A stretch of DNA of 56,837 bases, from contig JANQNU010000042.1 in NCBI GenBank assembly GCA_028279405.1, positions 1 to 56,837 on the forward strand, given 5' to 3'. Both the position numbers and the translations under genes were made by a program. This document shows positions 1-56,837 of this stretch, piece by piece. Each line of letters begins with the position of its first letter. Position 1 is the first letter of the stretch. The notes under the pieces were generated by a model. That model ran no database searches and was not told the origin of the DNA. It saw only the letters and a program-made list of their open reading frames with translations. The DNA is from Phycisphaerae bacterium. GTDB taxonomy: Bacteria > Planctomycetota > Phycisphaerae > UBA1845 > Fen-1342.

Positions 1-1456
1 AGTTGATGTCGCCGACCGTGATCGAGCCATCGTCGTTGCAGTCACCATTCAAGGCGTTGCAATCCGGGAACTGGGCGCGGTAGGCGTCCGTATCCGTCAA
101 CGCCAGGACGAACGGGTTGATATCGCCGACACCGACGACACCGTCGCAATTCATGTCACCCGGGAGTTCCGGCGCCGCGCTCGGCACCATCGCCGTCACG
201 AAGACCGAGTTCGGCGTGCCCGGCTTGAACAGCCCGAGCTCGACCTGACCCTCTTCCGGCGCATGCGGCGAGTCGAATCGGAAGTTGTACATCGTGCTCC
301 AGCGAATCGCGTTCGCATTCGCATCGGTCGCGAACGAGGTCGTCGCCCAGGTGAGGTCGCCCGCACCGGAAGCGACCGTGCCCGTCCAGTCAGTCCCGTC
401 GTAGGGCTCGCCACTGTGATAGTGCACATCATGGAAGCCGATATTGGTCGCATCGTCACCATTCGGCACCGAGAACGAACCGACCGAGCGGTCGCTGTTC
501 TGGTTGTGGACCGCGTACTCGTAGTGCCACGTGCCGTTGCCGTTGTCGCTGACCTTGTAACCCAAGTGCAGCAGGCCCTCATTCGGCACCATCACTTCGA
601 CAACCGTAGCGCCCGGATCGAAATCGGCCCAGGCCTGGATCGCCGGCTTCTCGCGCTGCGTCTGGCCGAGCATGCTCATGTTGTAGCCGCCCGTCGGCGA
701 ACCGCTACCGACAACGAACTGGCGATAGGAGGCGTTGTTGAACTGCGTGCCCCAGGCAGCCTCGTCCGTAGTGACGTAGTGGCCTTCGCCAAAGTACAAG
801 GCGCCGCTGTTGAGCGCCGGATTCACGTCCTCGACCGGCACCTGCGCCCGCTTGTAGATCGCGTCACCCGACTGGTTGCGGGCCGTGTGCGGCCAAGGGT
901 ACGCACCCGTGAACGGATTGACCTCGAACTTCGGCCCGAGCCGGCGCTGGCCGCCGTTCAGCGACGTGCCGTACGGGTCGGAGCAACCGATGCCGAGCAC
1001 CTGACCGAGCTGACCGTCGCAAGCGCCGCAGATTCCGTTGTTGATGGTGGCGAAGGAGTGCTTCAGCCACGACTGGCCGATCTGCTCCATGACACCGTCC
1101 TTCAGACGGTACAGGTTCTGGGCGATGACCGGGTGCCGATTGGTGCCATCGAACCAATCCGCTCGGAAGTCACCGATGTTGCACGAGGTGGTCCCGATGG
1201 AGTACGCGGACATGTAGACGCCCGGCTCGACCTCGAGGGCGCCGTAATGCCGAACACCATTCAGGTCGCCGACGATGACGTCCGGCCCGATCTCAATGCC
1301 GAGCGCTGCGCCCTCGGACCGTGCAGCCGCGGTCGCCATGTCGCCGGCAGTCTCCTGCTGCCCATCGGCCTTGGTAACCGCAACCTGCGGCGTGACCGCC
1401 GACAGCCCATAAAAACACAGAATCATTCCCGCTGGAACCACTAGCCAATTTCGCAT
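1..1456 (-). CDS. Secreted protein with C-terminal dockerin-like module (C-terminus cut by window edge)
   Basis: The minus strand is open from an ATG at 1456 to the window edge, giving 485 codons without a stop. A GGAGG ribosome site lies about 8 bases before the ATG. The N-terminus (MRNWLVVPAGMILCFYGLSA) looks like a signal peptide. The middle, roughly residues 50-430, belongs to no family I recognise; it has a Cys pair (CGAC) near residue 145 and an extracellular-looking composition rich in Gly, Asn and Tyr. The last visible 50 residues are a dockerin-like calcium module: MNCDGVVGVGDINPFVLALT, then a second loop NGDCNDDGSITVGDIN at the edge. By comparison with the copies at 13205 and 44062 only about 10 residues are missing. 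The exported role is inferred from signal peptide and module. The function is unknown. Confidence 0.85.
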   Translation of the reverse strand, partial: MRNWLVVPAGMILCFYGLSAVTPQVAVTKADGQQETAGDMATAAARSEGAALGIEIGPDVIVGDLNGVRHYGALEVEPGVYMSAYSIGTTSCNIGDFRADWFDGTNRHPVIAQNLYRLKDGVMEQIGQSWLKHSFATINNGICGACDGQLGQVLGIGCSDPYGTSLNGGQRRLGPKFEVNPFTGAYPWPHTARNQSGDAIYKRAQVPVEDVNPALNSGALYFGEGHYVTTDEAAWGTQFNNASYRQFVVGSGSPTGGYNMSMLGQTQREKPAIQAWADFDPGATVVEVMVPNEGLLHLGYKVSDNGNGTWHYEYAVHNQNSDRSVGSFSVPNGDDATNIGFHDVHYHSGEPYDGTDWTGTVASGAGDLTWATTSFATDANANAIRWSTMYNFRFDSPHAPEEGQVELGLFKPGTPNSVFVTAMVPSAAPELPGDMNCDGVVGVGDINPFVLALTDTDAYRAQFPDCNALNGDCNDDGSITVGDIN

Positions 1457-1500
1457 GCAGTAACCCTCCAAGGTCACAAAGAGCCTCAAACCTGACGCTG

Positions 1501-1524
1501 AAAAAGAGACTGGATCTATCCAGT
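1501..1524 (-). terminator. Possible terminator behind mdh (or operator of the downstream gene)
   Basis: A perfect inverted repeat, ACTGGAT-AG-ATCCAGT read on the minus strand (1509-1524), is followed on that strand by CTCTTTTT (ending at 1501). It lies between the mdh stop and the start of the next minus-strand gene. The T run fits an intrinsic terminator, but the stem is short and the loop tight, so an operator is also possible. Confidence 0.35.
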
Positions 1525-1616
1525 ATACTCAAACGAGGGGCCAAACCAAGAAACAAATACGAGACCGCGTGTCCGCTACGCAGCAGCGCCCGACGAGCCG
1601 CACAGACGACCGATAA

Positions 1617-2618
<1,002 letters not shown>

Positions 2619-2682
2619 TCACCGACGCGAAGCGCGGAGTTTACACCGAACCGTCGACCTTCGCGAGACGCCCGGCGACACC

Positions 2683-3675
2683 TCAGCCATCGCCGTCGAG
2701 GAGGTCGCCGAGACCGCCGAGGATACTGCCTTCGCCTTTGTGCGACGTGCGGGCGGCGGCCATTCGGCCGGCGAGCCGCGAGAATGGAAGTGATTGCAGC
2801 CAGACGGAACCGGGGCCGGTCAACTCCGCGAAGAAAAGCCCCTCGCCGCCAAACAACGTGTTCTTGAAGCCGCCGACGAAACGGATGTCATAGTTGACGG
2901 TCGGCTGGAACGCCACGAGACAGCCGGTATCGACCTTCAGGGATTGACCGGCCGCGAGATCGTGCTGACAGAGCGTGCCGCCGGCGTGGACAAACGCGAG
3001 CCCATCGCCGCGCAAACGCTGCAGAATGAAACCCTCGCCGCCAAACAAACCGGCCCCGAAACGCTTGGTGAATGCGATGCCGATCTCGACGCCGCGGGCT
3101 GCACACAAGAATGAATCCTTCTGGCAGAGCATCTCGCCGCCGAGTTGCGCGAGGTCCATCGGAACGATCTTGCCGGGATAAGGAGCGGCGAACGCGACCT
3201 GCTGCTTCGCGGGACCGGTTCCGGTGAAGACGGTCATGAACAACGACTCGCCGGTCAGGACGCGCTTGCCGGCCGAGAGCATCTTGCCGAAGATCCCGCT
3301 CTCCTGCCGACTCGGATCGCCGAACTTGGTCTCCATCTTGATGCCGGGCGTCATGTACATCATCGCGCCTGCTTCGGCGATGACCATCTCGCCGGGGTCG
3401 AGTTCGACCTCGACAAACTGCATATCGTCGCCGGTGATCTCGTAGTCAATCTCGTCGGATCGACGACTGACCGGCGTCGGAGGCGGCGCCTGGCTCGTCG
3501 GACCACCTGCGGTGCGCAGCGCGGAGACGTGTCCCGCGGCAATCCAGGAACTCATCCCGGGACCGAAGACCAGCGTCTGATCGCCTTCCAGACCCGGCAA
3601 GCGCGTGATCAGATCGTCACGCGTGATCGGACCGCGCGATTCGCCATTCTCGACATAGTACCACTCGGCAGCCAT
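2683..3675 (-). CDS. GYF_2 domain plus AIM24/TIGR00266-type protein
   Basis: About 330 residues. Residues 1-55 ([20 protein letters not shown] ... [11 protein letters not shown]) form a GYF_2/DUF4339-type domain, often found fused to bacterial membrane or envelope proteins. From about residue 80 the chain matches the AIM24/TIGR00266 beta-sandwich family: [55 protein letters not shown], and a Gly-rich C-terminal sheet. The biochemical role of bacterial AIM24 proteins is not established. I chose the ATG at 3675 because GGGAGGAG sits 5-6 bases before it; an upstream ATG at 3708 adds 11 residues outside the domain and has no comparable site. It is probably a single gene. Confidence 0.85.
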
Positions 3676-3737
3676 TGGATGCTCCTCCCGTGCGGGCGCC
3701 CCTTCCAACGTTCCCCCGTGGATTGTAGCGAACCGGA

Positions 3738-4199
3738 CTACTCGCTCGGACGCATTTCACCGACCTCGCCCGCGGGCGGCGGCGAATCCTGCGTCTGCTC
3801 CGGAATATAGACCGGTACGTAGCCCGCCTGATCCGGCGCGCCGTCGTCACCGGGCAGATCCCGTGTTCGAACGATCGTGTTGCCGTGACCAATGATCGAT
3901 CGACGGATCACCAAGTACGCCGGCACCGTGATCGTGTTCTCTTCGCCCCAGATCTCGACCTTCCCGAGCGTGCAGCCCGCGTCGAACTTGATCTGGTTGC
4001 GGTCCCCGATGATCGATAGTCGACGCACCTGCGAGCCCCGGAGGACATGGATGTTGTTCTCGTGGCCGGTGATGCCGAGGTCGCCGTAGAACTGCTCGGC
4101 GCGCGTCACGCCGCTGCCGACCGTCGCCGCCCCACCCGCACACCCGGTTGCCAATGCCGCAATCGAGCACCAACATACGATGGAGATCCGAGTAAACAT
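3738..4199 (-). CDS. Small lipoprotein with DUF3060-like repeats
   Basis: 153 residues starting [20 protein letters not shown], a signal peptide with lipobox LATG-C near residue 20, so it should be lipid-anchored. The middle shows three short repeats of the pattern G(H/D)(E/R/G)N-x-I, e.g. [41 protein letters not shown], typical of DUF3060-type single-stranded parallel beta repeats. The tail (about 35 residues) is Pro/Gln rich and disordered. The start at 4199 has AGAGG upstream; the longer ORF start at 4259 has no signal peptide directly after it. The function is unknown; a beta-helix-like surface role is inference. Confidence 0.75.
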
Positions 4200-4364
4200 G
4201 CCAACCTCTGGGAGCCGAAAGACCTTCCGTGGATCGTCGCCGCCAGCGACGCGTGCCAAAACCCAAGACTCGATATTACCGCGTTCGCGCAGCGCTGACC
4301 AGTCGTGTCAGGACCGGGTTAAGGTCTAAGGCGCGCCACTCGCGCTCGCGGCTCGTTCGTCCGA

Positions 4365-7300
4365 TCAGGCGTCGCGCGCGACCACGGGCTGGGTCGCGGC
4401 GGCAGCGGCGTCGCCAACGAAGAACTCGCGGGCAGCCGAGACCAGCGACATCGCGGCCGGAACGACAACGAGCGTACCAATCGTCGAAACCAGCATCCCG
4501 CCCAACATGACAGCGGCCAGACCGCGATAGAGTTCGCTACCCGCACCGGGGATCACCGCGAGCGGAAGCTGACCGACGAACGTCGTCAGGCTGGTCATCA
4601 ACACCGGCCGGGCGCGGACGCGCACCGCTTCGCGGATCGCATCGATTGGGGCCATGCCGTGGCTGCGCATGTGCGTCAGCGATTGGTGTACCAGCAGAAT
4701 CGCGTTGTTCACCACGATACCGATCAGGATCACGAACCCGAGAAAAGTGAGCACGTCCAGCTGCTGCACGGGCTGCGTGTTTGTCAGCAACGTTCCGATC
4801 CGGGCCAGCGTCAGTCCGAGGAACCCGCCGAGAATCGCCATCGGCACGCTGAACATGATCACGAACGGATAGAGCCAGCTCTCGAACAGCGCCGCCATCA
4901 ACAGATAGACGATCAGGATACTGAGAAAGAAGCGGCTCGAGACGATGTTCACGACACTGTCGAAGTTCCACCCGACCCACTCGCCGACCATCGTGTTCCG
5001 TGCCTCGACCAGTTTGTCGGCGTTGCCCGTGAAGCTGATCAGCACGCCGGGCCTGATGGCACCGGCATCGCGAAGCTGAGGGACGATCTCGTCCTCGAGC
5101 AGGTTCATCAGTGTTTCCAGTGCCATCGTCTCCGCCGGCTGGACGCTGAGCGTGACGGCTCGCTGACGCTCGATATGGTTGATCTGCTCGAGCGAGGTCG
5201 TGTCCAGCAAGTCGACGGCGGCTGACAACGGTGCGATCTGACCGCTCGGTGTGAAGATCGGAACCTGGCCGATCGCGCGCGTCGGCCGGTCACGCTGCCC
5301 GGCAACGAGCAGAACGAGATCGACGATATCGCCGTCCGTTTCGCGGTAGTCGCCGACGTAGGCGCCATCGCCACAGGCTTCGACGATGAAGCCGACGTCA
5401 CGCACGGACATCCCGACGTCCGCCGCCCTTTCGCGATTCGGTCGGATCTGCAACTCGGGACGCCCCATCGCAAAATTGGTCGGGCTCGCTTGCGGGTACT
5501 GCGTAAACCGGCGCATGCACTCCCCCTGCAGCGCGGCGGCGGCCTGCGTGACCGCTTCCAGATCGTCGCCGCGCACCTGCACCTCGATGTTGTTCCCGCC
5601 GCCAAACCGGAACAGGCTGCTCTGCTCGAACCCGCCGAACACACCCGGAAGCTGCATCACCGAGCTTGTCAACAACCGCGTCAGCGGCGCGACCTTCGCA
5701 TCATCCTGGCTGGTCGCGCCCATGAAACACGTGTTCCCGAACGCTACGTAGAAAAAGTTCGCGATCGCCGGCGGCGGCGTGTACCACTCGCGGCGCAGCC
5801 GATCGCGCTCGAGCGCCGCCCAAAAGCCGCCCGGCGACTCCTCACTGACCGCCAGCTCGGGAATCCTTCCTTGCGACTCGAGTTCCTTGACGGTCTCGAT
5901 CCAATGCTGATCGAGCGGTCGCTTGCCCGGACTACCCTCGTCGACTTCCCAATACGGAGCTACCACCTGCTCCACGATGGCGCCCATCCGCTGGTACTCG
6001 GGAATGCTATACCCCGGAGGGGTCGCAAGCCCGCCGAAGATCAGGTTGCGATTGCCCGCGGGAAGGTAACTCTTCGGCGGCACCAGCCACGGCGTCAGCA
6101 CGACAACCGCGGCCACCATCCCGACCACCACCACCAATGAAGCAACGCGACTGCGAACAACGACGCCAACCAGCGTGGCGACGATGCCGCGGCGCTGACC
6201 GCCACCCGACGCCGACTCAGAAACGGACGGCACGCGCGTTCCAAGAATGCGCGCCGCGACCGTCGGAATCACGGTGATCGATACGATCAGCGAGAGCGCC
6301 ACGGCAGCCACCGTCGCAACGCTGATATCGCGGAAGAGCTGGCCGGCCTCTTCCCGAACGAAAATCACCGGCACGAAGACGGCAACGGTGGTCAACGTGC
6401 TCGCCAGCACAGCCGACCAGACTTCGTTCGTGCCATCCAACGCCGCCCGGTCCGAGGACTTGCCCAGCTGCTTGTGCCGGAAGATGTTCTCGAGCACGAC
6501 CACCGCATTGTCGACGACCATCCCTACCGCGAACGCCATACCGGCAAGCGAGATGACGTTGATCGTGCGCCCGAGCAGCGTGACGACCAGAAACGTCCCG
6601 ATCACCGAAATCGGAATCGACGCCGCGACGATCAACGTCGCGCGTATGTTACGCAGAAAGAGCAGCAGCACGACGATCGCCAGCGCGCCGCCGTACATGA
6701 TGTTGTTCTGCACCATATCGATGGCCTGGGTGATGTAGATCGTCTCGTCATACACCTGCTTGAGCTCGAGTTTCAGACCACGGCCCTGCAGCACTTCCTC
6801 GTTGATCTGCCGGATCGCCGCGCGCAGCCCTTCCATGACCTGCATGACGTTGGTGCCGGTCTCACGCCGTACCGGAAACGCCAGCACATACTGTCCCATA
6901 CTGCGAACGAACGACCGCGGCCGTTGATGGGTACGCTCTACGTCAGCGACGTCGCGAACGTAAGTCGGCCCCGCCGCCGTGTCCGAGACCACCGTATCGA
7001 GAATTTCCTCCGCCGACGTGTATTGCCCGACCGTACGGATCGCGACATCACGCTTGCCCTGGACACGCGTGCCCGCGGAGATGTTCGCGTTCTGGCCGCG
7101 CAACGCGTCCTCCAGCTGACGGAACGTGAGGCCGCGGGCCGCAAGCCGACCGGCATCGACGCGCACCTGCACCTCACGCTCGCGACCGCCGTAGATGTCG
7201 GTCGAGCCGATGCCGTAGACCCGGTCCAGATAGGGCTTGATCTCGTCCCAGGCAAAATCGCGCAGGGTCGCGACATCGCGATCTTTCCCTTTCTCCGTGT

Positions 7301-7730
7301 AGAGAATCAGCCACGCGATTTCGGAATCGCGCGCTGTGTCCGCGGCGGCGACGCTGGGCTCGTCCATGTCGAGGGGGTAGCCGCTGACGCGGTTGAGCTT
7401 GTCGACCACGTCCCGGAGCGCTTCGTTCTTTTCGATATCGGGGTAGAACTCCAGCACGACGGTAGCGGTGTTGTCGCTGGACGTGCTGGTCATCTTGCGC
7501 AGCCCCTTCACGCTGCGCAGCTGTTCCTCCTGGCGATCAACGATTTCGCGTTCGACTTCCTGGGGATTCGCGCCGCGCCAATTCGTGGTGATCGTCACGA
7601 TCGGCGTATCGACGTTCGGCGTGAGCTGGACCGGGATGGCCAACAACGCCAACAGCCCGAAGAGTACCATGAGGGCCACGCCGACCGACACCCCGACGGG
7701 CCGCGTAATACAGAGTCTGATCAGATTCAC
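4365..7730 (-). CDS. RND-family efflux transporter permease
   Basis: About 1121 residues, normal for AcrB/MexB-type inner-membrane RND permeases. The N-terminus NLIRLCITRPVGVSVGVALM is the first transmembrane helix. The porter-domain start (IPVQLTPNVDTPIVTITTNW) and TM4 motif (GMVVDNAVVVLENI, the proton-relay Asp region) are clear, as is the C-terminal half LMAALFESWLYPFVIMFSVP and IGIVVNNAILLVHQ. I prefer the GTG at 7730 because family members begin MNLI.. and GAGGA lies 9 bases before it; an in-frame ATG at 7856 would add 42 basic residues. No adaptor (membrane fusion) gene adjoins it, and the only TolC in the window is 30 kb away, so its partners are unknown. Substrate unknown. Confidence 0.92.
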   Translation of the reverse strand: MNLIRLCITRPVGVSVGVALMVLFGLLALLAIPVQLTPNVDTPIVTITTNWRGANPQEVEREIVDRQEEQLRSVKGLRKMTSTSSDNTATVVLEFYPDIEKNEALRDVVDKLNRVSGYPLDMDEPSVAAADTARDSEIAWLILYTEKGKDRDVATLRDFAWDEIKPYLDRVYGIGSTDIYGGREREVQVRVDAGRLAARGLTFRQLEDALRGQNANISAGTRVQGKRDVAIRTVGQYTSAEEILDTVVSDTAAGPTYVRDVADVERTHQRPRSFVRSMGQYVLAFPVRRETGTNVMQVMEGLRAAIRQINEEVLQGRGLKLELKQVYDETIYITQAIDMVQNNIMYGGALAIVVLLLFLRNIRATLIVAASIPISVIGTFLVVTLLGRTINVISLAGMAFAVGMVVDNAVVVLENIFRHKQLGKSSDRAALDGTNEVWSAVLASTLTTVAVFVPVIFVREEAGQLFRDISVATVAAVALSLIVSITVIPTVAARILGTRVPSVSESASGGGQRRGIVATLVGVVVRSRVASLVVVVGMVAAVVVLTPWLVPPKSYLPAGNRNLIFGGLATPPGYSIPEYQRMGAIVEQVVAPYWEVDEGSPGKRPLDQHWIETVKELESQGRIPELAVSEESPGGFWAALERDRLRREWYTPPPAIANFFYVAFGNTCFMGATSQDDAKVAPLTRLLTSSVMQLPGVFGGFEQSSLFRFGGGNNIEVQVRGDDLEAVTQAAAALQGECMRRFTQYPQASPTNFAMGRPELQIRPNRERAADVGMSVRDVGFIVEACGDGAYVGDYRETDGDIVDLVLLVAGQRDRPTRAIGQVPIFTPSGQIAPLSAAVDLLDTTSLEQINHIERQRAVTLSVQPAETMALETLMNLLEDEIVPQLRDAGAIRPGVLISFTGNADKLVEARNTMVGEWVGWNFDSVVNIVSSRFFLSILIVYLLMAALFESWLYPFVIMFSVPMAILGGFLGLTLARIGTLLTNTQPVQQLDVLTFLGFVILIGIVVNNAILLVHQSLTHMRSHGMAPIDAIREAVRVRARPVLMTSLTTFVGQLPLAVIPGAGSELYRGLAAVMLGGMLVSTIGTLVVVPAAMSLVSAAREFFVGDAAAAATQPVVARDA

Positions 7731-7963
7731 GCCTTCGATTCCTCGTACCGTATGCCCCACCCGTTTCCACGCCGACCCACGGCGACGTACCGCCGACCGA
7801 GCCGCGCGCTGGGTCATCATAACCGCCTTTCGGGCACGGCGGAGCGCGCACAACATTCAACATTTTGGATTTCTCTACAGGTTACATTTTCGTTGTGGAT
7901 CGGGAACAACGGCGCTAAGGTGCGTACTTCTGCGGACGATCGGTCATCTTGAAGGAGGAACAC

Positions 7964-8887
7964 ATGACCCGGGCTTCTCTCCGCAATTCACTCCGCTCCG
8001 GATTCACGCTCATCGAACTTCTTGTCGTGGTCGGGATCATATCGCTGCTGATCGCGATTCTGCTGCCTTCCCTGCGTGGGGCGCGCGAGCAGGCGCGCTC
8101 GGTCACTTGCCTTTCCAACCTCCGGCAAATCGCCCATGGCTGGCACATGTACGCCGACGAGAATCGCGACATCTCGGTCCCCGGGCGCTATGCCAACGCC
8201 GGCGGCGGGACGTCGAACCCGGCGAACTGGTACGAGGTCGGTAACGGATTGAAGTACCGGCCGCGCTGGATCGCGACGATGGGCAAGTATGTCGGACTGT
8301 TCGCGTTCAACATGCCCAGGACCGACTTCGACCGACAGGACTACGATGGCGGCTCCTACATGTGCCCGACGGTCCCCGACCGGATCGACGAGCGTAACCA
8401 CGCTTACGGATACAACTACCAGTTCCTCGGGAACGCGCGCCGCGCCGCCGGCCGGTTCATCAACTTCCCGGTCAATCGGACGCGGATCAAGATCTTCGGC
8501 ACGACCGTGATGGCCGGCGACAGCTTCGGCACTGCCGCCGGCGTGCCCACAAACCAACGCCTCCCGTACGAGAACGATGGCACCATGTTCGAAGCCAATG
8601 GCAATCACGCCTGGTCGCTCGACCCGCCGCGACTGACGGACAACTCCGACCGCGGCTCCGGCGACGCCGCCAGCCCGCGAACCGCGGTCGACCCGCGGCA
8701 TCGCGGTCGGGCCAACGTTGTCTTCTGCGATGGGCATGGCGAATCCAAGAAGCCGCAAGCACTCGGTTATCGACTGCTGCCCGATGGCGCGTTCGCTACC
8801 ACCGAGGTGTTTCCCGATCCGACCTTCAATATGCTCTTCAGCGGCAGCGGGCGCGACGATGATCCGCCCGTACGACCGGGCTCGTAG
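7964..8887 (+). CDS. Prepilin-type protein with H-X9-DG-like C-terminus
   Basis: 307 residues. Residues 14-40 (SGFTLIELLVVVGIISLLIA) are a class III prepilin signal: cleavage after Gly, Glu at +5, then a hydrophobic helix. The C-terminal part has DPRHRGRANVVFCDGHGESK, the His-x9-Asp-Gly type tail that planctomycetes encode in very many pseudopilin-like copies. The start at 7964 follows a near-perfect AAGGAGGAA; the TTG at 7949 is rejected. Family knowledge says such proteins are processed by prepilin peptidase and likely assembled at or across the inner membrane; individual roles are unknown. Only 4 bases separate it from the amidohydrolase downstream, so they are probably co-transcribed. Confidence 0.93.
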   Translation: MTRASLRNSLRSGFTLIELLVVVGIISLLIAILLPSLRGAREQARSVTCLSNLRQIAHGWHMYADENRDISVPGRYANAGGGTSNPANWYEVGNGLKYRPRWIATMGKYVGLFAFNMPRTDFDRQDYDGGSYMCPTVPDRIDERNHAYGYNYQFLGNARRAAGRFINFPVNRTRIKIFGTTVMAGDSFGTAAGVPTNQRLPYENDGTMFEANGNHAWSLDPPRLTDNSDRGSGDAASPRTAVDPRHRGRANVVFCDGHGESKKPQALGYRLLPDGAFATTEVFPDPTFNMLFSGSGRDDDPPVRPGS

Positions 8888-8891
8888 CACG

Positions 8892-9851
8892 ATGGCCCAC
8901 GAACCGCACAATCGGCTCGGCATCGACTACCGAACAGCACCGACGCGCAAGGTCGCGGTCGGGATCACCGACATCCACTCGCACGTTCGCGACGTCGCGG
9001 GCGGCCGACGGTTCTTCGAAGCCGCCGACCTGTACGGTGTGCAACGGGTTTACACGATGTCGCCGTTGGACGCAGTCGATGACCTGAGCGCCGCGTTCGG
9101 CGATCGACTGCGCTTCATCGCCGTGCCGCGCTGGGACCGGATGCGCGATTCCGCCGACGACGTCCTTGCGCAATGGCCGCATGATCTTGCCGCGTTTCGC
9201 GAGCGCGGCGCTACCATCTGCAAGTTCTGGATGGCGCCGCCCATGCGCGCCCGCTTCGACCTTACGCTGGAGCATCCGTCGGTGCGTCCGGTGATCGACG
9301 CGGCGCTCGACCTCGGCTACGAGTTCATGACGCACATTGCCGACCCCACGATCTGGTGGAAACCCGGAGGGCGCTACGCCGACGAAGCCACCTGGGGCAG
9401 CAAACGCGACCAATACGATCAGCTTGCCTGGTTTCTAGAGTACGTTCAGCCGCGACGGGTGATCGGCGCGCATTTCGGCGGCAATGTCGAAGATCCCGGG
9501 TTTCTGGCAGACTGGCTCGAGCGATATCCCAACTACTACCTCGATACCAGCGCAACCAAATGGATCGTGCGCGAGGTGGCGGCCCGCACGACAGCGGTGC
9601 GCGACCTGGTCGTCGCGCACGCGGACCGCATACTGTTCGGTAGCGATCTCGTCACCGCCCCGCACCATCCCTTCGAGCACTACGCCAGCCGCTATTGGGC
9701 ACACCAGCAGATGTGGGAAACCGACTACGTGGGAGAGAGCCCGATCGAAGACCCGGACGCCGATCCGCCACGACTCGGCGGCATCGATCTCCCGGCGGAT
9801 GTGCTCCGCAAAATCTACCGCGAAAACGCGGACCGCTTCGCGTCAACGTAA
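8892..9851 (+). CDS. Amidohydrolase-family (TIM-barrel) metal-dependent hydrolase
   Basis: 319 residues, the size of amidohydrolase_2-type enzymes. TDIHSHV near residue 27 is the first-strand His-x-His metal pair; FMTHIADPT and VIGAHFGGN supply later barrel-strand His residues, and ILFGSDLVTAPHH near residue 250 supplies the final Asp. These fit a single- or double-metal hydrolase/decarboxylase of the 2-amino-3-carboxymuconate decarboxylase-like group. The substrate cannot be told from sequence. The ATG at 8892 lies 4 bases after the previous stop; a much earlier in-frame start (8718) lies inside the prepilin gene and is rejected. Confidence 0.85.
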   Translation: MAHEPHNRLGIDYRTAPTRKVAVGITDIHSHVRDVAGGRRFFEAADLYGVQRVYTMSPLDAVDDLSAAFGDRLRFIAVPRWDRMRDSADDVLAQWPHDLAAFRERGATICKFWMAPPMRARFDLTLEHPSVRPVIDAALDLGYEFMTHIADPTIWWKPGGRYADEATWGSKRDQYDQLAWFLEYVQPRRVIGAHFGGNVEDPGFLADWLERYPNYYLDTSATKWIVREVAARTTAVRDLVVAHADRILFGSDLVTAPHHPFEHYASRYWAHQQMWETDYVGESPIEDPDADPPRLGGIDLPADVLRKIYRENADRFAST

Positions 9852-9865
9852 ACCGGCGCGCGGGG

Positions 9866-10483
9866 TCAGGCCTTCGGCACAGATACTTCGTAGGGCTCCG
9901 TCACATCGGCATAGTAAGGTCCGCCCAGCCGACCGACGGTCCGCAACTTGTGTGGATCAACGACCTTTTCGTCGGTCAGGATCGCATCGTCGACGTGAAT
10001 GGCAACGATTGTGCCGAAGATGACGGACGACGAGCCCGGTTCCTCGCCGGTCTCTACGATCTGCCGGAGCGTACATTCGATGTTGACCGGCGATTCCGCC
10101 ACGAGTGACGGCGCGACGCGGGTAGCCGGCCTCTTCGTCAGGCCGCTGAAGACGAACTCACTCTCTCCGTACGCCAACTCGGCGGCACAGCGGGCCATCG
10201 GCTCGACGATCTCGCGCGTCACCGTCGCGACCACGAAGTCGCTTGTCTGTTTGACGTTGCGCAGCGTGTCTTTTTCCTCGCGATTCCGATTCAGACCGGG
10301 ACAGACGATCACGACGGGCGGGTTTGCGGATACCATGTTATAGAAACTGAAGGGAGCGAGATTCTCCCGCCCGTCGCTGGAAACCGTCGAAACCAGCGCG
10401 ATCGGCCGCGGGTTGATGAAACCGATGCAAAGCCGGTACACATCGACCCAGGTTGCGTCGTTCGTTGTAAGGTCCAGGTACAT
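9866..10483 (-). CDS. Flavin reductase-like FMN-binding split-barrel protein
   Basis: 205 residues, standard for the DIM6/NTAB flavin reductase-like family. The N-terminus carries INPRPIALVSTVSSDGREN followed by LAPFSFYNMVSANPPVVIVC, the FMN-phosphate-binding strand signature; DTLRNVKQTSDFVVATVT and the C-terminal LGGPYYADV also fit. Such proteins reduce flavin with NAD(P)H or act as FMN-dependent oxidoreductases in the cytosol. It converges with the amidohydrolase (14 bases apart) and is divergent from the phosphoesterase gene, whose start at 10521 lies 38 bases away. The partner oxygenase, if any, is not in view. Confidence 0.88.
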   Translation of the reverse strand: MYLDLTTNDATWVDVYRLCIGFINPRPIALVSTVSSDGRENLAPFSFYNMVSANPPVVIVCPGLNRNREEKDTLRNVKQTSDFVVATVTREIVEPMARCAAELAYGESEFVFSGLTKRPATRVAPSLVAESPVNIECTLRQIVETGEEPGSSSVIFGTIVAIHVDDAILTDEKVVDPHKLRTVGRLGGPYYADVTEPYEVSVPKA

Positions 10484-10520
10484 TCGCTATCCAGTCTTCC
10501 TGATGGCTCTCGAGGCGCTC

Positions 10521-12908
10521 ATGTTCGATGATCGTATGCACATGGTGTCCGCTACAACAGCTTCCGACAAGCGCGGCGGACGAACGACTACCCGACACTT
10601 GCTGACCCTCACGCTTCTGCTCCTCGTCGGGATGCCGGTCGGCTGGTCCGACACGCCCCCGACAACCACGCTCGATGCCGCTCCGGCTGCCGAAGCGACC
10701 GCTGAAAGCGCGACGTCCGGCGCCGTCGAGCCGTTCGCGTTCATCCATATCTCCGACACACACTTTGGCCCGCACCAGGCCTCGGCGCCACCCCCGCAAC
10801 GACTGCGCGGCGAGCCGGCCATCAACTGGCTGGCATCCGCGACGCTCGAGCCGCAGCGATTCCCCGGTATGACCCAACCATCGCCGCGGCCTGCCTTTGC
10901 GCTCCTGACCGGCGACATCTTCGAGTACGGCGTGATTGACGACACCTTCGCGTTGTTCGAGCGCGCGTTCCGATCGATCCCGTACCCGATCTACCTCACG
11001 ACGGGCAACCACGACAACACCTGGGGCGCCATCTATCCGCTGATGCGCGCCCGTCATGGCGACGAGAACTACTCGTTCGACCGCTTCGGCTGCCACTTTA
11101 TCGTGCTCTCGTCGGCATCGCCGCAGGAACCGTTGCCGACTTTCGACGGAAAGACCCGCGCGTGGCTCCAGCGCGACCTGGCCGCGCAACGCCGCGATAC
11201 GCCGATCTTCGTCGCGTTTCACCATCCGCCCTACGGCGGCGAGTTCGCAAACCCGATTGAAGCCGACACGTTTATCGACCTGCTCCGGGACTACAACGTC
11301 GTGCTGCTGCTCTACGGCCACGGGCACGGCGTCGCGCACCGTACCATCGACGGAATCGACGGCGTCATGGGCGGTTCCACCTTCGGCAAGAACGCAGGCT
11401 ACGGGCTCGTCACGGCGCGCGACGACAAGCTCCACGTCATGTATCGCTATCATCGACCGAACCAGGCGCCGAATCAGTCAACTTTGGAGCGCGGTTGGCG
11501 GCGTCTGCTGGAAAAGCCCATTACGCGGACCGCGCCGACCCGATTGTTCACGATCGAATCTCCGACGCAAGACGCGGTGCTGCCACGAAGCGGATTCACG
11601 ATCAAGACGCGCTTCGCGGAGGGCTACGACCCACTCGAACTGGTAGGAACGATCTCGATCGACGGTCGCGGGGTGCCACACGACCCGTCGCCGAACCCGT
11701 CGGGAGAATGGCGGGTGAAGCCGCGCGGACTCGCCCCGGGTTGGCATGTGCTCTCCATGCGCGTCCTGTGCAAGCGAGACGGCGCGTCGGACCTGCGAAC
11801 GCTCATCTTCCAGATCGACGCCGACCGCGAGCGCGTCGCGTGGCGCCGCGCGGTCCCCGCAGGCATCAAGGCGGCACCGCTGGTCGTCGGCGACACGCTT
11901 TATGTCGCCGGCACGGACGGCGTGGTGTACGCGTTCGATCGCGCCTCGGGCGCTCCACGATGGACGTTCTCGACGAAAGGCGAGATCCTCGGCGGCCCGG
12001 CCTGGACCGGTCGACTACTGGTCTTCGGTAGCGGCGACGGCCACGTATACGGACTCCAGCCGAACGGTGAACAGGCGTGGAAGACCGCGATCGGGACCGC
12101 TGTTTACAGCCCACCTGCATTGTATGCTGACGTCGCATACATTGGCGACAACGAGGGGCGTCTGCATGCAATCGATGTCAAGCATGGCACGCTGCTGTGG
12201 ACATTTCGACGGGCCGGCTTCGCGATCGAGAGCCAACCTACCGTCACTGACGCGCTCGTCATCTTCGGCGCATGGGACGGGCACCTGTACGCGGTGCATC
12301 GCGCGACCGGCGAGCTGGCCTGGAAGACGTTGGGACCCAAGTCGAGTGAAGGCGGAGCGGCGCGCTACTACGCGCCTGCCGACTGTGGGCCACTGGTCGC
12401 GAACGAAACGCTGCTCGTCTGCGACCGCGGCTACTACCTCGGTAGCTACGACCTGAGCGGAACAACGATCAACAGCAAGCTTGCGGAGAAAGTGACGGCA
12501 ATCGTCGCGGCTACGACACGGACGACCCGCCAGCCGCCGCTCCATCGCACCACCGAAACGCCAACCCCGCCAGGCTCCGCTACTGGCGCAGTCGGCTCCG
12601 TCACTGATGATGTGATCGTTCGATTCACGGACAATCGCGTCGCACGGCTCGGCACCGACGGGACCGTCCGCTGGCAGACGCAAGTCTCCGCCGGCCGCTT
12701 TCCCGTGCCACCGACCGTACGCGGCGAGACGGTGCTGGTCTGTTCGAACACGGGGCAGCTCACGACGCTCGATGCCAACACCGGCAGCGCCAAGTCCGTC
12801 TTCCAGTGCACTCCGGGCTACTACGTGATGGCCGCGGTCGCCGCCACGGATGACGTCGCGTACGTCTGCGGGATGGACGGCAGTATTACCGCCGTGCGGT
12901 ACGAGTAG
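10521..12908 (+). CDS. Secreted metallophosphoesterase fused to a PQQ-type beta-propeller
   Basis: About 795 residues. A hydrophobic segment (LLTLTLLLLVGMPVGW, about residues 27-43) should export the protein. A calcineurin-like phosphoesterase domain follows: HISDTHFGPH (~75), TGDIFEYG, TTGNHDN (~160), FHHPPYGGEF and LLYGHGHG (~265), the full set of metal-binding motifs. After a linker of about 110 residues an outer-membrane BamB/PQQ-like propeller runs from ~455 to the end, with repeats such as LYVAGTDGVVYAFDRASGA and VYGLQPNGEQAWK. The ATG at 10521 is preceded by GAGG at 5 bases; the longest ORF would overlap the divergent gene. Extracytoplasmic phosphodiesterase/phosphatase activity is likely; the substrate is unknown. 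Confidence 0.88.
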   Translation: MFDDRMHMVSATTASDKRGGRTTTRHLLTLTLLLLVGMPVGWSDTPPTTTLDAAPAAEATAESATSGAVEPFAFIHISDTHFGPHQASAPPPQRLRGEPAINWLASATLEPQRFPGMTQPSPRPAFALLTGDIFEYGVIDDTFALFERAFRSIPYPIYLTTGNHDNTWGAIYPLMRARHGDENYSFDRFGCHFIVLSSASPQEPLPTFDGKTRAWLQRDLAAQRRDTPIFVAFHHPPYGGEFANPIEADTFIDLLRDYNVVLLLYGHGHGVAHRTIDGIDGVMGGSTFGKNAGYGLVTARDDKLHVMYRYHRPNQAPNQSTLERGWRRLLEKPITRTAPTRLFTIESPTQDAVLPRSGFTIKTRFAEGYDPLELVGTISIDGRGVPHDPSPNPSGEWRVKPRGLAPGWHVLSMRVLCKRDGASDLRTLIFQIDADRERVAWRRAVPAGIKAAPLVVGDTLYVAGTDGVVYAFDRASGAPRWTFSTKGEILGGPAWTGRLLVFGSGDGHVYGLQPNGEQAWKTAIGTAVYSPPALYADVAYIGDNEGRLHAIDVKHGTLLWTFRRAGFAIESQPTVTDALVIFGAWDGHLYAVHRATGELAWKTLGPKSSEGGAARYYAPADCGPLVANETLLVCDRGYYLGSYDLSGTTINSKLAEKVTAIVAATTRTTRQPPLHRTTETPTPPGSATGAVGSVTDDVIVRFTDNRVARLGTDGTVRWQTQVSAGRFPVPPTVRGETVLVCSNTGQLTTLDANTGSAKSVFQCTPGYYVMAAVAATDDVAYVCGMDGSITAVRYE

Positions 12909-12946
12909 GACGAATTGGCGCGCCTCTTACGATGACGCAGGGTGCG

Positions 12947-12967
12947 CCCCACCCTTCTAGGGTGGGG
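12947..12967. terminator. GC-rich hairpin after the phosphoesterase gene
   Basis: CCCCACCC-TTCTA-GGGTGGGG forms a perfect 8-bp stem with a 5-base loop, 38 bases after the phosphoesterase stop. There is no T run on either side, so it may be a factor-dependent end or part of the intergenic repeat family that follows. Confidence 0.4.
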
Positions 12968-13016
12968 GACGTGCGCCTTCTTCTCAAGCGACAGGCCCGT
13001 CGCCTCGCGCCCCCTG

Positions 13017-13080
13017 ATCCCCTCGCTGGCGCTCGGGGCTCGTTGTGGGTGGCACTGGCGGCTTGTCCGCCAGTGTTCGG
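13017..13080 (-). repeat. Solitary copy of the planctomycete intergenic repeat
   Basis: Read on the minus strand this stretch matches the ends of the 133-bp units at 21591-21867: a CACTGGCGG-CTTGT-CCGCCAGTG hairpin, then CCACCCACAACGAGCCCCGA and GCGCCAGCGAGGGGAT. It sits in a 296-base gap without a gene. The two loci carry the core in opposite orientation, as expected for a dispersed element. Confidence 0.75.
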
Positions 13081-13110
13081 AGCGTGTTGGTCAGGTCGCC
13101 GCGCGGTGGC

Positions 13111-13148
13111 AAAAAGCGGGGGCACCGCCCCGACATGGACGGTGCCCC
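13111..13148 (-). terminator. Intrinsic terminator of the YVTN propeller gene
   Basis: On the minus strand GGGGCACCG (13140-13148) pairs with CGGTGCCCC (13119-13127), a perfect 9-bp stem with a 12-base loop, followed by CGCTTTTT (down to 13111). It lies 57 bases after the stop of the minus-strand gene ending at 13205. Confidence 0.75.
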
Positions 13149-13204
13149 AGCCACAGAGGTGGTCGCGTGCGCCCTTCGCGGAACGCAGCACGCCACAGAT
13201 CCAA

Positions 13205-15757
13205 CTAGCTGCCGGTCACGAGCGCGACGAAGCAGTTGATGTCGCCCACCGAGACCTGGCCGTCACCGGAGCAATCGCCATTCAACAGACGGCAATCCGG
13301 GAACTGTGCCGCATACGCGGCCGGATCGGTCAGCGCCAGCACGAACGGGTTGATGTCACCGACCGAGACGACGCCGTCGCAGTTCATGTCACCTGGCAAA
13401 CCGAGCGAGACGACGAACAGTCCATCGCCACCGCCCGGCGACGGGATGAGCGCCGTGTTGCGCGCGGCGTTGTACACCAACTGTGCCGGCTGGGCGCCGG
13501 CCGCGAAGTTGATCGTGCGGGCAATCGTGTTGGTCGTCGTATCGATGACGTGCAGATCGCCGCCCGTTGCAGCCACGTAAACCTCGGGTGCCGCCGCCGC
13601 GGCTTGGACACCGGCGGGGTTGCCCGACGTCGAGGTTTGCGGCAACGGAATCGTGGTGATGACGTTGTTTGTGCCGGTGTCGATCACCGAGACGGACTTG
13701 TCGAGATAGTTGGCGACGTACAGGCGCGTACCATCGCTGGTGGTGTCCGAGACGAACGGGAAGTCACCGACGTTGATCGTGTCGAGCAGCGCCGAAGCCA
13801 CACCGGCGTTGGACAGCACCGAGACGGTGTCGTTGTTGCGGTTGCTGACATAGAGCGTGCTATCGTCCGGCGAGAATGTCGCACGGGTCGGAAGCGCCCC
13901 GGCACCGACGCCGACGCGCGCCACTTCCGTCCAGCTCGCCGTGTCGATGAACGAGATGTCGTCGGTGAAGCTGCCGCAGACGGCCAGCGTCGCGCCGTCG
14001 TGACTGAGCGTCATACCGCTTGCCATGTCGAGGAGGTAGCCCACGCCGCCCATGTTGCCGGTCAGAATCTTCGGGCCATCCTGCGCCAACGTATTCAGGT
14101 TGATGCGAAAGACGCCATCACCACTGGCCACGACCGGAATGTATGCGAACATCCCGTCCGGCGAGATCTCAACCTGGCTGCCGCGGCGCCCCATCGGAAC
14201 GTTGGTCGCGGTCTCGGCCACGAGATCGATGACCGTGCAGAAGAACGAATCGAGGTTCGCAACAACCGCCTTGGTCCCGTCCGGCGTCAGCGCGACGGCA
14301 CCAGGTCGGTCGCCGGTATCGTAGGCCGCGACGAAAGTGTTGGTGTTCAGGTCGAGGACGGTCGCGTTGCGACTGTGATTGTTGATCACCACGGCAAGGC
14401 TGCCGTCCGCGGTCACTGCCACGTTGCGAGCCTTATCGCCCTCCGGCCGCGGACCGGTCGGCTCATCGGCCTCCTGAACGCTGGCCGCACCGTTCAGACC
14501 GATCACCTCCATCGATTCCTTCCGCAGCAGATGCGCGGTCGCCGCACGATCGCCCGTTGGTGAGACCGCCAGCATGTCCGGAATCGTCGTGCTGAGCGTG
14601 TTCGCAACGATCGACTCGCTCGCAAAGCTGATGATGCTGCCGATGAAATTGTTGACGACCACGAACTGGCCGTCGGGGGTGGTTTCCAACCCGCCAACGC
14701 CACTGGTCGAGAGGTTCGGCGTCGTCGCACCTGTGGTGAGGTTCATGATCCGCACCGCGTTCGAGACTTCGATCGCGGCCTTGGCTCCATCACCGCTGAT
14801 TGCGATCGACGGAATCGAAGTCGCACCGGCCCCCGTCAGGAACGTATTGATCACATTCGGCCCGAGCACGTTCATGGTCGTCACACGCGATTCGGGGAAG
14901 TTGTGCGCAACGGCCGCGAGCGTACCGTCCGCACTGATGTCCAGCGTGACCGGCTGGTCTGCGGTCGGCACCGCCGTGAGCACGCCGGTCGCGATGTCAA
15001 TGAACTTGACCTGATTCGCAAACCGGTCCGGAAAGACGACCGTCTGACCGTCGGGGGTAATCTCAATGCTGGTGAAGCTGAAGCCGCCGGCCCAGGCCCC
15101 AAAGCTCGTCGTCTGCCAGAAGCCCACCGGGCCAAGGTCGCGATCGACCGTTCCCGTCGCGATATCGATGACGGAGATATTGCTGTCGACCGTGTTGCCG
15201 ACGAGCGCCTTGGTGCCGTCAGGCGTAATCGCCACGGCGCCGGGCTGATCGTTGACGTCGACCACAAAATCCTCGGTGCCGGCGACCAGATCGATGATCG
15301 ACGCCGTATCCTCGAAGATATTGGCCGTGACCGCCGTCGTGCCGGTCACCGCCAGTGCGTTCGGCGAGCCGCTGACCGGAATGGTGCGCAGCACGTTGCG
15401 CGTCGACGCATCAAAGACAACCACGTTTTGCGAATCGCGATGCGCAATCGCGATCAGCGTCCCGTCCGAACTGAAGGCGATTCCGCCGGGCGCATCCCCT
15501 TCCTCCGGAACGCCAACCGGAAGGAAATCGAAGTCCAGCACGCCGCCACGCGGCCCCGCGGTTACCGCCGCCCGCGCCGTGGGCGTCAACACCTGCACTT
15601 CCGTGACAACTTGTGTCGCTGTCGAATCCGGACGGTCCCCGTCCGCGGCGCTGACATCGATCGTCGTCGAAGCCCGGCCCGTGGTGAGCGTGAGCAGCAC
15701 CATCGTGGTGGCGGCTGTCGAACGCCACAGTGCGCACTGATCAAAGAATCGCTGCAT
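13205..15757 (-). CDS. Secreted YVTN-type beta-propeller protein with dockerin-like tail
   Basis: 850 residues. The first 30 residues contain a hydrophobic stretch (TAATTMVLLTLTTG) fitting a signal peptide. From about residue 90 to 770 there are many YVTN/lactonase-like blades: NVVVFDASTRNVLRTIPVSG, DGTKALVGNTVDSNISVID, STLYVSNRNNDTVSVLSNAG, RLYVANYLDKSVSVIDTGTN. They fold as one or two propellers. The last 60 residues form the dockerin-like module MNCDGVVSVGDINPFVLALT ... GQVSVGDINCFVALVTG with two calcium-loop-like segments. The protein probably acts outside the inner membrane; ligand or enzyme activity is not evident. It ends before a clear terminator at 13111-13148. Confidence 0.88.
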   Translation of the reverse strand: MQRFFDQCALWRSTAATTMVLLTLTTGRASTTIDVSAADGDRPDSTATQVVTEVQVLTPTARAAVTAGPRGGVLDFDFLPVGVPEEGDAPGGIAFSSDGTLIAIAHRDSQNVVVFDASTRNVLRTIPVSGSPNALAVTGTTAVTANIFEDTASIIDLVAGTEDFVVDVNDQPGAVAITPDGTKALVGNTVDSNISVIDIATGTVDRDLGPVGFWQTTSFGAWAGGFSFTSIEITPDGQTVVFPDRFANQVKFIDIATGVLTAVPTADQPVTLDISADGTLAAVAHNFPESRVTTMNVLGPNVINTFLTGAGATSIPSIAISGDGAKAAIEVSNAVRIMNLTTGATTPNLSTSGVGGLETTPDGQFVVVNNFIGSIISFASESIVANTLSTTIPDMLAVSPTGDRAATAHLLRKESMEVIGLNGAASVQEADEPTGPRPEGDKARNVAVTADGSLAVVINNHSRNATVLDLNTNTFVAAYDTGDRPGAVALTPDGTKAVVANLDSFFCTVIDLVAETATNVPMGRRGSQVEISPDGMFAYIPVVASGDGVFRINLNTLAQDGPKILTGNMGGVGYLLDMASGMTLSHDGATLAVCGSFTDDISFIDTASWTEVARVGVGAGALPTRATFSPDDSTLYVSNRNNDTVSVLSNAGVASALLDTINVGDFPFVSDTTSDGTRLYVANYLDKSVSVIDTGTNNVITTIPLPQTSTSGNPAGVQAAAAAPEVYVAATGGDLHVIDTTTNTIARTINFAAGAQPAQLVYNAARNTALIPSPGGGDGLFVVSLGLPGDMNCDGVVSVGDINPFVLALTDPAAYAAQFPDCRLLNGDCSGDGQVSVGDINCFVALVTGS

Positions 15758-15781
15758 GTTCCACTCCTTCGATTTGGTCCC

Positions 15782-15828
15782 CCGGTACCACCAAAAAACA
15801 CTCTCAGAACATTCTCAGAGTGTACCGG
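15782..15828. promoter_or_regulatory. Nested inverted repeats upstream of the YVTN gene
   Basis: CCGGTAC (15782-15788) is mirrored by GTACCGG (15822-15828), and ACACTCT (15798-15804) by AGAGTGT (15817-15823). TCTCAGA also occurs twice as a direct repeat. The block lies 25-70 bases upstream of the start at 15757, a sensible place for an operator or 5-prime UTR structure. No regulator is identified. Confidence 0.35.
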
Positions 15829-15988
15829 TCACCCACTGAAGCGATCAAGACGATCTGCCCGAAACCTGATCGGACCTTCCGAATTCCGCGGTCGGACGAC
15901 CGAATCCCCGAGAAATCGACGCCGACGGCAATCGCGGGCATCGCTCGAGCGTTGATGCCACATGAGGCCAATATACACGGAGTTACCG

Positions 15989-17473
15989 ATGCGACCTGCA
16001 TTACTCGCCGGAATCATGGTGACGCTCATTTCGGCGTCGGCGTCGTTTGCCCAGCCGTACGATTTTTCGGAGGCCGACCTGCTTTTGGCGGAAGCACTCC
16101 CGGACCTAAGCGATCACGTGGCCGTTCTGGTCCGCCAGGACGGCGTCGAACTGTACCGGTTCCAGGCCGGCGACATCGATTACGACACGAAACGTCGCCT
16201 GGCATCCTTCACAAAAACGATTTCGGGCGCGGTCATCCTTTCGCTCGCGGACGACGGGTTGCTGGCCCTCGACGAGCGGATCGGTACCGCGTTGCCGTTC
16301 TTCGACAACAACGGACTGGGCGAAGCGACCGTCCTGGATGCGTGGGCGATGCGTCATGGGATCGACTCGTTGATCGCTTACGAGCGTGATTCGCGATTCA
16401 CGTTGGCTGAGTCGGTCGTGCGGATCGGGCTCAACGGATTCCAGCGGTTTCCAGCCGGGACACAACTCTGGTACGACGGCGCCGGGATGCAGACGGTTGG
16501 TTGGATCGCGGAACTTCGAACCGGGCAACCGTGGGAAGCGATCGCGCGCGCCCGCATCTTCGATCCCTGCCAGATGCCCGAGGCCGACTACGGCCAATTC
16601 GATCCCAACCCGGCGGTCGCCGGCGGCATGCGCAGCAGCGCGCTGGAGACGATCGACTTCGCTCAGATGATCATCGACCGCGGCTGGTTTGCCGGGCAAC
16701 GGGTGCTCTCGAACACCGCGATTGAACAGATGTTCACCAATCACACCCTCGACCTGCCCATCGGGTCCGCACCCTGGCCCGACCAGCACCCGCTCTATCC
16801 GTACGGCGTACGGCCGACGTATAGCTTCGGTGCCTGGGTGTTGGCCGAGAACCCCACAACCGGGCATGTTGAAGAGATTGTCGGCGCGGGCGCCTGGGGC
16901 AGCTTCATCTGGATCGATCGACGGCGCGGCGTGACTGCCGTGCTGATCACCGACATCCCCGCCGGCACCCAAGCGTCCATTGATGCGATGCTCGGCCTGC
17001 TGGATATCACGCGGCAACAAACGGACGAACACCAGGCGAGCGGGCTCAGCGCGGTCGTACTCGGCGGACAAGGATGTATTCGCTGGCAACCCGGCCCTTC
17101 CTCGACCGCGACGCGCGTCTACGGCTCGACGACGCCGATCCGCAATCTATTCGACCTGCGCGCCGCAACACTGCTGACCGAAACCGCCACCAGTCGCGCA
17201 ACGGTACCACCGTACGACTACTACGCGCTCACCGCACGATACGGCGCTCTGGAGAACACGGCGCTGACGCCGATCGGCAACACCGCCACGTCGCCCACCG
17301 TACGCCCCGACCTGAACCATGACGGCTTCGTCGACGCCGACGATTTCGAGGTGCTCGCGGAAGTGCTAGGTAGTCCGGGCCCGAACGGCACGGGCGACGT
17401 CGATCGTGATGGTGACAGCGATCTGGCGGACGTTGCCCGATTTCAGCAGTTCTTCGGCGTAGCCGGCTGCTGA
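15989..17473 (+). CDS. Secreted beta-lactamase-family serine hydrolase with dockerin-like tail
   Basis: 494 residues. Signal peptide MRPALLAGIMVTLISASASF ending near FAQ. The class C beta-lactamase/DD-peptidase fold is shown by SFTK (~73-76, the SxxK nucleophile motif in a helix ending VILSLADDGLLALDERIG). The second motif, normally YxN, reads WYDGAGM, so the Asn is replaced by Gly. Residues 440-494 hold DLNHDGFVDADDFEVLAEVL and DVDRDGDSDLADVARFQQFF, two calcium-loop-like repeats of a dockerin kind different from the GDINPF module. Start 15989 has GGAG 8 bases upstream; 15962 lacks one. Esterase or peptidase activity is expected, substrate unknown. It abuts the convergent phaR stop with no gap. 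Confidence 0.85.
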   Translation: MRPALLAGIMVTLISASASFAQPYDFSEADLLLAEALPDLSDHVAVLVRQDGVELYRFQAGDIDYDTKRRLASFTKTISGAVILSLADDGLLALDERIGTALPFFDNNGLGEATVLDAWAMRHGIDSLIAYERDSRFTLAESVVRIGLNGFQRFPAGTQLWYDGAGMQTVGWIAELRTGQPWEAIARARIFDPCQMPEADYGQFDPNPAVAGGMRSSALETIDFAQMIIDRGWFAGQRVLSNTAIEQMFTNHTLDLPIGSAPWPDQHPLYPYGVRPTYSFGAWVLAENPTTGHVEEIVGAGAWGSFIWIDRRRGVTAVLITDIPAGTQASIDAMLGLLDITRQQTDEHQASGLSAVVLGGQGCIRWQPGPSSTATRVYGSTTPIRNLFDLRAATLLTETATSRATVPPYDYYALTARYGALENTALTPIGNTATSPTVRPDLNHDGFVDADDFEVLAEVLGSPGPNGTGDVDRDGDSDLADVARFQQFFGVAGC

Positions 17474-18112
17474 TCAGGTGTCGTTTGACGGGTCGTCAGC
17501 GGTCAGCCGATCGACCTGCGCGCGAAGCGCTTCCAGCTGACGCCGAAGCGCATCGATCGTTTCGGCACGATCGTCGGCGGTCGGCGACGGCTCGGTCGGG
17601 ACCTCTTCCGACGACGTCGATCGCGGGGCACCGGACGCCATCGCCTCCCACCACTGTCGCGAAACGCCCCACGGATCGAAAACGCTCGTTGCCCCCTCGG
17701 GCGCCGACGTGGGTGGAACGCTTGGGTGCCCCGCGCCAGGTGTCGGGGCTCGGAAGAGAGATCCCATCAGGTTCATCCAACGCTGTTGCGAGGCGCGTTG
17801 CGTATCCAGCCATTGCCGAAAGAAGTCCTCCATCACCGAGCCCAGGAACTGCTGCTGGGTCCGGATCACTTGATGCAGGATCGCGCTGGGGAACAGGTCG
17901 AGCTTGGGAGGGTCGTGTTCGAGAATGATCTGCGTCAATACGATGTTGGTGATGTCCTCGTCGGTCTTCGAGTCGATGATCTGTAGATCGAAGCCCTCGC
18001 AAATCAGGTCGCGCATCTCGCTCAGGGTAACGTGCGTGCTGCGCGACGCGTCGTAGAAGCGTCGATTCGCGTACTTCTTGATCTTCAGCCGATTATCAGA
18101 CGGCTCAGTCAT
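17474..18112 (-). CDS. phaR: PHA synthesis regulator PhaR
   Basis: 212 residues. The N-terminal PHA-accumulation regulator DNA-binding domain is unmistakable: RLKIKKYANRRFYDASRSTH followed by VTLSEMRDLICEGFDLQIID and DEDITNIVLTQIILEHD. The C-terminal half is a helical segment (LHQVIRTQQQFLGSVMEDFF) and a disordered acidic tail ending in a short coiled coil (IDALRRQLEALRAQVDRL). PhaR binds both DNA and PHA granules and represses phasin genes until polymer forms. Here it is divergent from the phasin gene, as expected. The ATG at 18112 starts right before the domain; the longer ORF start at 18163 is not needed. Confidence 0.93.
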   Translation of the reverse strand: MTEPSDNRLKIKKYANRRFYDASRSTHVTLSEMRDLICEGFDLQIIDSKTDEDITNIVLTQIILEHDPPKLDLFPSAILHQVIRTQQQFLGSVMEDFFRQWLDTQRASQQRWMNLMGSLFRAPTPGAGHPSVPPTSAPEGATSVFDPWGVSRQWWEAMASGAPRSTSSEEVPTEPSPTADDRAETIDALRRQLEALRAQVDRLTADDPSNDT

Positions 18113-18236
18113 ACCTGACCCTCGCTTCGCAAAATGCACACCAACGACGCAAACACGAACCAACGGGCATTCCGACCCAAGACAGAATAGGCAATAAACC
18201 CATCAAAAACAACGCCTTATGCTCGCTTGTCGATCT

Positions 18237-18254
18237 TTTTGCATTTGCACAAAA
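18237..18254. promoter_or_regulatory. Candidate PhaR operator
   Basis: TTTTGCATTTGCACAAAA: TGCA-TT-TGCA flanked by mirrored TTTTG and CAAAA. It lies 5 bases upstream of the -35 box of the phasin promoter in the phaR-phasin divergent gap. PhaR proteins studied elsewhere bind TGC-rich inverted motifs, so this is the best operator candidate. Assignment is inference. Confidence 0.5.
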
Positions 18255-18259
18255 TCTTG

Positions 18260-18288
18260 TTGACGGTGGACGGATCGGACGATATGCT
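18260..18288 (+). promoter_or_regulatory. Sigma-70-like promoter of the phasin gene
   Basis: TTGACG (18260-18265), a 17-base spacer, and TATGCT (18283-18288). The phasin ATG is at 18340, leaving a leader of about 45 bases with GGAGAAGGAG before the start. Confidence 0.65.
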
Positions 18289-18339
18289 CCTGTAGAGACT
18301 GAACGATAACCCGACATCGCTTCGGAGAAGGAGCCTGAC

Positions 18340-18804
18340 ATGACCGCGACGATGACCGACGCCTACACGAACGCGTGGAAGACCGCGATGGAGAGCTTTC
18401 AGGACACGCTCAAGGCCGGCGTGAAGTTTCACGAGGAGACGGCGCGTTTCTGGACCGATAACGCGAACCGCAACCTGGAGACGTTCCAGACCAAGACGCA
18501 GCAGTTCGTGAACGACACGACGCCGTTCGGCAAGAAGAACGTCGAGCAGTTCAACAAGACGTTCGAGCAGAATGTGCAGCGGACGATGGATCTCTATCGG
18601 GATGCCTGGAAGCAGGGCATGCCGGCCAATCCGGCGGAGATGAGCGAGCACATGGCGTCGATGTGGAAGAACACGTTCGAAACGATGCGTGAGTCGGTCG
18701 ACGCGTTGGCGAAGGCCAACACCGACATGCTCAACCGCTGGGTGGACGTTGCCGGGACGAATGGGAACGGCGCGACCAAGCCTGCCGGCAAGCCCGGAAA
18801 GTAA
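18340..18804 (+). CDS. Phasin-like PHA granule protein
   Basis: 154 residues, almost entirely amphipathic helix with no Cys and few Leu: DAYTNAWKTAMESFQDTLKA, FHEETARFWTDNANRNLETF, NVEQFNKTFEQNVQRTMDLY, WKNTFETMRESVDALAKANT. Size, composition and position between phaR and the PHA synthase genes match phasins, which coat polyhydroxyalkanoate granules. The tail (GTNGNGATKPAGKPGK) is disordered. A strong ribosome site (GGAGAAGGAG) precedes the ATG. A TTGACG/TATGCT promoter and a TGCA inverted motif lie upstream, so repression by PhaR is likely. Confidence 0.85.
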   Translation: MTATMTDAYTNAWKTAMESFQDTLKAGVKFHEETARFWTDNANRNLETFQTKTQQFVNDTTPFGKKNVEQFNKTFEQNVQRTMDLYRDAWKQGMPANPAEMSEHMASMWKNTFETMRESVDALAKANTDMLNRWVDVAGTNGNGATKPAGKPGK

Positions 18805-18871
18805 GGTTTCAGCGATCGGGTCGGGATTGCGTCTGAGATGACGTGGGTAGGTCCCGATTCGGTTTCTTACG

Positions 18872-18887
18872 GACCGGTGCGCCGGTC
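18872..18887 (+). terminator. Hairpin between phasin and phaE-like genes
   Basis: GACCGG-TGCG-CCGGTC, a 6-bp perfect stem, in the 203-base gap after the phasin gene, followed by GCTTGTC. It could attenuate transcription so that phasin is made in excess over synthase. It lacks a true T run. Confidence 0.35.
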
Positions 18888-19007
18888 GCTTGTCCCAGCA
18901 CTGGCGGCGCCGGTCTACCTCTCTGAGGGCGCAGGTCTTATGCCGGCGATGGATCGTCGGCGGCGCGCCGGCCGCTGGACTCAGCGGATCAGGAAGAAGG
19001 TCGAGTC

Positions 19008-19436
19008 ATGTCGATGAATGGCGGTTTCCCGCAACCCGGTTCGGATCCCTTCACGCAATTCTGGACTGATTTCTCGCAGAAGATGATGTCGGCGGGTATG
19101 CCGACGCCGGCGCCGAGCCCGACCGAGGAGGCTTTCGGGAAGGTCCGGCAGCTCTTCTTCGAGTCGATGTCGCAGCATGCCGAGCAGTTCATGCGCAGTG
19201 AGGCGTTCCTGTCAGCGATGAAGCAGGCCATGGACAACGGGCTGGCGTGGCAGCAGATGATGAATCAGACGCTGCAGAAGTCGCTCGCGGGGGCGCAGAT
19301 GCCGACGCGCGAGGATGCGAACCAGATCACCGTGCTGATTCGGGGCATGGAGGACCGCATCCTCGATCGGCTGGAAGATGTTTGTCGGCGGGTCGAGGTT
19401 CTCGAAGGTAAGCGCACGAGCGGTAAGAACGGGTAG
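19008..19436 (+). CDS. phaE: Small PhaE-like subunit of class III PHA synthase
   Basis: 142 residues, far shorter than typical PhaE (about 330-360). It starts with a Trp/Phe-containing segment (DPFTQFWTDFSQKMMSAG), then long helices (VRQLFFESMSQHAEQFMRSE, WQQMMNQTLQKSLAGAQMPT) and ends in a coiled coil, EDANQITVLIRGMEDRILDR followed by LEDVCRRVEVLEGK, which resembles the C-terminal part of PhaE. It directly precedes phaC, with a gap of 48 bases, the position of phaE. The symbol is assigned by context and C-terminal likeness; a second phasin is the alternative. Confidence 0.7.
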   Translation: MSMNGGFPQPGSDPFTQFWTDFSQKMMSAGMPTPAPSPTEEAFGKVRQLFFESMSQHAEQFMRSEAFLSAMKQAMDNGLAWQQMMNQTLQKSLAGAQMPTREDANQITVLIRGMEDRILDRLEDVCRRVEVLEGKRTSGKNG

Positions 19437-19484
19437 TTCGGATCACGACGCGACTGGAGCGCGGTCCCTGGTGGAGGTCAGCGG

Positions 19485-20588
19485 ATGAGCACGGCGACGA
19501 GCGGAATGGGAAGCGGTTGGATGCCGACGCCGGAACAATGGATGGGGTGGTGGCAGCAGGCCGGGCAGAAGATGCTCGCGTGGCCGAAGATCATGGAAGC
19601 GGCCCAGAAGGTGCGCGTCGGGATCACCCCGTCGCGACCCGTTTATCGCGAGGATCGATTGCGGCTGCTGCAGTACGAGACGGATGTCGAGAAGGCCCAC
19701 AAGACGCCGGTGATGGTGGTGTTCGCGCTCGTGAACCGGCCGTACATTCTCGACCTGAGCCCGGGCAAGAGCGTCGTCAGTCACTTCGTCAATCGCGGTT
19801 TCGAGACGTACAACATCGACTGGGGTGTGCCGAGCGACGGTGATTGCGACCTGGGGTTGCGCGACTATGTGCTGCGCTACATGGATCATTGCGTCGACAC
19901 CGTTCGTGAACGGGCGGGCGTCGATCGGATCAACCTGCTCGGCTATTGCATGGGCGGGTCGATGAGCGCGATGTACGCGGCGTTGCGACCCGAGAAGATC
20001 AAGAATCTGATTCTGATGGCGGCGCCGGTCGACTGGTCGGGCGACGACAGCCTGCTGCAGGTGTGGACGCAGCCTGAGTACTTCGACGTCGACAAGATGA
20101 TCGAGGTCCACGGCAACGCGCCGGCATTCTGGCTGCAGAGCTCGTTCATGCTGCTGAAGCCGGTCCAGAACATGATCGAGAAGCACATCAACTTCTACGA
20201 GAACATGGAGAACGAGAAGTTCGTGCAGAACTTCCTCGCGATGGAGACCTGGCTGAACGACAACATTCCGGTCGCCGGCGAGACGTTTCGCGAGTTCGTG
20301 AAGTACTGCTTCCAGCGCAATCTGCTGATTCAGGGCAAGTTGGAGGTCGGCAACGAAAAGGTCGACCTGCAGAACATCACCTGTCCGATCCTGAATCTGG
20401 TGGCGCAGAACGATCACCTCGTTCCGCCGAGCCAGAGCCTGCCGTTCAACGATGCGGTCGGATCGACGGACCGCAAGACGATTACTTTTCCCGCCGGTCA
20501 TATCGGTCTGGCGGTCGGGAGCCGGGCGCACCGCGAGTTATGGCCGAAGGTGTGCGACTGGCTCCAGGAACGCTCCGAATCGATCTGA
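19485..20588 (+). CDS. phaC: Class III poly(3-hydroxyalkanoate) synthase subunit PhaC
   Basis: 367 residues, typical of the short class III PhaC (about 355-365) rather than class I/II (about 590). The lipase-box-like GYCMGGS gives catalytic Cys155; Asp310 is in VAQNDHLVPP and His339 in FPAGHIGLAVGS. VVFALVNRPYILDLSPGKSV and YNIDWGVPSDGDCDLGLRDY are family hallmarks. The enzyme polymerises hydroxyacyl-CoA into PHA at the granule surface with PhaE. GGAGG lies 7 bases before the ATG. Neighbours phaE-like and phaB confirm the role. Confidence 0.95.
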   Translation: MSTATSGMGSGWMPTPEQWMGWWQQAGQKMLAWPKIMEAAQKVRVGITPSRPVYREDRLRLLQYETDVEKAHKTPVMVVFALVNRPYILDLSPGKSVVSHFVNRGFETYNIDWGVPSDGDCDLGLRDYVLRYMDHCVDTVRERAGVDRINLLGYCMGGSMSAMYAALRPEKIKNLILMAAPVDWSGDDSLLQVWTQPEYFDVDKMIEVHGNAPAFWLQSSFMLLKPVQNMIEKHINFYENMENEKFVQNFLAMETWLNDNIPVAGETFREFVKYCFQRNLLIQGKLEVGNEKVDLQNITCPILNLVAQNDHLVPPSQSLPFNDAVGSTDRKTITFPAGHIGLAVGSRAHRELWPKVCDWLQERSESI

Positions 20589-20636
20589 ACCGGCTCGATT
20601 GCGCCGCGGATAGTCCGGCGCCTAGAAAGGTCGGCC

Positions 20637-21521
20637 ATGAGTAACGACAGCCTGCCAACGAACGGAAACGGTCACGAGGAAGACTTCGGCTGGGATGACC
20701 GCCGACTGGATCTGAGCACCAAGGTGGCAGTCGTCACCGGTGCACATCGCGGGATCGGACGTGCCACCTGCATTGGGCTGGCACGTGAGGGAGTCAAGGC
20801 CGTTGCCGCGGTCGATATGGCCGACGATCTGCCACGCAGCGTGGAGCAGATCAACAAGAAGCTGGGACGCGAAGCGCTGATCCCCTTCGTCGGCGACGTC
20901 ACCGACGCGACGTTTCGGCAATCCGTGTTCGAGCAGATGAAGGAGCGCGTCGGACCGATCTCCATCTGCGTGCCGGCCGCCGGCATCACGCGGGACTACC
21001 TCGCGGTCAAAGTGAATCGCGAATCGAACAACATCGAGTTGTACAGCGAAGAAGACTTTCGGCGTGTGCTCGACATCGATCTGACGGCACCGGTGTACTG
21101 GGCGCTCGAAACGATTCGCAGCGTCGCCCAGGATCGAATGGCCCGCGACCTCAAGCGCTGGGATCCGAACGAGCGGGTACAAGGTGCCATCATCTTCATC
21201 GGCTCAGTCTCATCGACCGGCAACAAGGGGCAGATTTCGTACGCGACCGCGAAGGCGGGCCTGGAAGGCGCGCAAGCGACACTCGCGTCCGAGGCGGTCT
21301 TCCATGGTGTTCGCTCCGCCATCATCCATCCCGGCTACACCGACACGGCGATGGTTCGGACGCTGGGCGCGGACTTCATCGAAAACAACATCATTCCGCA
21401 GACGCAACTACGGCGACTGATCTTGCCGGAAGAGATCGCGCACGCGATCTGTTTCCTGATTCGCAACTCGGCCGTCAGCGGAAAGCTGTGGGCGGACGCC
21501 GGCTGGCACCCCCGCAGCTAG
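20637..21521 (+). CDS. phaB: SDR-family oxidoreductase, probable acetoacetyl-CoA reductase
   Basis: 294 residues, somewhat longer than PhaB/FabG (about 246) because of a 25-residue N-terminal lead and insertions near residues 125 and 165. VTGAHRGIGRATC is the NADP(H) TGxxxGIG loop; the usual NAG motif reads PAAG (VPAAGITRDYLAVKV). Catalytic residues are in GSVSSTGNKGQISYATAKAG, with Tyr202 and Lys206. HPGYTDTAMVRTL fits the FabG/PhaB C-terminal half. It likely reduces 3-oxoacyl-CoA to the 3-hydroxy monomer for the PhaC encoded 48 bases upstream. No thiolase gene (phaA) is in the cluster. The symbol is by context; a general FabG is possible. Confidence 0.8.
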   Translation: MSNDSLPTNGNGHEEDFGWDDRRLDLSTKVAVVTGAHRGIGRATCIGLAREGVKAVAAVDMADDLPRSVEQINKKLGREALIPFVGDVTDATFRQSVFEQMKERVGPISICVPAAGITRDYLAVKVNRESNNIELYSEEDFRRVLDIDLTAPVYWALETIRSVAQDRMARDLKRWDPNERVQGAIIFIGSVSSTGNKGQISYATAKAGLEGAQATLASEAVFHGVRSAIIHPGYTDTAMVRTLGADFIENNIIPQTQLRRLILPEEIAHAICFLIRNSAVSGKLWADAGWHPRS

Positions 21522-21867
21522 GGGAGCAAGCTCCCTTTGCGAGGCCCGTGTCTACGCCACGGGCCCCGGCACGAATCAGGCGCTCAACACAACGAGCCCC
21601 GAGCGCAAGCGAGGGGATCTGACGGCGTCCCGACTCAATGGGCCAGGGCGCAAGTCCTGGAAGGAACTCATCCAAACGCAGAACGTCCCGAACACTGGCG
21701 GACAAGCCACCAGTGCCACCCACAACGAGCCCCGAGCGCAAGCGAGGGGATCTGACGGCGCCCCGACTCAATGGGCCACGGCGCAAGTCCTGGAAGGAAC
21801 TCATCCAAACACAGGACGTCCCGAACACTGGCGGACAAGCCGCCAGTGCCACCCACAACGAGCCCCG
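21522..21867. repeat. Hairpins plus two tandem 133-bp planctomycete intergenic repeats
   Basis: This 439-base gap starts with two hairpins, GGGAGC-AA-GCTCCC (21522-21535, touching the phaB stop and followed by TTTGC) and GGCCCGTG/CACGGGCC (21543-21565), a likely terminator. Then come two near-identical 133-base units, 21591-21723 and 21724-21856, plus the first 11 bases of a third. Each unit begins AACGAGCCCCGAGCGCAAGC and ends in a CCGAACACTGGCGG/CCGCCAGTG-type hairpin. One arm differs (ACCAGTG vs GCCAGTG), restoring a perfect stem in the second unit. A related copy is at 13017-13080. Open frames across it are spurious. Confidence 0.85.
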
Positions 21868-21960
21868 GCGCCGGCTACCCACTGATTTGCAACCGGACAC
21901 CAGTTGTTCCATAATCCGTCGACGGCAGGACCCATCGCTTCTGCGACGTACAGGAAACCC

Positions 21961-23061
21961 ATGGCGAAGCCCATTCCCGCTCCGTACCGTGACCGGCTCG
22001 GCCGGCTGCGCGCAGTGCTCTCTCGAAAGAAACTCGATGCCTACGTCGTGCTCAGCCGACCGGATCAGTACTGGTTGACCGGCTTCACCGGCGAAGACGG
22101 AGGCCTGATCGTGACGCCGCGTTCGGTGGTGGCACTGACGGACGGGCGGTTCCGCGAGACCGCGGAGCGCGAGATCCCGTGGGCACGGGCAGTGGTGCGC
22201 AAGACGCGCGGCCCTGATACGATTGTTCGCGAATTGAAGCGGACACGCGCGGTGCGAGTGGGGTTTGACCCGGACCGTACGACCGTCAGCATGCACGACG
22301 AGATTCGCAAGGATCTGCGTCCCGCGAAGCTGGTGAAGGCGGCACGGGTGGTGGCCGACCTGCGGGTGTGCAAGTCCGCTGAGGAAATCGAGCGGATTCG
22401 CGAAGCGGTGCGTTGCGCCGAGTCGGCGTTTCGGGCCGTGTGCGTCTGGCTGCAGCCTGGGGTGACGGAGCAGGAGGTTGCAGCGCGCTTGGTCTATGAA
22501 ATGGCCCAGCGCGGTTCAGAGGGGCCTTCGTTCCCGCCGATCGTTGCCGCGGGGGCCAACGGCTCGCTCCCGCACTATTCGCCGGGCCGGGTGTCGATCC
22601 GGGCGAATGAGCCGATCCTGATCGACTGGGGCGCGCGGGTCGGGGGTTATGCGAGTGACTTGACCCGGGTCATATGCCTCGGTAGCATCCCCCCGCGCAT
22701 TGGCGCGATCCACGAGATCGTGCGGACGGCGCAACGGGCTGCGGTCGGCGCAGTGCGGCCGGGTATCACAGCGGGTCAGCTCGATGAAGTGGCCCGTGCG
22801 ATCATCCGAAAAGCCGGCTACGGGCCACAGTTCGCACACTCGCTGGGTCATGGGCTGGGTCTGGACGTGCACGAGGCGCCGACCCTGCGGTCGAAGAGCG
22901 CGGTTTCGCTTGAACCGGGAATGGTGGTGACCATTGAGCCGGGGATTTATCTGCCGGGTGCGGGCGGCGTTCGCCTGGAGGACGACGTACTGGTCACCGA
23001 GCAAGGACACGAAGTGCTATCATCGCTATCGTTGGGGCACGAAGTGGCGGGACGTTCGTAG
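21961..23061 (+). CDS. M24-family Xaa-Pro aminopeptidase
   Basis: 366 residues. N-terminal creatinase-like domain (YRDRLGRLRAVLSRKKLDAY, YWLTGFTGEDGGLIV) to about residue 135, then the pita-bread catalytic domain. Metal ligands are visible: Asp in IDWGARVGGYASDLTRV (two Asp), His in HSLGHGLGLDVHEAP, Glu in VVTIEPGIYLPG and Glu in GVRLEDDVLVTE. It should remove N-terminal residues before proline using two metal ions in the cytosol. The start at 21961 has AGGAAA upstream. In many bacteria such a gene precedes efp or acc genes; here accB follows after 81 bases, without efp. Confidence 0.93.
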   Translation: MAKPIPAPYRDRLGRLRAVLSRKKLDAYVVLSRPDQYWLTGFTGEDGGLIVTPRSVVALTDGRFRETAEREIPWARAVVRKTRGPDTIVRELKRTRAVRVGFDPDRTTVSMHDEIRKDLRPAKLVKAARVVADLRVCKSAEEIERIREAVRCAESAFRAVCVWLQPGVTEQEVAARLVYEMAQRGSEGPSFPPIVAAGANGSLPHYSPGRVSIRANEPILIDWGARVGGYASDLTRVICLGSIPPRIGAIHEIVRTAQRAAVGAVRPGITAGQLDEVARAIIRKAGYGPQFAHSLGHGLGLDVHEAPTLRSKSAVSLEPGMVVTIEPGIYLPGAGGVRLEDDVLVTEQGHEVLSSLSLGHEVAGRS

Positions 23062-23142
23062 TGCGTCCCGGTGTCGCGTTGTCGGGACACGCGACGTCAA
23101 TCGAGTCCGTAGGACCTCAGAACCCGTGATCGAGACGTGGGC

Positions 23143-23634
23143 ATGAATATTGAAGAGATTCGCGAGCTCGTGCAGCTGATGGTCGACAACGACATGAGCC
23201 GCATCGAGATTCAGGAAGGTGAGACGCACATCCTGCTGCGACGTGGGCAGCCGATGGTGGGCGGAATGACGATGCCCGCGGTGCCGATGGCGGCATCCGC
23301 GCCGGCTCCCGCCGTTCCGGTTGCGGCGTCGGCGGGACCGAGCGACGCGCCGGCCGAGGCGCCGGCTTCGGGCCCTGCGGCCGATGGCGGCTCGGGCGCA
23401 GTGATTCGGTCGCCGATGGTGGGTACGTTCTACACCGCATCCGACCCAGACTCGCCGCCATTCGTCAAGGTCGGCGACACAGTCGGGCCGGACACCACAG
23501 TGTGCCTGATCGAGGCGATGAAGGTGTTCAACGAAATCAAGGCTGAGATCAGCGGGCGAATCGCGAAGATCCTGATCCAGAACGGGCAAGCGGTCGAGTT
23601 CGACCAGCCGCTATTCGAGATCGAGCCGGCCTGA
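23143..23634 (+). CDS. accB: Acetyl-CoA carboxylase biotin carboxyl carrier protein
   Basis: 163 residues. The N-terminus ([20 protein letters not shown] then [15 protein letters not shown]) matches BCCP, followed by an Ala/Pro-rich flexible linker (residues 42-88) and the biotinyl domain with VRSP-like [20 protein letters not shown] and the biotinylation site IEAMKVF (Lys127). It carries carboxybiotin between AccC and the carboxyltransferase in fatty-acid synthesis. The in-frame GTG at 23137 adds two residues; I prefer the ATG. accC follows after 24 bases, so the pair is an operon. Confidence 0.96.
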
Positions 23635-23658
23635 GGCTGCGCGTAAGGGTATCCCTCC

Positions 23659-25023
23659 ATGTTTCAACGTATCCTGGTGGCCAATCGGGGCGAGATTGCA
23701 CTGCGCGTGATTCGTGCTTGCCGCGACCTGGGGATCGAAGCGGTCGCGGTATACAGCACGGCGGATCGCGACGCGGCGTACCTGAGGCTGGCACACGACG
23801 CGATCTGCATCGGTGGTCCGACCCCTGCTCAGTCTTATCTGAACGCGCCGGCGATCCTCTCGGCTGCGGAAATCGCCGACGTCGAGGCGATCCACCCGGG
23901 GTACGGATTCCTATCCGAGAATGCGACCTTTGCGCAGATGTGCCGGGACTGCAAGATCGAGTTCATCGGGCCCAGTGTCGAAGCGATGCACAAGCTCGGA
24001 AACAAGGTTGAGGCGCGCAAGCTGGCGAAGACGGCGCGCGTCCCGCTGATTCCCGGCAGCACGGGCAAGGTCGAGAACGAGGAAGAGGCGATCGAGATCG
24101 CCGAGCGGATCGGCTATCCGGTGATGATCAAGGCGGCGGCCGGCGGTGGCGGGCGCGGAATGCGTCCGGCTCACAACGAAGTCACGTTGCGGACGAATTT
24201 CCGAAACGCGCGGGCCGAAGCGGAAGCGGCGTTCAAGGACGGGACGCTGTACATCGAGAAGTTGATCGAGCGGCCGCGGCACGTCGAGGTGCAGTTGCTC
24301 GGTGACCGAACGGGTCACGTGATTCACTTGTGGGAGCGTGACTGTTCGATCCAGCGCCGGCACCAGAAACTGATCGAGGAGTCGCCGTCGCCGCACATCA
24401 GCAACCGGACGCGCCGCAAGCTTTGTACGGCCGCGGTGCGCCTCGCGAAGGAGGCGGGCTACTACTCGGCAGGAACCTGCGAATTCCTGGTCGACCCCGA
24501 CGAGAACTTCTACTTCATCGAGGTGAACGCTCGGATCCAGGTGGAGCATCCGGTCACGGAGCTGGTGACGGGGATTGATCTGGTCAAATGGCAGATCCAG
24601 ATTGCGGCCGGGGAGCCGCTCAAGATCCGGCAGGATGACGTTCCGCAGCGCGGGCACGCGATTGAGTGCCGGATCAACGCCGAGTCGGTGGAAGACGGCT
24701 TTCGACCGAGCCCGGGCCCGATTGACGAACTGATCCTTCCGGGTGGCCCTGGTGTGCGGATCGACTCCCATGCGTACGCCGGCTATACGGTCAGCCCGTA
24801 CTACGATTCGATGATCGCCAAGTTGCTCGTGCACCGCGATACGCGCGAGGAGGCGATCGCCGCCGCGCGCCGTGCGCTCTCCGAGTTGCACGTCCATCCG
24901 ATCAAGACCACCGTACCGATTCACAGCACGGTTCTGGCCCACGCGGACTTCGTGCGGGGGGATGTCGACACTCACTTCGTCGAGCGATCGCTGCTGCCCG
25001 GACGCACGCCGGCGGCCGTGTGA
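23659..25023 (+). CDS. accC: Acetyl-CoA carboxylase biotin carboxylase subunit
   Basis: 454 residues, normal for Acc[21 protein letters not shown] opens the biotin carboxylase N-domain; the ATP-grasp Gly loop is [12 protein letters not shown]; later motifs include [40 protein letters not shown] with the catalytic Glu/Arg set, and [11 protein letters not shown]. It carboxylates biotin on AccB using ATP and bicarbonate. It lies directly after accB. The accA/accD genes are not in the window. Confidence 0.97.
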
Positions 25024-25036
25024 GCCGTCGCGGAGA

Positions 25037-25954
25037 CTACCGACTCGCCAGCATCTTCCATCCATACTCGGTAAACCAGCGCTCGACGAAACGCGTGTGA
25101 CGAGCGGGAACGGCCGCCCGGAACGGCTTGAGTGCGTCTTCAGTCGGCGGTGACGCCGGCTTGGCAACGAGCACGTTCCGCGCTTCGGAGAACGATGGAA
25201 CTTCGTCGCCAAATGAGATTACAAGCGAATCGGCGGCGGTACATGCTTCGCAGTTGGCGGCCATGCTCGAAATCACGCACGCATCGAAGATGCAGCCATT
25301 CATCGGGCCCCGGTTGATCGTCAGCGCATCGAGAATACAACGTTCAAAGCGCACGCCCACAAACTCGGCATGTTGAACATTCGCGCCGCGAAAGTCGACA
25401 TCGGTGATCGTCGCATTGCGGACGTCGACGAAGTCCAGCCGTGCCCCGCGAAGCCGCAATAGGTTTTCGTCTTGACGTGCGTTTAGGGCGACCAGCTCGA
25501 GCAGCGCTTCAGTGCGTGTCCGCGCGTCTGCTACCGGTCCGATGACAACGGGCCGCTTCGATCCGCTTACCGGGTCAATGGACACCTTCTCTTCGACATG
25601 TTCTTCAAAGAGGTATCGAGTCAGCTCCGTCCGTCGGCGACGAGTAGCATCCTCATGGAATTGATCGAGTTGCTGGCGGAACAACGCGTTCTGGTCCGCC
25701 AGCAGTTGTATCTGCCAGAAAAGCAGGACCACCGTGACAATTCCGACGATGCCCGCCCCGGCCGCGACCGTCGCAGGACTGAAGAACAGTCTCATGGTGA
25801 TCGCGAGGCGCAGCGCCGGCAGGCGTGGATCGGCCGCGTCCCACCGCCGCGAATCGTAGAACCAGAGCTTGAGCAGGGTCAGGATCCGGTGATCCTGCGC
25901 GATCAGCCGCGATTCCAAATCGCGATCAAGGTCACGATCCTTCGGGTGATTCAT
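25037..25954 (-). CDS. Membrane protein with pentapeptide-repeat-like segment
   Basis: 305 residues. The first 60 residues are charged and cytosolic (MNHPKDRDLDRDLESRLIAQ), then one or two hydrophobic stretches (LRLAITMRLFFSPATVAAGA, GIVGIVTVVLLFWQIQLL) anchor it, followed by a coiled-coil-like charged run (DQNALFRQQLDQFHEDATRR). Residues 165-235 show a short right-handed-helix-like repeat (RLRGARLDFVDVRNATITDV, DFRGANVQHAEFVGVRFERC), typical of pentapeptide repeats, including a Cys-containing end. The start at 25954 has GGAG upstream. It converges on accC (13-base gap). The function is unknown. Confidence 0.75.
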   Translation of the reverse strand: MNHPKDRDLDRDLESRLIAQDHRILTLLKLWFYDSRRWDAADPRLPALRLAITMRLFFSPATVAAGAGIVGIVTVVLLFWQIQLLADQNALFRQQLDQFHEDATRRRRTELTRYLFEEHVEEKVSIDPVSGSKRPVVIGPVADARTRTEALLELVALNARQDENLLRLRGARLDFVDVRNATITDVDFRGANVQHAEFVGVRFERCILDALTINRGPMNGCIFDACVISSMAANCEACTAADSLVISFGDEVPSFSEARNVLVAKPASPPTEDALKPFRAAVPARHTRFVERWFTEYGWKMLASR

Positions 25955-26225
25955 ACGGGCTCCGGCAACGACGTTTGTTGGACAGGGCGCCGACTTATCC
26001 CTGGATCGTATTGTACGCCGAACCGCCCCGGTGAGTGCTACCGCGGACGCGATCTGTTCGGAGTGTCGGTCGCGCTTCGGCATTCTTGTCCGGCCAGAAT
26101 CCTTGGGGTATCGTGCGCTGCGTGCTGATGAAGATCCGCGTGCGGGGGCCTGTCGCGGGAAACTACGGACGCTCGAGGGACCCGGCGTTCGGCGCTGGTG
26201 GCGCCGATTGAAAAAGGACTTGACC

Positions 26226-26738
26226 ATGCCTGGCATTCTGTGTGAGCACTGCACGGCGGCCTGCTGCCGTTACGTCGCGTTGCCGATCGACGAACCCGAG
26301 TCGTTCGAGGACTACGAGGATATCCGTTGGTATCTCCTGCACGAGGGGATGAGCGTTTTTGTCGAGGACGGAGAGTGGTTCCTCAACATGGCCACGCCGT
26401 GCCGTCATATTCAGGCCGACTACCGTTGCGGGATCTACGAGACCCGCCCGCAAATCTGCCGCGACTATACGACCGACAACTGCGACTACCACTCCGGCGA
26501 CTACGGCTGGGAACAGCATTTCACCTGCGCCGAGCACCTTGACGCCTACCGGGTACAGCACTTGCCCGGCAAGCGCAAGTCCGCCAAACAGCGTGAAAAG
26601 CCGCGCAAGAACGGGCGTGCCGGCTTGCGAGCGAACCTCAAGCGTCGCCGAAAGCAGCAGGTGCCGCGCGAGCAGGTGCCGCTGGTCGATCGCGACATGC
26701 ACGGGATCGCGTTGCCGGTATTGAGGTTGCCGGCATGA
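26226..26738 (+). CDS. YkgJ-family Cys-cluster protein
   Basis: 170 residues. MPGILCEHCTAACCRYVALP carries Cys-x2-Cys-x4-CysCys, and later CRHIQADYRCGIYETRPQIC gives further Cys, the zinc- or iron-sulfur-binding pattern of the YkgJ/Fe-S oxidoreductase-like family. The C-terminal third is strongly basic (KRKSAKQREKPRKNGRAGLR) and may bind nucleic acid. The start at 26226 has AAGGA upstream; the long upstream extension in the same frame overlaps the divergent gene and is not family-like. Its last four bases overlap the hisS start (ATGA), so translation is coupled. Confidence 0.85.
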   Translation: MPGILCEHCTAACCRYVALPIDEPESFEDYEDIRWYLLHEGMSVFVEDGEWFLNMATPCRHIQADYRCGIYETRPQICRDYTTDNCDYHSGDYGWEQHFTCAEHLDAYRVQHLPGKRKSAKQREKPRKNGRAGLRANLKRRRKQQVPREQVPLVDRDMHGIALPVLRLPA

Positions 26739-28039
26739 AACTCGCCCCACCGCCGGGGATGCGCGATTTCTACCCGGAGGATATGCGCCGACAGAACTGG
26801 CTGTTCGACGCCTGGCGGAATGTGTCATTGCGGTTCGGCTTCGAGGAGTACGAAGGGCCGATCTTCGAAACGCTCGAGTTGTACACCATCAAGAGCGGCG
26901 AGGAGATCGTCGATCAGCTCTTTCATTTCGCGGATCGCGGCGGCCGTGAGTTCGCGATCCGGCCGGAGATGACCCCGACGCTCGCCCGTCTCGTAGCCGC
27001 CCGTGCCAACGCGTTGCCGCGCCCCATCAAATGGTTCAGCATCCCGCGGATGTGTCGCGCGGAACGGCCGCAACGCGGCCGGCTTCGCGAGTTCTTTCAG
27101 TGGAACGTCGACATCCTCGGCGTCGACGATCCGCTGGCCGATGCGGAAGTGATCGCGGTAGCCGCCGAGTTATTCCGCGCGATCGGCGTCACGTCGGATG
27201 AGGTAGTGATTCGATACAGCAGCCGGCGACTCGCTGCGGCCGTGCTGCAGGACTTCGGCATCACGCCGGATGCCTGCGAACGCGCGTTTCAACTCATCGA
27301 TCGGATGGAGAAACGCGGCGGCGAATCATTCGTCGAGGAATGGGATCGGCAGTACAAGGAAGTCGTATCGGGCGCTACCGTGCTCGATTTTCTGGCAAGC
27401 GCCGACATCGACACCTGTCTGAAGATGATCACCCGCACCGCCGGCGATGCAGCCCACGCGACGGCACACGAGTTCAGCCAGCTGCAGCGACACCTCGAGC
27501 ACCTCAATGTCGCTGACTATTGTGCGTTCGACATGAAAGTCGTGCGCGGGCTGGCCTACTACACCGGAACGATCTTCGAAGCGTTCCCCCGTACGCTCGA
27601 CATGCGCGCCCTGCTCGGCGGCGGCCGCTATGACAGCCTGACGGAACTCGTCGGGGGGCCGCGCGTTCCCGGGGTCGGCTTCGGCGCCGGCGACGCGCCA
27701 TTGTTTGAGTTCCTGCGCGAACTCAAACGCTGGCCTGAGACCGGCTCGAAAATCGACGTGTTCGTGATCGACGCCGATACCGAGTTGTTTCCCGCAGCGC
27801 AGCGTGTGGCCAGTGCGCTCCGCGCAGCCGGACTGACCGTGGACTATTCGTACAAACGCCAGAATGTCGGCAAACAGTTCAAGCAAGCCGCCAACCGCAA
27901 CGCGCGATTCGCGGTCGTCGTGGGGCAAGAGTATCGCGATCGGCAGCAACTCGTGGTGAAGAACTTCGCGACCGGCGCACAAGAGGTGCACCTCGAACGT
28001 GAGCTGCTCGCCGATACCGCCCGATATCTCGGCCGGTAG
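26735..28039 (+). CDS. hisS: Histidyl-tRNA synthetase
   Basis: 434 residues. Class II synthetase motifs are visible: GMRDFYPEDMRRQNWLFDAW and EEYEGPIFETLELY (motif 1 region), WFSIPRMCRAERPQRGRLRE followed by FFQWNVDILG (motif 2), the histidine-specific GLAYYTGTIFEAF, and motif 3-like LLGGGRYDSL. The C-terminal anticodon-binding domain (DVFVIDADTELFPAAQRVAS) follows. It charges tRNA-His with histidine. It overlaps the upstream YkgJ-type gene by 4 bases. No tRNA-His gene is nearby. Confidence 0.96.
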   Translation: MKLAPPPGMRDFYPEDMRRQNWLFDAWRNVSLRFGFEEYEGPIFETLELYTIKSGEEIVDQLFHFADRGGREFAIRPEMTPTLARLVAARANALPRPIKWFSIPRMCRAERPQRGRLREFFQWNVDILGVDDPLADAEVIAVAAELFRAIGVTSDEVVIRYSSRRLAAAVLQDFGITPDACERAFQLIDRMEKRGGESFVEEWDRQYKEVVSGATVLDFLASADIDTCLKMITRTAGDAAHATAHEFSQLQRHLEHLNVADYCAFDMKVVRGLAYYTGTIFEAFPRTLDMRALLGGGRYDSLTELVGGPRVPGVGFGAGDAPLFEFLRELKRWPETGSKIDVFVIDADTELFPAAQRVASALRAAGLTVDYSYKRQNVGKQFKQAANRNARFAVVVGQEYRDRQQLVVKNFATGAQEVHLERELLADTARYLGR

Positions 28040-28172
28040 AGAACGCGCTGCGCACTCCAGTCCGTCAATTCATCCAAATCCTCGATCTATTGCGTGCAAC
28101 CTGCCTCTGCGCATCGCCTACAAGGCGGACTGAAAAGCATCCAAACCGAGGCGGTTCCCAGGAGATCGATAA

Positions 28173-29462
28173 ATGAACGGAAATCGAAGATCCCGGCCTG
28201 GCGTACAGGTCGGCGGGTGGTTGACGCTGAGTTGCCTGATGGCGCTGCTGGCGGGCGGCTGCCCGACCGAGATGGTAGACCCGATCGACGCCGGCCAGAC
28301 GGCACCGGGCGTCGAAGGTCCGCGCGGCCCACAAGGCGAACCTGGCCCGATCGGCCCGGAAGGTGCGCCGGGCACGCCAGGCGAACGCGGCGAGGCGGGC
28401 ATACCCGGAGCGAACGGCGCGCCCGGCCTACCTGGCGACCAGGGCCCCCAAGGTGAGCAGGGCGCCCCAGGCGAACCCGGCGAACGGGGCCCGCAGGGAG
28501 CACAGGGCCCCATCGGTCCGCAAGGCGAAGCCGGGCCGGCCGGCCAGGACGCTTCGCGCCTGGTCTACGGCGATGGCTCCGCGGGTGCGAAGACGTTTCC
28601 GCCGGGAGAACTCTGGGGCGAACGCCTCAACTTGCAGTTCACCGACTTCGAGGTCGAGACCGGCGCTGCAATCACGATCCCGAGCGGCATGGTTATTCGC
28701 TGCACCGGTGACTTCATCAACAACGGCAGTATCGTCGTATCCAGGGCCGCCGGCGGCGGCTTCTCAGCAGAGGCCCCGAGGCTGCGACCGGCGCATCCAG
28801 GATGGTCCTGGGAACATCCCACACCTGGCGCCAAAGCCCTGGCTTCCCGTGCCGCACTCGGTGGCAAGGGCGGCCGCGGGCACGTCGCGTGGACCGCTCG
28901 TTGGCTGCTCGCACCCGGACTGTACGGCGGCGGTGGCGGCGCCTCCACCTCGTCCTTCGACGGCGGTGACGGGGGCGGCGCGCTCGTCATCATCGTAGAG
29001 GGTACTTTCACCAACAACGGCGTGATTCGCGCGTCCGGCGGCGACGCCCGCGGACTTACCGCAGGCGGTGGCGCGGGCGGCATCGTGATCATCGCGGCCA
29101 AGGGCGCAGCCCGCAACAACGGCATCATCGAAGCACGCGGCGGTAATGGCCACGATGCCCAAGGAGGTTTCACCGTCGGCTACGGTGGCGGCGGCGGCGG
29201 CAGCGGCGGTATCGTCCACTTCCTGTCGCCGATCGTTCAAACCGGACTGGTTGACTTGGCGGGAGGCACTGGCGGCGACGAGGCGCCGGGTTCGTTTGCC
29301 GCAGAAAGCCGTTCGGCCGGGGCGGGCGGCGGCGCTTGCGCCGGCAGCGGAGGAGACGGCGGCACCATCACCGGCGGGGGCACAACGCGGATCCTCGGCG
29401 GGGACGACGGCGACGACGGACTGCTGCTGACCGATGAAGTCAACCCGACAGCGTTCTTCTGA
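28173..29462 (+). CDS. Collagen-like lipoprotein with Gly-rich beta domain
   Basis: 429 residues. The N-terminal signal ends in LLAGG-C (Cys about residue 30), a lipobox. Residues ~49-129 contain 27 uninterrupted Gly-x-y triplets rich in Pro, Glu and Gln (GPRGPQGEPGPIGPEGAPG), a bacterial collagen-like stalk that should trimerise. The C-terminal 300 residues are Gly/Ala/Ser-rich with repeats such as GTFTNNGVIRASGGDARGLT and ARNNGIIEARGGNGHDAQGG, resembling beta-helical surface proteins. AGGAG precedes the ATG. It is followed by a strong terminator. Surface display is inferred; ligand unknown. Confidence 0.85.
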   Translation: MNGNRRSRPGVQVGGWLTLSCLMALLAGGCPTEMVDPIDAGQTAPGVEGPRGPQGEPGPIGPEGAPGTPGERGEAGIPGANGAPGLPGDQGPQGEQGAPGEPGERGPQGAQGPIGPQGEAGPAGQDASRLVYGDGSAGAKTFPPGELWGERLNLQFTDFEVETGAAITIPSGMVIRCTGDFINNGSIVVSRAAGGGFSAEAPRLRPAHPGWSWEHPTPGAKALASRAALGGKGGRGHVAWTARWLLAPGLYGGGGGASTSSFDGGDGGGALVIIVEGTFTNNGVIRASGGDARGLTAGGGAGGIVIIAAKGAARNNGIIEARGGNGHDAQGGFTVGYGGGGGGSGGIVHFLSPIVQTGLVDLAGGTGGDEAPGSFAAESRSAGAGGGACAGSGGDGGTITGGGTTRILGGDDGDDGLLLTDEVNPTAFF

Positions 29463-29486
29463 TCAACGCCCTACCATGATCGACAC

Positions 29487-29528
29487 GCGACCCGTCACGC
29501 GCTCCGGCGCTGGGCGGGTCGCTTTGTT
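29487..29528 (+). terminator. Intrinsic terminator after the collagen-like gene
   Basis: GCGACCCG (29487-29494) pairs with CGGGTCGC (29515-29522), 8 perfect pairs, followed by TTTGTT. It starts 25 bases after the stop and also separates this gene from the convergent EEP hydrolase. Confidence 0.75.
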
Positions 29529-29573
29529 ATGGCGTTCGTCAGCCCCCGGCGAACGAATCACACGCAGGCGAGT

Positions 29574-30575
29574 TCAACGCTCCCCGGACACGTCGAGATC
29601 AATGGTCGAATACACCGGCAGATGGTCCGAAAGCGTCGTGCGGATTGACGCGAGATTCTCGGCAACACACTGATCGTTGACGAGAATCCAGTCGATGGCC
29701 CGCATGGGTGTCCGCGAGGGCACGGTGTACGGTGCCGACGCCGACGTCGGCCGCGCGCCGGACGACAGGCCACCCGGCCCCACCAGGTACGCGATCGCGT
29801 TGCGCCCCTTCGGATCGAGCGGCGCACCGGGCGAATCGGGATGGTGCGAGTTGAGATCCCCAGCGAGCACGAGCGGACCGTCGTACATCGCGCAGACCGC
29901 AGCGATGCGCCGTGCCGCTGCCACGCGGATCGCTTCGCCACGATGATCGAGGTGGACCGCGATCACGGTCAGCGTCCGACCGGGTGTGATCTCGATCGAC
30001 GACACGACCCCCTGCTTGCTCCCGGCCACCAACGCCTCTACCGCCGAATAACGCGGAAGTTCCAGAGGCTCGGCCTTCGCAATCGGAAATCGGCTCAGGA
30101 TCGCGTTGCCGGTTCGAACGGTGAAGAACGGCAACGATACATCGATGTTGCACTGCGCAACGAGGTGCCGCAGCCCCGATCGTTCCGCCAGATACGCGGC
30201 CTGATCGACGCGGTGGCTCCACGGCGCGTCGAAGTCGACCTCGTTCAGGACGACGATGTCCGCGTCAGACGCGCGCAGCAATGCTGCGATCTGGTCGAGC
30301 CGGTCGCGCCGCTCGGACCGTGTACCACCGTCCCAGTTGGACGCGCCCAAGCCGCGGCCGTGCGCGATGTTGAACGTCAGCACACGCAGCCGTGATCCGC
30401 CCAGTTGCGCGCTGTCCGCGCCCGGGTCGTTGGCGATCGCCACGGCACGCTCCGCTGCACCGGAGCGGTACGCCGCGTGTTGCATCAGGATCCCGGCCAA
30501 GAGCGCGCACCCGATGTAGAAGACGATCCGCGGGCAACGCTGGAGCGATCCTCCGGATTCCGCCGCGCGCCGCAT
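29574..30575 (-). CDS. Membrane-anchored endonuclease/exonuclease/phosphatase-family hydrolase
   Basis: 333 residues. A signal anchor (RIVFYIGCALLAGILMQHAA, residues 16-35) is followed by an EEP (DNase I-like) domain: LRVLTFNIAHGRG (catalytic Asn), IVVLNEVDFD (Glu), VIAVHLDHRGEAIR, LVLAGDLNSHHPDSPG (Asp-x-Asn), AIDWILVN and TLSDHLPVYSTI (Asp-His). Such enzymes cleave phosphodiester bonds in nucleic acid, inositol phosphates or lipids; the substrate is unknown and the active site should be outside the cytosol. Its ATG overlaps the NAD-kinase-like stop (TGATG), so the two are translationally coupled; an upstream start at 31031 inside that gene is rejected. Confidence 0.87.
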   Translation of the reverse strand: MRRAAESGGSLQRCPRIVFYIGCALLAGILMQHAAYRSGAAERAVAIANDPGADSAQLGGSRLRVLTFNIAHGRGLGASNWDGGTRSERRDRLDQIAALLRASDADIVVLNEVDFDAPWSHRVDQAAYLAERSGLRHLVAQCNIDVSLPFFTVRTGNAILSRFPIAKAEPLELPRYSAVEALVAGSKQGVVSSIEITPGRTLTVIAVHLDHRGEAIRVAAARRIAAVCAMYDGPLVLAGDLNSHHPDSPGAPLDPKGRNAIAYLVGPGGLSSGARPTSASAPYTVPSRTPMRAIDWILVNDQCVAENLASIRTTLSDHLPVYSTIDLDVSGER

Positions 30576-31606
30576 CACACCCTTCTCGCGTTGGAGCGTG
30601 TGCCTTCCGGCGGCATCACGAGTTGCGCCATCTGCCCGGCAACCGTGATCGTCGCGATTGCGCCGCTGTTGAACTCCAGGAAATCGGTCTCCATACCATC
30701 TGAGAAGATGACGCCGTGCTTGGGCATCAACGACTCGAGGATCAGTTGCTCTTCGCGCACCAGGGCGCCGGCTACGAGATTGGCCCCGCTGACGCGGCTT
30801 CGAAACGGTTCCCGCACAACCCAGAACAACCGTCGATCCGCGCGGCCCAACGGCGGCACATCGGGTGCGGGGGTGCCCGTCAGCCGAGCGATCCCGGCGG
30901 CCATATTGAACACGGAGGATAGCCAACCGGTCGCTCCGGCACCGGTCGCGACGAGCACGCCGCTGGAGGATTGCGCCTCGGAGCCTTCGGCGACTTCGAT
31001 GGTATACCGCGCCGATGCGTGCGATCGACACCCGATAAAGAGATCATTGAATGCCAACAGCCGCTGCCCGTCGTTGAGCCGAGCTTCGGCCATGGTGACC
31101 GTCGCGCTCCGGTGTCGACCCTCGAGGACGCGTTGAACGGCGTTTCGCACATTCGCCGACCGGAATGGCAGGAGTACGCCGTCGAGCCGCCCCGGATCCG
31201 GGTTGACCCCGACGATCGGCGTTTCGCCGACGTACTTCGCTGTGTTCGCCACCAACCCGTCCTGGCCGACCACGACGACGACTGCTGTGTTCCAGAAATC
31301 GAACGTCGGCAGCAGCGCACGATCCAGGACTTTCACTGGCAACCCAAGGTCCACCGCGGAGCGCACGTCGCCGATGGCGTCTTCGTAGGTCTGGTCTTCG
31401 TCCGCGTACTCGTCGAAATGCACGGCCGCCTTGACGCCCGCGGCGCGGCGCTGCTCGGATCCGAGCCCGGCCCGACGGGCGCGCTCGTGCTCGTGTGCGC
31501 TGGCCAGGCGGAACTTAGCCATCGCCGGAGAAACCCAACGCGCCTTGAGGTCACGATATCTAGTTTCTCTTCTGACTACGACGATCTTTGGCTTTGACGG
31601 CTGCAT
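30575..31606 (-). CDS. Divergent NAD(+)/NADH kinase-family protein
   Basis: 343 residues, longer than typical NAD kinase (about 290). The start KIVVVRRETRYRDLKARW fits the family. The signature GGDGT is altered to GQDGL (VVVVGQDGLVANTAKYVGET) but the catalytic Asp is kept; PIVGVNPDPGRLDGVLLPF, LAFNDLFIG (normally NE) and GVLVATGAGATGWLSS match the nucleotide-binding beta core in modified form. NAD kinases phosphorylate NAD to NADP; here the changed motifs leave activity uncertain. Its first 47 bases overlap the end of the SPFH gene, and its stop overlaps the EEP start, so all three form one operon. Confidence 0.8.
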   Translation of the reverse strand: MQPSKPKIVVVRRETRYRDLKARWVSPAMAKFRLASAHEHERARRAGLGSEQRRAAGVKAAVHFDEYADEDQTYEDAIGDVRSAVDLGLPVKVLDRALLPTFDFWNTAVVVVVGQDGLVANTAKYVGETPIVGVNPDPGRLDGVLLPFRSANVRNAVQRVLEGRHRSATVTMAEARLNDGQRLLAFNDLFIGCRSHASARYTIEVAEGSEAQSSSGVLVATGAGATGWLSSVFNMAAGIARLTGTPAPDVPPLGRADRRLFWVVREPFRSRVSGANLVAGALVREEQLILESLMPKHGVIFSDGMETDFLEFNSGAIATITVAGQMAQLVMPPEGTRSNARRV

Positions 31607-32588
31607 GATCGATGATCGTCTCCGCAGAGGGCGTCGACCCGTTTCCCTCGAGCAAGCTTGAAAGCAGGTCGGGCGTGATGTTCAACGTGCCGATCTTCTC
31701 GGCGCGCTCGGCGAGTTCACGGAACGCGATCGCGATATGGTCGCCGGCGCCCGCGCCACCGGTCGCCATCAGGGTTCGCCAGTCGGCGTCGCGCATCGCT
31801 TCCACTACTGCCTTGATGGCCTCGGCGCGCGCGCCGGACTCGAGCCGCTGATTAGCGACCTTGCGCTCGACGAGTGTCGACCGCTGCTGCTCGATCGCGA
31901 TCTCCGCCTCCATCTGTTTCTCGCGCACGTTCCGTTTCTTGCGCGCGACCGCGATCTCTGTCTCCAGTTCGTTTTCCTTGATCTGGCGCTCCAGCTCGAC
32001 AGCAGCGTTACGCCGCGCGTAGACCGCCTCGTCCGCCTTTCGCAACAGTTCCTCGCGCGCGCCGGCCTGGATCGCTTTGCCCATCTCGGGCGTCGGCGCC
32101 AGCGAGAGCACGTTGAATGCCATCACTTCGACCCCGAGGTCGCCGACCACCTGCGACGTGCGCAGCCCGGCCAGGACATGCTCGGCGAGGGACGCGGAAT
32201 GAAGCAGCAGCGCATCGAGCGGGTGTTCGTGCGTGAACGAACGGGTCAGGGCCTGCGCCGGCGGAACAAGGCGGTCGTTGAGCTTGGTCGGATCGTCGGA
32301 GAGATAGCGGCCGGCGCCATCGACGCTGAAGTCGAGAATGTGGGCGACCCGTTCGGGGTCCGTGATGCGGTAGGTCAACTCGCCCTGGACCGTCACTTCC
32401 TGGTAGTCCGCCGTCATCTCGGTAAAGGCGTATGGCACATCGACGCTCGTCAGTGGAATACGGACGATTTCCGCGCTGAATCGCAGATAGAAGAAACTCA
32501 GGCCGGCCCCGCTCCGTCTGCGCTTTCCGTTCACGAAATGAATGACGTGCGTCGTCGGGGGCGCTTTTACGTAGCCGAATCCAAGCAT
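31560..32588 (-). CDS. SPFH/band-7 domain protein
   Basis: 342 residues. After a short N-terminal beta strand (MLGFGYVKAPPTTHVIHFVN) comes a band-7/SPFH domain (residues 35-180: VRIPLTSVDVPYAFTEMTAD, VQGELTYRITDPERVAHILD), then a long charged coiled coil (KADEAVYARRNAAVELERQI, KENELETEIAVARKKRNVRE) and a helical tail (GTLNITPDLLSSLL). There is no clear membrane helix. SPFH proteins assemble into large membrane-associated rings or scaffolds. GGAGG lies 8 bases before the ATG at 32588. It heads the operon with the NAD-kinase-like and EEP genes and starts 43 bases after the last tRNA gene. Confidence 0.85.
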   Translation of the reverse strand: MLGFGYVKAPPTTHVIHFVNGKRRRSGAGLSFFYLRFSAEIVRIPLTSVDVPYAFTEMTADYQEVTVQGELTYRITDPERVAHILDFSVDGAGRYLSDDPTKLNDRLVPPAQALTRSFTHEHPLDALLLHSASLAEHVLAGLRTSQVVGDLGVEVMAFNVLSLAPTPEMGKAIQAGAREELLRKADEAVYARRNAAVELERQIKENELETEIAVARKKRNVREKQMEAEIAIEQQRSTLVERKVANQRLESGARAEAIKAVVEAMRDADWRTLMATGGAGAGDHIAIAFRELAERAEKIGTLNITPDLLSSLLEGNGSTPSAETIIDHAAVKAKDRRSQKRN

Positions 32589-32630
32589 CGTCGGTCCTCC
32601 CTTTCGACTTCGATTCACATACGCTACCAC

Positions 32631-32721
32631 CGGAGCCCGGCGGAGTCGAACCGCGCACAAGCAGCTGCATGTGCCATCCCATTTCCAGCAGGCGGCCGGC
32701 ACCACGCCGACATCGGGCTCC
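32631..32721 (-). tRNA. tRNA-Ser(GGA) with 8/4 allo-tRNA architecture
   Basis: Minus strand, 91 bases including discriminator G. Acceptor GGAGCCCG pairs with CGGGCTCC, 8 perfect pairs. D stem GTCGGC/GCCGGC with loop GTGGT; anticodon loop CTGGAAA (GGA at 32684-32686, reads UCC/UCU); long variable arm with GCACA/TGTGC; T arm GCGG-TTCGACT-CCGC, only 4 pairs. In a 7/5 reading position 49 would face 65 as C-C, whereas position 8 (G) pairs with 65 (C). The anticodon stem is weak (two G-U pairs next to the loop, outer G-A). No CCA is encoded. The discriminator G and long variable arm are seryl identity features. Confidence 0.75.
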
Positions 32722-32726
32722 CGAAC

Positions 32727-32811
32727 CGGAGCGCAGAGGGCACGATCCCCAGACACGATGGTCCCACCTGTTTTCGAAACAGGGGCGGCGCCGACCGCCG
32801 CTTTACGCTCC
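32727..32811 (-). tRNA. tRNA-Ser(CGA) with 8/4 allo-tRNA architecture
   Basis: Minus strand, 85 bases with discriminator G. Acceptor GGAGCGTA pairs with TGCGCTCC in 8 pairs (one G-U). D stem GCGGCG/CGCCGC with loop GTCGG; anticodon arm CCTGT-TTCGAAA-ACAGG is perfect, anticodon CGA at 32774-32776 (reads UCG). The variable arm folds through GGAC/GTCT. T arm GGGG-ATCGTGC-CCTC has 4 pairs with one wobble; the loop has A54 and T58 instead of the usual T54/A58. Position 49 (T) cannot pair with 65 (T), but position 8 (A) can. It lies 5 bases upstream of the GGA gene. The unusual T loop makes functionality less sure than for its neighbours. Confidence 0.7.
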
Positions 32812-32823
32812 TCGAGTTGTCAA

Positions 32824-32911
32824 CGGACGGCAGAGGAGTCGAACCTCACGCCCCCGAAGGGGCGCCATCTCCTTAGCAGGGAGTGGCGGGCCCACGCCCG
32901 CGTTACCATCC
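32824..32911 (-). tRNA. tRNA-Ser(GCT) with 8/4 allo-tRNA architecture
   Basis: Minus strand, 88 bases with discriminator G. Acceptor GGATGGTA pairs with TGCCGTCC in 8 pairs (two G-U). D stem GCGGGC/GCCCGC with a 4-base loop GTGG, as in bacterial selenocysteine tRNA. Anticodon stem CTCC/GGAG with loop CTGCTAA, anticodon GCT at 32875-32877 (reads AGC/AGU). The variable arm is a 7-bp stem closed by a TTCG tetraloop. T arm GAGG-TTCGACT-CCTC has 4 pairs. Position 8 is A, not the near-universal T. Twelve bases separate it from the CGA gene. It is the first gene of the array in the direction of transcription. Confidence 0.75.
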
Positions 32912-32988
32912 CGGTCCATTTCTGCGAACCCCCATCTCGTCGGCCCCTGGCCATGCCGGCAGGATCGACCTCAGCATGAACGCGCATG

Positions 32989-33023
32989 AAAAAAGCCGAC
33001 CGACCTCGCGGGGCCGACCGGCT
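32989..33023 (-). terminator. Intrinsic terminator of the candidate small RNA
   Basis: On the minus strand AGCCGGTCGGCC pairs with GGTCGGTCGGCT over 12 positions (three G-U pairs) around the loop CCGCGA, followed directly by TTTTTT. No annotated gene ends just upstream, which points to a short RNA starting near 33140. Confidence 0.8.
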
Positions 33024-33140
33024 GGGATCACATGGCGATCATCAAACGGTTACCCGCTCGCGCGCGACCTCCCCGGACGGCCCACCTGGGACCAACTCAT
33101 AGATGAATTCCGTTCTTGCGCGGCAAATCGTTTCATGACG
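32989..33140 (-). ncRNA. Candidate small RNA of about 150 nt
   Basis: Bounded by a TTGACA-N17-GATATT promoter (33147-33175) and a strong terminator (32989-33023), with no substantial gene between. It does not show the SRP, tmRNA or RNase P signatures I know. A 28-codon ORF begins with an ATG at 33136, four or five bases after the expected start of transcription, so a leaderless small-protein mRNA is an alternative. It lies just upstream of the three tRNA-Ser genes on the same strand. Confidence 0.5.
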
Positions 33141-33146
33141 AGCGGC

Positions 33147-33175
33147 AATATCTCATTCGGCAAACGAGTTGTCAA
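33147..33175 (-). promoter_or_regulatory. Sigma-70-like promoter for the candidate small RNA
   Basis: Minus strand: consensus TTGACA at 33170-33175, exactly 17 bases, then GATATT at 33147-33152. It points towards the terminator at 32989 and away from the thioredoxin gene. Confidence 0.65.
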
Positions 33176-33285
33176 GAGCGATCTAAGCAATCCACCACCT
33201 CCGTCACACGCATGTGACGTGTGGGTGAGGAAGTGCCGCCGCGCTATAATGTGCGTCATGGAGCGGTTCCACATGGAGTCCGAAG

Positions 33286-34134
33286 ATGATCGAAACCACT
33301 TTCCGGTCGTTCTCACTGGTGGTCCTTCTCGCGACAGCAGCCACGGCGTCAGAAGTCAGCTGGCTGACGAATTGGGAGGAGGCGGTGACCGCATCGAGGG
33401 CGCAACGTAAGCCAATCTTCGTTGACGTGTTCACGACGTGGTGTCCGCCGTGCAAGCAGCTCGACGCCGAGACCTTCTCCGACAAGCAGTTCGCGACCTT
33501 GGCCGCCGACGTCGTGCTGCTCAAACAGGACGCCGAAAAGGGTGGCCGGGAGCTGGCCAAGCGGTATGGCGTCCGCGGTTACCCCACGCTACTGCTGTTG
33601 GATGCCGACGGGAAACTGATGGCGCGAATGGTGGGGTTCCAGCCGCCCGACCGGCTGGTTCGGCAAACCCGCCGGCTGATCGAGTTGAGCGCGCGCCTGC
33701 CCAAGATCGAAGCCGGGCTGAAGCAGCGGCCCACCGATCCGCAGCTGAACATGCAGCTGGCCGAACTGCTGTTCGCCCGCGATCGATCGATGGAGGCATT
33801 GAAGATCGTTGAAACGCTGGACAAGGCGGCGGTTCGAGAGCCCGCGATGGCACCGTTGTGTCTACGAGCGGCGCGAACACTGTTCGAACAGACCCCGCCC
33901 GTCGAACAGCAGCAGCCCGTGCTCGAACGGATCGCGAACCTGCTCAAGAAGGCCGACACGCTCGCAAAGGATGTCTATGTCGCGGCCGAGGCGAAGCTGA
34001 TGCTGGCCCAGTCGCACATGATCCGTGGCGAGCTCGACGTCGCACAGGACTACGCACGCGCGGTGACGGCGTTGGACGATGCCCCTCCACACATGCGTGA
34101 CTTTGCTCGACAGCTACTGCGATCGCTGAAGTAG
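33286..34134 (+). CDS. Secreted thioredoxin-fold protein with TPR-like tail
   Basis: 282 residues. N-terminal signal peptide (RSFSLVVLLATAATA). The thioredoxin domain spans about residues 25-125 with the redox motif TTWCPPCKQL (Cys-Pro-Pro-Cys) and the cis-Pro region VRGYPTLLLLDADGK. Residues 130-282 are helical repeats resembling TPRs (DPQLNMQLAELLFARDRSME, AAEAKLMLAQSHMIRGELDV). It probably exchanges disulfides or handles cytochrome or other exported substrates in the periplasm. GGAG precedes the ATG by 8 bases. It is transcribed away from the small RNA promoter. Confidence 0.88.
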   Translation: MIETTFRSFSLVVLLATAATASEVSWLTNWEEAVTASRAQRKPIFVDVFTTWCPPCKQLDAETFSDKQFATLAADVVLLKQDAEKGGRELAKRYGVRGYPTLLLLDADGKLMARMVGFQPPDRLVRQTRRLIELSARLPKIEAGLKQRPTDPQLNMQLAELLFARDRSMEALKIVETLDKAAVREPAMAPLCLRAARTLFEQTPPVEQQQPVLERIANLLKKADTLAKDVYVAAEAKLMLAQSHMIRGELDVAQDYARAVTALDDAPPHMRDFARQLLRSLK

Positions 34135-34247
34135 GCCGATCCACCCACGGACTTGCACCCGGCGCGACAAGGGCCCCGGCCTCCGCCCCCCCCTCACTTG
34201 GCATCCTTCGTCGCCGACCTTCAAGCGACAAATCGTAAGCCACCCTC

Positions 34248-34273
34248 CCGCGCCGCAACATGTTGCGGCGCGG
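34248..34273. repeat. Perfect 26-bp palindrome in an empty intergenic stretch
   Basis: The 13 bases CCGCGCCGCAACA are followed immediately by their exact reverse complement. It lies in a 311-base gap (34135-34445) in which I see no gene. The self-complementary, loop-free form favours a dimeric protein site or cruciform over a terminator, though a hairpin with a small loop is possible. No T run follows on either strand. Confidence 0.6.
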
Positions 34274-34445
34274 CGGATGCGGATTCGTGGCCATCCGGGA
34301 AGCTGCGCCTTTGCCGGCGCCATCAAAACCGCCCTTCCCGACGCCCGATCGGCGTTTTTGACAACGCGCGCTCTGTTTGGCACGCCGCCTGTAATGACGC
34401 GTCGACAGCGCCAGCGAGTGCGAGTTGCCAAGGAGCGCTGAAGCG

Positions 34446-36143
34446 ATGCGTGACATCGAGATGGAAGTTCGTCAATGGGGCAAGACCAGCTGTGCCGTGA
34501 TTGGAGCGCTGGCAGTCGTCGTCGGCTGCGTCGTGCCAGTCGTCGGCGAGACGGCGACGTTAGTCGCGGCGCGCGACAACACGCTATACGAAAGCGGTCC
34601 CGGTGACGTCAGCAATGGCGCCGGCGACCATCTATTCGTCGGCCGGGTCGGGGGTGGTGGTGGCGGCGCCCGGCGGCGCGCACTGCTCTACTTCGATCTG
34701 CAAGCCGCGATTCCAACGGGCGCGACCGTCGACAGTGCGGTGCTCCGTTTGAATCTGTCGCGAACCGTTTCCGGCAACCAGTCCGTCTCATTGCATCGGG
34801 TGGACGCAGATTGGGGCGCCGCGGGCTCCGACGCGGGCGGTGGCGAGGGCATGGGCGCTGCGGCCGAGACCGGTGACGCTACCTGGGTCCACCGCTTCTT
34901 CGCCTCGGCCAACTGGCAGAACGTCGGCGGCGACTTTCGCGACGCCGCCAGCGCTACAGCTGTCGTCGCCGGACCGGGGCCCTACCAATGGCAATCGACC
35001 GCAGATCTCGTCGCGGACGTGCAGGCGTGGACTGATGACCCCGCTTCCAATTTCGGCTGGATATTGGTTGGCAACGAAGCGTCCACGAGCACGGCGAAAC
35101 GATTCGACAGTCGCGACAACGACAACGCCGACGTACGCCCGCGCCTGATTGTCGAGTTCACGCCGATCACCGACTGCAACGGCAACGGCACCGACGACCC
35201 TGAAGATATTGCGAACGGCACGAGCGAAGATTGCAACGAAGACGGTGTCCCGGACGAGTGTCAGGTCGATACCGACAACGACGGCCAAATCGACGCCTGC
35301 GACGACTGCCCGCAGGATCCGAACAAAACCGCCGCGGGTGAATGCGGCTGCGGCAATCCTGACATCGACACCGATGGCGACAGCGTGCTCGACTGCCGTG
35401 ATCGCTGCCCGGGTGCCGACGACCTGCTCGACACGGACGGCGACGAAACCCCGGACTGCCGCGACGGCTGCCCGGAGGACCCCGACAAGACCGATCCGGG
35501 TCTGCTCGGATGCGGGATCGCCGAGGACGACAGCGATGCGGACGGCGTGCCCGATGGGACCGACCGCTGCCCTGGCGCCGACGACAACGAGGATCGAGAC
35601 GGCGACGGTACGCCTGACTGTCTCGACGACTGCCCGGACGATCCGGACAAGACCGCGCCTGGCGCTTGTGGTTGCGGTACGAACGAAGACGACGCCGACG
35701 GCGACGGTACGCCTGACTGCCTCGACGACTGCCCAGACGATCCAACGAAGACGGCCGCGGGCGATTGCGGCTGCGGAACGCCGAACGACGACGCAGACAA
35801 CGACGGTGTCCCGGACTGCATCGACAATTGCCCGGATACAGCGAACGCCATGCAAGTCGACTCCGACAACGATGGCGTGGGAGATGCGTGTACGCCGGCG
35901 ACCGTCGACGATGACATGCCGCCGACGAACGATTCGGACGACCCCAACGACCCGACCCAGCCGATCCCGACCGACCCCCTTCCCGACTGCGGCCCGCTAT
36001 GCGGCATGGGAATGATGCCGATGGTGCCGCTGACGTTCGCGGGAATCGGCTTGCTGAAGAGGCGCCATCGGCCACGAAACCGCCGACTGCGCAGCTCGAA
36101 CGGTTCAAACACGGAAACAACGCCGAGCAACCAGAGCCGCTGA
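34446..36143 (+). CDS. Surface protein: DNRLRE-type domain, thrombospondin type 3 repeats, C-terminal sorting-like tail
   Basis: 565 residues. Signal segment SCAVIGALAVVVGCVVPVVG. Residues ~35-235 form a DNRLRE-type beta-sandwich (ARDNTLYESGPGDVSNGAGD, RRALLYFDLQAAIPTGATVD, WTDDPASNFGWILVGNE, RPRLIVEF). Residues ~240-495 hold thrombospondin type 3 calcium repeats (DTDGDSVLDCRDRCPGADD, DRDGDGTPDCLDDCPDDPDK). The end is a Cys pair (DCGPLCGMG), a short hydrophobic segment (MMPMVPLTFAGIGLL) and a basic cluster (KRRHRPRNRR), like bacterial CTERM sorting tails, but 30 polar residues follow. GGAG lies 10 bases before the ATG. A surface or matrix protein is inferred. Confidence 0.83.
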   Translation: MRDIEMEVRQWGKTSCAVIGALAVVVGCVVPVVGETATLVAARDNTLYESGPGDVSNGAGDHLFVGRVGGGGGGARRRALLYFDLQAAIPTGATVDSAVLRLNLSRTVSGNQSVSLHRVDADWGAAGSDAGGGEGMGAAAETGDATWVHRFFASANWQNVGGDFRDAASATAVVAGPGPYQWQSTADLVADVQAWTDDPASNFGWILVGNEASTSTAKRFDSRDNDNADVRPRLIVEFTPITDCNGNGTDDPEDIANGTSEDCNEDGVPDECQVDTDNDGQIDACDDCPQDPNKTAAGECGCGNPDIDTDGDSVLDCRDRCPGADDLLDTDGDETPDCRDGCPEDPDKTDPGLLGCGIAEDDSDADGVPDGTDRCPGADDNEDRDGDGTPDCLDDCPDDPDKTAPGACGCGTNEDDADGDGTPDCLDDCPDDPTKTAAGDCGCGTPNDDADNDGVPDCIDNCPDTANAMQVDSDNDGVGDACTPATVDDDMPPTNDSDDPNDPTQPIPTDPLPDCGPLCGMGMMPMVPLTFAGIGLLKRRHRPRNRRLRSSNGSNTETTPSNQSR

Positions 36144-36157
36144 AAGGAATCATTGTT

Positions 36158-36604
36158 ATGCTGGATCGCGCGACAACGAGAACCATTGGTGCCGCCATGT
36201 GCGGCGGAGCGCTCATGCTGCTGGCAAACGGGATCGGAGCGTGCAGCCCGGATATGCCCTTGCCGGTCGACCCCGGCGATGGAAGCGCCATGACCACCGG
36301 CGAGTGCGGCGACCTCACCTTCGAAAACTTCGGTCAGCAGTTCTTTCAGAACTACTGTCTCCGTTGCCACAGCGAAGACCTGGTCGGCGACCTCGCCCGT
36401 ACCGACGCCCCCGTCGGAATCAACTTCAACACACTGGAAGGCGTGCGTGAGTTTACCAACCGGATCCGATTGCGCGCCGGCGAACTCGGTGACATGCCGC
36501 CGACGATCCTGCCCGTGCCGCGTCCGTCCGAAGCCGAGCGTCGCATGCTCATCGAGTGGATCGATTGCAATACGCCAAGCGATACCGACCCGGTCGACAG
36601 CTAA
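36158..36604 (+). CDS. Small cytochrome c-type lipoprotein
   Basis: 148 residues. A signal segment ends in ANGIGA-C, giving a plausible lipobox near residue 29. One haem site, NYCLRCHSEDL (Cys-x2-Cys-His), lies near residue 70; Met residues in GDMPPTILPVP may supply the sixth ligand. The pattern (haem site near the start, then a GDMPP motif) is that of the planctomycete-type cytochrome c domains. AGGA lies about 10 bases upstream of the ATG. It should carry electrons at the outer face of the inner membrane. It begins a same-strand run with the small membrane protein, YceI, TolC and PhnD-like genes. Confidence 0.83.
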   Translation: MLDRATTRTIGAAMCGGALMLLANGIGACSPDMPLPVDPGDGSAMTTGECGDLTFENFGQQFFQNYCLRCHSEDLVGDLARTDAPVGINFNTLEGVREFTNRIRLRAGELGDMPPTILPVPRPSEAERRMLIEWIDCNTPSDTDPVDS

Positions 36605-36715
36605 GATGCTACCGTATGCCGGAGCCGCGCCAGCGCAGCGACCCTACGATCAGGAGACCGTATCGCCCGCCTGCCACAGTCCGGCACGCAAGCGGTCATC
36701 TGCAAGGAGTTGAAA

Positions 36716-37015
36716 ATGAAAGCGGTGAAACCAGTTCTGATCTTGTTGCCGCTACTGGCCGCAATCCTCTGGCTGGTCAGCGGTGCCGAGGTGCTGACCA
36801 AGACACAAAAAAGCCAAACCGTCGAAGTCACGGACGACCTGTTCGGCGACACGATCACCCGGCAGGAACTGGTCGACGGCCCCATCCTGGGGTACTACAT
36901 CGGATTGGATGTCGTTGGCGGCACGACCGGAGCGTCGGTCGTCGCACTGCTGGCGATCCACTGGTTTACTCGTAAGCAACGCGCGGCGAGCGCGGGAAAG
37001 GAATCACCCACATGA
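36716..37015 (+). CDS. Small two-helix membrane protein
   Basis: 99 residues with two hydrophobic segments, VLILLPLLAAILWLVSG (residues 6-23) and GTTGASVVALLAIHWF (residues 70-86), separated by a polar loop of about 45 residues that would be extracytoplasmic. I do not recognise the family. AAGGAG lies 7 bases before the ATG at 36716 (a TTG at 36710 is less likely). Its stop overlaps the YceI start (ATGA), so the two are translationally coupled. Confidence 0.7.
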   Translation: MKAVKPVLILLPLLAAILWLVSGAEVLTKTQKSQTVEVTDDLFGDTITRQELVDGPILGYYIGLDVVGGTTGASVVALLAIHWFTRKQRAASAGKESPT

Positions 37016-37761
37016 ATGCACGGCACTTGCTGATCGGCGCAGCCTGCCTGATGGCGACGGCGTGCGCAGTGCGGGCCGAAGAGCCTGAACGACGTACAGC
37101 GCTCGAAACCAAAGCGTCGGGGACCAAGACGTTCTACGCCGACGCGCGCGCCGGCAATAACCAGGTCTCCTTCTTCAGCGAATCAACGCTCGAAGATTTT
37201 ACGGGAGTCTGCAACCAGGTCGGTGGTCAATGTCAGTTCGACCCGCAACACCTGGAGAGCTTCAGCGGCAAGTTCCAGATCGCGCTCAAAGACGTCTCGA
37301 CCGGGATCGCGCTGCGCGACCAACACATGCGCAGCGCCGATTGGCTGGACGCCAAGCAACACCCGCAGATCATTCTCGAGATCGAGAAGGTCGAGAAGGT
37401 CAAAAAGACGGCGCCGGCCGCCGCCTCCATGATGCTCGTCGGCAAGCTGGACCTGCACGGCGTTCGCAAGCCGATCCAGATTCCGGCCACGCTCCGTTAC
37501 CTCGACGAGTCGCCGCAGACAATGCGACGCGTAAAGGGCGACCTTATCCGGATCCGCGCCAAGTTCTCGCTCAGCCTCGCCGACTATGGCGTCAAGGGAC
37601 CGCAAGGCTCCGACATCATCGGGCTGAAGGTCTCCGACAACATCGACCTCAAGGTGACGGTCTTCGGCTCGACCGAAGTTCCGCCGGACCCGCTCAAGGC
37701 CGATACCACCGGTAATGGGAAACGGACGCCGCCAAAACGCAAGCCGCCGCGTCGAAAGTAG
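37012..37761 (+). CDS. YceI-family periplasmic protein
   Basis: 249 residues. Signal peptide MNARHLLIGAACLMATACAV, with a Cys that may make it a lipoprotein. Residues 40-225 match the YceI lipocalin-like barrel: SFFSESTLEDFTGVCNQVGG, FQIALKDVSTGIALRDQHMR, WLDAKQHPQIILEIEKVEKV, VGKLDLHGVRKPIQIPATLR. YceI proteins bind isoprenoid or other hydrophobic compounds. The C-terminus is very basic (KRTPPKRKPPRRK). It overlaps the upstream small membrane protein gene by 4 bases. Confidence 0.9.
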   Translation: MNARHLLIGAACLMATACAVRAEEPERRTALETKASGTKTFYADARAGNNQVSFFSESTLEDFTGVCNQVGGQCQFDPQHLESFSGKFQIALKDVSTGIALRDQHMRSADWLDAKQHPQIILEIEKVEKVKKTAPAAASMMLVGKLDLHGVRKPIQIPATLRYLDESPQTMRRVKGDLIRIRAKFSLSLADYGVKGPQGSDIIGLKVSDNIDLKVTVFGSTEVPPDPLKADTTGNGKRTPPKRKPPRRK

Positions 37762-37852
37762 GAGTGGAACCGGAAGCAGCCAGGCCGCCGCGCCGTCCGT
37801 TGCGGCTGGGCGTCGCGTATCGGCCACGTCGATTTGTGAACAAGGGTTGAGA

Positions 37853-39247
37853 ATGCGGTATGTGAAACCATCATCCTGGCCGGTCATTCTGCTGGCCCCC
37901 CTGCTCTGGTCGGGGTGTGCGGCGGACGGGCCGCGGATCAAGCGTGTGTTCCCGCCGGCCCCGACGTTCCCGCAAGACCACCGCTATACGCTCGACGACC
38001 TCGTGCAGTTGGCGATTCACAACAACTCCAGCCTGGACGTGGCGCGCTGGGAAGCGGAGGCTGCGCAGGGACTCGTGGATCAGGTCAAAGCGTTGTGGTT
38101 GCCCACCCTGCGCTACAATTTCGCGGCGCTGTTCTACGACAACGACAAGAACTACGAAGCTAACGTCTTCGACCTGGCCACGCTCAATGTCCCGATCACC
38201 GGTCCCTTCAATCTGACAAACGCGTTTTCGTTCACGCAGATCCTGGGCACCGGCGGCAAGCGGACCTCCGGTCTCAAACAGGCCAAGATGTTCGCGCGGA
38301 TCAAGGAACTGGATGTATTCCGGATCGAGGACCAGGTCGTCTTCGACGTCGCCAACTTCTACCACCTGGTCTGCCTGACCAACGAAATCGATACGATCCT
38401 CGATGACGCCACCCGCCGCCTGCGCGTCTTTCGACAGGTTGCGGAGGAGTTGAACGGGCGCGGCTCGCTTCGGGCCGGCAATGTCGATGCCATGCAGGCC
38501 GACTACTTCGTCATGCAACTCGAGCAGTTGCGCGTCGCGGTTCGTGCCGGACGCCACCAAGCCTATCAGGCGCTGCGGACGTTCGTGGGCGTTTCGCGTA
38601 ACACGCCGCTGCCGCTCGCGAGTGCCAGTCTGCCTGCGGTCGCGACCGACTTCCAGCAGCTCGACATCGCCTCGCAAATCATCCGCGGCTTCCAGCGCAG
38701 GCCCGAGAACAATCAGGTCAACCTGTTCACCAAGATCCGCGAGCAGCAGGTCGAATTCGCCAAAGCGGAGTGGCGCCCCAATTTTGCGATCATCGGCACC
38801 TATGCGGACATTCGCGGACCGAACAATACAATCATCGATCAGGTCGATGGGCTGCTCGCATCTTTTTTGATCGATCTTCCGCTCTACAACCCGGCGCGCC
38901 GCGGCCGATTGCGGGAGGCGCTGGGGATGGAGCATGCATCGAAGGCGTTCCAGAAGCAGGTCGAGGAACTGATCACGCTGGAGATCGAAGTCACGGCTGT
39001 AGACGCGCACAGCGCCACGACCAATCTGATCAAGGCCGACCGCGCACAGCACGTCGCGGCGCGTCATTATCAGGCCACGCGACAGGCCTATTCGCGTGAA
39101 CTGATCGCGGCCTCCAATGTCGTGACAGCGATCGCGCTGGACATGCTGGCGAAAATTCAGCACCAACAGGCACTGTTCAATCACCATACGGCGATGGCCA
39201 AGCTGCGCCGCGTCACCGCCGACCGCGACGCGGAATTCGGATATTGA
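37853..39247 (+). CDS. TolC-family outer-membrane efflux protein
   Basis: 464 residues. N-terminal lipobox LLWSG-C near residue 22. Two TolC halves are visible: YTLDDLVQLAIHNNSSLDVA opens the first, FVGVSRNTPLPLASASLP closes it, and FQRRPENNQVNLFTKIREQQ with WRPNFAIIGTYADIRGPNN opens the second; long helices AALGMEHASKAF-like and SYSREL-type follow. TolC proteins form trimeric outer-membrane channels. There is no RND or ABC pump next to it; its neighbours are YceI and PhnD-like genes. The start at 37853 has AAGGG upstream; the longer ORF start at 37715 lies inside yceI. Confidence 0.9.
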   Translation: MRYVKPSSWPVILLAPLLWSGCAADGPRIKRVFPPAPTFPQDHRYTLDDLVQLAIHNNSSLDVARWEAEAAQGLVDQVKALWLPTLRYNFAALFYDNDKNYEANVFDLATLNVPITGPFNLTNAFSFTQILGTGGKRTSGLKQAKMFARIKELDVFRIEDQVVFDVANFYHLVCLTNEIDTILDDATRRLRVFRQVAEELNGRGSLRAGNVDAMQADYFVMQLEQLRVAVRAGRHQAYQALRTFVGVSRNTPLPLASASLPAVATDFQQLDIASQIIRGFQRRPENNQVNLFTKIREQQVEFAKAEWRPNFAIIGTYADIRGPNNTIIDQVDGLLASFLIDLPLYNPARRGRLREALGMEHASKAFQKQVEELITLEIEVTAVDAHSATTNLIKADRAQHVAARHYQATRQAYSRELIAASNVVTAIALDMLAKIQHQQALFNHHTAMAKLRRVTADRDAEFGY

Positions 39248-39265
39248 AGCGACGGGCGATAACGC

Positions 39266-40642
39266 ATGAAAACAACGACGGTCAACGGCTGGACATATGG
39301 CGCTTCGGGCGTGTTCCGTGGTCATCGAGGACGATCACTAGCGGAATTCGTGCGGCGTACTTCCGCGATCGGCCGCTGGTGCGGATTGATCTTCCTGTTC
39401 GTCGGCGCGGGTTGTGCGCAACAGAATCCGCCTGATGCCGCGTCACCGCCGGAAGATCGCGTCGTCTACGACCGCACGCGGCCCAAAACAATTGCGCCGC
39501 GCGATCGGCTGGAACGCCGGGCAAACGAGCGCGGCGCAGACCTGCGACTTGTAGATCGACTGATGGACGACCGTACCCGGATCCCGGAGTTCGACCGCCC
39601 CCCGTTACCGCCGCCCGCACGGACGATCGCACCGGGTGTCACGCTGCTCGATGACGCCGAGCCGTTTCCGGCACCTGAGCCAACGGCGCCCAAGGAAGAG
39701 ACGATCCACGTCGCGATCGCACAATCCACCTATCGAACGCGTACAGACGAGGAAGTCCTGGCAGCGGTCCAGCCGTTCGTCGACCTGGTTCATCGCGAGG
39801 TCAACGTTCGCGGCGCCGCCGACCTGCAACCCGACGCCGAGTCGGTCTACTTCGGCTTGATCGATGGCGAAACACAGATGGCGATCGCGCACGTCTTCGA
39901 CTACCTGATGGTCCGAAGTTGGCTCGCCAATGAGGAAAACAACGCAACGATCCTGCTCGCGAGCGCGACGCCGGCCAACGCGCGGAGCACGACGCTCGAC
40001 GCCGACCTCGCAGGAACGGAGGGTACGTCGATCGAATTGGTGGTGGCGCTCGACAGCGAGATTACGAGCTTCGCGGATTTGCGCGGCAAGAAACTGGCGG
40101 TGGCGGCCGCTGTCGAGGCGGGACCCGGGACGTTCCTGACCCAGTTGCTGCTCGACGCCGATCATCCACTCGACGAGCGGTACTTCGAATCGGTTGCATT
40201 GCGGCAATATCCCAAGGACGCGGTCATCGACGTGATCAAAGGGTACGCGGACGCGGCCTGCGTCGATCAGGGAACGGTCGGTGCGCTGGCGCGTTTCTAC
40301 GGCATCGACGGAACCCGGGTCCGCACGATCGCGGTCTCGCCGCGATACAACATGGATGTATTGTTCACGACGATCAACAACCTCGAGACCCATCGAACAG
40401 AAATCGAGCTGACGCAAACGCAGTTAACCACCTTGGGCAAGGACCCCGAAGGTGAAGAGGTGTTGTTCTTCTTCGACACTGCGGGCTGGTTCAACTATCG
40501 GGACGGCGATATCGCGGTTCCCCTCGAGTATTTCGAGACCTACCTGAAATTCGTAGACGAGACGCCCGCTGACCTGACGATGCTGCGCGACCCGGACGCT
40601 CCGGTGAACCGCCGAACGTATGACCGTTTCGGCGACGAATGA
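39266..40642 (+). CDS. PhnD/TAXI-like periplasmic binding protein (lipoprotein)
   Basis: 458 residues. A hydrophobic stretch ending in FVGAG-C (Cys about residue 50) marks a lipoprotein. A 90-residue charged linker follows, then a type 2 periplasmic-binding fold of the PhnD family: IHVAIAQSTYRTRTDEEVLA, EVNVRGAADLQPDAESVYFG, TSFADLRGKKLAVAAAVEAG, VIKGYADAACVDQGTVGALA. Family members bind phosphonates or act as sensors without a permease. No transporter genes are adjacent; TolC ends 18 bases upstream, so they are likely co-transcribed. Ligand unknown. Confidence 0.83.
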   Translation: MKTTTVNGWTYGASGVFRGHRGRSLAEFVRRTSAIGRWCGLIFLFVGAGCAQQNPPDAASPPEDRVVYDRTRPKTIAPRDRLERRANERGADLRLVDRLMDDRTRIPEFDRPPLPPPARTIAPGVTLLDDAEPFPAPEPTAPKEETIHVAIAQSTYRTRTDEEVLAAVQPFVDLVHREVNVRGAADLQPDAESVYFGLIDGETQMAIAHVFDYLMVRSWLANEENNATILLASATPANARSTTLDADLAGTEGTSIELVVALDSEITSFADLRGKKLAVAAAVEAGPGTFLTQLLLDADHPLDERYFESVALRQYPKDAVIDVIKGYADAACVDQGTVGALARFYGIDGTRVRTIAVSPRYNMDVLFTTINNLETHRTEIELTQTQLTTLGKDPEGEEVLFFFDTAGWFNYRDGDIAVPLEYFETYLKFVDETPADLTMLRDPDAPVNRRTYDRFGDE

Positions 40643-40738
40643 GCCACGCCCGTTGCGGCCGACCAACCGAATCCGTTATTATTTGGTCTCAGCCGCCACA
40701 AACGCGAGCATTCACGCCAGCGAGAAGGGAGACCTCCC

Positions 40739-41728
40739 ATGTCTCGCAGCCTCGTTTCATATGGTCTGTTATGCCTCGTCGGCACGGCAGTGGCTGACAC
40801 CGGCCCCACGCTGCTCGTCGCTGGCGGCGAGGGCGGACACGTTCTTCGCTTCCGCCTCGACACGGGAGCGATTGTCAGCCAGTTCGTCGGCCGCGGCGTG
40901 AGCGACGTAGACTTCCCGTTCGCAATGACGTTCGCGCCGGACGGGTCCCTCCTGGTACTTGGTTGGCGCAGTAACGCAGTGCATCGGTTTGATCGCCGAA
41001 CCGGCGAACCGCTGGAGCCGTTCATCTCGCGCGGGTCGGGCGGCCTCGACGGCCCCACCGGCATTCTGTTTCATCCCGACGGCTTCGCCCTGGTGAGCAG
41101 TAATCGCACAAACCGAATCCTCAAGTACGACTCGACCACTGGCGAACCGCTCGGAACCTTCGTGAGTCCCGGAAGTGGCGGCCTCTCCGGTCCGCAGGCG
41201 ATAACGCTTGGACCCGACGGACGAATCTACGTCTCGAGCTACAACAACAGCCAGATCCTCCGTTATGACGGGCAAACCGGCGCGTTCATCGACGTCTTCG
41301 TCGCATCCGGCAGCGGCGGTCTCGACAGACCGCAACATACGATCTTTCGCGACGGCCTGCTGCTCGTCGTCTCGGCAGGAGGTGACGGCGTGTTACGGTA
41401 CGACGCGACCACCGGCGATTTCGTCGATGTCCTGATCCCCTTCCAATCCGGCGGACTGGACTACCCACACTATATGCAGATCGAAGACGATGTCATGTAT
41501 CTGGCCGGACAGGGCAACAATAACGTGCTCATGTTCGACCCGGACAGCGGCGCATTTCTTGGCCAGCTCGTACCGCCGAACGCCGCCGGGCTGAACGGCC
41601 CGCGCGGGCTGCTGATCCTCCCGGCACCGGCCGGCGACTTCGACACGGACAGCGACGCAGACGTGGACCTCGCCGACTTCGCCGCGTTCCAACGAGCCTT
41701 CACGGGCGTCGTGCAAGCGACGAAATGA
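40739..41728 (+). CDS. Secreted NHL-type beta-propeller with dockerin-like tail
   Basis: 329 residues. Signal peptide SRSLVSYGLLCLVGTAVADT. Six blades of about 45 residues each repeat FVSPGSGGLSGPQAITLGPD ... GRIYVSSYNNSQILRYDGQT, the pattern of NHL/SMP-30-type propellers. The end, DFDTDSDADVDLADFAAFQR, is one calcium-loop half-dockerin of the same general kind as in the 15989 protein. GGGAG precedes the ATG. Exported; ligand unknown. Confidence 0.85.
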   Translation: MSRSLVSYGLLCLVGTAVADTGPTLLVAGGEGGHVLRFRLDTGAIVSQFVGRGVSDVDFPFAMTFAPDGSLLVLGWRSNAVHRFDRRTGEPLEPFISRGSGGLDGPTGILFHPDGFALVSSNRTNRILKYDSTTGEPLGTFVSPGSGGLSGPQAITLGPDGRIYVSSYNNSQILRYDGQTGAFIDVFVASGSGGLDRPQHTIFRDGLLLVVSAGGDGVLRYDATTGDFVDVLIPFQSGGLDYPHYMQIEDDVMYLAGQGNNNVLMFDPDSGAFLGQLVPPNAAGLNGPRGLLILPAPAGDFDTDSDADVDLADFAAFQRAFTGVVQATK

Positions 41729-41780
41729 GAGCCGACCGTTGCGACGTCGCGACGTGTCCGTGACGGGTGTCAGGCCCGCC

Positions 41781-43040
41781 CTATTCGACGTTGGCGGGCT
41801 GCACCGTCATGGGCTGCCACTTGAGGTAGGTCAGCGAACGCCACAGCCATTCGAACGGACCATAACGAAACGAACGCAACCAGATCGACGCGAACACCAA
41901 CAGGAAGGTCCAGATGGCCACCACGGTCCAGAGTTGTTGCCAGCGCTCGAAGTGCCCGAAACGCCCCCATCCGTGCCCGTAGAAGATCGTCGTGGCAATA
42001 ATCGACTGCAACAGGTAACACGTGAGCGCCATCCGCCCTGCGGCTGCGAACGGCCGCGTCGCACTCCGCAGGCCGCCCGCCTGACAGACGAGCATGACCA
42101 GCCCCGTCCAGCCCAGCGCGACGAGGATGCTTCCCCAGTAGTTGTACAACGGCCCGAAATTAAATGAGTACTCCAATGACCAGCCGGCACTCTCGTTGCG
42201 ATGGATCCCGTACGCGATCACGGGCAGTCCCACCAGGAGCCCGATCGCGAGCAGCGTGACGTAGAAGCGCCAAGACCGCCGCGCGCTAAACACCTCGAGC
42301 TTGTACAACGCCATTCCGATCAGCATCATCCCCGCACTGCGCCAGCCGAGAGTGAAAAAGAACAGAAACGTCTCGAAGAAGAACGCCGCTGACATGCGGT
42401 GCGGTTGCTGTTGCAGCCATCCGCTTCGATAGATTTCGAGCTCAGCCTGAATCTGCTCGGCGGTCGGCCGCCAGGCGGCGCTCATCTCGGCGCGCATTTC
42501 AGGCACATCGGCAGACACGAGCAGCCAGCCAAAGCCGATCGAGACCGCGCAATCGATCAGCAACGGAATGGCAGCGAGCGCCAACAGCGCCCGCGCGGAC
42601 CACTTCCGGAACAGATAGAGCACCATTCCGCACAGCGCATAGTTGTAGAGGACGTCTCCGTACCAGAGAAGGTGCGCATGAAGCAATCCGAAGAGCAGCA
42701 ACCAACCCATCCGCCGGTAGTGAACGCCGGCAGGACTGCGGCCCGTAGCTTCGCACCTAGTCGCCATCAGGATGATGCCGGCACCGAAGAGCATGCTGAA
42801 GATCGACCAGAATTTCAGGTCGCCCAACAGATGTGTGCAATACCACACCCAGTAGTTCGCACCCTCGAGATCTCCGTATGCGGTCGGATTCATGTAGGCC
42901 GCCCCGGGCATCGCGAATGACTGCATGTTGAGCGGCAAGATCCCGAGGACGGCGACGCCGCGCAGGACGTCGATTGACGCAATTCGATCGTCGCGCTGAA
43001 TCGGCCCCGGGCCGATTGACGGGCTTTGAACGTCTGGCAT
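41781..43040 (-). CDS. DUF418-family multi-pass membrane protein
   Basis: 419 residues with about ten hydrophobic segments. The start RIASIDVLRGVAVLGILPLN and HLLGDLKFWSIFSMLFGAGI are hallmarks of DUF418 proteins, as is the C-terminal AAGRMALTCYLLQSIIATTI and LWRSLTYLKWQPM. The role of the family is not established; acyltransferase-3-like folds have been suggested for relatives. It is divergent from the ABM-ArsR pair, and operator-like palindromes lie in the shared gap, so co-regulation is possible. Confidence 0.9.
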   Translation of the reverse strand: MPDVQSPSIGPGPIQRDDRIASIDVLRGVAVLGILPLNMQSFAMPGAAYMNPTAYGDLEGANYWVWYCTHLLGDLKFWSIFSMLFGAGIILMATRCEATGRSPAGVHYRRMGWLLLFGLLHAHLLWYGDVLYNYALCGMVLYLFRKWSARALLALAAIPLLIDCAVSIGFGWLLVSADVPEMRAEMSAAWRPTAEQIQAELEIYRSGWLQQQPHRMSAAFFFETFLFFFTLGWRSAGMMLIGMALYKLEVFSARRSWRFYVTLLAIGLLVGLPVIAYGIHRNESAGWSLEYSFNFGPLYNYWGSILVALGWTGLVMLVCQAGGLRSATRPFAAAGRMALTCYLLQSIIATTIFYGHGWGRFGHFERWQQLWTVVAIWTFLLVFASIWLRSFRYGPFEWLWRSLTYLKWQPMTVQPANVE

Positions 43041-43082
43041 TCCTCACGCTCCTACAGGTTTCGTCGATCAAGGCGGCCAAAT

Positions 43083-43100
43083 ATTAGCATAATAACTAAT
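43083..43100. promoter_or_regulatory. ATTAG-N8-CTAAT inverted repeat, possible ArsR operator
   Basis: ATTAGCATAATAACTAAT lies 43 bases upstream of the DUF418 start in an unusually AT-rich gap. It shares the TTAGC/TTAG half-site with the operator-like cluster at 43171-43193. Confidence 0.5.
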
Positions 43101-43170
43101 TGTTACAACCTTGATCGCCGCAGATCGACCCATATTTGCGCGCCAATTGGCGGAAACGAGTGGATTTTAA

Positions 43171-43193
43171 TTAGCGGATCTGCTAAATTTAGC
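43171..43193. promoter_or_regulatory. Overlapping TTAGC palindromes upstream of the ABM-ArsR pair
   Basis: TTAGC-GGATCT-GCTAA (43171-43186) overlaps a perfect 12-base palindrome GCTAAATTTAGC (43182-43193). Three half-sites are thus packed directly upstream of the ABM gene (ATG 43216). ArsR-type dimers typically bind such imperfect AT-rich palindromes, so autoregulation is likely. Confidence 0.6.
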
Positions 43194-43215
43194 ATGACTC
43201 ACGAGGAGGACTGTC

Positions 43216-43533
43216 ATGGTTACGAGTAATGTGCCGGTCGAGACGTTATGTCGGTATCTGGTCAAGCCGGGCATGGAGCGCGAGTTCCAGTCCATCCTGG
43301 CTCGGCATTGGAAGACACTTCATGAAGCTGGACTGGCAACGGAGCAGCCGGCACAACTGTTGCGGGCTGACGACAAGGCCGGCAACGTTGCGTTCATCGA
43401 GATCTTTCACTGGCGGACGGCGGACTCGGCCCAGATGGCGCATGAGACCCCCGCGGTCATGCGGCTGTGGGAGCCGATGGGAGCGCTTTGTCGCGATATG
43501 GAGTTCTGGCATGTCCAGCCGCTTGGCGAATGA
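43216..43533 (+). CDS. Antibiotic-biosynthesis-monooxygenase-like dimeric alpha/beta-barrel protein
   Basis: 105 residues: ETLCRYLVKPGMEREFQSIL, HWKTLHEAGLATEQPAQLLR, FIEIFHWRTADSAQMAHETP. This is the ferredoxin-like dimeric fold of the ABM superfamily, often found in small oxidoreductases or as ligand-binding partners. AGGAGGA precedes the ATG. The downstream ArsR gene starts 23 bases before this gene ends, in another frame, so the pair is coupled. Confidence 0.75.
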   Translation: MVTSNVPVETLCRYLVKPGMEREFQSILARHWKTLHEAGLATEQPAQLLRADDKAGNVAFIEIFHWRTADSAQMAHETPAVMRLWEPMGALCRDMEFWHVQPLGE

Positions 43534-43939
43534 GGCCGAGGCCGTCGCGCCGCTGCACAGCGCCTCGCTCGATGGCGTGTTTAACGCGCTTGCTCATCCT
43601 GCGCGCCGCCAGATTCTGGTAAGTCTGTACGCGCGGGGTGGTTCCATGTCGGCCGGTGAGATCGCCGATCGCTTCAAGCACTCTTGGCCGACGACGACGC
43701 GGCATCTGGGAGTCCTGGAGCAGGCAGGCATGGTGAGCACGTTCAAACGTGGACGCCATCGCATGTACCAGCTTCGTCGGCGGTTGTTGCTTCGTGCGGC
43801 GGATTGGATCTACTCCTGGGCCGAGCCGGTCGATGATACGGTGGTCTCCGACGAACGTCCGACGTGGACCGATCTCCCATTCGCCGACATGCGCAATGCG
43901 ACGGCGCCGGACGACCCGCAAGGCACAAACCCGAATTGA
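43511..43939 (+). CDS. ArsR-family transcriptional regulator
   Basis: 142 residues. LDGVFNALAHPARRQILVSL and AGEIADRFKHSWPTTTRHLG, VLEQAGMVSTFKRGRHRMYQ form the winged helix-turn-helix of ArsR regulators. There are no Cys residues for metal sensing, so it likely senses another signal, as do the ArsR proteins found with ABM/SRPBCC-type partners. The start at 43511 overlaps the ABM gene by 23 bases. Palindromes at 43083-43100 and 43171-43193 are its probable sites. Confidence 0.85.
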   Translation: MSSRLANEAEAVAPLHSASLDGVFNALAHPARRQILVSLYARGGSMSAGEIADRFKHSWPTTTRHLGVLEQAGMVSTFKRGRHRMYQLRRRLLLRAADWIYSWAEPVDDTVVSDERPTWTDLPFADMRNATAPDDPQGTNPN

Positions 43940-44005
43940 CGGACGCGGGTTGCGCCGACAATGAGTCTCGCGTTTCATGAGCCTGTGCGGGGGAATAATG
44001 CCGCG

Positions 44006-44037
44006 ACCGAGCAGACATGGAGGGATATCTGCTCGGT
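44006..44037. terminator. Bidirectional terminator-like hairpin
   Basis: ACCGAGCAGA (44006-44015) pairs perfectly with TCTGCTCGGT (44028-44037), 10 pairs, with extra CCGC/GCGG pairing outside after a one-base bulge. It lies between the convergent ArsR gene and the small dockerin gene. Confidence 0.65.
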
Positions 44038-44061
44038 GCGGCCCAAGGAGGGAGAGGAGGT

Positions 44062-44499
44062 CTAAGTCCCGGTCACCAGTGCGACGAAGCAGTTGATGTC
44101 GCCGACGCTGATGTTGCCGTCATCGTTACAGTCGCCGTTCAGGATGTTGCATTCCGGAAACTGGTCGGCGTAGCCCGTCGGATCGGTCAACGCAAGCACG
44201 AACGGATTGATATCGCCCACCGAAACGGTGCCGTCGCAGTTCATGTCCGCGAGTCGGGTCTGCGTCGCTCGAGCCCCGGGCCAGAATCCGCCAATCAGCT
44301 CGAAGTCGCCACCTGTCAGAGGAACGCCGGCGTCTGCCTGGCCGATCGTTCCCGCCAGCATGAACGCCCCCCCGACACTCGTCCCCCCACCGCCGTCAAT
44401 CGTGTGCCAATCGATGGCAAACTCCTCGGCGAGCGTCGGCAGCGCGAACAACACCATCCCCAAGACGATGCCCGATACGCGATGTTTCGTCCTTCTCAT
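44062..44499 (-). CDS. Small secreted protein with dockerin-like module
   Basis: 145 residues: signal peptide (VSGIVLGMVLFALPTLAEE), a short domain of about 60 residues (FAIDWHTIDGGGGTSVGGAF, LAGTIGQADAGVPLTGGDFE) seen commonly in planctomycete secreted proteins, then the 60-residue dockerin-like module MNCDGTVSVGDINPFVLALT ... NISVGDINCFVALVTG. The start at 44499 has GGAGA 6 bases upstream; the longer ORF start at 44556 is not needed. The function is unknown. Confidence 0.83.
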   Translation of the reverse strand: MRRTKHRVSGIVLGMVLFALPTLAEEFAIDWHTIDGGGGTSVGGAFMLAGTIGQADAGVPLTGGDFELIGGFWPGARATQTRLADMNCDGTVSVGDINPFVLALTDPTGYADQFPECNILNGDCNDDGNISVGDINCFVALVTGT

Positions 44500-44714
44500 T
44501 ACCAGTCTCCTGTCTGCCGGGCTCGGCCTTGCGTCCCGTCTCACCCCCATACACAACCAAGACCGGCCCGACCCGTAACAAAATCCGCCTCTCGCCGCAC
44601 CTCATCACCAAAACACGTGTTGGACCGCGGGTTGCGGCACTACCAGGGCGTCATGCCCAAGCAGTGCCGCACGCGCGCAGCGACGATAGAACCGACCGGG
44701 AACGGTTCCGCGAT

Positions 44715-46859
44715 CTACTTCGCAGCGATCTGTTCGATCATCGCTTCCAGTTTCGCCAGTCGGGCGCGGAGCGCGACGTTTTCCGCGCGCAGCTCCTGAA
44801 TCGCTGCAGCGGAGTAGATCGTCAGCGGGTAGGTGTCGACCTGCAGGATTTCGGAGCCGTCGGGGAGACGCTCGGCGCTGCTCTTCACGTGATCGGGGAA
44901 AACCTGGGCGAACTCTTGCGCGATGACGTTCAGGTAGCGGCCCGTGCCGACGCCGGGATGGTTCGCCTGGTACTCTTCGGTGTACTCGAAGCTGACGAGC
45001 CGGACGCGATCCAGCGTGTCGAGCGCGTTGTCGACGGTTTGGATGTCGGTCTTGATGCGTCGGTCGGAGTTGGCGAGCCAGTCGCCGGCCGTTGATTTCG
45101 AAGCGTCGCCTTCGACTTCGAGCGCGTTCGCGGCTGGATCTCGGCCGATCCCGACGAGGCCGTCCTTGGTCCAGTTGAGAATGGTCGACTCTCCGCCGTT
45201 CGTTGTACCCAAGCCACCGCCGGTCCACCCGTACAGCACTGGCCCGTCATGGCCAAAACCCGTAAAGGGCTTCGAGCCGCCGTACCAGCCCAAACCATGA
45301 TTCTCGTCCCTCCCGGGTCGCAAGAACACATCGTTGTCATTGAGGCGCGTGGTGCCGGAAACGCTCAAGTTGTCGGCAACGAACAAATCGTCATCGACGG
45401 CTGCGCTGCTGACCAGCGCAACGCTATAGAGCGCGCCGGCCGCTACGGCAACGCTCCGCACCCCTGTCGGCGCCCCGCTCACTTGCCCCTCACTGTCCCG
45501 TCCCCAACCGACGAGCGTGCCATCCGAGGCGATCGCAATAGTGTGGCTTTGTCCTGCCGCCACGGCGATATACGTTCCGGTTGTCGGCGTGTTGCTCACT
45601 TGCCCGTGATCGTCCCGTCCCCAACTGACGAGCGAGCCATCGGAGGCAATCGCGACATTATGTGCTGAGCCTGCGGACACGGTAACGTACGTTCCGGTTG
45701 TTGGCGTGTCGCTTACTTGCCCGTGACCGTCCCATCCCCAACTGACGAGCGAACCATCCGAGGCGACCGCGACAGTGTGAGCATGTCCCGCCGAAACGGC
45801 GACGTACGCTCCGGTCGACGGCGTGTCGCTCACTTGCCCGAAAAAGTCATCTCCCCAACTGACGATGGATCCGTCTGACGCGATCGCCACGCTATGGGCG
45901 CCACCTCCGGCTACGGCGACATAGCTGCCGCTGTCGGGTGTGCCGCTCACTTGGCCCTGAGCATCCCATCCCCAGCTGACCAGCGCGCCGTCCGACGAAA
46001 TGGCGATGCTGTGTTCGTTCCCCGCGCCGACCGCCGTGTACGTACCCGTCGTTGGCGTCTGGCCAACTTGCCCGTTCGAGTTCAATCCCCAACTGATCAG
46101 CGAGCCGTCTGACGCAAGCGCGACGTTGTGGTTCAGTCCCGATGCCACAGCGATGTAATCGCCGCTCGGAGCGCCTCTTACCTGGCCGGCAAATTCGAAA
46201 CCCCACGCCGAAATGACGTGTATGGAGTTCAGTCCTCCGGCTACGTTCGTCAGTCCCGAGCCATCGCCAACAAATGCGGTGGCGGTGACGGTGCCATCGA
46301 CGTCCAGCGCCGAATTCGGGTCGTTGGTGCCGATGCCAACGTTGCCGGCGTCGTAGTAGACGTCGTCGCCGCTCTCGTTCCACGGCCCGTCCGCGGTCGG
46401 CAAGTTCGTGAGTCCTGAGCCGTCGCCAACGAACGCGCTAGCGGTAACGACGCCGGCCTCATCGACATGGATTCCACGGGTTTGCAGCGCATACGGCGTC
46501 GCTGTCATTGGCTGTCGCGGGCTGAGCGTCGTGAACGCTCCGCCGGCGGGACTCGCAACCGCAATCTCCAGCCAGCGGGCGTCCCCATCAAAGGCCATGG
46601 TGCCAAAATCGAGTTCAACGGTGAACACGCCGTCGACAATCGTCACATTATCGATAGACAGCGTTGAGCCGATTTGGTTCCCGTCCGCGTCGGCGTCCCA
46701 GAGCGTGAACGTAAAGTCCGCTGAGTCGTTGACCGGGCTGCCGCTGAGATTCAGTTGGCCCTGGTACGTGAATCCGGTACCGAGCGCCGTCTGGGCACTC
46801 GTCGTGTGTGCAAGGCACACGGCCACCAAGGCGGCGACGATTCGAGGACTGAAGCGCAT
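44715..46859 (-). CDS. Mosaic fibre-like protein: shared head, RCC1 repeats, S74 chaperone tail
   Basis: 714 residues. Signal peptide [20 protein letters not shown]. Residues 25-150 are a head domain ([60 protein letters not shown]). Linkers [15 protein letters not shown] and [15 protein letters not shown] frame a short [20 protein letters not shown] segment. Residues ~215-475 contain six RCC1-type repeats of 39 residues. The C-terminus has [20 protein letters not shown] and [20 protein letters not shown], an S74 (endosialidase-type intramolecular chaperone) domain, then a coiled coil. Such tails trimerise and may self-cleave. GGAGG precedes the ATG. A surface fibre or adhesin is inferred. 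Confidence 0.83.
44790..45130 (-). repeat. S74-domain DNA copy A
   Basis: The segment encoding the S74 tail of this gene is very similar at DNA level to 50340-50690 in the gene 5.5 kb away, including third codon positions (for example GTAGATCGTCAGCGGGTAGG on the plus strand occurs in both). Likely recent duplication or gene conversion. Confidence 0.7.
45430..46205 (-). repeat. RCC1-type tandem repeats, 117-bp period (first array)
   Basis: Six units of 39 codons plus a partial one; each encodes a form of [20 protein letters not shown] followed by [18 protein letters not shown]. Confidence 0.8.
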
Positions 46860-47000
46860 GATTGCCTCCATTCTTCCATAGTTTGGGTTCAGCCGGCTTG
46901 TTATCGCCGGGGTCATCTGTCCCCCTACATTCCCGTCCACGGGAGGATCCCGCCGCCACTGTCAACTTTCTTGTTATTTCTTGACGGTCCGGAAATGAGC

Positions 47001-47028
47001 AGGGCCGCCCGCATCCGCAGACGGCCCT
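47001..47028 (-). terminator. Hairpin after the 47094-50051 gene
   Basis: On the minus strand AGGGCCG pairs with CGGCCCT around a 14-base loop, 66 bases after the stop, followed by GCTCATTTCC. A weak T run makes it a modest candidate. Confidence 0.5.
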
Positions 47029-47093
47029 TACCGTGCAGTCACCAACGATCGGGCGTCACGTGCGCGACGCCGATCGGAAAACGCCTCCGAGCG

Positions 47094-50051
47094 CTATTTG
47101 ACGAGCGAAATGCGTGTCACGTTGCTTCGGCTGAAATTCGCCACCCAGATGTTGCTGCCGTCGAACGCCACGCCCACAGGAGCTACACCGACAGGGAACG
47201 TCCCGAGGTTCGTTCCGTCGGAGGGCCGCAACTTGACCACGGCGTTGGCATTTCGTTGAGCGACCCAGATGTTGGCCCCATCGAATGCGATCCCCGTCGG
47301 CCGGCTATCGACGCTGAACGCGCCCAGATCCGTACCGTCTGCCGCCAGCAGCTTCCTCACGGTGTTGGATTGCTGGTTCGTGACCCAGACGTTGGTACCG
47401 TCGAACGCCACGCCAAATGCACCGTCTCCCGTGGGAAACGTGTCGATGGTGGCACCGTCGGAGGCCCGCAGTTTGGTGACGTTGTCATCAAGGCCGCTCG
47501 CCACCCAGATGTTCGCGCCGTCGAACGCCAGCCCCCATGGCCCCCCGCCCACGCCGAACGTGTCCACAACGCTACCGTCGGCGGCCACCAGCTTCGTCAC
47601 GGTATTGTCGAAGTTGTTCGACACCCAAATGTTGGTTCCGTCGAACACCACGTCCGATGGGGCGTCACCAACAGAGATCGTGTCCACCGCGACACCATCC
47701 GACGCACGCAGCTTCGTCACCGTATCGTCATTGCTGTTGGCCACCCAAATGTTGGCCCCGTCAAACGCAAGCCCCGACGGACCGCTGCCGACAGGGAACG
47801 TTCCCAGCTCGGCGCCATCGGATGGGCGCAGCTTGGTCACCGAGCTGCTGTTCCGGTTGGCCACCCAGACGTTCGCGCCGTCGAAAGCGATGGCGATCGG
47901 CGCGGTTCCGACTCGGATGTTCCTGTTGAGCAGATCCCAGCGAAGCATCGCGACATTGGCGAGGTCCACGGTCGTGCCCGCCGGTACCACGCCGGTAAGG
48001 CCCGAGCCGTCGCCGACGAACGCCGTAGCGGTCACCGTGCCGTCGATTTCGAGTTCCGTCGTCGGCGTATCCGTGCCGATGCCGACCGCACCGCTGTCGA
48101 AGAAGATGTCCGGTCCATTCTCGTTCCACACGCCGACCGGCACGGGGAGATTGGTCAGACCCGAACCATCTCCGACGAACGCCGTCGCCGTAATCGTACC
48201 GGCGACATTGAGATCACCGTCTACCTGCAATGTTCCTTCAAATGGAATCACGACAGCCTGTCGAATGCCGAAGCTGTGATTGCCCGCCGCTGCAACCGTC
48301 AGAAAACCGTCCACGGTCGGCGTCTGGCTCACTTGTCCGAATTGGTCGCTCCCCCAACTGATCACTGTTCCATCGGTTGCGAGTGCAACGCTATGGCTAC
48401 TGCCCGCTGCAACGGCCACGTACGATCCGGTTAGCGGCGTATCGCTGACCTGGCCGGCGTCGTCCAAGCCCCAACTGACCAGCGACCCGTCGGCGGCAAT
48501 CGCCACGCTGTGGAGACCGCCGGCCGCGATCGCGACGTACGACCCGGTCGTCGGCGTCTGGCTGACCTGGCCGGCGCCATCCATGCCCCAGCTGACCAGC
48601 GACCCATCCGCGGCGAGGGCGACATTGTGGGTGCCGCGCGCCGCGACCGCAACATACGTCCCGGTAGTCGGCGTGTCACTGACCTGGTTGTCGACATCCC
48701 AGCCCCAACTGATCAGAGATCCGTCCGTGGCGAGTGCCACGCTATGCGCCTGCCCCGCCGCGACGGCGATATACGTCCCGGTCGTCGGCGTATCGCTCAC
48801 TTGGCCTTGGTTGTCGCTGCCCCAGCTGACCAGCGATCCATCAGCGGCGATCGCCACGCTGTGTCCCGAGCCGGCTGCGACGGCCACGTACGTACCGACG
48901 GTCGGCGTGTCGCTGACCTGACCGTCGCCGTCCCATCCCCAACTGACGAGGGACCCGTCGTCGGCAATTGCGACCCCATGCGCCAAACCAGCGGCGACAG
49001 CCGTGTAGTCACCGGTCATCGTCGGTATCTGGTCGACCTGGCTTTGATCGTCGCGCCCCCAACCGACGATCACCTGCCGCGTCTCCTCCGCGCCCGGAAC
49101 GTTCAGGTTGGTCAGGCCGGACCCGTCGCCAACGAACGATGTGGCGGCAACAATGCCGTCGACCTCCAACGCGGTAGCCGGGTCGTCGATCCCGATGCCA
49201 ACATTGCCGTTACTCAGGATGGTCAACCGTACCAACTCCGGGTTGCCCGTTTCAAACGCGATTGCCCCGGGAGACGAATGAGCACGCAGGATGAGATCGC
49301 CGTCCGAGTTGGTTCGGATACCGGCGTTGTTCGTGATCGCCCCGCTATCTTCCAGCACGATCTCGCCGTCGGTGACACCTGCCTCACCCGAAATGATGGC
49401 ATCGACGACATGCAAGAGTGCCTGCGGCGATTCGGTGCCGATGCCAACGCGATGGGCTGCCGAGTCAAGTGACAACACCGTGATCTCGTCTTCATCCTCG
49501 AACCGGAGATCGTTGTTGGACATCTGCATCTTCCAGGTAGCCCCGTCCGTATCGTTCAGCGTAAACACGGGTCGGGTATTGGAGATCGTGATCCCGGAAC
49601 CGTGCGCGCCCGCCAATTCGAGCGTGTCGCTCGGCGCGGTCGTCCCGATGCCGAGCTTCCCCGCGTCATCGACGAACAAACCACGGGTCTGCAGCGCATA
49701 CGGCGTCGCTGTCAGCGGCTGACGCGGCGCGAGCGTGTTGCCCTCCACCGCGATCTCCAGCCACCGGGCGTCGCCGTCGAACGCGTCGGCACCAAAGTCC
49801 AGTTCGACCGTGAATACGCCGTCGATGACCGGCACCAGCGCACCGTTCACGTTTCCGACGGTGTTGCCGCCGACCTCAGCGTCGTAAAGAAAGAAAACCA
49901 TGTTGGCGTTGCCGGAAAACGGGTTCCCGTCCTGTGTCAGCTGCCCTTGATAGGTAATTGCACCGCCGAGGGGCACCTGGGCAAGCGTGGACGTCGCGGC
50001 CAACATCAGAATGACCAGGCGGTATGCGATTTTGCTACGTCTATTGAACAC
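47094..50051 (-). CDS. Mosaic fibre-like protein: shared head, RCC1 repeats, NHL-like repeats, no S74 tail
   Basis: About 985 residues from a GTG at 50051, chosen because GAGGAG lies 6 bases before it and the signal peptide (KIAYRLVILMLAATSTLAQ) follows at once; ATG 50153 would add 34 polar residues. Head: [40 protein letters not shown]. Then an IGTTAPSDTLELAGAHGSGI segment, linkers [16 protein letters not shown] and [15 protein letters not shown], six RCC1-type 39-residue repeats (~320-600), another linker pair and seven NHL/YVTN-like 41-residue repeats (GPSGLAFDGANIWVANSNDD, TVTKLRASDG) to the end. It lacks the S74 chaperone of its two relatives. An extracellular fibre or adhesin is inferred. 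Confidence 0.8.
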   Translation of the reverse strand: MFNRRSKIAYRLVILMLAATSTLAQVPLGGAITYQGQLTQDGNPFSGNANMVFFLYDAEVGGNTVGNVNGALVPVIDGVFTVELDFGADAFDGDARWLEIAVEGNTLAPRQPLTATPYALQTRGLFVDDAGKLGIGTTAPSDTLELAGAHGSGITISNTRPVFTLNDTDGATWKMQMSNNDLRFEDEDEITVLSLDSAAHRVGIGTESPQALLHVVDAIISGEAGVTDGEIVLEDSGAITNNAGIRTNSDGDLILRAHSSPGAIAFETGNPELVRLTILSNGNVGIGIDDPATALEVDGIVAATSFVGDGSGLTNLNVPGAEETRQVIVGWGRDDQSQVDQIPTMTGDYTAVAAGLAHGVAIADDGSLVSWGWDGDGQVSDTPTVGTYVAVAAGSGHSVAIAADGSLVSWGSDNQGQVSDTPTTGTYIAVAAGQAHSVALATDGSLISWGWDVDNQVSDTPTTGTYVAVAARGTHNVALAADGSLVSWGMDGAGQVSQTPTTGSYVAIAAGGLHSVAIAADGSLVSWGLDDAGQVSDTPLTGSYVAVAAGSSHSVALATDGTVISWGSDQFGQVSQTPTVDGFLTVAAAGNHSFGIRQAVVIPFEGTLQVDGDLNVAGTITATAFVGDGSGLTNLPVPVGVWNENGPDIFFDSGAVGIGTDTPTTELEIDGTVTATAFVGDGSGLTGVVPAGTTVDLANVAMLRWDLLNRNIRVGTAPIAIAFDGANVWVANRNSSSVTKLRPSDGAELGTFPVGSGPSGLAFDGANIWVANSNDDTVTKLRASDGVAVDTISVGDAPSDVVFDGTNIWVSNNFDNTVTKLVAADGSVVDTFGVGGGPWGLAFDGANIWVASGLDDNVTKLRASDGATIDTFPTGDGAFGVAFDGTNVWVTNQQSNTVRKLLAADGTDLGAFSVDSRPTGIAFDGANIWVAQRNANAVVKLRPSDGTNLGTFPVGVAPVGVAFDGSNIWVANFSRSNVTRISLVK
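47110..47935 (-). repeat. NHL-like tandem repeats, 123-bp period
   Basis: Seven units of 41 codons, each a form of FDGANIWVANSNDDTVTKLR then ASDG and a short linker ending in VG. They make up the C-terminal end of the mosaic protein. Confidence 0.8.
48260..49075 (-). repeat. RCC1-type tandem repeats, 117-bp period (second array)
   Basis: Six units of 39 codons plus a degenerate seventh, e.g. TYVAVAAGSGHSVAIAADGS then [18 protein letters not shown]. The 117-base period is exact between neighbours (48420 and 48537). Confidence 0.8.
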
Positions 50052-50094
50052 TTCTCGCTCCTCTGTGGCTTGATCGACGCTTGGCGGCGCAACT

Positions 50095-50116
50095 GCCGCC
50101 TTTCTCCTGGAAACAA
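50095..50116 (-). promoter_or_regulatory. Conserved leader motif, copy 1
   Basis: A 22-base block, 44 bases upstream of the GTG at 50051, matches 52700-52721 upstream of the next paralogue at 19 of 22 positions. Read on the minus strand its invariant core is TTGTTTCCAGG followed by AGGCGGC with spacing variants. Confidence 0.5.
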
Positions 50117-50250
50117 TCAGGCCGCCACGATGCCGTAAGGAAATATTCCGCAAACACCGGCACCCCGCCCTACCCCGGAAAGGGGCATGACGGGGTGTGT
50201 TTCGGTCGCGCGAGCGCCGTCGCGACCTGGCGCGAGTCCGCGATTTCCCG

Positions 50251-52653
50251 CTAGTTCTTGGTCAACTCCGCGACGGCCGTCTCCAACCGGGTTAGACGTT
50301 CGATGAGTGCGTCATTCGCCGCCCGTAGTTCTCGGTTCTCGGCGCGTAGCTCCTGAATCGCCGCGGCGGAGTAGATCGTCAGCGGGTAGGTGTCGACCTG
50401 GAGGATCTCCGAGCCGTCGGGGAGACGTTCGCCGGAGCTCTTCACGTGGTCCGGGAAGACCTGGGCGAATTCTTGTGCGATGACGTTCAGGTAGCGTCTG
50501 TCACCGACGCCGGCATGGGTCGCTTGGTAGTCGGCGGTGTACTCGAAGCTGACGAGTCGCACCTGATCCAATGTGTCGAGTGCGTTCTCGACCGTCTTGA
50601 TGTCGGTCTTGATCCGACGATCGGAGTTCGCCAACCAAGCGCCGGCGATCGACTTCGACGCGTCACCGGCCACTTCCAGGACGTTCGTTGAAGGGTTACG
50701 GCCGATGCCAACGAGGCCGGCCTGGCTGATCTGCACCCGGGTCGCCCCGTCGTAGCGAAAACGCAGGTTCCCATCGCCGGTCCAGTTGAAGTTGGCGTTG
50801 CCGCCGCCGTGGTTGAATTCGATGGTCTCGAGCTCATCGGAGGCATGGGCGGCGCGAATCTTGCCCACCACGGTCAGCTCTTCGCCCGGCGTGTCGGTGC
50901 CGATGCCGACATTGCCGGCGTTGTAGAAGACGCCCGATCCGTTCTCGCTCCAGGCGGGCGCGGTGATCGGCAGGTTGGTCAGTTGCGACCCGTCGCCGGC
51001 GAAGGCCGCTGCCGTCACCGTGCCGTCCGCGATCAGTGCGTCGGCACTGCCGCTCACATACGTTCGAAACAGCATGTCCATGTTGTTGAAGCCGCTGAAC
51101 TGTCCGCCGGCGTAAGGATCATCAACACGGATGCGGAACGCGTGCGAACTCGCGAATACGATCGAATACTGCTGACCGACGTCAACGGTCGGCGGTACCG
51201 CCAATTGAATCGCAACCCATTCGGAAGCGCCCACGGGAAAACCATCGAACGGCTGCGTGGCAAGCAGCATGCCCGAAGTCCCTTGGCCGGTGCGGATCGA
51301 AAGCGTGCCTGATGCGTTCTGATTCGACGAATCGATATACACTTCGAATGTCGTCAGCAGCCCGGTCGCGCCGGCCGTGAAGGATTGCCATGCGTTTGGC
51401 GGCGAACTCACGCTCTGAAAGGCGCCGTCGTTCACCTGGTCCAGGACAGCCTCCGTGCTGCGGACAGTGACCGTTCCGTCGACGTGAAGCGTCGTTTCGG
51501 GCGTCGTCGTGCCGATGCCGACGTTGCCGGCGTCATAGTAGAGATCGGCGGTGTGTTGGTTCCAGACACCCGCCACGTTGGACAACCCCGACCCGTCTCC
51601 GACAAATGCCTGAGCCATCACCGTTCCGCTACCGGCTCCGTTCGAGACGTAGGTGCGGAACGCGAGATCATCATCCCTCCCAGACATAATGCCGCCCTCA
51701 TAGTTGCCCTCTTCGGCGAACAAGAGGTGTTGATTGTTACCCGCGTCGAGTTCCATCGTGTATTGCATACCGTTTGTGACGCTCACCAGGTCCGTGACCG
51801 GGATCAGGACCCACGCCTGCGCGCCGGTTGGCAAGCTGTAGGGCTGCGTCGCCAGGATCTGGCCGCCCGTACCTTCGCCGAGATAGAGATTGAGCGTCCC
51901 ACCGGTCGCGTTGTTGCTGTTCGCAACACGTACCTCGATGCCACTGAGATAGCCGTCGACCCCCGCGGTGAAGGATTGCCAGATGTTGCCCGTGCGAAGA
52001 TCCGTAACATCTTCCTGAACCTGATCGACGGTGGTTTCGACGTTGACAACCACGTCCCCGCGAACATCGAGCGCCGCGACCGGCATCGTATGACCGATCG
52101 CCACGCTCCCGGAGTCGTAGTAAATTTCGTCGGCGTTGTCGGTCCACGGACCGTCCACGACCGGCAGGTTGGTCAGCCCCGAACCATCGCCGACGAACGC
52201 CGTCGCGGTAATGGTCCCCTGAACTTCGAGTTCGGTCGCGGGCATCGTCGCGCCGATCCCGACGTTGCCGTCATCGTCGACAATGATGCCGCGCGTCTGC
52301 AATGCGTAGGGCGCCGCGGTCATCGGCTGCCGCGGCGAAAGGGTGTTTCCGTCGACGGAAATCTCGAGCCAGCGGGCGTCTCCGTTGAAGGCATCCGGGC
52401 CGAAATCGAGGTCGACGGTGAACACGCCGTCGACGACGGGGAGCGCCCCGTTTACATTGCCAACGGGGTTGCCGCCGATCTCGGCGTCGTACAGAAAGAA
52501 GACCATGTTGGCATCGCCGGTGACGAGGTTCCCGTCCTGGGTCAGCCGACCTTGGTAGGTAATCGCGTTTCCGAGTGGTGTGCTCGCAAACACGGTGCCA
52601 GTCAGCACGAGTGCTGCGAGTGTGAGTCCGGTTGTGTTGAATTTGGCCAACAT
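50251..52653 (-). CDS. Mosaic fibre-like protein: shared head, two beta-sandwich modules, S74 chaperone tail
   Basis: 800 residues. Signal peptide NTTGLTLAALVLTGTVFAST; head AITYQGRLTQDGNLVTGDAN to [20 protein letters not shown]. The linker [15 protein letters not shown] and variants occur three or four times. Two related modules of about 130 residues (IWQSFTAGVDGYLSGIEVRV and AWQSFTAGATGLLTTFEVYI) replace the RCC1 repeats of its relatives. The C-terminal S74 domain ([40 protein letters not shown]) ends in a coiled coil (ENRELRAANDALIERLTRLE). GAGGAAG precedes the ATG. S74 tails act as trimerisation chaperones of fibres; surface location is inferred. Confidence 0.83.
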   Translation of the reverse strand: MLAKFNTTGLTLAALVLTGTVFASTPLGNAITYQGRLTQDGNLVTGDANMVFFLYDAEIGGNPVGNVNGALPVVDGVFTVDLDFGPDAFNGDARWLEISVDGNTLSPRQPMTAAPYALQTRGIIVDDDGNVGIGATMPATELEVQGTITATAFVGDGSGLTNLPVVDGPWTDNADEIYYDSGSVAIGHTMPVAALDVRGDVVVNVETTVDQVQEDVTDLRTGNIWQSFTAGVDGYLSGIEVRVANSNNATGGTLNLYLGEGTGGQILATQPYSLPTGAQAWVLIPVTDLVSVTNGMQYTMELDAGNNQHLLFAEEGNYEGGIMSGRDDDLAFRTYVSNGAGSGTVMAQAFVGDGSGLSNVAGVWNQHTADLYYDAGNVGIGTTTPETTLHVDGTVTVRSTEAVLDQVNDGAFQSVSSPPNAWQSFTAGATGLLTTFEVYIDSSNQNASGTLSIRTGQGTSGMLLATQPFDGFPVGASEWVAIQLAVPPTVDVGQQYSIVFASSHAFRIRVDDPYAGGQFSGFNNMDMLFRTYVSGSADALIADGTVTAAAFAGDGSQLTNLPITAPAWSENGSGVFYNAGNVGIGTDTPGEELTVVGKIRAAHASDELETIEFNHGGGNANFNWTGDGNLRFRYDGATRVQISQAGLVGIGRNPSTNVLEVAGDASKSIAGAWLANSDRRIKTDIKTVENALDTLDQVRLVSFEYTADYQATHAGVGDRRYLNVIAQEFAQVFPDHVKSSGERLPDGSEILQVDTYPLTIYSAAAIQELRAENRELRAANDALIERLTRLETAVAELTKN
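50340..50690 (-). repeat. S74-domain DNA copy B
   Basis: Partner of 44790-45130: same orientation, high base identity over about 340 bases, while the central modules of the two genes are unrelated. Supports module exchange within this locus. Confidence 0.7.
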
Positions 52654-52699
52654 GTCGCTTCCTCTGGCGAATATGGTTCGGTACGAAGGCGGACCTCGC

Positions 52700-52721
52700 G
52701 CCGCCTCTACCCTGGAAACAA
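52700..52721 (-). promoter_or_regulatory. Conserved leader motif, copy 2
   Basis: Same block as 50095-50116, here 47 bases upstream of the ATG at 52653. Conservation at nearly the same distance in two paralogues, outside any coding frame, suggests a start-site, leader or regulator-binding function. The third paralogue (start 46859) lacks a clear copy. Confidence 0.5.
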
Positions 52722-52828
52722 CCGAGGCGCGTGGAATCCGTACAGAAATCTGTTGGGATCTTCTGCCGGGACGCCGGCGCTCCGATTCGATTGTTGTCGA
52801 ATGAGTGAACGATCGCGGCCGAATTGTC

Positions 52829-55800
52829 TCAGCTCTCGCCGACAGGATCAGCTATAGGCGTCTCTTCCGGAACTTCGACACCCACAGTCCGCAGGAGCCG
52901 CCGCACTTCGGGAACGATGACATTGTATTCTTCCGGAAAGAAATGGAGCTCGCTACGACTCAGTTGGTCGAACTGTTCGAGCGCGTATTGGGTGCGATCG
53001 GTCTCGCCGGCGTGAATCGCCACAACGCTCCCGAGCGCGCGAGCAAGCATTAGCCTCCAGGGCGCCGGCTCTGGTTCGCCGATCAGATCGAGGGCCTGAT
53101 TCAAGAATGGCTTGGCTCGGTCGAAGTCTTCCTGCGCAAGAACCGCCCGCGCGATCCACAGTCGGCATTTGGCGAGAGTCGCGGCACCGGCTCCGCGCCG
53201 CTCACACCATTCAAGCAGCTCGCGCGCGTTCGATTCCGCCTCTGCCCCTCGACCGAGGGTGATCAGCGCCGAGACGAGCTGGCCCTGCGTACCGGGGACA
53301 ATCGATACGTCGGGATGGACCCGCTGGCAGATCGGGAGCATCTTGGAAAGGAGTGTCAGCGCCTCCGCGTGCTTTCCCGCGGCGATCAGCGTCTTCGCGA
53401 GAAACTGTTGCGAGACGAGCGTTCTCAGGTGCTCCGGACCGTAGACGCGTTGATGGGCGGCGATCGCGCGGTGCCTCCACTCTTCCGCGAGCGCGTACTG
53501 ACGACTCTTGTGATAGACGAACGACAGATCTGCGAACGCGTTGACGGTCCGGCTATTGTCCTCGCCGAGCGTGCGCCGGGCGATCGCCAACGCCTGGAGC
53601 CCCAATGATTCGGCTTCCGGCCAGCGCTGCGTCTTGATCATCAGCCGCAGCGTCGCGCTCAGTGTCGACACCGTCGACGGATGGTCGGGGCCCAGCGTCG
53701 CCCGTTGTCGTGCCAACGTGTCTTGCAGGATCGGCTCCGCCTCGGCATAGCGGCCGATCTCGCTGAGCGAATTGGTCAGATCGCGTCGGCTGGCCAGCGT
53801 GTCCGGGTGGTCCGCCCCGAGCGTCGCCAACCGCGTATCACTGACACGAGTCAGATGCTCGATCGCGGTGTCGTACTCCAACAGGCGAAAGTGCAGATGC
53901 GCTTTGGTCATCAGCACGTCCAGCGTTAGTGCATGATCCGGGCCATAGCGGCTCTCGACGTCTGCGAGCAGGGAGGTGAAAACACCTCTGCATTCGGCGT
54001 TTCGGCGTTCCTTATCATAGTGCTCACCGAGCAAACGCCGCGTGCGCAACGACTCCTCGTGCAGCGGACCGACCGTGCGCGTGAGCCCGTCGATGGCGGC
54101 CAATATCTCCGCTTCCGCTTCATCTGGACGCGTCAGCTGGACCAAGGAGCTGCCGAGCAACTTCCGGGTCACCAATGTTTGAAGGTGATCGGCCCCCAGG
54201 GCCGCTCGCTGGTCGGCCAGCAGCGAGCGCGCCTCGCGCTCACAGGCTTCGAAACTGCCAAGCTGCAAATAGAGTGCGCATATCCGTTGGCGCATCGCGA
54301 GCGTCGCGGGCGCTTGGTCTCCGAGCGTCGACCGCAGCGTCGCCAGCGCCGCCTGGGCTTGCGGCAGCGCCTTCTCATCCAGGCCGATCCGGTCATAAAC
54401 CGACACGAGCGAAGCGCGTAGCTCGGCCTGCAGTTCCGCCTGGTTTGCGAACTCGAGATCGAGCGCAGCCACCGCGGGCGCGACGATCGACGAATCGAGC
54501 GCGGCGTTCGCCACCGTTGTCGGATTAACCCGCGAGAGCACCTGCTCGAACGCCGCCAGCTGCGCAGCGACGGTGGCGTCATCATCATTCAGGTTTTCTC
54601 GCGCATCACGCCGCATGCCATCCACGATCGCTTGCCCCATCCGGGCGACATCGATTGTCTCGAGCATCGCGGCCTGATACCGAACCACACTCTGCAAACG
54701 TTCGTTCGCCGCAACCGCGATACGACGTCGCTCGTCGGCTTGTACCAGTCCGTAGATTGTCGTGATGAGGGTGATGACCAGCATCACGAACGTCGCCAAC
54801 AATCCGCCGACGAGACCACGGTTACGATTCGCGAACCGCCGCAGTTGATAGAGCGCAGTCGCCGGTCGCGCCTCGATCGGGTGATGAGCCAGAAAACGCC
54901 GAATGTCGGTCGCCAACTCGGCCGCCGACGCATAGCGCCGTTCGCGCTCCTTCGCCATGGCTTTCGCGACGATGGTTTCGACATCACCGCGAAGTGACCT
55001 GACGCGCGTGCCCAACAGCCGCGGCTCGTCCTCGCGCACAATCCGGACCGCTTCGGGCACCGAGACGCCCGCCATCTCGTGCGGCCGCGCCCTGCCAAGC
55101 AACTCGTACAGCATGACGCCGAGTGCGTAGACGTCGCAGCGTGTATCGAGATCGGCGGAATCGCCACTCGCCTGCTCGGGGCTCATGTACGCCAGCGTCC
55201 CGACCAGTTGCCCGGCTTGCGTTTGCATAGTGGCGGTCTGCACGTCGGCGTCGGTCACGCGCGCGATGCCGAAGTCGAGCACCTTGGGCTGTCCGATGGC
55301 GTCGCCTGTGATGGAGCTCAACACTTTGGCCGCACTCGAGTCTCGATCGGCGCCCCTGGACTCCTGCTGGACGACGAGCACGTTCGACGGCTTCAGGTCG
55401 CGGTGAATGACGCCTTTCTGGTGCGCATGCTGGACCGCATCGCAAACGCGCGCGATCAGTTCGAGCCGTTCCTGCGTCGTCAACTCCCGCTGGTCCGCAT
55501 ACTGCCCCAGCGGCAATCCATCGATGAATTCCATCGCGAAGTACGGCTGGCGCCCCAACTGCAAATTGGCCCAGCCCGCTTCATAGATCTGGGCGATGCC
55601 GACGTGCTGGAGTTGACCCAGCACGTGAGCTTCATGTTGGAAACGTCGCAACAGTTCGCGGTTGAGCAGTCCGGGGCGCAGTAGTTTCAGCGCAACCCGG
55701 CGTCTGGGCGATTCCTGCTCAGCCTCGTAGATGACGCCCATGCCGCCCGCGCCTACCCGCCGCAGCACACGGTAGCGATCGACTTGCTCCGGCAGGGCGT

Positions 55801-56035
55801 TTTCACCGTCCGGGTCAAACACATCGGCGGCCATCAGATCGAGTCCACGGCCCGGAGCGCTGGCGTCTACAAACGCATCCGATTCGGCGTCAAGTTGAAG
55901 CATCGACTCGACTTCGGCGCGAACGTCGGGGTCCGTCGCGTGAGCCAGCAGAAACGTACGGCGTTCCTCAACAGGTAGCTCGCAGGCACTGTCGAACAGT
56001 TGGAGCACCAGCTTGTAGCGTTCGGCCGCATTCAC
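52829..56035 (-). CDS. Membrane Ser/Thr protein kinase with C-terminal TPRs
   Basis: About 1068 residues from a GTG at 56035 (GGAGGGG about 7 bases upstream); ATG 56170 would add 45 residues outside the domain. A planctomycete-type N-terminal helix region is followed by a kinase domain (~80-390): VGAGGMGVIYEAE (Gly loop), VALKLLRP (Lys), GVIHRDLKPSNVL (catalytic loop), VLDFGIARV (DFG), GTLAYMSPEQASG. One transmembrane helix (GLVGGLLATFVMLVITLITT, ~430-450) leads to about 550 residues of TPR-type repeats (LVTRKLLGSSLVQLTRPDEA, HPDTLASRRDLTNSLSEIGR). It should phosphorylate cytosolic targets in response to an extracytoplasmic signal. Substrates unknown. The mosaic fibre genes lie downstream on the same strand. 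Confidence 0.92.
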   Translation of the reverse strand: MNAAERYKLVLQLFDSACELPVEERRTFLLAHATDPDVRAEVESMLQLDAESDAFVDASAPGRGLDLMAADVFDPDGENALPEQVDRYRVLRRVGAGGMGVIYEAEQESPRRRVALKLLRPGLLNRELLRRFQHEAHVLGQLQHVGIAQIYEAGWANLQLGRQPYFAMEFIDGLPLGQYADQRELTTQERLELIARVCDAVQHAHQKGVIHRDLKPSNVLVVQQESRGADRDSSAAKVLSSITGDAIGQPKVLDFGIARVTDADVQTATMQTQAGQLVGTLAYMSPEQASGDSADLDTRCDVYALGVMLYELLGRARPHEMAGVSVPEAVRIVREDEPRLLGTRVRSLRGDVETIVAKAMAKERERRYASAAELATDIRRFLAHHPIEARPATALYQLRRFANRNRGLVGGLLATFVMLVITLITTIYGLVQADERRRIAVAANERLQSVVRYQAAMLETIDVARMGQAIVDGMRRDARENLNDDDATVAAQLAAFEQVLSRVNPTTVANAALDSSIVAPAVAALDLEFANQAELQAELRASLVSVYDRIGLDEKALPQAQAALATLRSTLGDQAPATLAMRQRICALYLQLGSFEACEREARSLLADQRAALGADHLQTLVTRKLLGSSLVQLTRPDEAEAEILAAIDGLTRTVGPLHEESLRTRRLLGEHYDKERRNAECRGVFTSLLADVESRYGPDHALTLDVLMTKAHLHFRLLEYDTAIEHLTRVSDTRLATLGADHPDTLASRRDLTNSLSEIGRYAEAEPILQDTLARQRATLGPDHPSTVSTLSATLRLMIKTQRWPEAESLGLQALAIARRTLGEDNSRTVNAFADLSFVYHKSRQYALAEEWRHRAIAAHQRVYGPEHLRTLVSQQFLAKTLIAAGKHAEALTLLSKMLPICQRVHPDVSIVPGTQGQLVSALITLGRGAEAESNARELLEWCERRGAGAATLAKCRLWIARAVLAQEDFDRAKPFLNQALDLIGEPEPAPWRLMLARALGSVVAIHAGETDRTQYALEQFDQLSRSELHFFPEEYNVIVPEVRRLLRTVGVEVPEETPIADPVGES

Positions 56036-56269
56036 CCCGTCGCCCCTCCACCATGCAACGCCGTTTGCGGCCACGTTCGAACGCGATGGGTATGGTCCAT
56101 GGTCGTCTCCGCTAGCCGCGCAACGGTCGATCGGACTCGCCGCCCCAACGCCCGACACATCCGAAAACAACTGAGACGTCGCCGCCCCGTAAAAAAACTG
56201 GAGGATCGGCGCAGCGGCTGCGCAGCCCTATCGGCAAATGGCGAGTTGCGCTGTGCACCGAACAAGAGA

Positions 56270-56330
56270 AGCGCGGAGCGTCCGGGGCTTGACCCGTGGC
56301 ACACTGCCGAACGGGCCGGACGTCCGCGCT
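56270..56330 (-). terminator. Hairpin between the TSP3-repeat gene and the kinase gene
   Basis: On the minus strand AGCGCGGACGTCCGG (56330-56316) pairs with CCGGACGCTCCGCGCT (56285-56270) with one bulge around a 30-base loop, followed by TCTCTTGTT. It lies just after the stop at 56352 in a 316-base gap that otherwise shows no gene. Confidence 0.5.
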
Positions 56331-56351
56331 CCCGGTTGTCTCGACGATTTC

Positions 56352-56837
56352 CTAGCTGTTGGCAAACGCCAGGTAGTGGCTGTACCAGATACCGAAGTCG
56401 GTCATGCCGATAAAGCCATCTCCGTCGTAATCAGCGTTGTCGTCATAGTTCGGGTCGCCGACGGCGCTACCGTAGGCGGCCAGGAACAGGTTGTAGTCGT
56501 CGAGGTCGACATCGCTGTCGGCGTCGAGGTCACCTGCCACGTCTGCGGTATCGCAACCGTCCGGGATCCCATCGCCGTCGCTATCCGCGTTGTCATCCGA
56601 ACCCGGGCAGACGTCGCAGCCATCTGGCACGCCGTCACCATCGGAGTCAACGTTGTCGTCGAAGCCGGGACAGATGTCGGCCGAGTCACAGACGCCGTCC
56701 TTGTCACTGTCGCCTTCGGTCGGGCAAGCGTCGAGGTCGTCGCAGACGCCGTCGCCGTCCGAATCGCCGGACGCGTCGTCGCCTTGGCAGATGTCGCAGC
56801 CGTCCGCGACACCATCACCGTCGGAATCAGCGTTGTC
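56352..56837 (-). CDS. Thrombospondin type 3 repeat protein with dockerin-like tail (N-terminus cut by window edge)
   Basis: 161 codons are visible, entering the window at 56837 in frame. Residues 1-95 are acidic calcium repeats: DNADSDGDGVADGCDICQGD, DSDGDGVCDDLDACPTEGDS, DSDGDGVPDGCDVCPGSDDN. The end holds two dockerin-like loops, DLDADSDVDLDDYNLFLAAY and DNADYDGDGFIGMTDFGIWY. It is similar in design to the repeat region of the 34446-36143 protein. The missing N-terminus probably carries a signal peptide and a further domain. Extracellular or surface role inferred. Confidence 0.85.
   Translation of the reverse strand, partial: DNADSDGDGVADGCDICQGDDASGDSDGDGVCDDLDACPTEGDSDKDGVCDSADICPGFDDNVDSDGDGVPDGCDVCPGSDDNADSDGDGIPDGCDTADVAGDLDADSDVDLDDYNLFLAAYGSAVGDPNYDDNADYDGDGFIGMTDFGIWYSHYLAFANS

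Follow-up and report, generated by a model that had tools for sequence, protein, structure and literature searches.

The window analysed here, a 56,837-nucleotide stretch of a Phycisphaerae bacterium (contig JANQNU010000042.1), carries three tandem serine tRNA genes whose D arms resemble those of selenocysteine tRNA. This raises the question of whether they are the main serine tRNAs of the organism or a special set and, in the latter case, under which circumstances they would be used.

RESULTS

Three serine tRNA genes with an 8/4 fold

The genes for tRNA-Ser with the anticodons GCU (positions 32824-32911), CGA (32727-32811) and GGA (32631-32721) lie on the minus strand, separated by spacers of 12 and 5 bases. 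Each has an acceptor stem of 8 bp, A9, a D stem of 6 bp with a small loop of 4 or 5 bases, a long variable stem, a T stem of 4 bp and G73; CCA is not encoded. The preliminary description had read them as 8/4 serine tRNAs with D arms like those of tRNA-Sec, and both our structure scan and the pairing statistics confirmed this. Its D-stem positions, 11-16/22-27, hold in general but not for the GCU gene, whose D loop has 4 bases, so that the 3' D strand is 21-26. The GCU and GGA genes share a mismatch at the outermost pair of the anticodon stem, and the odd T loop of the CGA gene, ATCGTGC, was also seen in relatives.

Our own structure scan detected all three genes, and the 8:65 pair forms in each of them; ARAGORN called only CGA and GGA in the window and missed GCU. 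The general tRNA model RF00005 yielded 51 matches in the genome, none of them one of the three genes, and the tRNA-Sec model RF01852 scored GGA at 40.3 and GCU at 39.5 bits, both below its cut-off of 47. No Rfam family reached its gathering score in a scan of the window. The structure scanner, which was designed after the three tRNAs were already known, returned at a score of 21 exactly these three and no further match on either strand of the window.

In the three tRNAs alone, 96.4% of the structure cells were paired and 14 of 28 pairs showed two-sided changes, a level reached by none of 500 shuffles. An alignment of eleven tRNAs (these three and eight relatives), which was fitted to the model and is thus biased toward the 8/4 structure, gave 98.4% pairing with double changes at 19 of 28 pairs, again equalled by 0 of 500 shuffles. 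The 8:65 pair was present in 11 of 11, the 7/5 pair 49:65 in none, a clean result for 8/4 over 7/5, as had been proposed.

We also considered whether these genes encode tRNA-Sec and rejected this, given an acceptor branch of 12 pairs, not the 13 of tRNA-Sec, serine anticodons in place of UCA, the sub-threshold RF01852 scores and a separate tRNA-Sec in the genome (66.5 bits). The 8/4 fold itself is already known from allo-tRNAs, which, in the part of the review PMC7609411 drawn on here (citing Mukai et al. 2017), have a 12-bp 8/4 acceptor branch, a long D stem and a long variable arm, as in the window, and serine identity, for which the window tRNAs have the sequence features; polycistrons of allo-tRNAs are mentioned there as well. 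Most described allo-tRNAs have non-serine anticodons, whereas those of the window are GCU, CGA and GGA. Judged by these anticodons, the window tRNAs share the allo-tRNA fold but are not recoding allo-tRNAs, because the codons they would read are those of serine.

The array is an extra set

The genome assembly comprises 5.63 Mb in 92 contigs and is 95.5% complete. Outside the window's array it contains ordinary tRNA-Ser genes with the anticodons GCU, CGA, UGA and GGA, each above the RF00005 cut-off, together with one match to SelA and one to the N-domain family of seryl-tRNA synthetase (SerRS). Because this ordinary set is complete, the three 8/4 tRNAs are an extra set and cannot be the main one, which settles the question that the preliminary description had left open. 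It had also held that a complete ordinary set combined with decay of these copies would speak against its reading. The ordinary set is indeed complete, but the array does not look like a group of decaying copies, since compensatory changes maintain the fold, phages and further families also have relatives of these tRNAs, and the variant T loop is not confined to the window.

At the DNA level, comparison with 297 other genomes of the class revealed no close copy of the whole array; 22 of them gave short matches (23 to 62 bases, E 0.0003-0.01), one of which, in G264, falls within an 8/4 tRNA that the model later found. No matches to plasmids were obtained. Among other genomes with arrays, G060, which has 8/4 serine tRNAs, yielded eight class II genes, including Ser GCU, UGA, GGA (two) and CGA; the five class II genes fetched from G424 include Ser UGA and GGA, and the five from G513 include Ser GCU, GGA and CGA. 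The organism's own genome additionally encodes, outside arrays, a 74-base tRNA-Leu (UAA) that has no long variable arm (L041 101-174, G000:C57:61483-61556).

A candidate leader ORF and predicted terminator precede the array

Upstream of the array, a consensus scan found a sigma-70-like promoter, TTGACA-17-GATATT, whose second hexamer is preceded by TG (33147-33175, minus strand); it has 10 of 12 matches and is the sole such site in 32400-33350, where 0.2 would be expected. A predicted intrinsic terminator with a 12-bp stem, a loop of 6 bases and a T run (32994-33023, minus strand, terminator scan) ends 82 bases before the array. Between promoter-like site and predicted terminator, as located by sequence and consensus scans, lies an ORF of 28 codons on the same strand (33050-33136), encoding MKRFAAQERNSSMSWSQVGRPGRSRASG up to its stop codon. 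It contains each of the six serine codons, TCA, TCT, AGT, TCC, TCG and AGC, exactly once. The array has no UGA tRNA, yet the UCA codon is present in the leader. A clear ribosome site is lacking, the ATG lies only a few bases past the expected transcript start, and translation could instead begin at the 13th codon (33100), giving a shorter product.

Serine accounts for 6 of the 27 leader residues after Met, a share also found in 255 of 2,234 background short ORFs, and Ser-rich short ORFs are frequent in the surrounding DNA; we therefore rejected serine content alone as proof of a leader. All six serine codons were present in 3 of 326 ORFs of the window, one of them the leader, and in 20 of 6,608 at other loci.

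Folding was predicted as a function of ribosome position with an assumed footprint of 14 bases. With the A site at serine codons 11, 12 and 14, the predicted probability of the terminator was 0.00, and from the 15th codon onward it was 0.96-0.97. For footprints of 10-18 bases the change-over fell between the 14th and 17th codon, and with 16-18 bases a stall at the 14th codon stopped blocking the terminator. The count of terminator-free stall positions was matched by 21 of 120 shuffled leaders, so the folding switch predicted for the window does not rise above chance. Terminator and RNA-folding switch thus stand as predictions, and the window taken alone suggests an attenuator, short of proof. 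A switch was also predicted for the leaders of G060, G485 and C11 (a further array in the organism's own genome), with counts equalled in 1, 4 and 7 of 120 shuffles, respectively, and none was predicted for those of G424, G595 and G517.

A Band_7 gene follows the array

The last tRNA gene is followed after 42 bases by a gene for an SPFH/Band_7 protein of 342 amino acids (31560-32588, minus strand; Pfam PF01145, E 2e-15). As the terminator scan predicted no terminator between the two, this gene is probably part of the same transcript as the tRNAs. The preliminary description was right about the tRNAs and missed leader ORF, terminator and Band_7 gene; with these found, the picture shifts to that of a probably regulated cassette.

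The link between this gene and the array is positional only. In the genome collection, the closest named relatives of the protein are from Phycisphaerae and other Planctomycetota, and metagenome contigs encode SPFH relatives with up to 75% identity. We rejected Band_7 as a conserved partner of the array, since 80 loci of SPFH relatives gave no 8/4 hits at the scanner cut-off (the upstream flank was short in some, and two low-quality hits of other kinds, in L070 and L079, were disregarded); RtcB was likewise absent from these 80 loci. None of 36 array loci encodes the window's Band_7 family. An SPFH gene occurred in 1 of 60 relatives, the distant one of G044 (33%), with no tRNAs within its 4-kb locus, and a search of viral contigs for the SPFH protein found none.

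A different kind of Band_7 gene lies inside the array of G080, which also encloses an RtcB RNA ligase and an HNH-like gene, and the array of G264 contains RtcB and an HNH gene. In the 36 array loci, counting those of the queries, RtcB-like genes were present in 3 (one just 30% identical), G080-type Band_7 genes in 4 and HNH genes in 7. PADLOC models matched neither the two window proteins nor the two G080 proteins searched, and the G264 HNH protein gave weak HNH-type matches only. On contig C27 of the organism's own genome, an RtcB gene (G000:C27:26911-28245) and an unusual tRNA-Arg (ACG; L191 2078-2150) lie about 760 bases apart.

Related tRNAs and arrays behind leaders in other genomes

With covariance models built first from the window's tRNAs and then from the eleven tRNAs, 8/4 serine tRNAs scoring at least 47 bits were found in 5 of 397 genomes of the class; in the phylum, 22 of 392 genomes had matches of at least 55 bits, the own genome being counted in both figures; 52 of the 397 class genomes had matches at E <= 0.01. 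ARAGORN read 25 weaker loci as 18 Ser, 4 Sec and 1 Met, with 2 falling within further tRNA arrays. The latter (L162 and L176, in G168 and G102) are large arrays containing Ser tRNAs with weak model scores. Many related 8/4 serine tRNAs reside in Planctomycetota tRNA arrays, which range in size from 2 to 37 genes. At its low threshold ARAGORN reports many doubtful tRNAs, and array contents were therefore taken mainly from the default threshold and the models. Two single 8/4-like tRNAs (L221 1501-1588 in G580 and L223 1501-1588 in G555) have apparently non-serine anticodons, comparable to classical allo-tRNAs.

Several arrays follow short ORFs, given here up to their stop codons. Contig C11 has the leader MKKFAVYYFLLTLLRGGTV and a terminator, followed by Leu CAG, Leu GAG and a GUA tRNA. 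This third gene (L190 3679-3766), which comes after two short-armed Leu tRNAs, has 8/4 ends and CCCCAC / GTGGGG strands flanking its anticodon arm; an ordinary D hairpin was not seen in it. In G060, MNTNRSSSHSRHEQEQSCKDCSEVAMR and a terminator lie upstream of Glu, Arg, His, Ser and Ser tRNAs. The first array of G424 is preceded by MIACSYTLLVSLLAGGCGGMG and continues with Leu, Leu, Cys, Ser and Ser; its second array, on another contig, is preceded by MIVSHSKAIRDFAPRFERALRGHGPGGPTL, with amino acids largely complementary to those of the first. In G513, MMRRLPQHLLLRHPARA precedes Pro, Leu, His and Gln tRNAs, and in G158, MVAPRAILSCAYRLLSSRLSPVLA precedes Tyr, four Leu, Cys, two Ser and others. 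For G158, the second array of G424, and the arrays of G513 and others of f84, the leader was picked by eye, and the G158, second G424 and G513 arrays have no terminator that passes the rule given below. The f84 Ser leaders lack a terminator with a T run, and the two that were scored, among them the Ser leader of G513, fitted no better than chance (4/29 residues each). For a third array of G513 (Trp, Gly, Phe and others) no clear leader was found.

At L231, L233 and L234, leaders ending in LRSSSTH, LRSSSPCR and YLRSRSSH were observed directly 5' of Ser/Ser(/Tyr) arrays, with a hairpin that has no T run, and control may differ there. Upstream of the arrays at L246 and L292, TTGAC..GTCAA-like palindromes overlie the promoters, as if a repressor were binding too.

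Leader residues follow array content

Leaders were chosen mechanically as the longest ATG ORF of 12-40 codons that ends near a terminator within 420 bases. For the seven arrays entering the pairing test, four of which come from one family, 6 of 5,040 permutations were as good as the true pairing of leaders with arrays; restricted to four unlike arrays, 1 of 24 fitted, namely, the true pairing itself. Choosing the starts ourselves gave identical figures. When leaders picked by eye were added, 5 of 40,320 permutations of eight pairs were as good, and this set without G158 and the G513 Ser array had the true pairing as the best of 720. An earlier test with different leader choices had given 4/720 and 76/40,320. 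Tested singly against background ORFs, arrays ranged from p values of 0.005 (C11) and 0.02 (G060) up to 0.44 (G498, G513).

By the same rule, an ORF ending near a terminator was present upstream of 11 of 33 arrays, spanning five families, and absent upstream of the other 22, compared with 14 of 2,000 control windows, a contrast that may be flattered since the controls are random places in the same loci, mostly coding, and not upstream regions of other genes. The 33 include five housekeeping-like arrays of the order Thr-Tyr-Gly-Thr, none of which has an ORF with a terminator.

Large phages carry 8/4 serine tRNAs

Xanthomonas phage X1 carries 8/4 serine tRNAs with the anticodons GCU, CGA, UGA and GGA and encoded CCA; none of them is annotated as tRNA, and the annotated tRNAs of the region include no Ser. 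The same four anticodons in 8/4 form were found in Phaeobacter phage MD18. Phage DSS3_MAL1 gave four model matches, three of which can be read as CGA, GCU and GGA, and above 40 bits there was one match in DLP_6 and there were four in BL57, one of the latter reading as a GUA tRNA. In the large-phage loci L267, L268 and L269, the 8/4 serine sets are missing from the tRNAs of the deposited annotation.

DISCUSSION

We consider it probable that transcription attenuation turns on the three extra 8/4 serine tRNAs once ribosomes stall for want of tRNA-Ser. With charged tRNA-Ser plentiful, a ribosome would run through the leader and the terminator would end transcription; with charged tRNA-Ser scarce, it would halt on the serine codons, the RNA ahead would pair otherwise, and the polymerase could continue through the tRNA array into the Band_7 gene. 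Since the cassette would supply tRNA rather than an enzyme of serine synthesis, the likely signal would be loss or cutting of normal tRNA-Ser. The deviant fold would likely let the spare tRNAs escape the same cutter and still be charged by the one SerRS found, whose identity features, the long variable arm and G73, are present in the window tRNAs. Induction, co-transcription with Band_7, charging and resistance to cutting are what we infer from this arrangement.

Attenuators with regulatory codons in amino-acid biosynthetic operons classically sense amino-acid supply, and in the trp and his operons a promoter, a leader ORF rich in regulatory codons and a terminator precede the first gene. The window has the same order as these leader-peptide attenuators but differs from them in that the genes controlled would be the very tRNAs that read the regulatory codons. 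The classical precedent speaks for an attenuator responding to serine starvation, with free serine as the signal and the tRNAs or the Band_7 protein acting in the starvation response. We nevertheless regard this as improbable: surplus tRNA would be useless if the amino acid itself were missing, the Tyr/Leu, Pro/Leu/His/Gln and mixed leaders fit tRNA sets rather than pathways, and some related arrays contain an RNA ligase. Somewhat less improbable, though still unlikely, is that these are extra serine tRNAs of the allo-tRNA type, expressed constitutively to raise decoding capacity, with the upstream ORF and terminator there by chance or for unrelated reasons. Such a role would agree with the abundance of Ser-rich short ORFs nearby, with a folding switch not clearly above shuffles and with the function of allo-tRNAs in E. 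coli translation described in the consulted part of PMC7609411; it accounts poorly for the excess of ORF plus terminator at arrays over random, mostly coding controls (11/33 versus 14/2,000), for leader residues that follow array content and for the lack of ORF plus terminator at the five housekeeping-like arrays.

A link to selenocysteine, in which the Sec-like D arm would let SelA convert serine on these tRNAs and so place selenocysteine at some serine codons, appears very improbable. SelA and tRNA-Sec are both encoded in the genome, SelA makes contact with a long D stem, and 9/3 allo-tRNAs are sequestered by SelA according to the portions of PMC7609411 and PMC7590224 used here; the plain serine anticodons and the 12-pair acceptor branch argue against it, as does the same fold in large phages, judged from the phage sequences.

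Returning to tRNA-sensing attenuation, we lean, with less assurance than for the window itself, toward a widespread class of self-sensing replacement cassettes, in which arrays of deviant tRNAs each sit behind a mini-gene spelling their amino acids, and loss of a given tRNA induces its cutter-resistant spare, with full sets of the same 8/4 serine tRNAs also present in large phages. Phage tRNAs that resist cutting of host tRNAs are reported in PMC10264068 and PMC11555353, where replacement tRNAs answer cutting enzymes, as proposed here; in the phage case the anticodon loop is changed (PMC10264068), whereas here the whole fold deviates and the carrier is a bacterial genome.

A further parallel is the trn operon of Anabaena PCC 7120, which, like the window's genes, is an extra tRNA array beside a housekeeping set. 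As reported in PMC10272220, deletion of trcR raises this otherwise silent operon of 26 tRNAs along with rtcB and the genes for a slipin and an HNH protein; translation stress relieves the repression by TrcR. RtcB, Band_7 and HNH genes are found inside some of the arrays related to ours. Control in Anabaena is exerted by a DNA-binding repressor, whereas a leader-peptide attenuator is predicted here. Leader or terminator control of allo-tRNAs is not mentioned in the consulted part of PMC7609411, and a literature search that covered few subscription papers returned no title or abstract start describing leader-peptide attenuators of tRNA arrays.

If the proposal is true, tRNA arrays would gain a logic, in that ribosome stalling senses the loss of a tRNA and a differently folded tRNA replaces it. 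The 8/4 fold would then have a concrete reason, namely, escape from tRNA-cutting enzymes while remaining a substrate of SerRS, and the bacterial arrays would be tied to large phages with unannotated 8/4 serine sets of four anticodons. The function of allo-tRNA-like genes would thereby become testable with a simple reporter.
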